Shown here piece by piece: positions 1 to 64,000 of a DNA stretch of 64,000 nucleotides. The position numbers and the translations under genes were made by a program. Each line of letters starts with the position of its first letter. The first letter of the stretch is position 1. The stretch is from Polychytrium aggregatum. Taxonomy: Eukaryota; Chytridiomycota; Chytridiomycetes; Polychytriales. Location of the stretch: contig NW_026516204.1 in NCBI RefSeq assembly GCF_025602895.1, positions 496,001-560,000 of the forward strand. Direction: 5' to 3'. The notes under the pieces were generated by a model. That model was not told where the DNA came from. It was given only the letters and a program-made list of their open reading frames with translations, and made no database searches.

Positions 1-2088
1 TGGGACGAACTGGGCGATAAATAGAGGATCGAGCAAATGGCGGCGCTGTCAAGATTTGATGGTCGCTGACGCAACTGCTGGCAATGGTTCCTTCGGTCCG
101 ATGCAGAGTGTCTCCAAATTGATCCGTTCTACCACGCGGTCTGGATCTGCAGCAGCCCACTTACACCAAGTATTTCGTCGTGCCGTTTGACGCACAGTGC
201 GAGGCTGCATACCAATATTGACGCCGTGAGTACACTCTATAGTCTATCGGCTGACAGACATCGCAAGACCATCGAATGCCACCCAGCCGACCCCTCCGAC
301 CGATTGAGCGGGGACAACCCCGCATCTCCGCTTTGGCTGAGTGAACGTTGCCTGCTTTCGGAACAGGGCCCCAATGACCGTTTACGAGCACGGATGTGGA
401 CGTACGTTGGCGTCTGGCAGGGCCCAAACGATATCAAGCTTGAGTCCAGGTTGGCATACTTGCCCTGGAAGAACCGAGTTTGGAACCGGGTGAAGGCGCA
501 TCCGATCTGAAGAACAGAGACAAAAGGACAACAAAGTTGAACAACAAACGAGCGGGCCGCTCTTCGTGTCGAGGCGCTGCGTCTCGCTGCTTGGTCCCTC
601 AGCGTCGATGGTCTGACTTTATCATCCTCGCAATACCGTGGGAAGCACCCATGAGTGGTACCTTCAGATCGAGCTCCTGACGCACATCCACGGCCTTGGC
701 TTCGTTTTCGTTTGGGGCAACGAGGTGTCGCAGCGCTCGCTTGATGTCATACGATGTGATAGCTAAGCAGGGGCTGTGTTAGCGGCACATCCAAGAGCAC
801 ACTCACCTTGACGTCACCATCGTGAGTTGGCTCGACAAAGAGGCGGGTTTGAGAGCCAAGGGCTTGGTCCAGGATACAAAGCTGTCCAGTGCGAGAGGCG
901 CCGAGCTCCCACCATACCTGAAAACTTTGCTCTGAAGATTCGCTCGTCGGCACCAATGTCGGTGGTGGCATAGGTTTTGGGCCCCTTGGTGCGCTCCCGA
1001 GGTTTGAAGCCGTTGCGGACGCACCGAATGACTTCGTAGCAGATGTTCTCGCCTTCGCGGTCGCAGTCCAGCCACAGGATCAGGTAGTCCATCCCTCTCG
1101 ATTCGTTGACGAGATGCTGAACAATGCGGCTCTTTGGGTTGGCCTCGACTTGCTCGACAGGGGCCTCAAACAGCTCGATGGGCGGGACCGACTCCCAGTT
1201 GTTATATTTCTGGGTTGCGGCAGTCGGCGTTGGCACGCATCACAATTGACCGCGGGGCCGCATACGAAAAGATAATACAGAATCGTTCCAGCAACGTCAG
1301 CGACACTGCTGGTGCAATGTGCGAATGGCGAGTCAGAAGTCTGACGGGACGGAACAGAACGCACCTTTGGAAAGTCGCATGAAAAGACATGCCCTGAACG
1401 CGAGCAATGAAAGCGAGATATCGGGCGAATCAGCATGCAGCAGTTGCATATATTCGGTGCGAGCGCCAATATCCAAGTGTGCACTGGCGCAAGCGAAATC
1501 CCACCGACCAGCCAGCTATTGTTCTGGAGCGATATCCAGAACTCGGCGGCCCAAAACACCAACCCAACACCTGCACCTTACCCAACACCGAGGTCACCCG
1601 GTACTGCGCGGGCTCACACATAAATTTGGCGGTATATTCCCAAACATTGCAGCTGATCCCAGATCGCGAGACGCACTGGGAATATGAGCGGGAGCAGATG
1701 GGCCAGGAGCCAAGGATCAGCAAGCCAGCCCAGGCCGATGGAGCGGAAGCGTGGGCTGTCGCACGCAAGCTGCAAAGGGCGTACCTCTCCAGACGATAGG
1801 ATCTTGGCTATGCTCTCGGCGAGCGATGGCTGCGTGCGGAAGAGAGATCGAGTGGGCTGGTCAGTGAGCGGACTCGACAGACACTGCAGACGATACGATC
1901 AAGCCGATAATACGATCAAGCCGATAATACGATCGTGCAGATGATACGATCGTGCAGATGATACGATCGTGCAGACGCCAGGAGCGGCATTTCCTCCCAC
2001 CCACCACCACCACCACCACCACCGTCTCGTATCTGCCGTCGCTGCCACGCACCTTCTCTGCCACCATGAGCACCAGCGGAGGAGCCAT
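1..2088 (-). CDS. TOP3B: DNA topoisomerase 3-beta (type IA), 5' part; continues past the left edge
   Basis: Type IA topoisomerase that passes single strands of DNA (and, for TOP3B, RNA) via a transient 5'-phosphotyrosine link. Nine exons chain in phase: 2088-2053, 1829-1785, 1675-1582, 1393-1365, 1209-918, 762-662, 506-406, 204-165 and 9-1, giving about 249 residues. The start [12 protein letters not shown] is followed by [15 protein letters not shown]. The TOPRIM acidic motif [12 protein letters not shown] places DxD near residues 116/118. [41 protein letters not shown] and [11 protein letters not shown] follow. The wording [22 protein letters not shown]-like is TOP3B rather than TOP3A, whose equivalent is SYGSCQFPTLGF. 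The catalytic Tyr and C-terminus lie beyond position 1. Intron 1 holds two tandem repeats. TOP3B is absent from budding yeast, so its presence is informative about lineage. The gene call is very secure; the tiny edge exon 9-1 is an inference. Confidence 0.93.
1891..1975. repeat. 17-bp minisatellite in TOP3B intron 1
   Basis: About five copies of a 17-bp unit alternate between a TACGATCAAGCCGATAA form and a TACGATCGTGCAGATGA form. The repeat lies within intron 1 of TOP3B (2052-1830). Confidence 0.85.
1998..2023. repeat. (CCA)n microsatellite in TOP3B intron 1
   Basis: A run of about eight CCA/CAC triplets, followed directly by the first-exon side of the TOP3B intron. Confidence 0.8.
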
Positions 2089-2287
2089 GTCGTTGCGCCA
2101 GTCGATACCCCGGCGCAAGCATCGGCGCCTTGATATCAGGCCGCCTGCTGCGCATCGGCTCGAACCGCCCATGGCTCGCCTTGTCTGACAAAGTCGACCT
2201 CGCCGGGCTCTGGCGACATCGGCTCTATCCGCCATCGAGAGCGTGCTCGCCCGACCACGCCGCCATCTATCTTTCTGCGTATCCGCT

Positions 2288-4714
2288 ATGGAGACGCTTC
2301 TCTCGCACGACCTGCCGCCCTTCGACGGCATCCCGCTCTCGGACTCGAGCGATGTGGACGAGGCCGTCCTTGCCAAGCTCGATGCGCTGCAGCTATTGCG
2401 ATCCCTCAAGCAAGCACATGCACTTTTGAGGCTCAAAGAGCGAGGTGAGTTTCCCCCACCTCTCGCCCAACGATATGACGGACTCGCCATTCGGGTCGTC
2501 CGGACTCTCTGGGGGGGGGGAAGAAGGCAGAGCACTGGACTCGGCTCCTGTGGGCATGCCCAGCTGCTCCTTTGCCCAGTCGGCGTATTCCATGGATCCT
2601 GCTGCGATACAGGCACATGTTCATATCGTCTCCTTCGGCCGCCCCTCTCATCTGATTCATGTGTGCTGGCGCCAACACCAGACCTCAACATCGCCGCCGA
2701 GATCGGCCAGAATCTGCTCCAAGCCAACTCGACGCTCAAGCAAGCCTACGAAGACCTGCTCAGCAAGTCCACTGCCTCCCCGCCACCAACCCCGGCCAAG
2801 GACATTCTCCGGGCCTCTCTTGCACATGTGAATCCCTTTGAGAAGGCCGAGCAGTATGCCAAAATTGCAGCCGCGGCGGCGACCGAGTACGACAGCCTCA
2901 AGCTCGCTGACGACTCCAAAGCCTCCCTCCACCCGCCATCGTTTTCCGATACCAGCGCCTCCGAGCCGCCGCCGTTGCCTGGAGCATTCCCCTCGACAGC
3001 GCCAGTGTCGCAAGTCATCGAGACCAGCGACCCATCCTCGTCGCCACCATCGCCCGACTCCAATCGGCTGCTGCGTCCGATACCGGCCCCGATTGTCACC
3101 CGGCCGAGACTTTCCAAGCCCAAGCCCAGTCGCCATGTCAAGCAAAAGTCCAGCTCCAGTGCCGCCGCCTTCAAGCGGCTGTCGAGCTCTCCCGAGTTTT
3201 CCGAGCGAGTCCGACGGCCCTCGCAGACGGACCTGTCCGAGTACGTCATCTTTCTCGAAAAGAGCAACACGGACCTGCAGACGCAGCTCCAGGCAACCCT
3301 CGACCAACACAAAAAGTCCGAGATCGACCACCGAGGCCAGGTCGACCAGCTCTTGGGCGACATTGAGGATCTCCGGTTCCAGCTCTCCAAGGCCGAGGAT
3401 CTCACGGTCATGCTCGAGTCCGACCGCTCGCGGCTCGTCAGCGAGAAGATGGCACGGCTCCGAGAGTCGGCTTCGATCGAGCAGCTCGATGCCTCCCGCA
3501 TCGACACTCTCTCCAGCACAGTCAAGGACCTTCAGACGGCCAACTCCAAACTCGAGCGTGCCAAGCGGGAGGAGGAGCGCAGAGTCCAGCAGCTCAAGGC
3601 CGAGCTCGACCAGGTCAAGAACAGCGACCTCGACAATATCAAGCGCGAGCGACAGACCTACAAGGAGCTGAGCGAAAAGCAGGCCCTCCACATTGCCGAG
3701 CTGACGCTGCAGCTCTTTGAGCACCAGGCCCGGAACCAGGCCCTCGCTGAGGAGATTGCGGAGCTCAGTCTGCGGGTGGTGCCTCCGTCCCCCGTGGTGT
3801 CGTCCCCGGCTCTGTCGCTCATTTCCATGGCCTCGCGCGAGTCGCTGTTGGTTTCCGAGACCCAGCGCCGTGGCGGCCCCCGTCCATCCAGCGACTTGGA
3901 TTCTGGTCGATTGAGGGATCAGGCATCGAGCCCACCCGTTTGCACGCCAACCGAGCCCTCGGAGCCCCTCAAGGCCAAGCGGTCGTCGCCAAAACTGAAA
4001 ACGCTGCTCACGACAACATTTAAGCCTCCGGGGAGCGCACCACCTGTCCAGGTCCATACTGATATCACCAACATTCCGTCGCTTGTGTCGATGGATCGGC
4101 AGCGCTCGCTGCTCGAGGAGCTCGATGACGCAACCAAGACATCGTTCCAGCGGGTGGCCATCCCCATCAAGAGCCAGCAGATGGGCGTTGTCGATCTCTC
4201 GGGCGACGAGGACGAGTATGTCGAGGCCGAAGAAGGCTACGACCAGGAGGAGCTTGCCCACGAGGCCGACCGAGAGGACTTTGACTCGAGGGACGAGCTG
4301 GGCCATGACTACGGCTCGGATCCAGACAGCGACGACGATGACGATGATGCCGAGTGCTACGATGCACTGATGTCGCCCACGCGAACTGTGGGGCCTCTGT
4401 TGCTGCACAACGCATCGCATCGGTTTGGCCTGGCCCCGACCCAGCGACCGTCGAGCACTCCTACGGTCGATCAAGTAGCGCGCACGCTGCTGCCGCCCGA
4501 CTCGGACGAGTCGCTGGCGAGACCCCTCCGGACGCAGCCCACCAGTCCATTCGACGCCTCGGCGATGATCCAGCAGCAGCCCGGACAGGCGGCGCGCATT
4601 TTGTTTGAGCGATACCAACTCGTCGGATTCGGCTCGGTGAAGACGGGCATGATTGTGAAGGTTTTGATGGACTCGTGGATCCGGTTCTTGTACAGTCTCG
4701 TGGGAGGCAAATGA
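2288..4714 (+). CDS. coiled-coil protein with dynein-adaptor CC1-box-like motif
   Basis: Two exons, 2288-2444 and 2682-4714, give a protein of about 729 residues. The intron 2445-2681 starts GTGAGT, ends CAG and contains a G10 run. It is a multiple of three, so the frame is also open through it and retention cannot be excluded. The splice creates DLNIAAEIG (about residues 53-61). This matches the AAxxG CC1-box core that binds dynein light intermediate chain in BICD/Spindly/TRAK-type adaptors, and heptad sequence follows (QNLLQANSTLKQAYEDLL). A Ser/Pro-rich stretch comes next, then a long coiled coil (about 3235-3770), a low-complexity region, a highly acidic stretch (about 4195-4360) and a basic-hydrophobic tail (MDSWIRFLYSLVGGK). 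The motif and coiled coil are seen; the dynein-adaptor role is inference from family knowledge. Alternatively it is an unrelated coiled-coil scaffold. It is divergent from TOP3B, with starts 200 bp apart. Confidence 0.75.
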   Translation: METLLSHDLPPFDGIPLSDSSDVDEAVLAKLDALQLLRSLKQAHALLRLKERGEFPPPLAQRYDGLAIRVVRTLWGGGRRQSTGLGSCGHAQLLLCPVGVFHGSCCDTGTCSYRLLRPPLSSDSCVLAPTPDLNIAAEIGQNLLQANSTLKQAYEDLLSKSTASPPPTPAKDILRASLAHVNPFEKAEQYAKIAAAAATEYDSLKLADDSKASLHPPSFSDTSASEPPPLPGAFPSTAPVSQVIETSDPSSSPPSPDSNRLLRPIPAPIVTRPRLSKPKPSRHVKQKSSSSAAAFKRLSSSPEFSERVRRPSQTDLSEYVIFLEKSNTDLQTQLQATLDQHKKSEIDHRGQVDQLLGDIEDLRFQLSKAEDLTVMLESDRSRLVSEKMARLRESASIEQLDASRIDTLSSTVKDLQTANSKLERAKREEERRVQQLKAELDQVKNSDLDNIKRERQTYKELSEKQALHIAELTLQLFEHQARNQALAEEIAELSLRVVPPSPVVSSPALSLISMASRESLLVSETQRRGGPRPSSDLDSGRLRDQASSPPVCTPTEPSEPLKAKRSSPKLKTLLTTTFKPPGSAPPVQVHTDITNIPSLVSMDRQRSLLEELDDATKTSFQRVAIPIKSQQMGVVDLSGDEDEYVEAEEGYDQEELAHEADREDFDSRDELGHDYGSDPDSDDDDDDAECYDALMSPTRTVGPLLLHNASHRFGLAPTQRPSSTPTVDQVARTLLPPDSDESLARPLRTQPTSPFDASAMIQQQPGQAARILFERYQLVGFGSVKTGMIVKVLMDSWIRFLYSLVGGK

Positions 4715-5428
4715 TCTGCGATTGTAGTCCGTGATGATGGAGGGCTGTGGCTCTGCCGGGGCGAGTTCCAGCAAGGACGTATCTCCCAAACGCCCCTCCG
4801 CCCCGATGCGGGCACTGGCTCTGGTGGTCAAGCAATATTGGCCAAGAACCTTGGCCAGCGATCTGGTCAGTATCGCGATCTCATAGAATTCTCGCAACAC
4901 ACCTTTTCTTTGTCTTTGGCATGCGCCGATGACGCACTTGCTGCATGTGTCCCCTGCATGTCTCGGCGTTCACGCCTCTCTTGGATGCGTATTTGTATTT
5001 GTTGCCTCCTCGGGTCCTGTCTTGCTCGCACTGCACTTCTATGACCTTGTCATTCCAACTTTGCTGCTCTCTTGCGGTCGTCGGCAGAGATCAGTGGCTC
5101 TGCACTATCCTGGAGGACGGACCCACAGTCTGCCCCCTCACCAATACACCTTTCTATAACCCTGAATCCAAGCTCGGCCCTGGCTCTGCCTTTGCCTCTG
5201 ACTACATATCATATCCTCCAGGGGCTCACACTCACGCGATGTCATCCCCAGACATCCTCGCTGTGGTCGATCCGAGAATAAGGCCGTGGGCTCGCGGTGA
5301 CTTTGCAGGATCGTATTGTATTGCGGGTGGTTCAAATGATGGGAGGATGAAGCTTCAAAAACGGTGGGAGTGCGTCTTGATGAGCAGACAGAAGCCGAAA
5401 CCTGTGCTGTGCCGCGTTATTGCAGGCA
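4715..5428. other. convergent intergenic region, no gene seen
   Basis: 3' flanks of the coiled-coil gene (stop 4714) and FBP1 (stop 5429). Open frames here are short, overlap one another and resemble nothing I recognise. Confidence 0.6.
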
Positions 5429-7140
5429 TTAGGCTTGGTTGGAGGCATCCAGCTCGCGGTATCGTCTCTCGATCTCGTCAACCTCCGAAGCAGTGCCCAA
5501 GAAAATGCCCGAGCGGGCGTGGATGTCATCGGGGATCAGGTCAAGGATGCGCTGGCGGCCGGTTGAAGCCTTGCCGCCGGCGGCTTCGACGAGCATGGAC
5601 ATGGGAAAGCCCTCGTACAACAGACGGAGCTTGCCGCCGGGGTACAGGAAAACACCTCCATAGAGCAGTGTTCGGTGGACCTGAGGATGATGCAGAGGCA
5701 GAGCGACGATAGCCGTCAGCAGCGGCGACTGGCGAGCGAGTAGTGCACGATGCTCGGATGTCGGTCTATGCCACGCACTGTTTCATCAGACGGGCACGTT
5801 GCCGGACATGATATTGTGTCAGGGCAGGCCATTCGTCTCCCTCCCAAGTGCATGCAATGGCCGCCGGTACTTACGTCCGCAACCATCGAGCCGACATAGC
5901 GAGCGGCATAGGGCGTGAACTTGCCCTGGAAGCCGGGCGAGGGGAACTTGAGCGAGTCAATGTATCCCTTGACGGCGGGGTCGAAGGTGTTGGCATAGCC
6001 TTCGTTGCACGAGTAGATCTTCTTGGGACCGAGCTTGATCTGCATGGAACAAAGTAGGGGAGAGGTGCAGAAGTCGAGCGATCAGCAACGGGCAAGTCGG
6101 AGGAACGTGGAGTCCCAGGTTGATCGACGACGCGTCTGGGAACGGCCGACTTACGTTGGAGTGAGTCAGGACAAACTCGCCAATGTTGGGATCCAGGGTG
6201 TATCCGTTGACCTCTTTGCCGGTGGTGAGGACCAGGACGGTCGAGCTTCCGTACATGCAGTACCCAGCAGCGACCATCTCCCGTCCGGGACGCAGGAGAT
6301 CGGCGAGGCTGGGGTTTCCGATCTTGTTCTGCGGTTAGAGAGCAACGGGCGGTCAGCGACAGCAGGTGTGCAGCAGCAGCAGCAGCAGCAGCAGCAGGCA
6401 ATGCATAGCATGCAGCGCGAGGCACTGCACCGGACTGGCGTGGATTCGCTCCGACGACTGAACATACCACTTTGTAGATGCCAAAGATGGTGCCGATGGA
6501 GACGCCGCAGTCAATGTTGGACGAGCCGTCGAGAGGGTCAAAGACGACGCAGTACTTGCCCAGCTTGCTGTCGATGAAGATGGCCTCCTCGTTTTCCTCC
6601 GAGACGAGGATAGCGGTCTTTCCGGAGCCGCGGAGCATGTTGATCATGATCTCGTTGGAGAGAATGTCGAGCTTTTGCACGTTCTCGGCCTGGACGTTGG
6701 TGGTTCCGGTCATGCCCAGGCTGCAGCACAGGAGCAAGGAGAGATGGAGCCGTCAGCACGAGTCGAAGGCCGAGGAATCAATTGCTCGAGCGGTACTGAT
6801 GGGGATGCCATCGTTCGAGCGGTACTGATGGGATGCCATCGTTTCTGCTGTGCTTTCGCCGTGGCTGGCGATCACCCCAGCCAACATGAGCAGCCGCCAG
6901 CGAGCAGGAGCGAGCAGGAACGAGTATGATGGGCAAAGACGCAGGCAATGCTTACACTTTGAGCAGCTCGGCCTTGCGCACAACATTGGAGATCCACTTG
7001 CAGGCCGAGGCCAAGGACGAGAGCAGGATGGTCAGGTCACCGGTGCTTTCCTTGTGTTGCTGCTGCTGCGACAGGATGGTTTGGGTGAGGGTGACAATGT
7101 CGGTTCGTGTTTCGACGCCGTTGGAGTGCGACTCGGCCAT
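5429..7140 (-). CDS. FBP1: fructose-1,6-bisphosphatase
   Basis: Key gluconeogenic enzyme: fructose-1,6-bisphosphate to fructose-6-phosphate plus phosphate, in the cytosol. Five exons close in phase: 7140-6956, 6720-6468, 6328-6155, 6039-5875 and 5680-5429, for 342 residues, the usual family length. The metal/phosphate site [15 protein letters not shown] is intact, with VSEEN upstream. [16 protein letters not shown] and the active-site signature [13 protein letters not shown] follow, and the protein ends in [11 protein letters not shown]. The start [18 protein letters not shown] precedes the [18 protein letters not shown] segment formed by splicing exons 1 and 2. Intron 2 contains a (CAG)n tract. 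The divergent upstream region (7141-8917) carries a CCG-N7-CCG site compatible with AcuK/AcuM-type regulators, one of which is encoded at 29.6-32.5 kb. Confidence 0.97.
6370..6399. repeat. (CAG)n microsatellite in FBP1 intron 2
   Basis: About nine CAG triplets on the + strand, inside the FBP1 intron 6467-6329. Confidence 0.85.
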
Positions 7141-7276
7141 GGTGGATAGATTGGCAGTGTTGGGCGGATGGATGTGTTGGATGCGTTGGATGCGTTGGAT
7201 GCGCCGACTCGGAGATGGAATGTGCTGGATGGGACGGAGCGGCCGATCCCCAAGGCTTTATGTTGCGCCGCCCGGG

Positions 7277-7289
7277 CCGTCATGCTCCG
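7277..7289 (-). promoter_or_regulatory. candidate AcuK/AcuM-type site (CCG-N7-CCG) upstream of FBP1
   Basis: CCGTCATGCTCCG on the + strand, 137-149 bp upstream of the FBP1 ATG. AcuK/AcuM Zn2Cys6 factors bind CCG-N7-CCG in gluconeogenic promoters of Aspergillus. The site is seen in sequence; its use is inference, and such a short motif in GC-rich DNA can occur by chance. Confidence 0.4.
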
Positions 7290-8717
7290 TCCGCACACGC
7301 ACTTGCCACCCGACCGCCGCCCAGCCGGAGAAGAGCGCCAGCACGGCTTTGCTGCCGACGGCCCACCCGAAATCTGCCCGTGCTCATGCGCGTGGGAAGA
7401 GCATGTCCCGGACTGCCGCCCGCCATGCAGGAATTGCGCCGATACTTGGCGACATGCGTGCTGGCTCCGTATCATGACTGCCTTCAGTGATGATTGCGGC
7501 GAGTACCTTTGCTCACCCTCTCGCTCTCGTAATCTCTCCCCCCCCCTCGCTCTCCCAGCGCCCGCTTTCGTCCATGCTCGCCGTCCCGGCCCCCGCCCGA
7601 TGTGCCCGCCCGGATCGGAGCCGGTCCAGGAAGCATGCCGCACACGTGATTGCATGTCGGGATGCACGCAGCCACGCCCAATCAGCGCGCTCGGGCGGGC
7701 GGCACGGCCCGGCTGCGGGTTGGGTGCAGGGGCGGGGCCGGCTGGGGCCGAAAGGGAAGCCAAAGATGACGATGCAAGTTGACGGTTCGGAGCGCGGGAG
7801 AAACATTGCCGAAGGCATTGATATTCTCCTCGAGCGTGCTCCTGATCATCTGTACCTTCAGGATATGGCTACTCTCTCGATCGAGCTTGACAGGGAGGGC
7901 GAGCGAAGGGCTGCGCCGGTGATTGCTCGCTAATGTGATGCTCTTCTCGTTGGGTTTGCGCATTCAGTGAGTTTGTCGTTCTTGGGTGTGCCACTGTCGG
8001 GTGAATCCGGCACGATCCAATGCATTGCCGCTTCTCTGACATCTCTCGTATCTGGGACTGGACGCTGTACATCGTGTTGAATAAACGATGGGACACATCG
8101 TCTCATTCAGACAAGCACGGCGTTGTCGGATCGTATCACACACTCGGTCAAGTGGGCACGATGGGGACCAGCGAATCGCTGTAGATGCAGTCGCTGCAAG
8201 TCACTGCAGGTCAGAGCAAGAAAACATACCTGGGATGAAAGAGGAATACGCAGAGCAAAGAGAAAATCGCTGGTTTGGGTACCGATCAAAGCCGTTTGGC
8301 CAGATCGATCAACACCAACCGATCCACAAGCCATCTGCGTGTGAAAGCGTCCCGTTCATATCAAGTTCGCTGTGTTGCGGTGTGCCAGATTGATCCGTAT
8401 CAGGCTGGGATGCCGGGACGGCTCTCAACATGGCTTCGGCGGCTGCAGCACAGCGTTGATGCCCAGACAAAGGCCAGCGCGGCGATTGGATCCGGCGGAG
8501 GTGGCGGGACGCGCCACAGCGCATGTGCGTGTCTGTGTGAGTCTGTGCGAGCGGGCACGCGCGGCAAGCCCCGTGGAGAGGCGCGCTGCCACGCTCGGCG
8601 GATCCAATCGCCGCGCTCCTGCCGGCACAGCCCCACAGTCCATGTGCGCCGCTCTCCAACTGGCCAGAAAAGCCTCCGCCACCGTTGTCTCTGTATTGGC
8701 TGCAATTCCTGTCTGTC

Positions 8718-8780
8718 TGTGGTCGGTGATGTGTGGTCAGTGATGTGCGGTCAGTGGTGTGTGGTCGGTGATGTGTGGTG
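8718..8780. repeat. degenerate TGTGGTCRGTGATG tandem repeat
   Basis: Four to five imperfect copies of a GTGGTC-(A/G)GTGATGT unit, just upstream of the S6K-like start. Confidence 0.7.
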
Positions 8781-8917
8781 AGCCTGTCGATTTTTTTTTT
8801 TTCTGGTCCCCAAGCCTGCGAGGATTGCCGCCGGCTGGCCTTGGTTGCTTGTCCGTCGGCCTCTGCCCTGGTCTGCACCGCTTTGCTGTCGCCAGCCAGC
8901 CAGCTTCCACCACAGCC

Positions 8918-11034
<2,117 letters not shown>

Positions 11035-11682
11035 AAGATCCAGCTGCGAGTTCCGGGTGGGAGAGAATGTCGGGTGTATCACCCTCTTCCAAACAGCGAG
11101 TCGCCAGGGTGGGATCGATCTTTATGTGGCAGTTCCCGCCATCGACCAACCACCCCCCACGCGAGTATTTTGCTTTGCGCTGTTGTTTTATACCTGTTTG
11201 GAGTCGGATTTCCAGCTGTCCTGGCAAGACCATTGGCACTGTCTCGCCCCCCTTTCTCCAGCGAGCGCGGGACTCGCCGTCCACTTTCCATCTCACTCCT
11301 CACCCCTCACCCCTCACCCCTCATCTCTATCTTCATTAAACCACCTGTCTTCTGATACTAAAAGTCCGGGAAATCCCGAAATCCGTAGCAAATGGGTGAC
11401 TCGGCGTTCCCTGTTATCTCTTGGTCATCTCCCTGCTGTCTCCCTGCTGTGCTGCATTGGATGATGCTTGGTGCAGTCGATGTCGTCGGTGACAGCTCCA
11501 CAGTGACTGCGAATCCCATCGAAACCACACGCCCACACGATGGCAACAGCAGCAGACTCGTCTGCGGCGCAATTCGCTGTATTTCAGAAAGCAGGAGCCA
11601 CCGGTTGTTTCGGTCGGCTGAACAAGACCACATGATGAGCGCTCATGATCAATGCTGTTTCTCTGCCCAAGGATCCTGCATC
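11035..11682. other. convergent intergenic region
   Basis: Between the kinase stop (11034) and the stop of the Cys-rich gene (11683). It contains a short (CCTCACC)n tract at about 11295-11325 and no recognisable gene. Confidence 0.6.
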
Positions 11683-12593
11683 CTAGTCTCTGGTCGACTT
11701 TCTCTTGGATCCGCCGCTGAAGCTTGCGGAGGAATCACTGGCTCTGGCGTTGCCGACGATCTTTTTGAGCTGTCAGACGACGGGGGAAGCGTCAATGACT
11801 GTCCACTACCACGCTGCTAACGACTATCAGGAACCAGGAGAGACCGGCTGGACTCACTCACCTCCTTGTTGAGCGTAGCGGCCGAGAGCTCGGATGCTTG
11901 GGTCATCTGGAGGAGCTGTTGGAACAGCTGCACCATCTCGGTCATGTCTTGACCGTTGCCGCCCTGCGGGTTTGAGGCTTGAAGGCCCTCGTCCTCGTCC
12001 GTTTGGCTGTCGTTGTCATCGACATCGTCGTCGTCCGAGAAGGGCACGACCTGCATGGCGGCCGAGGAGCCGTGGCGGATTCTGGGCAGATGATGCACCT
12101 GGATGCGGGTGCCATGCCACTCACATCCGTCGAAGCCGTCGACGCAGTAGAGCCTGCACTGCTCGCGGAAGCCCGATTTCTTTGTTTTGTAGGGGCACCT
12201 GGCTTCCCTCATGACCGTGAGGCCTGTAGACATGCGCACAAGTTTAGTCAAGAGCCATGCCCAAGGCCCCAAGCAGAAATCCAAGGAGTTGCGCTGGCGG
12301 TGGCTGCTTGACGCCGGGATTGATTCCTCAACAAGCAGCGCGGGAAGAAGTCGGCATGGCATACCTCGAATGATCTCTTTGCCATGGTAGCGGCAGCCGT
12401 CCCAGCCTTTCATGCAGCCCCACTTGCACTGCTTGGTGAAGTTGGAAACGTCGGTTCCGTAAGGGCAGCGACCATCAATGCTCTGGCCGCTGTGGGCATT
12501 GCAGAGCTTCCCCGTGGCGAGAGCAGTGCCGGCGCACCGCCTCTTGTTTTCGCTCGAAACGAAGGCGCATCGGGTCGTTTGGAACTGGGGCAT
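11683..12593 (-). CDS. cysteine/histidine-rich protein with duplicated zinc-finger-like motif
   Basis: Exons 12593-12365, 12223-11862 and 11769-11683 close in phase for 225 residues. The last exon was chosen because a GTGAGT donor follows NKE and a CAG acceptor precedes LKKIVGNARAS. Cys/His clusters: RRCAGTALATGKLCNAHSG near the N-terminus, then two copies of a motif, CPYGT..NFTKQCKWGC....GCRYHG and CPYKT..GFREQCRLYC....GCEWHG, one on each side of intron 1. A DDDDVDDNDSQTDEDE acidic run and a Gln/Met-rich amphipathic helix (MVQLFQQLLQM) follow. The first cluster resembles the C3Hc3H-type motif of KANSL2/INO80D proteins. That comparison is from memory and function is not assigned. A chromatin or nucleic-acid-binding role is only a guess. 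Confidence 0.75.
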
Positions 12594-13521
12594 CGTAGGT
12601 TAGATTGATTTGACTTGCTTTGATTTGATCAAATAGCTTTGAGCGGGTGGGCCTCGGTGCAGAACATGACAGTGAGCCGGCAACGGGGCCATATATATAC
12701 GAATTCCTTCGCGGCGGGTTGCTGCATCTCCGAGGCGACTGGCGGATACCCTGCGATGTATCCCCTCCAGCCAGGAGAGGGAGAGAGAGAGGGCTGAGGG
12801 TACCCGGCTGACCTTGGGTGGAAGCGCCGCGTGTGCCCAGACGACCAATGACATCTCCATGCCAGGGTATCCCCCTCTGCGTTCGCGCAGGGGCTGGGGG
12901 GGCGGTGCTTGTCATGGCCCCTTCACAAAACGCGATACGGACCACTCCAAAAGGCAGATGGCCGATGAAATATACTTTGTGGGAGCGACACCGAGAGAAA
13001 CAAGTCCATCCATTGGGGGTGTGCTGCAGGTCGGGGAGTGCTTTCCTTGCGTATCCACCGCGGATACCCGAGGAATGCTCGGCGGATACCCAGCCGATGT
13101 TTGACCAGCTCGACCTGCTCGACCTGTTCGACCTGTTTGATTTCTTTCTTGGCGCCACCGGTCTGTGCAACCAAAGGGCCCATATCACTATCAATTTTTT
13201 CCGGCCCCCCGCGGCTGCTCATCTCGGTCACCTGAAAGTCACGTTGTATGTGACGCAGCAAAAGTTGGAATCCGGCCATGGTCGGTTGATGGCATTTGGT
13301 ATCACCTTGAGCCGATTGACGGTGGTGGTGGGCAATTGGTGTGGAGGAATGACCAATTGTATCATTGTTGGAAGTTCCACTCCGATTGCGGACAAGAACC
13401 ACCACCATCTGAATCTCTCTGGTTGGAAACCTAGTCAAGCGTGGCTGTGTGTCAGCGAGATGACATGATCGTTTGGCTATCAGGCAAGACTCACCTTGAC
13501 AAGATGTCTTCCCACGACTGA
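12594..13521. other. region upstream of Fanzor copy 1; promoter plus possible 5' element sequence
   Basis: Divergent upstream DNA of the Cys-rich gene, then about 0.5 kb that may hold the N-terminal part and left end of the Fanzor element. Stretches around 13200-13470 are open in two frames but I could not assign a RuvC-I or N-terminal domain or a terminal inverted repeat here. A short CTCGACCTG run lies at 13108-13140. Confidence 0.5.
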
Positions 13522-14433
13522 TTGAGCGAGCGATGCGTTTCTGGATCTGAATCAAGGACGCCACTGCGCAGTATCTCTGCCAGCCCAAAATGCGCTGGTT
13601 TTGAGGAGATTCTTTCTTCCCCAAGGGCAGAACCAGCCATCGTCGCTATTTTCTCGCCAGATGGCTCCCCGCAAGTGAAAGGCACCACCCAGGCGACCAA
13701 GTGGATCCAGAGCACCCACAAGATCCTTGGTCTGCAGCAATGGATGAGCACCACACCGAGCCCCAAGATCCCTGGGTTGGCTTCCTTCCTGCGATACATT
13801 CGCCATGTGTTCAATGGAGACATGCTGGACAAACAGCTGTACTTCAGCCTGACCCGGCGACGGCGATTCAAGCGACTCGATCTCCACAGCAAGCGACAGC
13901 GCACCGTCCACGAGATGTGCAAGCAAGTCATCGACCAGGCACCACCGGAGACCGAGGTGGTGATTGCCTTTGGGAATGCATCCTGGAAACAGGGGAAGGG
14001 ATACCCATCCAGTCCCAGGAGACTCAGGTTTGCCAAGTATTTCGAGCAGTTCCACCACCACCAGAGACGACCACCAGACCGATCCGTCTCCAAGATCCAT
14101 GTGTGTTCGGTGAACGAGTTCAACACATCCCAGGTATGCTCACATTGTCGGGAATTCAAGCGACTTGAGTCACCCGAGCATCTTGATATCGAGAAACCAC
14201 ACTTTGTCCGGAGCTGTGCAAGCTGCCATACGCTGTGGGATCGAGACATCAATGCAGCCAGGAACATGATCTCGGTATGCCAGTCGATCATCGCCACAGG
14301 AGATCGACCGGGTGTATTCAAGACTGTGCTCCCGAAACCAACCAAAACCACTCGATTGCCAACCAGGACGGGAAACAATCTCACGGCTTGCTCGCTGGGG
14401 CCTACAGTCAGTCAGCGGGGTTCAGATATCTGA
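13522..14433 (+). CDS. Fanzor-type (TnpB/Cas12-like) RNA-guided nuclease, C-terminal two-thirds, copy 1
   Basis: Eukaryotic homologue of TnpB carried by transposons. The open frame (303 codons) encodes GTTQATKWIQSTHKI, an arginine-rich helix FYSL-like segment (YFSLTRRRRFKRLDLHSKRQ), the RuvC-II region VVIAFGNASW (about residues 147-155), then VNEFNTSQVCSHC (Glu199, Cys206/209), RSCASC (Cys232/235) and the RuvC-III signature LWDRDINAARNM (Asp242). The CxxC...CxxC zinc finger inserted before RD-x-N-AARN is diagnostic of TnpB/Fanzor. No acidic residue sits at the FGNAS position; the Glu of VNEF is 48 residues on, matching the rearranged catalytic Glu described for Fanzors. A RuvC-I candidate DLNQGRHCAV is present at 13544-13573 but one frame away, so either an intron or an indel separates it, and the N-terminus is unresolved. 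Possibly a decaying copy. Codons 5' of about 13650 are uncertain. Confidence 0.85.
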   Translation: MSERCVSGSESRTPLRSISASPKCAGFEEILSSPRAEPAIVAIFSPDGSPQVKGTTQATKWIQSTHKILGLQQWMSTTPSPKIPGLASFLRYIRHVFNGDMLDKQLYFSLTRRRRFKRLDLHSKRQRTVHEMCKQVIDQAPPETEVVIAFGNASWKQGKGYPSSPRRLRFAKYFEQFHHHQRRPPDRSVSKIHVCSVNEFNTSQVCSHCREFKRLESPEHLDIEKPHFVRSCASCHTLWDRDINAARNMISVCQSIIATGDRPGVFKTVLPKPTKTTRLPTRTGNNLTACSLGPTVSQRGSDI

Positions 14434-14475
14434 AGCCAGGAAGGGGAAGTGTCCCGTTTCTTTCTGGATAGACTG
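13541..14475 (+). mobile_element. Fanzor-bearing transposable element, copy 1 (left end not found)
   Basis: Homologous to the element at 42881-43669 from TGAATCAAGGACGCCA (13548-13563) and continuously from 13801 to 14475, where similarity stops exactly at GACTG followed by TA. The right end AGTGTCCCGTTTC..GGATAGACTG is the counterpart of the terminal inverted repeat in copy 2. No matching left inverted repeat is visible upstream to about 11 kb, so the element is either larger, truncated or diverged on that side. Confidence 0.75.
14421..14434. other. 14-bp perfect palindrome near the Fanzor 3' end (candidate guide-RNA hairpin)
   Basis: TTCAGATATCTGAA reads identically on both strands, overlaps the stop codon of copy 1 and is conserved at 43615-43628 in copy 2, where the frame differs. 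TnpB/Fanzor guide RNAs come from the element's 3' end; assignment as part of an omegaRNA is inference. Confidence 0.45.
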
Positions 14476-14477
14476 TA

Positions 14478-14958
<481 letters not shown>

Positions 14959-16194
14959 ATGATCGGACAGGTTCGTGCCCCATGCCTTGCGCTGTCGGCG
15001 TTATGTGCTCGCCAAGACATTGATCCTCCCGTCGCAGCGTAGCGCACCGCACTCATCTGCGATCGGCACCAACAGCCGTGGTCGCGATTGATTCGCTTTG
15101 CTGCCCAGGATGGCCGCATCTACCATGGCCAGCCCGTTGTCGACCAGCTCGGTCGGTTCCCGCAAGCTTTGGGCGGCCTCGAGGCCTACGTCGTCGAAGG
15201 CGATATCTTTGGTGCAAATTCCGTCACCAACACCTTGCTCAAAGTCGAAAAGGTGACGCTCTGCAGTCCATGGGGCCGCCATCGCGAGCAGCTACTGGGG
15301 TCATATCCACGATGCTTGCGCTTGCATCTCGCTCATCCAGCTCCGGTTTCTTCTTTCGCCGCCCAAGCTCCTAGCTCCTCTTGAACGAGTGCCCATCTTC
15401 CTGGGCATCGGGCTCAACTACGCTTCCCACGCAGCCGAGCTCAAGACCGCTCCCCCGCCCCAACCGGTGCTCTTCACCAAACCCCCTGGAGCCCTCCAGC
15501 ATCCGTTCGAGCCCATCGTTGTTCCCCGCGTTTGTGCAGACGCCGAGGCCGACTATGAAGCCGAGCTGGCCGTCGTCATCGGAAAGCGGTGCAAGAACGT
15601 CAATGCCCACGAGGCCCTCCATTATGTCGCCGGCTACACCTGCGCCAACGACGTCACCGCTCGATATTGGCAGCGGCAAGTCGGCCAGTGGACTTTCTCC
15701 AAGAGCGTAAGTTCTGGGCGAACGGCGAAAGGCGAATCGGATCGTGCCTGTGGATGCGCCTCGTTTCATCGATCGCCGCATCCTCCGCTCGAGCTCCGCC
15801 CTGTCAATGAAGGCTAACTCCCTGTCCCTGGCTCCAGTTCGACACCTTCTGTCCCCTCGGGCCAGTCATCACCTCCACGGCCTTGATCCCCGATCCCAAT
15901 GCTCTCGGCATCTCGCTCAGACTCAACGGCGAGCTCATGCAAAACTCGTCCACCAAAGACATGATCTATCCCGTTGCGTCGCTCGTGTCGTTTCTGTCCC
16001 AGGGCACAACGCTCGAACCCGGCACCGTGATCCTGACTGGAACCCCTCCAGGTGTTGGCACTGGCAAGGACCCCAAGTTGGTCCTCAAGCACGACGACCG
16101 CTGCGAGGTTGAGATCGAGTCGATCGGCACGCTGGTCAACCCGGTGGTCTACGGCGCTGACGAGCCTTCGGTCGAGTGGAGGACTTTGCCCTGA
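14959..16194 (+). CDS. fumarylacetoacetate hydrolase (FAH) family protein, FAHD2-like
   Basis: Four exons, 14959-14970 (only 12 nt), 15076-15252, 15368-15706 and 15838-16194, give 294 residues. The spliced start MIGQPWSRLIRFAAQDG fits the WSRLIRF opening of FAHD2-type proteins; the first donor is GTTCGT, a weak GT site, so a different short first exon is possible. Family features: VPIFLGIGLNYASHAAE, FTKPPGALQHP, the metal-ligand stretch EADYEAELAVVIG and CANDVTARYWQ, then FDTFCPLGP, LRLNGELMQNSSTKDMIYP and LEPGTVILTGTPPGVG. This fold hydrolyses or decarboxylates beta-diketones or oxaloacetate, using a divalent metal bound by Glu/Glu/Asp. The substrate cannot be told from the sequence. Confidence 0.92.
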
Positions 16195-16443
16195 TATCAG
16201 CATGCCAATGAGCAGTCCTCTGGTTGGGCTCTACACCGATCCAGCCATAGTCCCGTAACACGACAATGTGGTTGACCGTCGAGACACTGATGCGTGTTTC
16301 GGAAGTGAGCTTCGCGAGATTGGGCTGGGCGATAGTGCATGTGTTATTCAGCTGGCCATGTGGTCGATGAGGACGCTGCAAGGCACTGCCCTGTCCACTT
16401 GCAGCGACGACAGCAACATCTGCAGCATATCCCATATGGCCAA

Positions 16444-18455
16444 CTACGCCATCGTGAGTAGCTGCAGCAGCTGGAGCTCTTCGTCGGCGCCATCCACGAG
16501 GCAGCGGTCCACTTGGGCGAGCCGCTGGCACATCATAGCCTTGTCCTTGTCGCCGATGTGTTCGCTTTTGAGCAGCTGGTCGTGGAGCTGTGCAATCAAC
16601 CTCTGGATATTAGTCCCTGGCCAAGAGTGCCCAACGCACTGCACCACCACCACCATAGATGCTTGTGTGGAACCAGATGAATCTACGAGCAGATGTGTCC
16701 CAATAATCAACCAACTCACAGGAACACACCTGCGAAATGAGCTGCGTGGCGCTGTAGCCAGAGCGAACAGCTCGCTCGACCGTCTTCTGGGCACTTTCGA
16801 AATTGCGAGGAGGCTGCCAGACAGCGAGCATCTCGCTGACGAGGCTCTGTGGAATAACCTGAGAGACCGTCCCTCGGATCAGCGACTCGCTCTTTGCCAC
16901 GGCCAGCAAATGCCGTCCTCCAGCGCCAGGGGAGCACAGAGATGCCTTGTACCTACCCCGCCGATTTCGCATATGATGTCGGCAGTGATCGTCGACTCGT
17001 CGCGACAGAGACGGTGGGCGCTTTGCAGGTACATGATTGACTTTCGCATATCGCCGTCGGATATGTCCACCAGCTTGTCAAGTACCTGACGGTTCATCGG
17101 CCAACCATAGATCGGCATGCTCGTGTGAGTTTGGATCCATCGGGCCGACACACATATACGTGGTCGGTCGGTCGGGAGTGCAATGCAATGCCGCCGCCCA
17201 CCTCGTCAGAGCAGTTGACGTTTTCTTGCTTTGCAATGTGGTCAAGGCGAGCTTTGATGGACACACGATCCAGAGGCTTGAAACGAAACTTGGCACAGCG
17301 CGAGGCCAGCGGCTCGATGATGCTGTTCGATTCCGAGCGTCGGCCGTGTTAAAGCGGGCCGATATGCATTTCCTCCCCCCCCCCAGACGAAACGTACGCA
17401 AATGCTCGATATCCAGATCATCAGCGGCGGATGGAGGGCAACCACGGAGTTCGCGAATGGAGCACTTTACCGGCTGACGTAGTTGCAGATAAGACAGAAG
17501 CGAGTGATCTTGGAGTAGGTCTCCATCGTCCGCCGCAAGGCCGACTGCGCCTCGGCTGTCATTGAGTCTGCCTCATCCAGAATGATGATCTTGTATGGCG
17601 GGCACGGGTACTCGCTGGCGGAGTAATGCATGGGAGTCGAGTGCGGATTATCGAATTGGACGTGTGGATAAGCATCACCATCGAATGAGGGCACAGCAGC
17701 CGGACAAAGCGCAGGATATACCAGAACACACACCTCGATTTTGATGATCCAACTGCCACTCGAGCGAAATCCTTGACCTTGGCCCGGATCACATCGATAC
17801 CGCGTTCGTCTGATGCATTCAGCTCAAGCACCCTGGCCTTGATCATCTCTGGTCTGGAGCCAAGAGAGAGGTTTTTGGTTCAGTGGGCCTCTATCTCTAC
17901 GCCAGTGAATGTCTCAGTGGCGGCGATGGTTGGTACGGGAGACGCTCAGCTCCAGCTCGTTGCACTTTGTTTGATCTGGACACTCACCCGTACAGCTCCC
18001 GTGCCAACGCCAGTATGCTGGACGTCTTTCCGGTGCCTGAAACAGTCAGTATGGTCGTTGATCAGCTCCCGAGTGTATTAGCTCCGAGTCGATCAGCTCC
18101 CGAGTCGATTCACCGGCGCGGCGCTGATCGGCATCCATGTCGATCTACCTGGAGGGCCGTAAAACAGAAGATGCGGGAGCTGGGGGAGGGCATCGTCGCA
18201 GCTGGGCTGTCAGTACGAGCTCAATCAAAGCAAAGCCATCAGCGCCAATGGGTCCACATGCTCTGCTTGAGCCGCCCTGGTGCCTACATTCTGAGACTCC
18301 ATGGTTTTCTTCAGCACCGCAACGGCCTCTTCCTGCGAAGCCACTTCGTTCATGGACTTGGGGCGGTACTTTTCGATCCACGGCTGGCTCTGCAGGTTTT
18401 GCGCCTGGATGGCAGCCGAGTTGGCTGTCGGGCGCGGCTGGAACAGTGCATTCAT
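16444..18455 (-). CDS. RFC4: replication factor C subunit 4 (yeast Rfc2 type)
   Basis: AAA+ subunit of the clamp loader that opens and loads PCNA. Nine exons close in phase: 18455-18288, 18179-18149, 18036-17988, 17853-17734, 17614-17471, 17322-17202, 17085-16957, 16858-16730 and 16602-16444, for 349 residues. [20 protein letters not shown] opens the AAA+ domain. Walker A GPPGTGKTS is split over exons 2 and 3. [17 protein letters not shown], Walker [30 protein letters not shown], the SRC-type sensor [17 protein letters not shown] and [19 protein letters not shown] follow. Ending [16 protein letters not shown] matches RFC4 (CLADGADEHLQLISL) rather than RFC2/3/5. Exon 2 is only 31 nt. The gene is convergent with the FAH gene. 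Confidence 0.97.
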
Positions 18456-18814
18456 GGTGCTGGCAGGGGGGGGGTGGCTTCTCTCAGGAGTGCCGCTTTG
18501 ATGTTGTTGCTGGCGCCGGGCCTGGTGGAGGATCGGCAGATGATGCGCTGTTGGCGATCTTGGGCCAGAGAATTGTCAAATCTGGCCAGATGAAGCCGCT
18601 CGGCTCGAATGGCGCCGGCCCGGTTCGAGCCGCGCTGGTTGGCTTTTTTTCTTTCATCCCAACTCCGAACAACACCGAAACCAACCGACGACGCAGCCAA
18701 CGACACATCCGCGACGGCCCCGCTGTTCCTGCACCATTCTCCTGGCCGTGATATCAAGCGACGCATCGGCCACTGCAAAACCGCAACCTTGTCCGCACCA
18801 CACAATCGGCAGCC
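18456..18814. other. divergent promoter between RFC4 and C1D
   Basis: 359 bp between two starts; includes a G8 run next to the RFC4 ATG. No additional feature seen. Confidence 0.6.
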
Positions 18815-19938
18815 ATGGAAGACATTGAGCCGCATCTCATCGCATCCGGACTCGCTCTGCATGAGTCCGTCGAGAGCGTCGAGACCCATCTGGAAGCCCT
18901 GTTTTCGCTGCCCCTGGAGCAGCACCTCGCCTCGCTCTCAAAGATAGACCGGGCCAAGCTCGAGATCGCCATCGCATACGCTCTCAACACGCTGTCATTC
19001 AGTATGGATCCGACCCCCTCCCCATTGCCTCATTTTGCCAGCAAGTAGTGCGGCCAGAGCGGAAGCGATCGCTCGTTGGACCTGGCCATCTAACAACACC
19101 CTCTCTGCTTGCCGAACCCAAACTGGCGCCACTCGTGTGCCCGGGCGTTGCTCTGCTCGACGTTCCGTGCAGTCTACTTGAAAACTCAGGGCGTTTCTCC
19201 CAAAGAACATCCCGTCTCAAAGGAGCTGGTACGCTGACTCGAGGCATATTGGCGCGCTGCACGAGCCGGCAGCGAATATCGACTGGCATGCTGATCGGCG
19301 TCATGGATACAGGAGCGAATCAAGCTGTACTTTCAAAAGATTAAGGATATTCAAGATAAATCCAAAGGTAAATGGAGACCCTGTGCGCCGCCGACATTGG
19401 TCGAGTTGTGCCGTGCCGGAGTCATCGATAAGCAGACTCAGCCTGTTTCGCATGCTCGTCCGTCGTCCAGCCAAACTCAAAATCGATGCAAAGTCAGCAA
19501 GTCGGTTCATCAAGCACAGCCTATCGGGCAACAAGGATATCCAAGGTAGACTCGCATTCACATCGAATGGAACCGATGCAGCATGCGCGGAATAGATCGA
19601 CAAGGGGGGGGGAGAGGGACGCATCGCCATTCAAGTCTCTCATCGCAGTTGTGCCGAATGCAGACTCGCTCAGGAACGAACAGGACATGTCCAGACGAGA
19701 GGCCGAGAGGATTCTGGAGCAGGTGGCTCACGATATCAAGCAGACCGGAACACCGGCTGGGTCGGGCGCCGGTGCTGTCGGCAATGGAGCACAGCCGTCA
19801 GCAAAAAAGCGAAAGGGAACCCCTCAAGACAGTGGCTCGGCCATGCAATCCGCTGCGAAATCAGCATCGCAAAGCGCCGTCGATGCCGACGCTGACAAGC
19901 AGCGGAGCGCAAAGTCGAAGAAGAACAAGAAAAAGTAG
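18815..19938 (+). CDS. C1D: C1D/Rrp47 (Lrp1) nuclear exosome cofactor
   Basis: Sas10/C1D-family partner of Rrp6 in the nuclear exosome, needed for 3' processing of rRNA, snRNA and snoRNA. Exons 18815-19001, 19173-19228, 19313-19367, 19471-19545 and 19664-19938 close in phase for 215 residues. The helical repeat includes HLASLSKIDRAKLEIAIAYA, then LNTLSFIYLKTQGVSPKEHP and SKELERIKLYFQKIKDIQ, which is the conserved C1D core YLKTQG...HPV..EL.RIK. RFIKHSL follows. The Lys/Ser-rich C-terminus ends KSKKNKKK, typical of the nucleic-acid-binding tail. The last acceptor (19662-19663) was chosen because it is the only one that keeps frame into DMSRREAERILEQVA. Confidence 0.93.
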
Positions 19939-20398
19939 ATGGCTCAATATACGGCGCCGCGGCGATTGACTGAGACAGTGTTTTGCTTGACAGCGTTCCC
20001 TTACAGTCCGTCCCTCGACCATGCTCTCGCTCTGTGGGTGGGTAACTGGCATTGTTGCATTCGATGCCAAACTCGCCTTCAACACGCCAAACCAGGACGG
20101 CTGAGGAAAGCCGCAAGATCGATCTTGCTCCTGCGCCTCCCTTTCTCCTTGCCTCTCGCCGGTGCGCTCTCGCCGTGCCCTCGCCGTGTCCTCGCCTCTC
20201 GCCTGCCATCGCGCTTTGGCGAAAAATCTTTGCCTTTTCCGCCAGCCGGCTTCTGTCTTTGATCTGAGCTGTCTCTGCATCGCCGGACTGCCGTTGTCGA
20301 CCGCTTCCGCACGCACGCACGCACGCACGCACGCATACACAGCTCCCGTCCCGCTCCTGCCCGGTGCCAAAAAGAAAAGTACAGCAACAAGCTCAAAG
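19939..20398. other. tandem intergenic region with (ACGC)n
   Basis: Promoter region of NDUFA2. A (CGCA)n tract of about six units lies at 20308-20333. No gene seen. Confidence 0.6.
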
Positions 20399-21280
20399 AT
20401 GTCTGCCTGGCGCTCATTGTCGACCCACCTCAAGGAAATCCGTCTGCACCTCTCGCAGACCGCTCCTGGAAGCCAGGGCGTGAGGTGCGCCTCTCTGATC
20501 CATCAACAGCAGTTGCTCTTGGCGACGGGCGCTGGGTCGCCAGCAGCACAAGCCCTGCTCCTTGCGATACATATCTATCGATCATTTTGCAAGCACGATG
20601 ACCGCCTGCGACAAACGCCTCCTACCTGCGATATACACATGCCAATGTTCTCATTCTTTCCTCCAACTTTTGTTCATGTTGCTGTCCCGGATCGGATGAT
20701 GCAACACCCACAGGGAGTTTGTCAAGAACACTTATCCCGCCATCAAGAGGGATAACCCTGCCTTCCCCATTCTCATCCGAGAGGCTGCCAACGTCGAGGC
20801 CCGTGTCTTTGGACGATATGGTACGAGCGAGGGCAGTGGACTGGCTCACCCGCATCACAGACACGGCGACATCCCTGAGTCATTCGCAGATTGTCCCCCT
20901 TCTCCAACGCGATATACCATCACCAGACTGACTCTTGTCTCGACGCCACTGCGATGCACTCGAATCGCTTTCAATCTATCACTGGACAAATCGCGGTTCT
21001 CCCGACTTCCATCTGGAAATGTTCTCCCCACCACTACTGGCTTGCGCTGCATCGTGACATCAACCCGAATCCGGATGACTGTCGATTCACTCGACCCCGC
21101 ATGCCCCCCCCCCTCTCTCCCTGGAATCGGCTCGCGATCGCCTCGAATCTTTGGACACCTTATCGATTTCCAGCCCTGGGTCTCGAGCGCAAGGTCCAGC
21201 TGGAGGGCCTCACCGAGTCCGAGGTGGCCTCGAGAATCCTGGAGCTTGCCCAGACCAAGCCCAGCGCCACCCAGCACTAA
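20399..21280 (+). CDS. NDUFA2: NADH:ubiquinone oxidoreductase subunit A2 (B8)
   Basis: Accessory subunit of mitochondrial complex I with a thioredoxin-like fold. Exons 20399-20484, 20714-20820 and 21174-21280 give 99 residues, the same length as the human protein. MSAWRSLSTHLKEIRLHLSQ, GVREFVKNTYPAIKRDNPAF, PILIREAANVEARVFGRY and LGLERKVQLEGLTESEV match the family in order. Presence of complex I agrees with a non-Saccharomyces fungus. Confidence 0.97.
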
Positions 21281-21560
21281 GAAGGCTGTGTCCTATCGCA
21301 TGCATTCACTCTCTCCCTCGATTATCCCGCACCGACCGACACAACCGGGCTCTCGTTCATCACAAGTATTCCTCTAGATACAATCTAGATCCGAGATAAT
21401 ATACGCCACAATCACGTGCAAGTCTACACTTTTGGCTCCCGTCGACATCTGCGCTGCCGAACAAGCTCGAGACAGTTGCGTAGGGAACTATGGCAGAGCT
21501 CCGTGCAGGCGTGAGGCGACAGGGAACTTGATGGACGATCGCTTTCGGAGGAGCAGCTGC

Positions 21561-24163
<2,603 letters not shown>

Positions 24164-24665
24164 GGCAGTGGGTTGCGTAGGAGGACCAGAGGGCGATGCG
24201 GAAGATGCAGGGTCAAGAAGACGATCGCGGCCAGATCTGCAGACGGCCGAGACGACGATCGAACGGGAGAGGCGGGGACAGCGGGCCAGACCAAGGGCCA
24301 GGCACCTGGGCGGCATTGTGATCCACTGATGAGATTGCGATGGTGGAACCCGACAAAGGGCGAATGAGCGGGCGGGGCCAAGGGCCAGCGAAGAGCAGCG
24401 AATGAGGAGCGAGGGCAGCGAATGAAGAGCGAGGGCAGCGAATGAACAACGAGGACAGCAGCGACCTGCGCGTTTGCGATAGCGGCTCCTTGGACTTGAT
24501 CATCTGCGGGACTTGATCGGATAGTTCGCCCGGATCGCCCGGATAGCGCTGGTCTGTTGTTAGCAACATCAACGACATCAACGGCATCAACAACATCAAC
24601 GACAGCAACGACATCAGCGACATCAACAACATCAACGACATCAGCGACATCAGCGACATCTCCCC
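24164..24665. other. divergent promoter with ACATCA-type repeats
   Basis: Between the aminotransferase and the LETM1-domain gene. Contains GCAGCGAATGAnnAGCGAG repeats (24405-24450) and an (ACATCAACG/ACATCAGCG)n tract (24565-24660) ending just before the LETM1-domain ATG. Confidence 0.65.
24565..24660. repeat. (ACATCARCG)n minisatellite
   Basis: About ten degenerate 9-bp units of the type ACATCAACG / ACAGCAACG / ACATCAGCG, immediately upstream of the start at 24666. Confidence 0.85.
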
Positions 24666-26209
24666 ATGGTCTTGAATCGCATCGGCCTGTCCCCGTCGCT
24701 TTTGCCGTCCCTCGGCTCCTCCAGGACCAGTCTCTGCCACCTCCGTGTCGGCCTGCCGCTCGCACACCTGCGCTGTCGATTCTCGACCGCAACGCCCGAC
24801 ACCAAGCCGACGCTCTTTGGCCGCATCGTTGGATACGCCAAGAAGAGCCGGGACTTTGTCAAGCAATACTACAACGGCTCGCGGGTGCTCATGCGTGAGT
24901 CCAAGTTGGCCGGCGAGCTCCGGAAGAAGCGGGATCGGCAAGGATACCAACTGACTCGCGCCGAGCATGTTCTCGTCCACAAGTCGGCGATGGACGTTCG
25001 CAAGACCATTCCGTTCTTCATCACCCTGGTCGTTCTGCCGGAATCCCTGCCCTTCCTGATGGTCTACCAGCCGCACTTTTTCCCGTCGACGTGTCTGTCG
25101 GCCGAGCAGTGGATCACCAAATGGACCAACTTGGCCAAGATCCGCACAAAGTTTGCCCAGGAAGCCACCTCGGCCGCTCGGGACGGCGGTGCGGTAGGTG
25201 ATGTATGTTGAATTGCGGCTGCTCACCCGGCCAGCGTCGAGCAAGCAAGCACTGCCTCGCCGATAGGATGTGCCGTTCCAGGCTGGCCAGATGGTCGATC
25301 GGCTGAGTCGTCCATGGCCTACACTGCGGACAACACTCTCGCTCGGCGACGGGAAGATGAATCGATCGAGCGGATCGGCGGATGGACGATTCCTTTCCGT
25401 TTCACCTCGTCGCATCGCAGCCAGATCGACATTGTCCCGCAGCGAGCTCGAGGTGCCCGAGTTTTATTTTGCTGACGGTCTTGCCGTTTGTCGCAGGTCA
25501 TGCCCGAGCGGTTTCTGTCCGACTCGGAGTGCGCCGCCATCGCTCGCTCGCAGTCCAACTATTTTATCGCAGAAAACATGAGCCGGCAACAGCTCGCGGT
25601 CTACAACCGGTTTATGGGCCTTCCTCGGTTCGGTCTCCGAAGCACACTGAAGAAGGCACTCAAGTCGCATTTCAAGTATCTGCGGGAAGATGACCTGGTA
25701 ACTCGTTCGCTGTCTTGGATCGATGTGATATGTGTCGCTGTGGACATGGACAGCCGCTGCGGTGAAGACCGCCATCTCCGGATGCAGATGATAACATTCA
25801 TCGCCTGTGTTCTGCGTGCGGGTGCACATCTGCTCACAAATCATCTGCTCACGGATCATCTGCTCACGGATCGCTAGCTCATCCAGAAGGAAGGCATCGA
25901 CTCGCTGTCGGATCCACAAGTCCAGACGGCACTGGAAGAGCGCGGCATGTGAGTATCTCGTCCGAGGCAAGGCACGGCGAGGCAGGGCAATCGAAACATC
26001 GGTGTGCAGTTACGAGATTATCATCGGGGGCTAACGCTGATTGTTCCCCAAGCAACTCGCTGGGCCAGTCGCCCGAGGAACGGCGGCGCTCGCTGCAAGC
26101 CTGGATCAAGCTGCATCTGCACCCGGACCCGCACATCCCCGAGGGCATGATGATCCTGGCTGTGATGTTCCGGTCGCACATCTGTGGCCGGATCGAGTCT
26201 GCAAACTAG
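24666..26209 (+). CDS. mitochondrial LETM1-domain protein
   Basis: Exons 24666-25193, 25497-25697, 25878-25948 and 26053-26209 give 318 residues. The Arg/Ser-rich N-terminus (to about residue 43, HLRCRFSTATPD) looks like a mitochondrial presequence. LFGRIVGYAKKSRDFVKQYY and GYQLTRAEHVLVHKSAMDVR lead into the single membrane segment IPFFITLVVLPESLPFLMVY with the Pro-rich LETM1 signature. The ribosome-binding-like part includes FMGLPRFGLRSTLKKALKSH, LREDDLLIQKEGIDSLSD, an ERGINS junction made by splicing and LRAWL-like SLQAWIKLHL. The protein lacks the long C-terminal coiled coil and EF-hand of LETM1/Mdm38, so it is closer to short LETMD1-type members. An ion-exchange or ribosome-docking role at the inner membrane is family inference. 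Confidence 0.9.
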
Positions 26210-26726
26210 TGCGAATACAGCAATGGCGATATCGATGTCGACACCGAGTCGATATCCCAGTCGATATCCCAGTCGATATCCATTGATATCCCAATTGATA
26301 TCCATTGATATTCCAATTGATATTCCAATTGATATCCCAGTCGACACCGAGTTGATATCGAATCGGTGTATTCGCACCGTCGCTATTGCCCGCAGCCAAT
26401 CCCGCCGCGCGCAGCCCTTTTTTTCCTTGTCGGCCGTTTCCCACCGACCAGCGCCCCTCCGGCCCGCTGCCCCATCGTCAATCGCTTGCCCGCTTGCCAC
26501 CCCGGACAGCGTCTTTCTTTGCACACTCCTTCTGCTCGTCCGAGCCTGCTCATCTGTGGTCCACAGCCGGCGACTCGTCAAGCAGCAATCGCCAATGTCC
26601 TTGTAGCCTCTCCACTGCCTTCCCAGCTGCCATCACATCCATCTCCCCCCCCCAACTGGCCATCGCATCCATCACATCCATCACCACCAGTCGTGCGCAT
26701 ACCCTTCCAGATAACTCGCTGCAACG
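26210..26726. other. tandem intergenic region with GATATC-rich repeats
   Basis: Contains the GATATC repeat cluster described separately, then a pyrimidine-rich promoter of the CRAL-TRIO gene. No gene seen. Confidence 0.6.
26228..26358. repeat. GATATC-rich degenerate 12-bp repeat cluster with inverted ends
   Basis: About ten copies of (C/T)GATATCC(C/A)A(G/T)T-like units. The cluster is bracketed by GTCGACACCGAGTYGATATC occurring at 26238-26257 and again at 26341-26360, and most units are themselves palindromic (GATATC). Confidence 0.85.
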
Positions 26727-28818
26727 ATGCCCAGCTCTTCTGTCGATCTGCAGTCTCTGCAGCATCTGCGCTCCAAGATTTGCGCTGAACTGCCCCAGCT
26801 CTTTGCCGAGCACCCTTCGGACAATCTGCTCCACCAGCTGTGCGAGCTAATCGATGACGACAGTGAGTTGCGCCATTGTGCATCGCATCGAGGTCGCTGA
26901 GGCTTCTCAACACCGAGACACCCAAGCAACTTTGGTTCTGTCCAGATTCCCATCCACTCGTGTATTGTGTCCGCCGCCCGCCTGTGCTCTTGATGGCCTC
27001 CAGCATGGCCCACACTCCCCCCACCACTAAGCCCTCCCTCCCGCCAAATGGCTTACCGCTGTGTCTCTGTACTCTACCTGCTCTAGCGGTGCTCTATCGA
27101 TTCTGCCAATACAAGGCCGCAACCGTAGACTCGGCGTATTCGGCCATCGTCAACCATCTCAACTGGCGGATCAAACGCTCGTCTCGGCCGTCTGCGGGGC
27201 CTGTCAGTGCCTCGAGTGTAGACTCTTACATCCATCAGCGGCCCATCTATTTCTTTGGCCAGGATCTCAACGAGCGGCCGGTTATGTGGATCAAAACCAA
27301 ACTGCTGGACCCACGGAACAGCGCTGCTCTGCCGGACTATGTTGCGCATCTGATGGACCTGGCCAGCTGTCTCGTTCGCAAAACTTGGCTCGCAAAGAGC
27401 GGCGAGTATCCGCCGTCGGTCTTCCAGATCTGCATCGTCATGGATCTCGAAGGCGCTGGTATCGGCAATATGGTGAGTGAGTCCCCCAAACCCGGATGAG
27501 GACGGCGAAACAGATGCAGTCTTGGTCCCTTCCCAATCGCGCCTTTCATTTGACCCACACTGCCTCATCCCGCTGCCTACGGCCGTGCCCCATGCTTCTC
27601 TCCACAGAGCCTGGAAATGATGCCTCAGTTTTTCGAGCTCTTCACGAAGCAGTACCCAATGCTCTTGGGCCCGGTTCGCATCCTGAACTACGGCTGGGTC
27701 CACGCCGGCATCTGGACCGTGGTGAAACCGAGTCTGTCGGCCGATGCCAAGAACCGTATTTCATTTGTTTCCAAGGACGAGCTCCGCACCTTCATTGCCG
27801 CCGACCAGATTCCGCAAGGTGGGTTGACAGGCGGTCGCATAGCCACATCACATTCTCAGCATCAGGCGCACGGTGGACTCGCTGCCTGTCCGTTTTTGTT
27901 GTCTGGTACTGTGCCTGACGCTGTGCTCGGCGATACTTGCTGCCGATTCTTGCTTCAGAATATGGCGGACTGTCATCCGCTGTGCCGCTGGACGGCTTGG
28001 CAGCTTTTCTGGCCCAAGAACCGAGCCCGAGGTCGAGCGTGTATGAGAGCCTCCATCAAGAGATGGTCCAAAAGTGCGGCGAACGCTTTGGCGTCGCCAT
28101 CAAGCCCCTCGGCCCGAAAGTCGGAGAAGCTAATACCGACCAGGTTGTGCCCGATGCCAGCAAGTCCAGCCAGGAATCGGCCCGTGATGAGGCAGAAAGT
28201 GACAAGAGCGAATGCACCGACTCAGGCGATGAAGCCGACGTTTTCTACGACTGCGAGATGGACGATGCGCTGGCCGACTGGGAGATGACCCTCTGCACGG
28301 TCGCCGACGACCAGACTTCATCCGTGTTCACGTACTGCAGTCGAGAGGGCGATCACCTTTGCCACTCTGACTCGGAGCACTGCCATCCAATCCCCGATTC
28401 CGTGTCGGACTCGGGCCTGTCGCGCTATTCGTGCTCGGGTCGTCTCCTAGTCGATCAGGGAACCCAAACTGCTCCCGAATACTCCATCACGACCGTGACA
28501 ACGACAACGACCGTGTACTGTCCGGACCATAGCGGCCACTCCGCAGACTCGCTGCAGCACAGCAAAGTCAGGCCCGGGAGCACGGAAACCTGGAGGCCGC
28601 TTGTGTCAACGGCGGCTCGGCTCGCCCACCGCACTATTGTGCGAATGGCTTCGATGAACCGTTCTCGATGGATTGTGGCGGTCGTTGGCTGCTGCCTGCT
28701 GATGTGCATGCGCTCGAGCTCGTTCGCCAAGCGGTTCTGGCCCACGGTGCTGTACGGCACAGCAGGATCGGTCTCGCTGCTCAAGTATGTCTTTGGCTAC
28801 CACAAAGCGGCGGTGTAA
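26727..28818 (+). CDS. Sec14-like CRAL-TRIO lipid-binding protein with C-terminal membrane segment
   Basis: Exons 26727-26862, 27087-27472, 27608-27818 and 27959-28818 give 530 residues. The N-terminal helix VLYRFCQYKAATVDSAYSAI leads to LNWRI, typical of CRAL-TRIO-N. The lipid-binding domain has YFFGQDLNERPVMWIKTKLL, FQICIVMDLEGAGIGNM, MMPQFFELFTKQYPMLLGPV, RILNYGWVHAGIWTVVKP and IPQEYGG, the Sec14 gate region. A Ser/Glu/Asp-rich tail with a TTVTTTTTVYCP run follows. The end has hydrophobic segments (WIVAVVGCCLLMCM and FWPTVLYGTAGSVSLLKYVF), suggesting tail anchoring. Membrane-tethered Sec14-like transfer of phosphoinositides or other lipids is inference. It is downstream of and codirectional with the LETM1-domain gene. 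Confidence 0.9.
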
Positions 28819-29624
28819 AACGATCAATCCAACGATACCGAAACACCGCAGGCGCCAAACGAGCCCGACGATGACCACCCGACAGGCGACAAGCGAAACA
28901 ACAACACCACCACTACCACCACCAAAAAAAGAAGCCACATAAGATGTGCTCAAGATCACAAACGGACACAGGCCAAGTCTTGGATGAGCGCCGCTGAAGT
29001 GACGATATGATGCGACGTCATGAAGGCCCAACGAAATGAAGAAGGGAAGCCGCGCGAGTCGGCACCAAGATGATTCGAAGCCGTTGAGTTGACACCGGTC
29101 CAACTGATTGCACGTGCTGTACGGCCAGCAACCATCTGCTTTCAGTGAAAAGTAATTGCGATGAATGTATCCTGACCCATAAGCATGATTTGGTCAGTCA
29201 GCCAGTCAGTCAGAAGTGAGGGATTGGCCTTGTATTTGCTTCATGAATGTGGCTCCGGATCTGCTCACGCTGCAAGGCCGCATGCATGACTGCTGCCTGC
29301 CGGATCGCCTCAGTTCTTGGTTTCTATCTGTTGTGACCCCGGCTGTATTTTTGGATGAAGATGGAGCCACGGCCGTGAATACACCATATCGGTATCTGCT
29401 GGTAATGACGAATCTCCGAGTACACGTGCGCCATCCAACAGATCCGACAGAACGGCACACGATAAGCGACGGCGCTGTGGAAAGCCGTGCTGGGCGGCAA
29501 AGCGTGTGTGTTTTCATGAGCCACAGCAGCCTCGTGAGCACCGCCGGAAACCCAAACACCCTGTCTCGAGCCGTGTTGATTGCGGGCAGATAGTGCTCTC
29601 GGCAGTCGCTTCTGCAGCGAGGAT
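28819..29624. other. convergent intergenic region
   Basis: 3' flanks of the CRAL-TRIO and ERT1-like genes. Short (CCA)n and (GTCA)n tracts only. Overlapping short open frames look random. Confidence 0.6.
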
Positions 29625-32452
29625 CTACTTCTTGTCGTCGGACGCGACGAGAAAGTTCCCGGCGATCTGCGAGGCGTTGACGCAGAAGTGGAATGCAGAA
29701 GGCGAGGACAACACACGACACACGATGAGTATGCGTTTGTTCCGCACGGAAACACAGCCAGACTTTGCCATAGCGCCTCGCGTCATGAGATCGCCCTTCG
29801 CTTCCTTACATCACTCTGTCGCGGATCACATCGCTATGGCCAAAGACGGACAGATCCGCCGCAGTCCTCGAACTTACCAGGAGCGGGATATTGTACTTGT
29901 CTCGCCGAATGGTAAACGAAAAACAGCAGTTGATATACCCGCCCTTCGGGTCGTTGAGGTTGCGCAGGACGCAGCTCGTCAGGACGGCTTTCTGGGCGGC
30001 ATCAAAGGCAATATTGCCGTACTTTTCCCAGTAGTTGACGGCGCTTTCTTCCGCAAGCAGCTCGTAGATGCAGATCTTGCCGTCGCGCAGCGTCTCAATC
30101 GGGATCCCGACGAGGTTGGCAAACTCTCTGTTGGATTTGTAGATCTCGCCGGTGCGCCGCCACAGGCAGGCTGGAATACCCATGGATGAAAAGACGCGGT
30201 CGTACTCAAGCAGCAGCCGGTCAAAGGCCTCCTCGACCAGCACCAAGTCGATGTCGGTCAGGCTCTGGGCAACCCAGCGGAACCGCGGCCGAAAAACAGA
30301 CATGACGTTCAATATCCGCTGGCGCGACTGCGGCGACATGTGCATCTCCATCCATTTTTGCAGCCGTGTGTACGAATTGACGTAGTTGTATGGCTTGAGC
30401 AGGCCGGCTTCGAACTTTGCGTTGATGACCTGCTTCAGACGGTCCTCAAAGGTGCCATCAGCAGGATCGGCGGCTGTCAGAATGAACTTTTCGGTGCTGC
30501 TGAGTTTGGTTCCGTCTGGAGCAACAGAGACGTTGGAACCGGATCCGACAACACCGCCCGTTTTGCTGTTCGCTGGGATAGCCGAAGTTCCGTCGGCGTT
30601 TTGGCCTGTCGATCCATTCTTGCCCTGCTCCAGGCTGTTGAGAAAGTCCGTCAGGATGGTGAACTCGTTGCCCATGTGCTCGCTTGCAAACAGCGGGGGG
30701 AACTCGGACATGCCCTTGAAGATGGACTGCTCGAGGGCCATGTTGCTGCCGGTTAGGGCACTCGATGCGGTGCCCATGCCGTTACCGAGAATGTCCAGTC
30801 CATTTGCCGGTGCCCCTGGAATAGGGCGGGAGGCAACGACTCCTCCTACACCGAGGGCGTGGGCATTGATGGTCGAGGAGGCCATTGACGACAGCGATGA
30901 CGACGACGATGAAGCCGATGTCGATGGCTTGGCCTCATCGTGGCAGAGATGGGCAATTTTGCGCTTGATACACCGCTGGCACGGACGGCCTTCGTCTGAA
31001 TATCCAGTGGGGCGAATTGCAACGGTCGAGATGGGGTTGGATGGACATTGAAAGCGCGGACGTGGGATTATGCGCAAGGTGGATATGCAGTCGTTGGGTG
31101 TTTGTGGGAGCAAACATGCAGCCATTGAACATGTGAATCGCGGGACAGGGTGGCAGAGGCAGTACACTCGAGTTAGAGGCTGTTGATGGCCTTGCTCGTG
31201 CGAGATCCCGCCCCGATCCAGTCTTCCTGAGGAGCCGTTCTGCTGACGACTTCAGTCCGCCGAGACCCGAAAGCTTCGGCCCGACCCGGCGGCGTGGTTT
31301 CTTCACATGCATATCGCGTGCCGAGAGCCGTCGGCCACATATCCTTATCGGATACGCCCCAATCGGCGCCACGGCAAGCCAGAGCGGCACGGACGTATTT
31401 GACAGCGCCGTGATGCAGAGATACGGCGCCGACAGGCTTTTCCACATCCGACAGACTCCCAGCCCCGCACCGACCTAATCCACCCTGAACCAGACAGCCG
31501 CCCGGCACTATGGCTTACCGCATGTCATGTGGCTTCGCCGGCAGTACACGCATGCATGCGAGACCTTGCGGCGCTTCGAGGTTGGCTTTTTTGGAGTATC
31601 GCCGCCGCCGGAAGCTGCGTCGCTGGCAGCCAACCCTGCATCAGCCGAGCCAGCCTGGTTGTCGGCCTGCAGCGCGTCCGCCGCCAGCTCCGAGGCAATG
31701 CCGTCGGGGGTCGACAGCGCCACGGATGTCGGAACAACAGAAGCCAGCGCTGCAATCTGAGACATATCCGTGCCTGGAGCGCCCGATTGCGACGAGCCAA
31801 AGTCGTTGGTCTTGTCGGTGTGCGACGGCAGCCCGGCGATGTGGGAGGCAAGATGCCCGAGCGAGGAAGCAAACGACGGATTCGAGAGCGAGTTTTGGAG
31901 GAGGACCTGGGTCTGGACAGAGCTCGAAGGTGCCGAGAAAGAGGCGCTGGTTGGAATGGACGGCGGCTGCGATGAGCTGGGCGGCTTGGGGGCTGCGAGC
32001 GGATCCAGCTGGCCCTGGCGCTGGAGAATCATCTGGGTGAGCTGCTGGAGATTGGACAGCGATGGCGTCGAGCCCGTGGCCATCGATGCCGAGACACCCG
32101 AAAGCACGGGTGCAGTCAAAGCCGGTGCCGAGTGAGGGACGCTGGTCGGCTGTGGCTGAGCCGAGGCGAGATCCTGGATGCGCTGCAGATGCTTCTGCTG
32201 GAGCTGCTGTAGTTCTTGTATCTTGATCTGGTACTGTTGATGGTGGTGATGCAGGTGGAGATGCTGATCAGAGACAGAGGCGGGTTTGTCGGCAGGGTTA
32301 CTGTGATCAGAGTGATCCGACGAGGAGTTGGCTGGGTCCGCAGCGGCCGGCGGATCGGCGACCCCGGCATCGCCGCTGGAGGGCTTGCGCTGGTGCTGGC
32401 CGGACAGGTGCGTATTTTTAGAGCCGGAGGACGACGAGGAGGCGGGATGCAT
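29625..32452 (-). CDS. Zn2Cys6-PAS transcription factor of the ERT1/RDS2/AcuK family
   Basis: Regulator of gluconeogenesis and non-fermentable carbon use. Exons 32452-31519, 30995-29878 and 29666-29625 close in phase for 697 residues. The N-terminal 290 residues are Ser/Gln/His-rich with a Gln-rich coiled stretch. The zinc cluster is completed by splicing: KRRKVSHACVYCRRSHMTC joined to DEGRPCQRCIKRKIAHLC, the hallmark AcuK/RDS2/ERT1 form. A PAS-like region follows (RRTGEIYKSNREFANLVGIP ... INCCFSFTIRRDKYNIP). The last 13-residue exon, IAGNFLVASDDKK, was chosen because it completes the family's short hydrophobic C-terminus (LIxGxFLP-like). Members bind CCG-rich sites in FBP1 and PCK1 promoters; this window's FBP1 has such a site. 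Confidence 0.94.
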
Positions 32453-33078
32453 TGGCGTGGCGGATTACGAAAATCGAGATAGAGAGAGAGAGGAAGATAC
32501 TTGATCGAGGGGGAGGTGCGACGCAGCGAGGAGAGCCGTGGAATAGTCGGTGACGATGACAGTGTTGGTGCTGTGTTGGTGTTGGCGTTTGTGCTGGTGT
32601 TGGTGCCGTGATATGGATATGCGGGCTGTGATATGGATATGCGGGCTGTGATATGGGGTTATGCGTACGTGGCCGACGCGACGCAGATGCGGCACCAGAG
32701 ATGCTCAAGCCCGACGTCGACAGCGGTGTGCGGCGATGGGCAGCCGGCGGTGATGATGAGACAGAGAGCAGCTGGCGGTGACGGGCCTTCGGTCCTTGGT
32801 CTTTGGTCTTTGGTCTTTGGCGGCCAGGACCGGGCTGCTCCGACAAAGGAGCCGCGGCTGCGCACCCGGCCGGCTCGAGCCGGCTCGACCCTCGACACGG
32901 GACCATGCGCAGCCGCGCGCAGCACATTCGAACCGCCCGATCTGGCTGTCGGCGGTTTGGCGACTTGTCCTGGCCCCGCTCTCTGTCTGGCTGCCGCCCG
33001 GCTCTGCGACACCCCTCTCCCCCTCACGCATCCGCCTGCAGCCCAGGCCACCGCCGCCGGAGCATCGCCTGTGTCGCT
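32453..33078. other. divergent promoter with tandem repeats
   Basis: Between the ERT1-like gene and the deacetylase. Holds GTTGGTGCT-type repeats (32560-32608), two and a half copies of a 22-bp GATATGGATATGCGGGCTGT unit (32610-32658) and three GGTCTTT units (32798-32822). Confidence 0.65.
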
Positions 33079-36000
33079 ATGATGGCTTCGTCCGTGTCTT
33101 CAGGATTCATGGGCCCGTCCACCCAATCCTCGCGAAAATCCAAAGTCGCCTACTACTACCATTGTGCGTCGTCTTGCTCGTGCTGTCTCGCTGCCGCCTC
33201 ACCGCCGTCTGCGCTGGAGGCTGCATTGGATCAGAGGACCGCTCTTCGTGCCGGCTTCGATGCCTCTCTCGATCGTATTTTCTGTGTCGGCTCGCATCGG
33301 GGGCTGCCCTGCTCTGGCCGGGCGCGTTTGCGGTATTCGCTCCATGGGCTGATCCCAACTGACGTGCCTTGCTGGTGCTTGCCCTGACCTGTTTCCTCCA
33401 GCGGACATTGGCAACTATCACTATGGCCCTATGCATCCGATGAAGGTATGTTCATCGACTCGTGCAACGTTGGGCATTGAGTCGTCTCATACTTCCCCTT
33501 GGGTGCCTCTCTGCTGTGTTCGATCGATACTCCGATAGTCCGACCCGTCTGACCCGAGCTTCCTTGCTGTGATCCATGCAGCCTCACCGTATCCGCATGG
33601 CCCACAATCTCATCATGAACTACAAGCTCTGGAATCACATGGAGATCCTTGTGAGTGGATCAACCTCTCCCCAGCGGAGGTGGCCCGGTTGTTGGCTGGC
33701 GGGGTGCCGGCGCTGATCACACCGCGACAGGACGGCACGTCTTGAAGTGCAGTGTCCGGTCGGATCCAGCGAATGTGGATGTTGGCTCGCGCGGCGGTCC
33801 ATCATGCCATGCCATGCCATGCCATGCCATACCATTCCATATCATGCTAGCGTTAGAATAGAGGGTGGGGTTCTCGGTTTGGCTCTTGGCTGCCTGATCT
33901 GGGTGCCGCTTAGTTGCTCTGTCCGCTCACTCATCCAATTCTCGGCGCTGGCCAACTCTGTCTTCCTGATAGCGGCCCAAACCATGCAACAGTGACGCCA
34001 TGAAGAAATTTCACTCGGACGAGTATATCGAATTCCTCGCCAGAGTGACCCCTGAGAGCATCGAGGACATGACCAAATATCAGCTGAAATGTGAGCTTGA
34101 TCCGCCCTTGCTTGCCTTTGATCGCCCTTCCCGATCGCAGCTGGCGTTGTGGTTGCTATGCTCCTCCTCATCGACCATCCCCTGCTGATCTTCTTCTCAT
34201 GCCAATCTCGCTTGCCGTATCTATCGAAACGCCGCTCCTCCGTGCAGTCAACGTCGGTGAAGACTGTCCCGTCTTTGATGGACTGTATGAGTTTTGCACT
34301 CTCTCGGCTGGCGGATCGATTGGTGAGTCACGGGTGCGTGGCATTTGGAGGTGCCTCGATCTACTCTGTGTGTCTTGCCATACGGCTATGGATCGGCTGC
34401 TTGATATTTCCTCCGCAGTCTGCCAGCCAGATCCTCCGATCGATTCATAGCCATAGCTCGGCTCACCACTACTCGGCGTTTGTCGACCAACTGTCGTTGA
34501 TGATGAGCGGTGTAATGGACGATACCGCTTACACTGCAATCATCTCCGTTGATGCTGCACAAAGCCGCGGCCGAAAAGCTGAGCCGCGGAGAGGCCGAAA
34601 TCTGCATCAACTGGGGTGGTGGGCTGCACCATGCCAAGAAGGCCGAGGCCTCTGGATTCTGCTACGTCAACGATATTGTCTTGGCCATCCTGGAGCTGCT
34701 AAAGTAGGCGTCGAGGGAACGGAGGCTCTGCTTGGCACATGCCGACGGCTGCTTCGCCCCCTCACTCGCTGCTGCAAAAGTCCAATCCTCGACTGACAAG
34801 ATCGGGTCTGCACTTGGGCACCATTGGCAATGCCCTGCTCATTTCACCGATCCAACGCCTTGTTCAATGCCATCGATTGTAGATACCACCAGCGTGTGCT
34901 GTATATTGACATTGACGTTCACCACGGTGATGGTGTCGAGGAAGCCTTCTACACCACCGATCGAGTCATGACGGCCTCGTTCCACAAGTATGGCGAGTTC
35001 TTCCCGGGAACGGGCGATATCAACGATATTGGCCATGGCCAGGGCAAACACTATGCTGTCAACTTCCCGCTGCGTGAGGGCATTGACGATGAATCCTACA
35101 AGAGCGTCTTTCGACCGGTAAGTCCCAGAGGATCTGGCTCACGGCCTGGCCAAAGCTTCGGCCGGAACGGGTCATCGAGACCGCTCCGAAATACACGCGG
35201 AGCCGGCTGACGGCGATACATTTCATCGTCGCCGGGGCCACAGGTGATTCAGAAGATTATGGAGTGGTTCCGTCCAGGGGCCGTTGTCCTGCAATGCGGC
35301 GCCGACTCCTTGGCCGGCGACAAGCTTGGTAGCTTCAACCTCTCGATGCGCGGTATGGATACTGTGCGGGCGTTACTGTCGTCGCATTTGCCGCCCAGTC
35401 CGCCAATCAACGGCGCAGTGTTTCAATGCACTCTGATGCAACGCTTTCAGCCGCTGGAAGGCCGTGTGCGGAGTTACAAATGCATCGAGGGTGTAGTGTA
35501 TTTGAGAATCGCTTGGTTGTTTTTTGGGATAGCGGCTGATCCTTGGTTGAACCGCCTCTGCAGGACACGCTCAAGCGGTCGAGTTCCTCAAGTCGTTTAA
35601 CGTTCCTCTGTTGCTGCTCGGCGGCGGAGGGTACACAATTCGAAACGTCTGTCGCGCCTGGTGCTATGAGACGTCAATCGCCGTTGGCCAAAGCCTTCCC
35701 GATGGTACGCCGCGCTGCTGCGATTTGTTGAGGACGATCGCCTTGGGGTGACTTTCGGGGGGCAGACCAGTCAGTGCTCCGAACTAGCAAGATGCACACT
35801 GAAGGCTGGCGATGTGCCCGCGGACGGCCACGGTCTCACGAGCTGCATGTCTCATCCAACGCTGTGAATGTGCCCGCACTTGACATCTTATGGACGACGA
35901 ACGCGATGCAGCCCTGCCGAACAACGACTATTTTGAGTACTTTGGTCCAGACTATCGACTGGACGTGCCCAGCAACAACATGGAAAACCTGAACACCCCA

Positions 36001-36991
36001 AAGTATCTGGAGCAGATGAAGATCAAGATCATCGAAAACTTGCGGCACGTCATCCACGCCCCGAGTGTGCAAATGCACCACGCTCCTAAGGGCCTGTACG
36101 AATCCGACGATGAGGACGAGGACGAAGACTCGGAAGATCTCAAGGATACGCGGATTACACGTACGTTAGCATCGAGGGGCTCTCGCTGGGCAGCAGCCTT
36201 GTGCTTGCCGTGGTGGCGGCCAATGCGTATTCTAGGCCCACAGTCAGCCACATGGATCTCATACTCGCTGTTCTTTCCGATGTCAACACTCTGCCGTTGT
36301 TCTTGCCGTACCACCAACTACCACCACACGGGTTGCATGTTTGGCAACAGAACGTATGTCGGACAAGCATCGAGTCCCCGATACAGAACTCTCGGATTCG
36401 GAGGATGAAGGCGATAACCGCCGCGACCAACGTAGCTACCGCGAGTCCCGCGAGCGAGAGATCAAGCGAGCACCACGCCGCGACCGCGAGAAGCAGCGAT
36501 TTGAAGAGGAACGGAAGCGGTACCAGGAAATCGATCAAGTCCAACAGCAGCAAAAGGAGCTCGAGCGCAAGTACCTGGAACAGCTGTCCGAGTCGGGCAA
36601 GGGCAGACGGCGCGACACCCCTGTTGGCGGTAGCGGCACACCAGGCCCCGTCGGCAGCGACGCCAAGGCAGCAGCCATCCTGAGCGAGACGGCCCTCAAG
36701 GTCGAGTCTGGAACCAAGACGCTGGCTGAAGTAGCTTCCGAACTGCATGCAGGCAACGCTCGCGTGAGCAAAGACGTCAAGCTGGCAGAGGGTGCCCCCC
36801 AAGAGCAAGAAGCGGCCTCGTCGATGATGGATATGGACGAGCAGGGCTCGGATGTGCCCTATTCGCCCGCCAACGAGTCGGACCGGGCCTTCTTCCCCGA
36901 GGGCAAAGAGGGCAACGAGGGAACGCCCAGCGCCGTGGCACCAGTTACGGGCGAAGGCGAGGGCGACATGATGGACATGGACCAGGCATGA
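33079..36991 (+). CDS. RPD3: class I histone deacetylase (RPD3/HDAC1/2 type)
   Basis: Zn-dependent lysine deacetylase, catalytic subunit of Sin3/NuRD-like corepressors. Eleven exons close in phase: 33079-33163, 33402-33445, 33582-33650, 33973-34090, 34248-34322, 34565-34703, 34883-35117, 35244-35352, 35564-35704, 35912-36160 and 36351-36991, for 634 residues. [56 protein letters not shown] (His-His dyad), [17 protein letters not shown] (Zn Asp/His), [12 protein letters not shown] and [12 protein letters not shown] (active-site Tyr) are all present, so the enzyme should be active. [16 protein letters not shown] then leads into an acidic and Lys/Glu/Arg-rich tail ([13 protein letters not shown]; coiled [20 protein letters not shown]) longer than in yeast Rpd3. 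Intron 3 contains an ATGCC repeat. Confidence 0.97.
33805..33845. repeat. (CATGC)n tract in deacetylase intron 3
   Basis: Five perfect ATGCC pentamers followed by degenerate ATACC/ATTCC units, inside intron 33651-33972. Confidence 0.85.
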
Positions 36992-39039
36992 GCACGATCC
37001 TTGGCCCCGAGGTGCTCTTGCTCGGCGAGTGCGCAACACACAAGCGCTTGGAAGGGCCTGGAGGGAGCCGCCGGGGAGATATAGTCAATATACGATTGCC
37101 GATAGCAGAGTCCATCGCCGACGCAGTTGCCGCGATCGGCTGGAGGCAGGGCTCCCGTGTGGCAAGCACTGGCAGATGTGATCGAATGCCACGCACGACA
37201 GCAAGGGGTGCCATCGAATGCACAACGAATCTGATCCATCACAGCGGTCCTCCGTCCGAGACAAACAAGCACCGCCGGGGTGCAGTGCCCGCCCTTGGCG
37301 GCCGATTCCCGCCCTTCGCGTCCGGACGCGCGGGGGGATCGAGTTGCGGGTGCTCCGCCAGCCCAGCCATCGCAGTCCAACGACGCAAACGCAGCGGGGC
37401 AGTCGGTAGTGCGGTTGGCGGTGTAGTGGATGTGGCATATTCATGGATGGGTAACGAACAATGCACATCGCGGCCTTAGCTGATCTCCAGCAGTGACTTT
37501 GATAAAATAGAATCCGATAGAACCCGACCAAAAAGAAGTGGGATGCAGACCATGTCGATGGCTTGTGTGGGTTGCATCGGCTGTGTGGGCTGAATAGTGT
37601 CGATTGGCAGCCCGCACGATTGCGATGGGCTCCGAAAGCGATCCCGCTCTGCCCTGGCGCCGATGCGACTGCCAACTGAATCACCATTGCAGTCTGCGAT
37701 GTAATTACCAATTCCGTCTGCGATGCAATCCACAACGGTGTCTGCGATTTAATTACCAATGCCGTCGACCGCCATTCCCGACCGCCCATGCGACTTGGTC
37801 TGCAGTTCCACCGCTGCCGCCAGAGCGCGGCCGGCGCGTCAGGGTCCTGCTTCCCTCCCCCCGGTCAAGTGCCTCGACGCCTTCCCTCCATCCCCATCGC
37901 CCGATCCCGCTGCATTTCATCGCATCCCATCCTGCTCCGACCTTCTCTGGCCTATTCTTGCTCTCTTCTGCCGACCCTCCCGATACTCCTGTACATCTCT
38001 ACCGATTCGATCCGTGACGATCCCGTCTCACACCAGCTGATCCCGCTTCTGTCTCTCACGGCCTTACTCGCTTCGCCTCTGCTGGCACCGCACATTTCTA
38101 GCCTCGCTCGATTGATCGGCTTGGACCAGCTCATTTTGACCGTAAGCCCATGCTCTGTCCATCTAGCCTGTGTTTGTGATCTCCCTCGCGTCCCTGTCGC
38201 CCGCCGATCCTACGTTCGTCCATGTTCCGCCATTCGCACGCTCGCTGCCGGGTTTCGGTTGCAACGTCATGGCCGCTCCTTTGCTCCTTTGCACGGTCGC
38301 CTTGCCTCCGTCGTGGCTCTGGATTCTCTTTGCGCTCATCTGGATGCATCTGCATCTCAGCCGACTCTCAATCGCTCACTCTGTCCGTCCTGTCTCTTTG
38401 CCCATTCCACCAGAGTCTTGCCAGCCGCGAGCCAGAACCACTCTCAGCACCCTCGAGTGATACGCTCCTGTAAGTGCATGCTTCACACACTTAGCCGTTG
38501 GAGTGGTGCTCAAACTTGTTGCTCGTTGTCTTGTCCACTATCCGCTCTCCCTTCCCCACCGATCATGTTCGGTAGTATGGTTTCCGGATCCTTCTGGCTG
38601 ATTCTCTGATAAAGATCTCCAATCAACACCGCCGTGTCCCCGGCTCCACGTCTTTCCCGCCTATTTCATCCTTGCGGCCCGTCGCTTGCTCCATGCCCAT
38701 TCGCACACCTCCGATGCTGCTTTCCGCGTGCTCCATTTCGCAATTACATACCGACTGTTCACCGACTTGGCTCTGTGCTCCTTCACTTCATTTACTGCTC
38801 GTTCTTCCACCGATTGACTCACCCGACCATCAACTGCTGCTGCCTGCTCCATCTCCACAAGCCACCAGTGATTCGCGGCAGCATACTGCACATCCTCACG
38901 ACCGTTCGTTCTCCTTGGCTGGACCGCCTTTCCTGCCACCTCGGCATTGCATCCCCCTTCTCACCTAGGCAGAGCCATCGGCCGATTTGTGCATTCCTCA
39001 GCCTTTAGTTTCCCACTCCTCTTGCTGCTACCTGCATCT
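36992..39039. other. 2-kb region without recognisable gene; upstream region of the APSES gene
   Basis: Between the deacetylase stop and the APSES-factor start. From about 37780 onward the + strand is strongly C/T-rich, which opens long meaningless frames. AATTACCAATKCCGTCTGCGAT-like units repeat at 37695-37760 (about three). I see no domain in any frame. A long 5' leader or regulatory region is the simplest reading. Confidence 0.5.
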
Positions 39040-42000
39040 ATGCCCAAGTACCACAAAATCCCATCCGAGCTCAAGGCGCAGAACCGAACAGCCGAGGGGC
39101 TCGGTTCAAATTCAAAAAAGTCTTCAGATTCCTTGGCAAAGTCACCGTATCCTTTGAATCCCAGCACCCCAGCTCTCCGTGCCGCCTCCCATTCCCACTA
39201 TCCAAAGACCCATCCACGAACGCCCGCCTCGCTCTCGGTCCCTGCGATGGTGCCCTCGAATATGGTCGTGCCCTCTCCGCCGCCTATCGATCCTGATCAC
39301 CCGAACTTTCCCACAGCCCCCTATGCATGGAGTGGGCCCAATCCCCGCTTTGCTCCCTTCCCATCTGGTGTACCTTCGATCCCATCGGCATCACCTTTCC
39401 ACATCTACCCTTGGCCTCCAGAAGGCGCTTCGCTGCAGTTAGCTCCTCCCTCATCGTCCTATGCGTACGGTGGGGTGTGTCCGCCCCAAGCCCCTGGTCA
39501 GCTTGCATCGTCAATGCCTTTGGTGGACCCATCGGCTACCCCGACGGCCACACAAGCTCCAATCGCATCCTCAGCTTCGGCGTCAGCCTTCCCCCATCTC
39601 TCGTACCTATACTCTGGCGCCCCTCCTATCTCCTCCGTTCCTGTATATATCTACTCAAAGAGTGCCCCCAACGGACCCGGTTCCCCAAATGGCCGCAATT
39701 CTCAAGGCAGCGTCAAAGGCTCTGCTTGCCCCAACGGCCCCAGTCAGGGTTACTCTGCCGCGCCCCCTCCGCCATCCTTTCAGCCCAATGTCGGAAACCA
39801 AAAAGCTCTTGGTGACGACCGCAACCTGCCATACACTTACTACATGCCCACGAATCATTGCTCCGGAAATGAGCCTCCGCTGGCTGGACCTGTGGACCCA
39901 CCTTCCCATCCCGAATCGATCCACAAGCCCTTCTCGGACAACGTCACCGCGATCGCAGGTCCCCACTATCACCAACTCCATCCTCCGCAGCTCGCCGCCT
40001 CGATGATGCCCGGCATTTTTCCGCCTTTACATCAAGCGTACATGTACCGCTCGGTACCTCCGTCAGCCACAAGCACCTGCACTCAACCACAGCCACACGC
40101 ACAGGGAGCTCTAGATGGTTCTAAACCCTCCAAGGTCATGGGAAACGCACATGGCCACTCAGCTGCAGATACAAGATTGGTCTCAGGCGAATCGGGCATC
40201 GATACCCATCGCCCCGCCGGATTGTACTTTCCAGCTCCTCAACGGCACCTGGACGATCTCGCCAACGACAAGAAGAACATGGCTCTGTCTCAGAAGCTCG
40301 GTATGTGAGAATGTCCGCACTGGCCCTCTGTGCATAGAATGGGCTTCCACGGATGTATCATGGAAATTGGCTGTAATTAGGTTCAACAAGTTCCGTGAGT
40401 CGTTTGCAGCACATGAGCAGGCTTCACCGCCAAACTGACCAACAAAACTTGCTAGTTGGCATGTCGAGCAACAAGACAATCCCGCCCTATGTCCAAGACG
40501 AGCCAGGCTCTGTCTTTCTGGCGATCTACAGCGGAGTGAGTACTATCGTCTATTGTGCACTGTGCGGCTCGTCCACACAATCCTGTGCGCCTCACTTGAG
40601 TGCACGACCGACCCCACCCATTGCAGCCTCATCAGGAATTGTAATCGGGGGGGGGGGAGGGACTGTCAAAGGCCCGTTTTGGAAATGCAACTTGAGACCG
40701 GTTCTCTGCCCGCTTTCGCAGCAGCTAAACAATTACGTCCATGCCTTCTCCCGTTGCATTTCATGCACGCCAGATCAAAGTATACGAGCTTCTCAAGGAC
40801 TGCATCCCAGTTATGCGGCGCTGTGTAGACGATTTCATCAACGCCACGCAGGTTCTCAAGGCTGCGGGTCTGAACAAGTGTCAGCGGAACACTGTTATCC
40901 AAAAGGAAGTCCAGAAGCAAATCGTGCACGATAAAGTCCAAGGCGGATACAACAAGTTCCAGGGCACTTGGTATGACGATGCACAGCTCACTGCAGTTGC
41001 TTCTCCGGCTCTTCTGACTCCACTGGCTCCTCTGGCTCCTCTGGCTCTTGTTCTCTATGCTCCTAACATCCCGCAATGCAAGACTGGCGATTGCAGGTGA
41101 TGCTGAGGAGCTAATCCATCTGATTCCGTGGCGGATTCCTTCTAGGATCCCACTTGATGTTGCACGAAAGCTGTCGCAAAAGTACAATGTGTATGAAGAT
41201 CTCAAACCTTTGTTTGACTTTGATCCATCCGTCCAGAAGGCCACCCGACGACCGCCCGGAACGGCCCACCATGTGGCCGCGACCGCCTTTCTGGCAGCCA
41301 TGTCTGCCCCCAAGACACCACTGGAAATGCACCACGACCCGCGAATGCAGATCAAGTCGTATGGCACCAAAGTAAAAGACCGGCCCTCCAAGACCGGATA
41401 CGAGTTCGTGGCCCCGTTGGCGGCCGAGTTTCCGATTCCGGTCGAATTTTATCCCTTCTGGATCCCAATGGTCCGCGGAAATCCGTCTCGTGCTTCACCG
41501 ACACCCTCCTCGCCAATCGCCTCGCCTACACTTCTGACTCTCCCGGAGCCCCAAGACGCCATTGGTGGTATGTGCACCTACAGTCCTGTCTCGCCCGAGC
41601 CATGCTTGACTGAAGTACGGCCCAGCGCCCTGAATGCTCTTCAGAAAGAGATCCTGTCGTCCATATTCCTTGAGGAGCCGGCAACCAAGATCATCAAACT
41701 CCTTCAGCTTTCCACATTGCCGAGTAGTATCGCCCACGCCGTGGATCTTGTCAAACGTCCAGACACCGACGTCGCTGTCGACATGGTGCTCGATCATAGT
41801 GGCAATACGGCACTGCACTGGGCTGCCGCTCTTGGACGGCAGAGCATCGTCGCTGCCCTGGTGGAGTGCGGTGCTAATGTTGCACTCAAGAATGAAAACG
41901 GCCAAACACCCCTGCTGAAGGCCACATCCATGGAGAGCTGCTACGAAGCACAGGCATTTGGAGGCGTTTTGTATTGGCTGTCGGACTCGCTTTGGGTAAA

Positions 42001-42868
42001 GGACGACGAAGGCAACACCGTCGTCCACTACGTCGTTCGAGACAGCCTGCAGCCGCGCCGCCGGGCCGTGGGTGCATACTATCTCACGATGCTCTACGAG
42101 TATTTCCGCGAGCGCGACCAAGCACAGGCCCAGTGGTCGCTCTTCAATGAAAAGAACCACCGACAAGAGAGCCCCTTGCACGTCGCTGTTCAATCGGGCC
42201 ATATCAAGATCATCAAGATGCTTCTGGCAATGCGGGCGAACCGGGAGAGTCTTGACGCCGACGGTCGCCTCCCTGAAGATCATGCGCACCTCCGAACATG
42301 TGCCTCTGGAATTTTCAAGGTCTTTTCCGAGGATGAAGATTGGGAGCAGTGGTCATGGGCCCTGTGGTCAAATGGGTCGTCGCTATGCGATCAGTTCGAC
42401 CACGACCCATTTCAAGAGGAGGAAGAGGACCAGCTCCAGAATGCTGCTTTGTTTGAGCCAAGGCCAAGGATCACCGACCGTGAGAGCGAGTCCGATAACA
42501 CCAGCGACCAAGTCGCTCCGCATGAAGCTGAGGCCACTGTCGATGACGAGATGGAATATGCCGAGCCCGCAGCCTGTATTTCGTGTGCTGGTGTTGGCGA
42601 GGGGCGCTCTTTGGCTTCCCGAGGACTCGAAACGCTGTGCTGGGCCGCTGGCCTTGCAGGGGTTTCGGACGCAATCGACAGGGAGCAGGCCGATCGCTGT
42701 ACTCTGGAAAACAACACCCGCTCACTCCCCGCCAGCTTCTACAGCCTGCTCGAAGCGGTGAAGGCATCCGACTCCCCATCGCCAGCATCGAGTATAGATC
42801 AACTCGCCACGGTGGCTCTCCAGCACGCTGGCGGATTGGCCTTTGCTGCAAGCGCCCAGCCGGCATAG
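39040..42868 (+). CDS. APSES (KilA-N) DNA-binding and ankyrin-repeat transcription factor (Mbp1/Swi4-like)
   Basis: Cell-cycle (G1/S) transcription factor family. Exons 39040-40300, 40456-40535, 40774-40970 and 41146-42868 close in phase for 1086 residues. The APSES domain is assembled over exons 2-4: VFLAIYSGIKVYELLKDCIP, VMRRCVDDFINATQVLKAAG, QRNTVIQKEVQKQIVHDKVQ, GGYNKFQGTWIPLDVARKLS and NVYEDLKPLFDFDP. It starts near residue 440 because exon 1 encodes a 420-residue Pro/Ser/Tyr-rich extension, whereas Mbp1/Swi4 carry the domain at the extreme N-terminus. Ankyrin repeats follow (NTALHWAAALGRQSIVAALV, ESPLHVAVQSGHIKIIKMLL), then an acidic C-terminus. The possibility that exon 1 belongs to another transcript should be kept open. 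The stop codon is 12 bp from the Fanzor element copy 2. Confidence 0.88.
40990..41052. repeat. (CTGGCTCCT)n in APSES-gene intron 3
   Basis: Four to five degenerate CTGGCTCCT/CTGACTCCA units, inside intron 40971-41145. Confidence 0.75.
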
Positions 42869-42880
42869 CCAGGGACATTA

Positions 42881-42908
42881 CTGGTCAATCCAATAAAAAA
42901 CGGGACAC
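42881..42908. repeat. left terminal inverted repeat of copy 2
   Basis: Inverted partner of 43642-43669. It shares the core CCAATAAAAA(A)CGGGACA with the solo end at 57549-57596. Confidence 0.8.
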
Positions 42909-42975
42909 CCGTGATTTTGGCGATTGATCAAATATTCTGTTACCCAATACAATCGCGCGCTGGCCATGACCATTC

Positions 42976-43663
42976 TGTGTTTTGAATCAAGGACGCCATG
43001 TGTTCGATGGAGACATGCTGGACAAACAGCTGTACTTCAGCCTGACCCGGCGACGGCGATTCAAGCGACTGGATCTCCACAGCAAGCGACAGCGCACCGC
43101 CCACGAGATGTGCAAGCAAGTCATCGACCAGGCACCACCGGAGACCGAGGTGGTGATTGCCTTTGGGAATGCATCGTGGAAACAGGAGAAGGGATACACA
43201 TCCAGTCCCAGGAGACTCAGGTTTGCCAAGTACTTTGAGCAGTTCCACAACCACCAGAGACGACCACCAGACCGATCCGTCTCCAAGATCCATGTGTGCT
43301 CGGTGAACGAGTTCAACACATCCCAGGTGTGCTCACATTGTCGGGAAGCCAAGTGACTCGAGTCACCCGAGTATCTTGATGTCGAGAAACCACACTTTGT
43401 CCGGAGCTGTGCAAGCTGTCATACGCTGTGGGATCGAGACATCAATGCCTTACGGAACATGATCTCGGTATGCCAGTCGATCATCGCCACAGAAGATCGG
43501 CCGGGTGTATTCAAGACCATGCTTCCCAAACCAACCAAAACCACTCGATTGCCAACGAAGACAGGAGTGCAATGCCATGGCCTACCCGCTGGGGCCTACA
43601 GTCAGTCAGCGGGGTTCAGATATCTGAAGCCAGGAAGGGAAAGTGTCCCGTTTATTTCTGGAT
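42976..43663 (+). pseudogene. Fanzor-type nuclease pseudogene, copy 2
   Basis: Retains MLDKQLYFSLTRRRRFKRLD, VVIAFGNASW, VNEFNTSQVCSHCREAK and, after a TGA at 43354-43356, the zinc-finger second half SCASCHTLW and RDINALRNM. The stop corresponds to CGA in copy 1 (CGA to TGA). The AARN of RuvC-III is altered to ALRN. The segment between DLNQGRH-like codons and VFDGDMLDKQ is deleted. The 3' end is read in a different frame from copy 1. No functional nuclease can be made. Confidence 0.88.
43615..43628. other. 14-bp palindrome TTCAGATATCTGAA, copy 2
   Basis: Identical to 14421-14434 in copy 1, near the element's right end. Confidence 0.45.
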
Positions 43664-43761
43664 AGACTGTACTGGTCAGCATTTAGGAATGGCCACGGAA
43701 AGAGCTATATTCAGTGTTGGATGCAGGGAGTATCAGGATCCATCGAGAAGACCGGAGCCGT

Positions 43762-44520
43762 CTATAGGCTTCGTTTAACAGCATAGACGTGCTTGGCGTC
43801 GGAAGTGATGATGTATTCGTGGTCTGCTGTCGAGACTATCAACAGTGTCAATGATCGAGATTTTGCGTTAATACTGGCCCGAGCCGTGTGTTGGGAGTAT
43901 CAACCGGATTCAAATGCAGTGCAGGCTGATGAGGTGCCGAGCAGCCCCGCACAAATATCCAATGTGGTGTCGCCTCTGTGCCAGAACCGAGACAGTGCAT
44001 AACAGCACTCAGAGATGGCGAGGAAAGCGACTGCTGCCGTCGGTGTACAATGCGCTCTCGTGCAAGGGAGCGAGCAAGTAAACGAGTGCTTTCAGTCAAT
44101 CCGGTGCCGATGCAGCGTGGACAGTGTCTATGCAGGGGGCATCAATTTTCACCTATGATTCTCTTGGCGTGCTCCTTCTCATTGGACAGCTTGGTGATCT
44201 TCTTGGCATCACTGAAAATCCCAGCCAAATAGGCGATGGACTCGGTGTCGTTGCGGAAATCACCGACAACCTATTGTTCAAATTGTTCATGGAGTCGTCC
44301 CCCCCCCGCCAGATATTGGCAATAGGACATGAGATATGGTATGTATCGAGGGGTTCACCAAAGGCGAATCAAACGATGAATGCATCAGACGACGGCCATA
44401 CAACTCTTGAGCCCATGCCTCGGATGATCGACTGAGACACGAATGGCCACTAACCTCAAGAACCTTGCCATCACGCAGATCCCAGAGCACTGCCCCAAGC
44501 GACAGCGGCACGGATGCCAT
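43762..44520 (-). CDS. LAMTOR4: Ragulator complex subunit LAMTOR4
   Basis: Small roadblock-fold subunit of the lysosomal/vacuolar Ragulator that anchors Rag GTPases for TORC1 activation. Exons 44520-44455, 44270-44153 and 43823-43762 close in phase for 81 residues. MASVPLSLGAVLWDLRDGKV then VVGDFRNDTESIAYLAGIFS, and the end HEYIITSDAKHVYAVKR, follow the layout of human LAMTOR4 ([20 protein letters not shown] ... VFVVKRQ). The frame is open upstream of the chosen ATG (HLRENSTNLLAHV) behind a possible CAG acceptor near 44571, so a further 5' exon is plausible and the N-terminus is provisional. Its stop lies 93 bp from the right end of the Fanzor element. Confidence 0.8.
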
Positions 44521-45229
44521 CACATGAGCGAGGAGGTTGGTGCTGTTTTCGCGGAGATGGTTCTGAGAATCGAGGATCGTTGAAGAATAGTAAGCCGAGC
44601 GAGGATCAGCAAGGGCTAGGATGCAATCACATAAACGGCACCCATTCCAGTCCGATTTCGAAGACAGCTGCCCGTGGTCGTGGGTGTCCTTGGCTTCGGG
44701 TTGTTGGAGCGGCATCCGACCAACAAGGCCACCGTGCTCATATTGTGCCGGGCTGTTGGTCAAATCCAGGACCGGCTGGCGGCAGCTTGAGGTACGCTGT
44801 GTCGCTGCTGGTATCTGCCGGGTCTTGCTCAAGCCGATTCGATGAGGTTGCCTTGCCATACAGGCAATCTCCTGGCGAGTGCAGCGGCGCCTTCGCCCAA
44901 ACGCACCTCGGTGGACATGGCTGGGTGGCTCGGCTCGCTGCTTGGATCGTCTGGTGGCTCAGTCCCGCCTGGTTGCTTGGCGGGCCTGCTGTGTCTGATG
45001 GAAGATAGAGGACAGGAGCTGATCCGCCCTGCAACCGAGTTGCGTCCGCCATCTGCGGCCTCGCTGGCGGCGTTCTCGGCGAGGACATGCCAGTCATGTG
45101 ACGCGCGTGGCCGCACTCATCCCGGCTTGGGGCTGTCTCGATATCGAACCCGGCTGGGGCAACCGCCTCTGATCACCTCTGATCACCTCTGATCACCTCT
45201 TATCGCCTCTCGTTGCCGCGCTGCCCGAC
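44521..45229. other. divergent region between LAMTOR4 and prefoldin 1
   Basis: May include a 5' exon of LAMTOR4. Three and a half GATCACCTCT repeats lie at 45171-45208, just before the prefoldin ATG. Confidence 0.55.
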
Positions 45230-46002
45230 ATGTCCTCTGCCACCACATCAGACGATCAAATCAAGAAGGTAGGCGGCGGCTCCCCGAGTGCGTCCAGAGC
45301 AAAGGCGAGGGCAGGAGGCCACTCGATTTCCATCGGGTTCCGATGCCGTATCCATCTATCTATCCATGCACCCATCCGGAGCGTCCAGGATACGGATCGA
45401 GACGCCCATTTGGGATATTTGCCCAGAGCTGAAATGCACAACGCCCTGTCCGCTTGCGCCTCGGATCTGCCGGCCATGGATGATAGGCATTCCTCGAGAC
45501 CCAGTCCAAGATCAGCGACTACACCCGCCAGCTCAATGCCGTCAAGACCCAGCTCTCGCTGAAGGATCGGGAGGGCCGTCTCTGCGATCTGACTCATAAG
45601 GAGCTGGCGAGCCTGCCCAAGGATACGGGTGCTTATCGAGCTGTTGGACGGATGTAAGTATCGTATACTCGAGCCCTGCTCTGCGGCAGTCTCTGCGGCA
45701 GTGAATCCGAACAGAAGGGATCTCATCGAACTTGGGCTGGGATGCGAATGAAGTACGACTATTGACCAGAGGCCACGCTCCTCCAAACGGCCTCTGTGCC
45801 GGTGAATCCTCCCCTTGTCTGCTGCTGCCATAGGTTCTTCAAGGCGGATCTGAGCGTCCTGGCAGATGAGCTCAAAGTCCAGAGCACCGAGGCCGCCAGG
45901 GAGGCCAAGGCTCTTGAGCGGGCCTCGAAAAAGATCGAAGGCTCCATTATCGATGCCCAGGACAACTTGAAAGAGCTGCTGAAGAAGCGGCAGGAGCTCT
46001 GA
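45230..46002 (+). CDS. PFD1: prefoldin subunit 1
   Basis: Beta-class subunit of the hexameric prefoldin chaperone that hands nascent actin and tubulin to CCT. Exons 45230-45268, 45487-45653 and 45834-46002 give 124 residues (human 122). IKKAFLETQSKISDYTRQL forms the first coiled-coil helix. The beta hairpin LASLPKDTGAYRAVGRMFFK corresponds to human LVDETNMYEGVGRMF, and the second helix is IEGSIIDAQDNLKELLKKRQ. Splicing recreates the Met of GRMFF (at|g). Confidence 0.95.
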
Positions 46003-46110
46003 GCCTACCCAGAGGCTTCCTTCTGTCGGCTAGCCTGCCAGTCGGTGCGTGCTTGGGCCAATGAATGGAATATATTCTTCAGCCGTTGGGGTCGCTGCAC
46101 GCTGGCGTCG

Positions 46111-46721
46111 TCAAGTTAGATTCGACTTGGTTTGTCCCTCGAAGGTCACAACGGCCACGGCATAGTCGCCGTCGTGCGATATAGATAGATGAGCCGCCGA
46201 AACGTTGGCGGCCAACTTGCACTGGGCGTCTAGCAGCAAGCAAGGCCGTCGACCGTCCTTTGCGATGGTGACTTCATGCCATGCGAGGCGGTACCGGGGG
46301 CTCAAGGCCTTGTAGGCAGCTTCCTTTGCAGTCCATCTTTGAGGCCATAGTTGGTTGCAACGGTACAAGACAAGCAGTGAGCACGACTCCATGGCAGGAG
46401 AATGCAGCGTACGGATTCGAAAGTCACAGACACAAATCGGATCAGAGATCTGCTCTCCCCAGGGGCAAGAAATATTCGTATTCACCTCGTTGCCAAGAAA
46501 TAAAAAATGGAGCGCTGCTCTGGGGGAATCAACTGCAGGTCGCAGAACTGGACGCCCAACAGAGCTGTCCGTGTTTCTTCCTGATATGTTGCCGCAAAGG
46601 CCTGGTGCTCTGACGACGAGAGAATATATTTCGCCAGGCGCTCGGGAGACTTGCGGTTCAACAGCGCGGCGAAGCGAGGCAGGTGCAAGAGATCGACCCC
46701 GACCCCAATGATGTGGCTCAT
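46111..46721 (-). CDS. PPT2: AcpS-type 4'-phosphopantetheinyl transferase (PPT2-like)
   Basis: Transfers phosphopantetheine from CoA to a carrier-protein serine; Ppt2 serves the mitochondrial acyl carrier protein. Exons 46721-46486 and 46336-46111 give 153 residues. IIGVGVDLLHLPRF contains the metal-binding Asp of AcpS (GxDxxxxxR). SPERLAKYILSSSEH follows, and splicing builds FLATRWTAKEAAYKAL with the catalytic Lys-Glu. HLSISHDGDYAVAVV is the C-terminal SISH motif. No clear presequence is seen, so organelle targeting is an inference from the family. Confidence 0.93.
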
Positions 46722-47580
46722 CGTGGGGAGGAGAGCGGATGCGGGATGTATTGACGGATACCAGCGAGGACGCTGACGGCGCGATCGAGGCCAAGGGCTG
46801 CCCCGGTCGTTCCGAAATCTTCATGGGGTGTTCATTGAATCCCAACGCGTTGCAAGCGTTGTCGTTACGATTCTTGAAGACCAGCGAACGAAGCCGCCCA
46901 GGCGGGCTATTCGTTGCCATCGCAGGATGGGCCATAGTCATCAAGATAGTGTTTGCACAGGCCTTACGGCATGACTGGACTGATCTTGAGCGATACGAGG
47001 ACGGAGCAGGATGGGGCGATCGCACTTTGGACACACCGATGGAGATGCTGTATTCAGGACCCAGAAAAAAATGGCCCATGTCCTCGAACAGGGTGTCCTG
47101 TTTCATTTGGCGAGTGCTGCAAACCCAAGGAAGAAAGTCGGAATCGAAAACGTAAAAGCTAGACAAAGTAGAGTGGGCGCATACAAAGGGGCGACTGCGT
47201 TGGCTGCCACAGTCTGGGTAAAGGCAATGCTTGCTAAACAGGGGGGAGGCATGAGGTTCCTATGAACAGCGAGCACCGAAAGCAAAAGGGTAGGCAATCA
47301 AAACATAAACATTCCAAATCAAATACATAAACAGCAGAAATACAGAGAATCTAGATTCTAGGACATGCCGTCGACTGGCATCACTTGCGGGATACATGAG
47401 CCCAATCCTTTGAAAGGCAGAGGCCGCTACGCAGATGTATGTACATATAAGACAACGAAGGCATCGGCTTGCAGTTCATTTTCTTCTCCCATTCGGAGCC
47501 TTCTTTCACCTTCCAGAGAGTGTACAGTCGTGGTGACAATCAGCGGTTATCCTCGTTGGGCTTGGGCTGGCGCCGTTGAT
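46722..47580. other. intergenic region, no secure gene
   Basis: Between the PPTase start and the LIS1 stop, both on the minus strand. A 49-codon hydrophobic frame (minus, about 47255-47106) is noted but unsupported. Confidence 0.5.
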
Positions 47581-50259
47581 TTATGAGCATGCCCACAGCT
47601 TGACAACCTGGTCAACCGAGGCGGTGGCGACCACAGGACTGTTCTTGTTAAAGTCGATGGATGTCACAAAGTGGGTATGGGCCTCGAACGACTTGGCACA
47701 GCGGCCAAATTTGAGGTCCCAAACCCTCAAGGTCTTGTCATCCGAAATACTCAGGAGGAATTTGCCGGTAGGATGCATGCTGAGACCCCGGACCCAGTTG
47801 TCATGGCCCACCTGGAAGGATCAATCACATCGGTCGCGTGAGACGATGTGGTTCACAAGATGGCTCACGAATCCGGCAGCTCGCTCTTATAGGGGTAGCC
47901 GACTTCCCCTGTTGCACCATAGACCCTTCGAGCTGTATAAGCACCCGCGAACAGAGCGATCCGGCCGCCCTTTCAACAAATCGCAGAAGGTGCACCCAGA
48001 AGCAGACAAAGATGAGTGGGGAAGGGTGTTGCATTACCAGTGTGTGCAGACATTGTCCAGTGGCGACATCCCAAATTTTGATGGATTTGTCGCGCGAGCC
48101 GGTGATCACGTACTGACCAGGCACGGCCTGCTCGTCTTTGCTCTTCGAGACCTGAAGTTCGCCGCGCGATTAGATGAGTATAGCGCCCAACATGGCGAGT
48201 TGTATGTGCGTGAGGAAACACTGCTGGCCAAAGGCCCTGCACGTCTCTTAGCAAGCATATGATTGCTACTTACATCGGCGGCACCGACGAGCTCGCGAAT
48301 GTACGGATACGCAGTAGTGGGCACAAACAGAACACATTCAACGACATGCTCGTGGCCACGGAGCTCGATTTTGGTTTCGCCAGTGGCAAAATCCCAGACA
48401 CGGGCGGTCTGTTGCCGTGAAGGCATGTCAAGTCATGAAAGAGAGTCAGAGGGCATGTATATGCAGGCCACGGAAAGACTAAGGGAGTGGGCGCGGCACT
48501 AGGTTTTGGACGCAGTCGAGCCGTCCAGCCGTCCAGCCGTCGGCTCGGCGAGCAACAAATGATACGGGACTGGCATGCATTGCGAAGGTGAACGCACCTG
48601 GTCATTTGCACAAGTAGCAATCAAGCGACCATCTTCGCTCGAGACGACCGAGCGGACCCAGTCCTCGTGGCCCGTCAGGGTACGCGTGCAATAGCTGGTG
48701 CATTTGCGGGAATTGGGAGGGCACGTTGGGCGATGCAAACATGACGGACAGCGGACCAGGAAAAAAAGTAAGTGAGGCGTCTGCGGTATGCTGATATGCC
48801 GAGCTGTCGATATGCGGATATGACGAATGGGCCCAAAGTCAAGTACAAAGAGTGGGGCAATCCATGCCCTAGCGAGTCCACCCGGATACGAACCCCGAGG
48901 AGGTTTCCCAGAATTTGATGGTCTTGTCACGCGACGCCGAGATGATAAAGTCACCGGACGGCGAGAATATGACCGACGAGACACTGTGGTCGTGGCCGTA
49001 GAGCGTTTTAATGCACTGGTAGTCGTTCGCGATGTCCCAGATCTTGATAGAAAGATCGGCTGAGCAGGAAGCTGGAGGGCACAGTCAGGCAAGGGAGCCA
49101 AGGCATAGTGGATTAGCAGACAAGATCGAGTGAACGAGATTGCAGGGAGCGAGATTGCAGGGAGCGAGATTGCAGGGAACGAGATTGCAAGGGTCGACAG
49201 TGGAATCGGCCGAGATGCGGAGGGACAGTCTGGCAAGCCGACAGCAGCATGCCAGACTCGTCCACACGATGCCCTGTAGGGCGAATTCGGCAGAGTGACT
49301 TGTCGATATGCGACTGTCAGTGTAGCGCAGTTCTTACCCAAAAGATGGCCCTTGGCATCGAACGCCAGATCCTGGACAGCCTTCGTGTGGCCCTTGAGAG
49401 TTCTCTCAAAGTCGCCGGTCTCACTGTCCCAGATTTTGATGGTCGTGTCTTCAGAGGCAGTGGCCAGGACGGAGAAAACGGGGTGGAAAAGCACCTTTGT
49501 AACTGGGTTGCGGTGGCCAGTCAGGGCATGCTTCTCCGGTGGGCGAGGAATGGCATCAACCGAGCCATTGGCCTTTCGCACAGGCGAGTTGTCGAGCTCC
49601 TCTTGCATTTGGGACATCTTGGTCTCCAGATCCATGATCTGCCATACACGAGAGCGTCAGCGGATACACGATGGGACAACAATTGTGCGCAAGCTGCCTG
49701 GTGACATGCTCGCCTGGCCTCGGTATGGTGCGGTTTCGTTAACCGGCCTATGCAACAGCACAATCCACACCAACAGACCGAGAAAGTCCAGCCCATGCTG
49801 TCCAATTCAAAGACAAGCGAAATATGCCTGTGTTCTCCGACACTTCTGGGCGCGAGAGACACTCGATCACAGAAACACAGAGCCCCAGCACCATGCAGCA
49901 ATGACGCATAAAAACAGCAGCAACCAGTCGCCACCACATCTTGGTGCCAGTAATGCAGGAGCCAGGAATACATGGCACCCAATCCAACAGAAACTCCGGA
50001 GACGGCGGCGAGACCCAGGAACAGAAAGGGCGATAGGCAGGACCAAGTGGGGGGCTGACAGAAACCTCACCTTCTTTTGGAGGCGGATGACCGAGGTCCA
50101 CTTCTTTTCAAGCAAGCCCGAGTACTTTTGCTTGCCATCGGAAACGTAGTCGTCGAGACCAGCCTCTACCTTGAGAGCCTCAGCGGCACTGTCGAGACCA
50201 TTTGAAACAAGATAGTCCAAGATGGAGAGACGGAGTTCGGCTTGCTGTCGGGAGCCCAT
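47581..50259 (-). CDS. PAC1: LIS1/PAC1 (NudF) dynein regulator, LisH + WD40
   Basis: Binds the dynein motor and primes it for cargo-bound motility; needed for nuclear migration. Exons 50259-50071, 49638-49338, 49071-48894, 48694-48598, 48408-48274, 48151-48038 and 47811-47581 close in phase for 414 residues (human 410). The LisH motif [20 protein letters not shown], a coiled coil and seven WD repeats are present, e.g. [73 protein letters not shown] and [20 protein letters not shown]. Exon 3 ends at a GTTCGT donor, as does FAH exon 1. The intron 49337-49072 contains a 15-bp minisatellite. Confidence 0.97.
49132..49193. repeat. 15-bp minisatellite in LIS1 intron
   Basis: Four copies of GAGATTGCAGGGAGC with slight decay in the last, within LIS1 intron 2. 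Confidence 0.9.
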
Positions 50260-51669
50260 GTGGGTGGTTGCTACAGGGAGAGACGCGGAGGGGGGGGAAA
50301 TCGAGGGCCGAATTGGGAAATAAGGCGTAGAGAAGCGGTGTGGGCTTGCGAGTTGCAGGGAGCCGCAGGGTAGGGATATCTCGAGCAAGCGGGGATTTGA
50401 CCAGACACAAGCGCTGCAGGAGGACGCTCGATGGGAGAAGGGGATGGAGGCGAAAACGATGAGCGATGGAGACGGAGGCGAAAGCGATGGACAGCGAGGC
50501 GATCGGCGCTCTCGCCCACGCCGAGAGCCGGTCTCGTCTCGGCCTCGTCTCGGTCGCGATTCCTTATTTGGCGAGCCAGGGCCGGGGCCAGCCAGCCGGG
50601 GCCAGACGGAGACAGCGGGCGGGAGCGACTGAGGGCGCAAACGCAGCCGACGGCGCTGTTGCTGGCTCGGCCCGGTGGCAAGCGAGCAGCGTTAGTACAT
50701 GAGTGCGATAACGGCGCAGGTGCATCGATCTGACGACAGGCAACGGCGCTAGCGGGGGGGGGAGGGGCTGCTATGGCCGACCAGGCCTGTTGCCAGACCA
50801 CAGACACAAAGCCATCTCGCCACATGCCAAACCACATGTCTCAGACGTCCACACCCACACCCACATCCACACCCACATTGCGCATCCCGCTCTCATCCCG
50901 CTCGTATCCTGCTCTCATCCTGCTCTCGTTTCGCCCACACTTCCCTTGCATTTCGCTCGTCTCTGCTCTGTCGCCCACCGCCGGCGCGTTGCATGGCTGC
51001 TCCCATTCGCCCTTCCCGATTCGGGCCTGTCACACGCTGTGTCACGCCAGCCCGTGTTCGCGCAGCGCGCACTTTCCTTTCCGGTCGGCTGCTGTTTCGC
51101 CCAACGCGCACGCTGCCCACGGACGGCGATTGGCGCGGCCAGCATGTCCAGGGCCCATGCATCCCAGAGCCAGGGGGCTGGGGCATGTCCATCGGTGCCG
51201 CGTCAGCAGCTGGATCAGCAATCAACGCCCGCATATGGGCCGAGGTCAAGGGGAGCGGAGTTCACTCTCGAGTTCGAGAGGCAAGTATGTGTGGCTTGTG
51301 TGGGATGTGCCGGATGTGTGAACCAGACGACTTCGAGCGCCTGTATCATCCCCTCGCCAAGGTCTTTGCCCTGTGTACCCCTCCTTCATCCCAGGTATGA
51401 CTACTTGCTCTGACTGCAGTGACTGCATCTGCAGTGGCTCGCTGGTCCTGTCGTGCCCACTCACTCCATGCATCTTCCTCGCACTTGGTCGGGTGTGTAA
51501 TATGAACCGACTACGCCGTGTTTTTGTCCGAATGAGACGGTGTGTCCCATTTCATTTCGGAAAAGCTATGTTATTTGCTGGCATCCTGAGCATCGTGATA
51601 CAGACACTGTTTGTCGCGGCTAGCGTCGCTCGGACACTTGCAGCCTCTCAACTCAGTCCTCTCTGGCGG
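50260..51669. other. LIS1 promoter region and NUP58 3' flank, no gene seen
   Basis: 1.4 kb with low-complexity CACACCCACATCC-like runs at 50845-50880 and G-runs near 50290 and 50754. Long frames exist because of base skew, but no domain is recognisable. Confidence 0.5.
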
Positions 51670-53873
51670 TTAGAAGCGCCGCTTGGCTTTGGTTGCTGGG
51701 TTCTTCAGGGCATCGTTGGCTCCAAACCCAGTCGCAAACGATCCTCCAAGACCTCCTGCTCCAGTGCCGATGGTGAGAGCCGCATGGGCGGCAGCCCCAG
51801 CCCCAGCCGTGGGTTTGGTGTTGCTGGCGGCCACTTTGAGCAGGTCGGTATAGTGCTGGGATGCTAAGCGAGACACCGGCAAATCCGAGGCGTTAGAAAT
51901 CTCTGGCGATCTTGTATGAGCTTTCTCATAACACGGAATGTCGTGACATTGGCATCCTCCGACTCTCATGCCACGCCGCCTGGCGCAGGAGCATGGCATA
52001 TCCCCTCCGCGCCTGCGCCGATTATCCGTGGCTGTTCACCAACCTTGGCCATCGAGCTCGGACGAGCTGTCGGAGAAAGGATTGCGGTCGTCACCGTAGT
52101 ACTTCTTTCGGAACTGCACATACTCGGCCTGCTGCTGTAATACGAGCTCGTGTGTGTTTGCGACCTTGCCAGCGAGCATCAGCAAGCTCTCGTTTTGGTA
52201 GCGCATGATGTCTCCCAGAACTTGTGGACTGTAGTGCGTCTGCTGTGACACGGACTGCAGATGTCGCTCCAGGTTCTATCCGATGGTTGAATGCATCAGC
52301 ACAGATCCGATGCAGGGCAAGTATTACGACGCTGTGACTTACCTCGATTGTTTGTCGATTTTGCTCCAGACGTTCCTCCAAGGATGATGCAAAGTCCATA
52401 AAATATCTGAGACGTTCCTGGTTAGATCGGGCAAAGAGTGGACAAATCGCAGGAGCAACCGAGCTAATGCCGATTGCCACCGCAGTAATTGCCGGTCTGT
52501 CTGCGACAGGCGGGCGGCGTGTCTTGCTTGGGGGGCCGTGCACACATGTGTCGTCTGGTTACCTGGTCCCGAAATTGCGGGTATATTTGCTGGGGTTGGG
52601 ATTGCTGAGACGCTCCGTGATACGTATTGCCATATCGGCATTTTTGAGCTCTCCGTCAATCTGCTTTCTCAGGTCTGAGATGATGTAGGAGTCTTGGTCC
52701 AGCGTGTTCTTGACTCCATCGAGTTTCTGGCGACCGTGCGAGTGCCAGTCGGGATCGAGATGCGCAATGGTCAGTTGCGATACCGCACGCATGAATGCAT
52801 CTCGGCGACAGCTGTGTGATTGCCGGTTTCAAGACGTTGATCCGACGCCAATATGAATGACCCACTGGCGTGTCAGGGGCATACCTGTCGGAGTTCCGTC
52901 ACCAACTTTGAAATCTCCATGATGTTGTCGGCGGCTCCATTGACCGACAGCGTGTCCGCGATGTGGATTTGGTCTTGTATCTGCTTTCTGTAAATGGACA
53001 TTGTTTGGATGAACAGTCAGTCAAGACAGCGCCAGCTAGGTTCTGCCACATGAGCTCCGATGGTCTCATTCGCCTTTTCAGCAGCTCGGGCAGCCTTCTA
53101 AGAGAAAACCCAACATACTCGATATTGTCGAGGATTGTTCGGACATTTTCCGGCAGAGATGAGTAGTTTGATGATTTGCTGATTGCGCTTGGAGCCCTGT
53201 TGAATCATGAGCCAACCCGGGTTTCTGTAGTGAGTAGAGAGTCCGCGACGCTTCCGCATGGCAGCCACTGTACATTCAAAACGTGTGTCCCTCCGCTGGC
53301 TAATCTTTGCTCGGGTTGGAAGCACGATTTTGCTTACGTTACTACCGATGCCGAGCCAAGAGCCGCACCACTGTTCAGGGCCGATGTAGCCGCTGGAGCG
53401 GCGCTGAACAACCCGGTGACAGGCGCTGACGCCGCTACTGCTGGAGTGCTTCCAAATAGGCCTGCACTTGCGGCCGAAGCAGGTGCTGAGGTGGCCGCGG
53501 CAGCAAACAGCCCGCCTCCTGTAGCAGGGGCAACACCAAAAGGTGTCGATCCAGTAGCGGTGGCCCCTGGCGCACCAAACAGGCCAGATTGCGGAGCCGC
53601 TGTGGGTGGAGTTGTTGAAAACAGGCTAGAGCCCCCAAATGCCGCAGCGGGTGCGGATGTTGCTGGTGTGGCCGATGCGCCAAAGAGTCCGGCGGTCGGC
53701 GCGACTGCAGCAGTGGATCCAAAGATCGATGACGATGCTGCCCCTGATGTTGGATTGGCAGCTGCCGGGCCGCCAAAAAGTGATCCAGTTGACGTCGGCT
53801 GTCCAAAAGGTTGGGCAGGAGCGGCGCCAAATAAAGACCCTGAGGCCGGCGCCGGCTGTCCAAATGGCTGCAT
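51670..53873 (-). CDS. FG-repeat nucleoporin, NUP58/NUP49-like
   Basis: Channel nucleoporin of the Nup62-Nup54-Nup58 (Nsp1-Nup57-Nup49) complex. Exon 1 (53873-53338) is an FG/GLFG-like region: GSLFG, AGLFGAS, GGSSLF, SGLFGAPG, STPFG. Exons 53196-53119, 52987-52885, about 52811-52563, 52406-52343, 52275-52044 and 51863-51670 encode the coiled coil: LPENVRTILDNIEKQIQDQI, DLRKQIDGELKNADMAIRI, YFMDFASSLEERLEQNRQTI, HYSPQVLGDIMRYQNESLLM and YVQFRKKYYGD. These follow human NUP58 (ETAQELKNAEIALR, YFRILVQQFEVQLQQYRQQIEEL). The tail GLGGSFATGFGANDALKNP ends KAKRRF. One junction (exon 3 to 4) is off by one base in phase under any GT-AG pair I can find. Confidence 0.87.
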
Positions 53874-54366
53874 GGTTGGGATCGGATTGGGGCGAATAGG
53901 ATCGGATTGGGGCGAATGGGATCGGATTGGGGCGAATGGGATGGGATGAGATCAGATCAGATCAGATCAGATCACGACGCCTGTGCAATCGAGCCGATGT
54001 TCGATTCGGTGCGTCAGGGAGCGAGCAGCAGCGCCAGGCGACAGGCGAATGGGGGGCTCGACTGAATTGGATCGGGCCGAGTCGGATATCGGGACGTGGA
54101 CAGAACTGCAGCCGGGCTGATCTGCGGCGGAGACCGAGACCGGAAAGCGAGTTGTCCTTGGGGCCAAAGAAAAACAGACGGAACCCGGGGCGGCTGACGA
54201 GGGCGTGCGAGAGTCGGGCGAGAGTCGGGCGAGAGTCGGGCGAGAGCGAGGCTGTCCCACCGGCTCCCTCTCATCCGCCTGTCTGCATGTCGGGGCGAAT
54301 CGGCTGCTCTTTCGATTGTCCAAGACGCAGTACCAGACGCCTGGCCGCCATCCAACTCGCAGTACG
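53874..54366. other. divergent promoter between the nucleoporin and LRRC40, with tandem repeats
   Basis: Holds three 20-bp GGGATCGGATTGGGGCGAAT-like units and (AGATC)n at 53878-53970, and GAGAGTCGGGC repeats at 54208-54248. Confidence 0.65.
53878..53972. repeat. 20-bp minisatellite plus (AGATC)n at nucleoporin start
   Basis: Three to four GGATCGGATTGGGGCGAATG units followed by five AGATC/TCAGA pentamers, beginning 5 bp upstream of the nucleoporin ATG. Confidence 0.9.
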
Positions 54367-57300
54367 ATGCTTCATTCCTCCGGAAACAAAAAGGCCAAGC
54401 CGACCGGGACAGCCTCGGGCGCTGCCAGCGGCAGGACTCGGCAACAGCCCTCGCTAGCCTCTGTGCGTTCGTCCTTTCGTCAACAGCGTCTCGGGCAGGA
54501 TGGAGCCCAGGGGCTCGATTCCTCTCTTGGTTTGAAAAAGGTAGTTCCATGGAGCCAGTTGAGCGATGGGCTGCTCTGAAGAATGACAGCAGCACGATCG
54601 TCTTACACTCTGCTCCGATCCACATTCACCAGATTATCCAGGCCTCCCGAAGCACCGGTGCGAGCTTGCTTCTGTCATCCCATGAGCCGTGGGCTCGGCG
54701 ATGCAGTGTTCGAAATCAAGCGAGGCCTTCATGTCGGGTGCAAGGTCGCTGCAATAGCCGGCTGTCTGATTATATGGTGCGCAACTCCTCCAGGTCGTCT
54801 CAATCTCTCGAACCAGTCCCTCACCTCGATTCCCGAGCAGGTTTTTTCCCGGGATGGCTCCGAGGACCATAAGCCCGTCGTCGACTACTCATTCGACAGC
54901 CCCTCTTCGGATCCCTCATGGTGGGAGGTACGCGAGCACCTCATTTTTCAAAGAAAAAATCACTCTGCGCTAGCAATCACCTTGCTCGGCTTCAACGCTC
55001 GCTGCTGTGAGAGAGGCTCACGGTGGCGGTGACTTTGCTGACGCATCGATCATCAGGAAGTCGAAATGACTCGGCTTATCATTGCCGACAACGAAATCAA
55101 CGCAATCGATCCCAGGATTGAATCCCTTGGAGCCCTGACTCTCTTCGATGTAGGATACAAGCGGGCGAAGCGTCATGAGTAGAGCTGTGGATGCCCATAT
55201 AGATCGACCCGGTGCAGCTCAAGAGCATAACTCCAAGCACCTTCTTTCCCATGATAGGCACGCAACAATAGGCTCTCCTGTCTGCCCGCCGAAATGGCTC
55301 AGCTCACTCAGCTGGTGATCGTCAATCTGGCCAACAATGCCTTGAGCGAGTTTCCTTCTTGTCTGCTCGGGGCTCCCTTGCAGGACCTTTCCCTACTCGG
55401 CAATCAGATCAAGACCCTTCCGGATTCGATTGGCCAGCTTGTGCATCTCACCAACTTGGATCTCTCCCGCAACCGAATCGGCAAGCTCCCAGCCTCTGTC
55501 TCCGCCCTCATCAACCTCACCAAGCTCAACCTCTCGGAGAATGCCCTCGAATCGCTCGATGGAGTTCAGTTCTCTGGAATGAAGCTGCTCTCCGATCTCG
55601 ATCTTCACGACAACAACCTTGTGTCGTTTACAGATGGATCGACATCCCTGCCCTCGCTCGCGCGTCTCGATATCAGCGACAACAAAATTTCGCACTTCTC
55701 CGAGCAAGCGCCCATGGATCTGCCGCAGCTTCGCGAGCTCTACCTTTGTAACAATAGAATGCACTCTGTGGGCCTGCTGCTTCGCACGTGTCTGTTCCTT
55801 GAGACCTTGGATCTTCGCGACAATGCCCTCACCGAAGTGCCAGCAGACGTCCTTGCCATGATGAATCTCAAACGCTTGGATTTCAGTAATAACTCAATTT
55901 CCAAGCTCCCGCCAGAGCTGGGTCTCCTCTCCAACCTGAACACCTTGGGCTTTTCCGGAAATCCCCTCAAAGGCGTTCCCACGGGTGGTACCAAGGCTAT
56001 ATTGGCGGTGGGTACAAAGTTGACTCTGCCTATATGGGGGGCCTCCAGATGCGGATATGATAGCATCTGCTCGTCCGCCATAGAGTCGAGCCCGTCTCTT
56101 TGCCAGACTTACAGCTCCTTGAACGTGCCGCCGATTATGCCCCTCCAAATTCCACGAGCGCCGGTCTTGTCGAACACGCTGACAGCAGCAACGGTTTTGC
56201 TGACTTTTGCATGTGCTTCTATCTTTCTCGATCATAAAGTTACTCAAGGGAAGAATAACCGGTAAGTATTTGAGCTGGACAGCAGCCGTCTCCAGGAGCG
56301 GCCCATAGATGAGCGCCACTTCACAGCATCTCAAAGGCGAGCCGAGGACCTGAGTCTGCAATACCATCGAGACGATGCTCTTTGCGTAGTATATATTGAC
56401 ATTGCACTCCCGATCCGTTGTCCGTTTTTTTTTTTCTTTCCAAAGCTGCCCCAGCGCAGGAGATGGCCTCGAGCGGTGCAGCAGACGAAGGAGCTTCGCT
56501 CGATGAGACCACGCGCAGTCGCCACCCATCAACCCAGAACCCAACCAACAAGTCGCTTGACTTTTCTTCCCGTCGATTGGAGAATCTGCCGCAGTCGCAC
56601 ATCGAGGATCTCTCTTTCCTCCCCGCCAATGTGATTCTCAGCCACAACTTGTTTTCCAGTGTCCCCGAGTCTTTGTCGATAGTTGCGGCGACGATGACGA
56701 CTCTTGTGATAACCCATTGCAAGATCACGACCTTGCCTGTGACCCGATTCCCTCTGCTGAAGGTTTGTACATATCATATTAACTTCAATGCGCCTCGGTG
56801 CGACGGAATTATGTCCTGCGCCCATATTTTGATCTCACCAGCCAAGCTGTGCCTTGGTCGGTTGGTTGGTTGGTTGGTTGGTTGACTGGTTGACTGATTT
56901 GCGCCACTCATTGAATATCTCGTTTTTCGATCCGACCACGTCGACAAGGACTTGAATCTATCGAACAACTTCATTACTGATATCGGCACCCTCTCGTCAA
57001 GCACCCTTCCCTCTCTGATTGAGCTCAATCTGAACAACAATCGCATCCGCCAACTGCCGCAGCACCCCATTGATCTTCCGCTCCTCACCACGCTTCTGCT
57101 CTCGGGCAACGCCATCGAGTCTATCCATGTGTCTGCTCTCACGGCAGCACCTTTGCTTCAAGTTCTTGACTTGAGCAACAACAGCATTTCCAGCGTCCCT
57201 CCCGAGCTTGGATTGGTTCGCAGTCTCAAGCGACTTGTTCTGGACGGCAACACCTTTAAGGTTCCCCGTCGGGCCATCCTTGACAAAGGTGAGCACGGTT

Positions 57301-57486
57301 GGCTCGATCGAATAGCCCTCGGCCAAGACCACGGATTCCCTTTGGACTTGTGTACACGTCCCCAGCAATCAAGAGCCTATCATGGTTTGCCTCCCACGTT
57401 GCATGATATATCTAACAAGGCTCCACACCCCTCCCTTAGGCACCGACGCCATCATGACTTACCTGCGGGACCGCATTCCCAATTGA
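54367..57486 (+). CDS. LRRC40: leucine-rich repeat protein LRRC40
   Basis: Cytosolic or nuclear LRR protein of unclear biochemical role. Nine exons close in phase: 54367-54540, 54642-54657 (16 nt), 54794-54927, 55057-55149, 55258-56007, 56115-56193, 56455-56762, 56949-57288 and 57440-57486, for 646 residues. LNLSNQSLTSIPEQVF and SWWE correspond to LRRC40 LNLSGRNLSEVPQCVW and RWWE. About 20 LRRs follow (e.g. LTNLDLSRNRIGKLPASVSA, LIELNLNNNRIRQLPQ). The diagnostic end is LVLDGNTFKVPRRAIL, then GTDAIMTYLRDRIPN, nearly identical to LRRC40 ([33 protein letters not shown], in part). Exon 6 (56115-56193) is the least certain; it is supported by phase closure and by KAILALLERAADY. Confidence 0.92.
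56858..56897. repeat. (GGTT)n tract in LRRC40 intron 7
   Basis: Five GGTT/GGTTG units and GACTGGTT derivatives inside intron 56763-56948. Confidence 0.8.
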
Positions 57487-57548
57487 TCTGCTTCGATGAA
57501 TCGCGCTCCCGATGTCCCAACTTCATTATGTCACTCCTTCCCAAACTA

Positions 57549-57596
57549 CATGCGGTCCAATAAAAACGGGACAGCCCGGATTTTGGTCGTTGAACA
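57549..57596. mobile_element. solo element terminus related to the Fanzor element left end, copy 3
   Basis: TCCAATAAAAACGGGACA then GCCCGGATTTTGGTCGTTGAACAA aligns with copy 2 at 42889-42936 over about 48 bp, with small differences, and is preceded by TA at 57547-57548. No partner right end is visible nearby, so it is a relic. It lies between the convergent stops of LRRC40 (57486) and the fungalysin gene (57711). Confidence 0.7.
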
Positions 57597-57710
57597 ATGA
57601 TGCCTTTGAATGATGACTAGATATGCTTGTATTCAGGCTCCAGAATAGCATTGTCACCATTGACCATAGCCACACGTTATGTATCACCAGGCGAGTGTGT
57701 GGCTGTTCCG

Positions 57711-60700
57711 TTAGGCAACAGTGTCGACCCAGACTCTCCAAGGACCACCACAAGTTGTCTGGCTGGGACCACCGGGACAAGGAGTCGAGCACTGGCTACT
57801 GCTCACAACTGTGCCAAAGGTTCCTTGGCCATCGCCTCCAGCGCCGCCTGGGGTAGCCAGACTGTTGCCGCAGTAGCACTCTCCTCCATACTCAACACCG
57901 TAGTACCTGGGAAGCAGCGGTGACGTCAGTTAGCGACTTGTATCAAAGACTGGACCAGTGCCGCACACGCGGAGCATATCCGCGGAGGGCGAATATCAAT
58001 ACTCACTTGTACTGCGAGCACAGACTCTTGCAGGTAGCAAGGGTCATGGATCCATAGTCGACAGAGGCCTAGGGAGGTTGCAGTATTAGATCGACACACG
58101 AGCCGACATGGGAAGGTTGATGAGCATTCCATGAAAGAGCCATGCAATGTAGGACAAAGCTGCTCGAGGTTTGGATACTTACTTTGTAGTTCAACACGCG
58201 CTGAGAGTTATCGACATAGCAGCCAGTAATTGACGGAGTAACAGTGTCTATCCAGACTCTCCATGGACCGCCGCAGGTCGTCTGGCTGGGACCACCGGGA
58301 CAAGGAGTCGAGCACTGGCTGCTGCTCACAACTGTGCCAAAGGTTCCTTGGCCATCGCCTCCAGCGCCGCCTGGGGTGGCCAGACTGTTGCCGCAGTAGC
58401 ACTCTCCTCCATACTCAACACCGTAGTACCTGGGAAGCAGCGGCGATGCCAGTTAGCGAGTTGTATCAAAGACTGGACCAGTGCCGCACACGCGGAGCAT
58501 ATCCGCGGAGGGCGGATATCAATACTCACTTGTACTGCGAGCACAGACTCTTGCAGGTGGCAAGGGTCATGGATCCATAGTCGACAGAGGCCTAGGGAGG
58601 TTGCAGTATTAGATCGACACACGAGCCGACATGGGAAGGTTGATGAGCATTCCATGAAAGAGCCATGCAATGTAGGACAAAGCTGCTCGAGGTTTGGATA
58701 CTTACTTTGTAGTTCAACACGCGCTGAGAGTTATCGACATAGCAGCCAGTAATTGACGGAGTAACAGTGTCTATCCAGACTCTCCATGGACCGCCGCAGG
58801 TCGTCTGGCTGGGACCACCGGGACAAGGAGTCGAGCACTGGCTACTGCTCACAACTGTGCCAAAGGTTCCTTGGCCATCGCCTCCAGCGCCGCCTGGGGT
58901 GGCCAGACTGTTGCCGCAGTAGCACTCTCCTCCATACTCAACACCGTAGTACCTGGGAAGCAGCGGCGATGCCAGTTAGCGAATTGTATCGAGGGCTGGA
59001 CCAGTGCCGCACACGCGGAGCATATCCGCGGAGGGCAGACACGTCGATACTCACTTGTACTGCGAGCACAGACTCTTGCAGGTGGCAAGGGTCATCGAAC
59101 TGTAGTTGATCGATACCTGCAATCAAAGTGGTTAGAAACATAAGCTAATGGACGATTGGATAAGCTCATTTGCTCTTCTAACCTGGTTGGACAGGACACG
59201 GTTGGAGTTATCAACGTAGCATCCAGTGGCTGAAGTAGGAGTGGCGCTGGGAGTTGTTGCAGTTGTCGTGGTAGTTGGGGCAGTTGAAGAAACGGAATCG
59301 ACCCAGACTCTCCAAGGACCACCACAAGTTGTCTGGCTGGGACCACCGGGACAAGGAGTCGAGCACTGGCTACTGCTCACAACTGTGCCAAAGGTTCCTT
59401 GGCCATCGCCTCCAGCGCCGCCTGGGGTGGCCAGGCTGTTGCCGCAGTAGCACTCTCCTCCATACTCAACACCGTAGTACCTGGGAAGCAGCGGCGACGT
59501 CAGTTAGCGAGTTGCATCAAAGACTGGACCAGTGCCGCACACGCGGAGCATATCCGCGGAGGGCGGATATCAATACTCACTTGTACTGCGAGCACAGACT
59601 CTTGCAGGTGGCAAGGGTCATGGATCCATAGTCGACAGAGGCCTAGGGAGGTTGCAGTATTAGATCGACACACGAGCCGACATGGGAAGGTTGATGAGCA
59701 TTCCATGAAAGAGCCATGCAATGTAGGACAAAGCTGCTCGAGGTTTGGATACTTACTTTGTAGTTCAACACGCGCTGAGAGTTATCGACGTAGCATCCGG
59801 CAGTAAAGCCCGAGTTGGGAGTCGTAACCGGGGCGATTGACATTCGCCAGGCGCCGCCGCACGTTTGAGCAGAGTTGCCGGCACATGGGGTGTTGCACTG
59901 AGAGCTTGAGGCAGCGTTGACGCCGCTGACACCACCATCGCCGCCGGTACCGGTAACGATACTGTCGCCACAGTAGCACTCGTTTCCGTTTTCAACGCCA
60001 AAGTACCTGCCAGCGAAAGATTGGTAAGTATATCCGGGGCAATAGGTGCACACATGACGAAGCAAACGAAAGCGATACCAACTTGTTGCCGTTTTGACTG
60101 CAGAAAGCATTGCACTTGTCAACCGTCATGGCGGGATCGACCTGGTGAGTGAAAGATGGTTCAATCACGAAATGTCAGTGAGTGGTCGAGCTCAATCAGA
60201 ACACGAGGGGTACATCCAATTATGAATAAGCAATTGCACTTACCGTGCTCTTGGCAGCCAGAACGCGAGACGGGCCATCAACAAAGCATCCAGGGATGGT
60301 TGGGGAGGCCGAGCAAGATGGCGGCAGATCAAAGGCATCAACAGCGCTGGTGGTGGCAGAATATCCCAAGCCACGCTTAGCAAATCCCTTCCAGAGGAGA
60401 CACTGATTGGCGCCTTTGTTGTTCGTTTGGTCGGCCAGGAGGATCGCATTTCTTGCGTTGACAAAGTTTGGGTTACAAGGTTGATTCTTCAGGCCATCGA
60501 TAACTAATTGGAACTGCAAAGATATACAACGAACCGAGTTGGCACAGCAGTGGTGGCGCTACACAGCAGATATAGAAGGCGCTCCAAATACAAGCGGCAT
60601 CGAGGGGGCACATACAAATATGGTGTTGCCTTTGCCGCTGCTGTAAGCCTTGATATCCGACGACGTGCCGTACTGGTCAACGAGGTTCCAGTACACCTCG

Positions 60701-62629
60701 AGGAGGAGCGACGTCCAGATTTCACCAATCTTGTGCACTTCTTGATACACGCCAGTGAGCTTGTAAGTCGTAGGATTGGTGGTCAACGAGGTCGAGTAGG
60801 GATAGGTGCGGATACCGTTCGGGCGATTGAAGGACCAGGCTCCGAGGGCATAGTTGGTGGCGCGAGTATCAGTTGGCTTGATGCTCATGACGAGTGCGGC
60901 CATGTCACTCCAGCCCTCGCCAAGGCCCATTGAAGTGGTGGTGGTGAGGCAATTGGCAAGAGCGGAGCCGCCGGTGAGGCGATTCGACACTCCGTGGAAG
61001 GTTTCGTGGACGACAATGTTGTTGTCCAACGCCTCGTCGCGTCTGGGGGTGGCCATGGTGCTCAAATAGATGTTAAGAATTCCAGAGGTACCGTCAGGAG
61101 GGGTGAAGAAGTTGGCTGGATTTACAAGCAACGGAAAGAGATGGGGCAGAAAGAGCGTTAGGATGTAAGGGGAATGGGGACTAAGCAGGGATGTCTCTGC
61201 GTGGGTCCGACAGAGGGGAGCCTCGTATACAACTATATCGGACCGCAGATCTAGTTACCGTTATTCGTCGAGCGGGAGTCTTGGACATTGGCAATGACAA
61301 AATCGCCGCCAGCGCCACCCTTTCCAAAGTTGTTGTTCTGGAAGTTTCCGAATGGCTCGGTAAAGCCGTAGAGATAGTAAACATCATGCATGGAGTTGAC
61401 GAGGTAGAACACATTCGTGACGGCGGCGTTGACTGACTGATACGGGTCTTGCGTCAAGTCGACAGGATAGTCGAAAACGTAGTTGGCGCTCGAAGGACGG
61501 CTATGGGCAATCATGTCGGAGGGCAGGGAGCTGCCTTCGTGGTTGTCCTGAGCGTAAACGTTGTTCCCGGCCAGGGTAGGAGAGGAACCGTTTCCAGCAT
61601 CGTGCCAACCACCCGGGGAAGCAACGCGGTCGTAGGGATCCACAACAAGCGATCGTCCCGAGGTGATATCGATCTGGTTGACTGGAACGACATTGTAGGA
61701 AGCGGCCGGTATGGCACGCTTGGCAAAGGACGACACCCAATCGCCGAGACCGAGGAGGCTTCCGTCAGCGACTGAGACGAAACCGTTCCACCAATGGTCG
61801 GCGAGCTGGTAAGAGATGTCCCACACCCTGACGTATTCGGTCGGGGTCTGGAAATATCCGAGCGAAAACTTGACTGGGGAGAGAGCTTGAGCAGCTCCAT
61901 TAATGGTGCCGCTTTGACCATCGGCACTCGAATTGACCTTGAGAGTGGAGGTTGTGAGGTTGACGTTGATATATTGGGCAAAATGGACGAGGGCTTCGGT
62001 AATGTTGAGAGACGAAGCGCGACGGGTCAGGGTGGTGACGTTTTTTTCGGAGCTACCAAAGGTCGAGCCAAGTGATATCACGTTTCCGGCAGCGTCGAGG
62101 TTGACGTTTGCGGCAGCGTTGACGACCGGGAGGCCGTTGACAAGTTGGACGGCGTACACATGGGTAATCTGGTTATGGGGATCGGTGGCACTGGAATGGC
62201 GAAGAGATGAGAACACAGACTCGCTGAAGGCCATCGGTGGCCCCGACATGCCACGTTTCGGCATGAGACGCCAGGACTGGTCGAGACATGGCGGAGGTTC
62301 ACGAACACGCACCTTCCAATCAACTGGTATTGGGTGGAGTTGACACCCAGGGTCGTCTGGATGGCATCTTTGGCGCTAGAGTCGAGCTGACTGGAGTCAA
62401 GAGGGACAAGCGAATCCGTAGCGGGCTGCGATGGGAAGTATTCGGTCACATTGGGCCAGTGGACTTTGGGGTCGTCGACCGAGGGGACGTCGTTGCTGGG
62501 CAGCACAGCCGCAGCGATTCCCGTGGCCGAGGGGGCGGGCGGAGGAGCAGAGCACTTGGCAGCAGCAAGTCCGGCTGCCGAGGCAAGCAGGGCGAGACTG
62601 CCAAGGGTGGTTTTGGTTGCGAGGACCAT
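57711..62629 (-). CDS. secreted fungalysin (M36) metallopeptidase with five C-terminal WSC domains
   Basis: Extracellular zinc endopeptidase fused to carbohydrate-binding WSC modules. Fourteen exons close in phase: 62629-62313, 62190-61259, 61115-60616, 60513-60244, 60141-60083, 60006-59757, 59642-59581, 59480-59183, 59116-59055, 58952-58706, 58591-58530, 58429-58183, 58068-58007 and 57906-57711, for 1187 residues. The start gives a signal peptide ([20 protein letters not shown]). An FTP-type propeptide follows. The catalytic motif is [16 protein letters not shown] (HExxH about 453-457) with the third ligand in [12 protein letters not shown] (Glu about 483). Each WSC repeat spans two exons: [54 protein letters not shown] and CGGPWRVW. 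Exons 10, 12 and 14 begin exactly 523 bp apart. The gene is divergent from the TIR-domain gene. Confidence 0.95.
57906..59480 (-). repeat. 523-bp tandem WSC units including introns
   Basis: Exon starts 58952, 58429 and 57906 (long WSC exon) and 58591 and 58068 (short exon) are offset by exactly 523 bp, and the intervening intron sequences are near-identical. A third, more diverged unit begins at 59480. This indicates recent unequal duplication or gene conversion. Confidence 0.93.
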
Positions 62630-62962
62630 GGTCGACGGCGGACCCAGCGGCGACAGGGAGACGAAGGATGGCGGTCCGCTGGCCAGCAGCGAAGGGTGCG
62701 GCGACAACAGGTGTATTTAGGGGCGAGCAGAGGCAGCGCACGCGAATGGGCTGCGCGGACACGGAAGGCTCGATTTGGGCAGGACCAGCGCGACGCGGAC
62801 GCGCGGCCGACACAGACACTGTGGGGTGGGGCAGCGCCTCCGACGCGGCTGTGGCGGACGCGCTGCCGGCCAATCGGATGCGCAGGGGATGTGTTTAGAC
62901 GCAAATACGCGGGGCGGAGCGCGCAGCCGGCTGCGTGGGATCTGCTGACCCAAACCCGGTCC
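62630..62962. other. divergent promoter between the fungalysin and TIR-domain genes
   Basis: 333 bp, very GC-rich (CGC/GCG-rich around 62740-62940). No other feature seen. Confidence 0.6.
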
Positions 62963-64000
62963 ATGGCCTCGGCAGGCGACGAAGCGCTGCTTGTTTGTGG
63001 CCGCGAACGAATCGGCCTCGGCCTTGGTCAGCCCGGGCATCCGAAACGCAACCAAGCATCCGAGATGGAGCAACCCCGGATCCAGACATCCAGCGCTGAG
63101 TCTGCTGCTCCGCACGACGGCGCCGGACGACAGTCGCTGCAGACGCCCGTGGAGCTCGCCCGGTCGGCCTCAGGCGGCGACGAGCGGGAGTACCAGTTCC
63201 CAAGGTTCACAGATAACTGGGTATGTGCGGCAGGCTTTGCCCATCACGACATTTTCATCAGGTGCGTTCGACAGGAGCACTCGATAGGAGACGATCAGGG
63301 CGTGCTGCATCGTGGCCAGCAGCTCAAGCATTTGACCTTTCGTCTCTCGATGGCCGAAGCTATCGTGTGGCTACCGATTTCACCGCTGCCGGCGAACTCC
63401 ACTCAACGCTGTGTGTCACGACAGGGCAGGCCCAAATCCATACGTACCTGGACCGGCGCTGCCTTGAAGACGGACAGCCATGGGAAGAGGGCTTTCTGAA
63501 TGGTCTCACAAACTCCAGCGTCGTTGTAATTCTGCTCTCAGAGAAGGGGATGGAGCGAACCAAGCGCGCAGACATCAAGCCGGACAATCAACTTCTGGAG
63601 GTGGGGCCCGCTGGACATCGTTTCGGTCAGCAATGGAACCGCATCGACCCTTACCACTTGCCTTTCCACCCATGAGACTAGATCGAACTGGCCCTGAAGC
63701 AGATGAAGAAGACCCAGAGCACCCGCTCGCCCGTCCAGATCCTGCCGATCCTCATCAAATCCAAAGTGCTGATCGGTGGCACCACATATATCCGTGACTG
63801 GTTCCCAAACACAAACGACTTTCCTGACAAGATCCACTGCCATTCCTCGAGCCCATCCAAACGAGGCGAAATTGATCCTCCGCTTACCATCCGACAAACT
63901 TTGTCTGAATTGCTACAGCTTCAGGCTTTGATTGCGGCCGACGACTATGCCGTCACGAAGTAGGTAACACCCTTGAGCATCTACTGGCGAAATGGTTTCA
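62963..64000 (+). CDS. TIR-domain protein, continues past the right edge
   Basis: Exons 62963-63261, 63360-63600 and 63682-63959 (then a GTAGGT donor; if that intron is not used, the frame stops at 63961-63963). After a 90-residue disordered N-terminus, splicing creates HDIFISYRVATDFTAA, the TIR box 1. THTYLD-like IHTYLDRRCLEDGQPWEEGF, LNGLTNSSVVVILLSEKG and, in exon 3, PVQILPILIKSKVLI and FPDKIHCHSS complete the fold. The Glu of PWEEGF sits where the catalytic Glu of NAD-cleaving TIRs (SARM1-type) lies, so NADase activity is possible but unproven. ATG 63066 (MEQPRIQ) is an alternative start. Domains beyond the edge are unknown. Confidence 0.85.

Follow-up and report, generated by a model that had tools for sequence, protein, structure and literature searches.

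A Fanzor1 relic within an internally deleted, CACTA-ended transposon of the chytrid Polychytrium aggregatum

Described Fanzor1 elements and the Polychytrium locus

Transposons of the CACTA/EnSpm (CMC) group carry CACTA termini, are flanked by 3-bp duplications and give rise to internal deletion derivatives. Fanzor1 genes have been described in Tc/mariner elements, e.g. PUl-1, PGv-1 and PUl-4, in the available part of the account by Bao and Jurka (PMC3627910). For the chytrid Spizellomyces punctatus, the available sections of a second study report 42 Fz loci and 134 'ghosts', state that the authors found no transposase in the inverted-repeat elements termed Spu-1, list D383, N385, E541 and D606 as the metal ligands of SpuFz1, and treat the biological role of Fanzor as an open question (PMC10432273).

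The locus analysed here lies in a 64,000-nucleotide stretch of P. aggregatum DNA (hereafter the window) and represents a known kind of element in a new combination, a Fanzor in a CACTA-ended vehicle. The elements of its group, designated family A, resemble CACTA/EnSpm elements in their CACTA termini, 3-bp duplications and deletion derivatives, and differ from them in their Fanzor cargo. The likeness to Spu-1, as far as the available sections describe it, is that both systems involve a chytrid Fanzor1 and many derivatives devoid of an intact gene; the Spizellomyces ghosts, however, have no ORF and keep ~550 nt, whereas the P. aggregatum short form keeps the last third of the ORF (PMC10432273). 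Family A also differs from Spu-1 in that its ends are of CACTA type and flanked by a 3-bp duplication and in that a mariner repeat lies in its interior, and SpuFz1 itself is matched by the P. aggregatum relatives at the profile level only. Two other families in the same genome, B and C, are like PUl-1, PGv-1 and PUl-4, in the part of the description available, in combining a transposase ORF and a Fanzor within mariner-type ends with TA outside, whereas family A stands outside the mariner context and has the transposase as a 16-codon remnant (PMC3627910). Literature searches for Fanzor together with CACTA and for Fanzor together with Polychytrium found none among the papers covered, and a prior report of CACTA-borne Fanzors may exist. 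A term search of the available text of PMC10711439 gave no CACTA, CMC or EnSpm, and one work that names both Fanzor and EnSpm handles them, in its accessible part, as separate elements.

P. aggregatum offers a natural experiment in which related Fanzors occupy mariner homes (families B and C) on the one hand and a CACTA-ended vehicle (family A) on the other. Its hundreds of intact and deleted copies and its paired alleles allow one to ask whether a Fanzor benefits its carrier, and the same genome can be used to probe guide-RNA donation by deleted copies and conversion caused by RNA-guided breaks. The ~100 long family C frames, 92–100% alike where compared, constitute a source of nucleases for assays.

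The window element, its Fanzor ancestry and its deletion

The element at 13186–14896 is a 1.7-kb non-autonomous, internally deleted derivative of a 3.4–3.8-kb element and contains no Fanzor gene. Its parts and the duplications beside it are as follows, in window positions.

13183–13185, no strand: left target-site duplication TAT, equal to 14897–14899
13186–14896, plus strand: entire non-autonomous element, family A short form, with ends CACTATCAATTTTTTC ... TTTTTTTCATAGTG; limits from alignment with fetched loci
13503–13550, plus strand: 3'-terminal remnant of a Tc1/mariner transposase gene (DVFPRLIERAMRFWI, then stop), by DNA match to the family B copy L019 (3074–3126)
13661–13678, plus strand: former Fanzor start codon, reading MAPRK and then stop, by comparison with full-length copies
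13681–13690, plus strand: deletion junction, ~1.8 kb missing, with CACC (13683–13686) common to both sides
13681–14433, plus strand: C-terminal Fanzor relic (final ~250 of 856 residues) with the zinc ribbon and later RuvC acids and no RuvC-I
14450–14477, plus strand: right inverted repeat of the Tc1/mariner Fanzor element, TGTCCCGTTTCTTTCTGGATAGACTGTA, with 2 mismatches against the family B right end
14478–14493, plus strand: sequence in the putative guide position, AGTATCTTGTTCCTTG, near-constant across family A
14602–14747, plus strand: (GT)n microsatellite within the element, of variable length between copies
14766–14896, plus strand: conserved CACTA-type right end, with TCTCGCC-like repeated words discerned by eye
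14897–14899, no strand: right target-site duplication TAT, mate of 13183–13185

Downstream of the element lies a FAA_hydrolase gene (PF01557, E 4.7e-30 and 2.3e-27) in at least two pieces at 15389–16191. A Pfam search with an upstream minus-strand frame (11820–12593) gave zero matches, as did searches of the window with Rfam at gathering score and for tRNAs, and a search of a plasmid collection.

Within the element, a frame of 303 codons plus stop (13522–14433) holds VVIAFGNASW (13957–13986), VNEFNTSQVCSHC (14110–14148), SCASC (14212–14226) and LWDRDINAARNM (14233–14268). The first-pass annotation had correctly placed these four motifs in one frame and in a chytrid fungus and, judged by sequence, they are the C-terminus of a Fanzor1. 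The profile search it had proposed matched the frame to Pfam Cas12f1-like_TNB (PF07282) with an E value of 1.3e-10, above the gathering score, a result that rules out a chance occurrence of the motifs; a 303-codon frame with no significant profile match, the outcome named in advance as refuting a Fanzor, did not arise. NCBIfam guided_TnpB gave E 3.4e-7, under that model's cut-off. A protein search with the frame returned 11 matches, 8 of them predicted P. aggregatum proteins (best homologue, E 1.7e-102), and a profile built from full-length relatives ranked SpuFz1 (8gkh) first in the PDB at E 4.5e-10, where sequence searches with single proteins gave weak matches only. The structural comparison, likewise proposed at the outset, spoke for the assignment by its ranking, at low TM-scores: Foldseek with a model of the C-terminus (pLDDT 61) placed Fanzors at ranks 1–5, headed by SpuFz 9cey (E 1.4e-5, TM-score 0.34), with TM-scores of 0.34–0.37 for the Fanzor matches. 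Profile, homologue and structure searches all point to descent of the window copy from Fanzor1.

Aligned as DNA, the window copy consists of the two ends of a long element joined together. Between shared anchors there are 1807–1900 bp in all 20 long loci and 18 bases in the short loci, and a single deletion junction is common to all 28 short loci fetched. About 600 residues including RuvC-I are gone, with about the last 250 of 856 kept, and at the old start codon the full-length copies have MAPKRKTPPDPDPG or similar, versus MAPRK-stop in the window copy. A full-length copy compared with the window matches only the two ends of this first element and a second relic described below. The suggestion that the locus was, or is, a Fanzor element is accordingly borne out for its past and not for the present copy, which is no Fanzor gene; likewise, the copy had been called spliced or decayed, and it is decayed, since the single common junction of the missing part identifies a deletion and rejects a spliced gene with exons at 12.6–13.7 kb. 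The 303-codon frame begins with TTG and has its first ATG at 13744. One motif assignment has to be given up. DLNQGRHCAV (13544–13573), proposed as RuvC-I in a different frame, overlaps the end of the mariner transposase remnant (13503–13550) and extends past it into DNA before the old Fanzor start codon, and the true RuvC-I (WIGIDPGVGSIFTAVI; WIGIDPGVGS) sits in the part lost from the window copy. VVIAFGNASW is without any acid residue.

In an alignment of nine long-locus proteins and two relatives from a JGI source, the acids D557 (WIGIDPG), E752 (VNEFNTSQ) and D795 (RDINAA), in the numbering of the L014 protein, are invariant in all 11 rows. The first D, the E before the zinc ribbon and the last D of family A agree with the ligands of SpuFz1 as given in the available part of its description (PMC10432273). 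Full-length relatives such as L014 have the RuvC D...E...D arrangement with a zinc ribbon, as does, by motif, the family C copy; the window copy keeps the later E and D and has lost the RuvC-I D with the deletion. Because RuvC-I and the first ~600 residues are absent, the window copy cannot act alone as a nuclease.

When the 303-aa frame was compared with the 64.7-Mb genome (best 130 of 1736 candidates scored), frames of ~300 aa aligned from the query's first residues and longer ones, many of 850–980 aa, only from about residue 31. The genome-wide check for full-length relatives, also called for at the start, brought in the 20 long loci, all with open frames of 857–921 aa, two of which contain TGA; 13 of the 20 pass a stricter script (more than 600 aa without a stop and the string NAARN present). 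The sample of 28 short and 20 long-frame loci was taken from the best-scoring matches, so that decayed copies are under-represented in it. Further genome searches scored the best 40 of 173 and the best 40 of 696 candidates, and PF07282 the best 150 of 663; since only the best candidates were scored, the numbers of copies are minimum values, and a candidate is not in itself a confirmed copy. Related copies number in the hundreds in the P. aggregatum genome, and many of them contain long open frames.

CACTA-type ends, nested mariner pieces and the other families

Family A begins with CACTATCAATTTTTTC and finishes with TTTTTTCATAGTG, giving the termini CACTAT...ATAGTG, and the window element itself is bounded by CACTA...TAGTG. 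The two ends were legible as a pair in 27 of 48 loci, which represent 22 distinct sites, the other 21 loci being uncounted. A perfect 3-bp target duplication is present at 15 of these 22 sites (binomial p ~1e-22), starting with T in 14 of the 15, and 7 sites have no 3-bp duplication. The right end (14766–14896) shows 96–100% identity in the best 40 of 160 candidates scored. When the two flanks of the window copy were joined (206 bp) and used as a query, no empty site was returned.

A candidate for the mobilizing enzyme is encoded in the same genome. PF02992 (Transposase_21, the CACTA transposase) has 29 matches there, 28 of them above cut-off, and none in 14 control genomes. One such locus, L049, holds a 5.7-kb CACTA element whose left and right ends are CACTATGAAAAAAA and TTTTTTTCATCGTG and whose target duplication is TGG. 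The right end of the window element, reversed, is identical to the left end of L049 over 14 of 14 bases; for the window left end (CACTATCAATTTTT), 8 of 14 bases match the CACTA transposon end, including the first 6 in a row. The left 213 bp of L049 recur at 22 places (18 at ~100% and 4 at 96% identity), and CACTATGAAAAAA occurs 150 times in the genome versus 3 times for the reversed control, a count that includes the right ends of the Fanzor elements themselves; at two further PF02992 loci, L050 and L051, no CACTATGAAAA was found within two mismatches. Recognition of the window ends by the PF02992 transposase stays an expectation, because the left end matches in its first 6 bases only.

The interior of family A carries pieces of a mariner element whose fuller form is seen in family B. 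This family comprises 4 of the 20 long loci (L017, L019, L021 and L025) and has the ends CAGCCAATCCAATAAAAAACGGGACAC...TGTCCCGTTTCTTTCTGGTTTGACTG; TA lies just beyond these ends in L017, L019 and L021, and L025 is missing its left part. L019 holds, in addition to a Fanzor, a 310-aa DDE_3 transposase (E 7.3e-24) terminating in DVFPPLIERAMRFWA, and the last 16 codons of the family B transposase, stop included, are retained in the window element at 13503–13550. Downstream, the mariner right repeat adjoins the Fanzor frame, and its final base, 14477, is where the first-pass annotation ended. The window copy has this right repeat only, in an internal position, and so does not display the TA duplication and matching repeats at both ends that mark a Tc1/mariner element. 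Beyond the right repeat, family B copies have differing DNA and family A copies one of a few similar sequences. As the transposase remnant and right repeat flank the Fanzor inside a CACTA-ended element, family A is most simply viewed as a CACTA-ended element that captured the right part of mariner-Fanzor DNA, and its Fanzor gene appears to have moved between transposon classes. Four of the 28 short loci are not plain family A, since in them the mariner right repeat is followed by unique flank: L029, L030 and L044, with a CACTA-side left part and a mariner right end, and L031, a short form that has mariner ends on both sides, look like further recombinants.

The window copy is very probably an internally deleted, non-autonomous CACTA-ended transposon whose parent had captured mariner-Fanzor DNA and whose short form multiplied. 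Established within this account are the Fanzor relic, the deletion with its common junction, the nested mariner pieces, the CACTA-like ends with their duplications and the transposase-bearing element with a similar end; mobilization in trans, guide-RNA production and the order of events are what we infer from them. A CACTA-ended element would have taken up the right-hand part of a mariner element, comprising the transposase 3' end, the whole Fanzor1 gene and the right repeat. A deletion at the 4-bp repeat CACC would have taken out ~1.8 kb, including RuvC-I and almost the entire N-terminal two thirds, and the short form would then have multiplied. Its movement is most likely in trans, with the PF02992 transposase from a CACTA transposon of this genome acting on its CACTA-type ends. 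The short copy itself makes no nuclease, and any such enzyme would be supplied by full-length Fanzors; of what remains in it, the termini could be of use, as could perhaps the guide-RNA scaffold region where the mariner element once ended on the right.

Mariner-type copies are present in the window and elsewhere in the genome. The family C copy read (L052 plus L054, C418:46187–49950) has mariner-type ends, a shortened transposase ORF and a 790-aa Fanzor frame with 39% identity to family A, bearing the motifs WIGIDPGVGS, NELNTSQVC and RDVNAARNM. Its 262-aa N-terminal piece was found at 92–100% identity in the best 146 of 370 candidate loci scored, and 103 of these 146 loci have frames of at least 790 aa, three of them with one stop in the matched part. 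Counted by rows, 105 of 148 reach that length, four rows being two loci, and one copy was read to its end. The set is possibly among the largest Fanzor gene sets in one genome. The window also contains a second, mariner-ended relic.

42881–43671, plus strand: second Fanzor relic, mariner left end joined to the Fanzor C-terminal part and right end

Its left end (~95 bp) reaches to 42975, the stretch 42994–43671 holds the C-terminal portion of Fanzor together with the right mariner end, and TA flanks the relic at 42879–42880 and 43670–43671. At the DNA level it is 93.7% identical to the first relic and 88.9% identical to the family B and C left end, and it carries one premature stop.

Frames with the TNB domain (107–477 aa) occur on contigs C49, C124, C379, C157 and C346 at 70.5 bits and more of them on C279, C29, C228, C229 and C224 at 61 bits; these ten-contig frames score above families A–C on PF07282 and may belong to another TnpB/Fanzor lineage. 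The predicted P. aggregatum proteins P0012 (PF00646), P0013 (PF00501 and PF07993), P0014 (PF00621 and PF00397) and P0015 (PF00069) pair Fanzor pieces with other domains and are likely gene-model artefacts or insertions into genes.

Possible roles of the short form and exchange among copies

The short frame could be a gene in its own right, namely a selected 'mini-Fanzor', a C-terminal RuvC/zinc-ribbon protein whose translation might start in an upstream exon and which would bind DNA or guide RNA or control full-length Fanzor. No stop occurs in the C-terminal test region of any of the 28 short copies, their pairwise dN/dS (699 nt) is 0.31, which alone would suggest a conserved protein, and the predicted protein P0005 is readable as an upstream exon plus the relic frame, so that translation is possible. 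The stop-free sample was chosen by protein score, however; the former start codon and the relic are in different frames, and the changes private to short copies (11 synonymous, 37 nonsynonymous and 0 stop) give a ratio of ~1 per site. Moreover, 24 short and 14 long copies, compared after removal of the four family B loci and of one partner from each of six haplotig pairs, share 108 polymorphic sites and have 0 fixed differences, and so constraint in the short copies may be borrowed from the long ones. Long family A copies (n = 16) have a pairwise dN/dS of 0.24 and private changes of 11 synonymous, 15 nonsynonymous and 0 stop; with 160 synonymous and 539 nonsynonymous sites their private ratio is ~0.4 versus ~1 for the short copies, a contrast that is insignificant (Fisher p 0.11). 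The changes private to short copies look neutral, and we take the older shared variation to have been inherited from full-length copies or exchanged with them. A selected protein is, on this evidence, very unlikely. Neutral private changes fit a dead transposon fragment, immobile and with no role, whose features stem from past multiplication only, and in its favour CACTA elements are known to give rise to internal deletion derivatives. Nothing decisive speaks against such a fragment, which differs from the multiplied, CACTA-ended derivative preferred here in ongoing mobility only, and we regard it as a serious possibility, if less than an even one.

Compatible with the preferred explanation, but rather unlikely, is retention of the short form as a guide-RNA donor for full-length Fanzor in trans, after the manner of the Spizellomyces ghost loci. 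The right-end repeat (14450–14477) with ~40 nt upstream is a candidate guide-RNA scaffold by its sequence, its fold being suggestive at best. The mariner right repeat is present in 27 of 28 short loci (absent from L033 in that search), the scaffold-then-end layout is akin to that of SpuFz1 in the available part of its description (PMC10432273), and in a fold made with 16 sequences hand-picked from the right-end listing the helix CCAGAAAG/CUUUCUGG is paired in 95.5% of cells. Yet the fold is barely above shuffles, with 89.5% of cells paired versus 88.2% (3 of 500 shuffles as high), its covariation score is 0.104 versus 0.097 in shuffles (110 of 500 as high), and the same fold slid by one column scores higher, at 0.129. 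The would-be guide, too, is near-constant in family A, unlike flanking DNA, and a guide RNA made from the old mariner end would carry that near-constant guide. One of its variants, TAAGTATCTYGCACTGTT, has 77 exact genomic sites, none of which looked like a vacant target: 76 have G before TA, as a mariner end does (judged by this mark and not read individually), and the last is a mariner end that has mutated. A second variant is AGYATCTTGTTCCTTG. It is conceivable, though quite improbable, that CACTA capture froze the guide; a nuclease that had helped its element return to empty sites would then have a fixed target, because the near-constant sequence, not each insertion's flank, now follows the scaffold, and Fanzor breaks would drive exchange among the dispersed copies, hence the nearly lost linkage and the allele differences confined almost wholly to the elements.

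Summed over six haplotig pairs, L003/L013 and L015/L027 among them, the flanks show 16 differences in 15786 sites and the elements 337 in 13591, a ~25-fold contrast for which the left boundary of L015, an altered end, was set by hand; a seventh pair, L029/L030, has zero differences in the 699-nt region. Linkage falls in the short copies from r2 ~0.5 within 10 bp to ~0.05 beyond 10 bp, and in the long copies from 0.56 to 0.16 at 10–50 bp and 0.08–0.10 beyond. Most sites that differ within a pair have both states in other copies (35 of 41, 17 of 17, 9 of 11, 9 of 11, 14 of 17 and 29 of 30), and the differences are significantly clustered at the 0.05 level in four of the six pairs, one of them at p 0.03, with p 0.11 and 0.06 in the insignificant two. 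Ectopic gene conversion fits both the allele contrast and the lost linkage, and mixing of repeat reads in the assembly could be an alternative source of the two. Family A diversity is low in non-coding parts (0.7–1.8% at 13336–13535; 1.1–1.6% at 14536–14635 and 14786–14835) and reaches 2.5–13% in the mariner/Fanzor-derived part (13536–14485), the left end also being high at 4–11%. Short and long forms can occupy the same site, as L003 (short) and L013 (long) do. The flanks of the window copy recur once, on C12, as 107 and 103 bp that are 100% identical and ~1.6 kb apart, and the 792 bp fetched of the allele there (L055) contain 26 mismatches, every one of which lies within 13659–14179.
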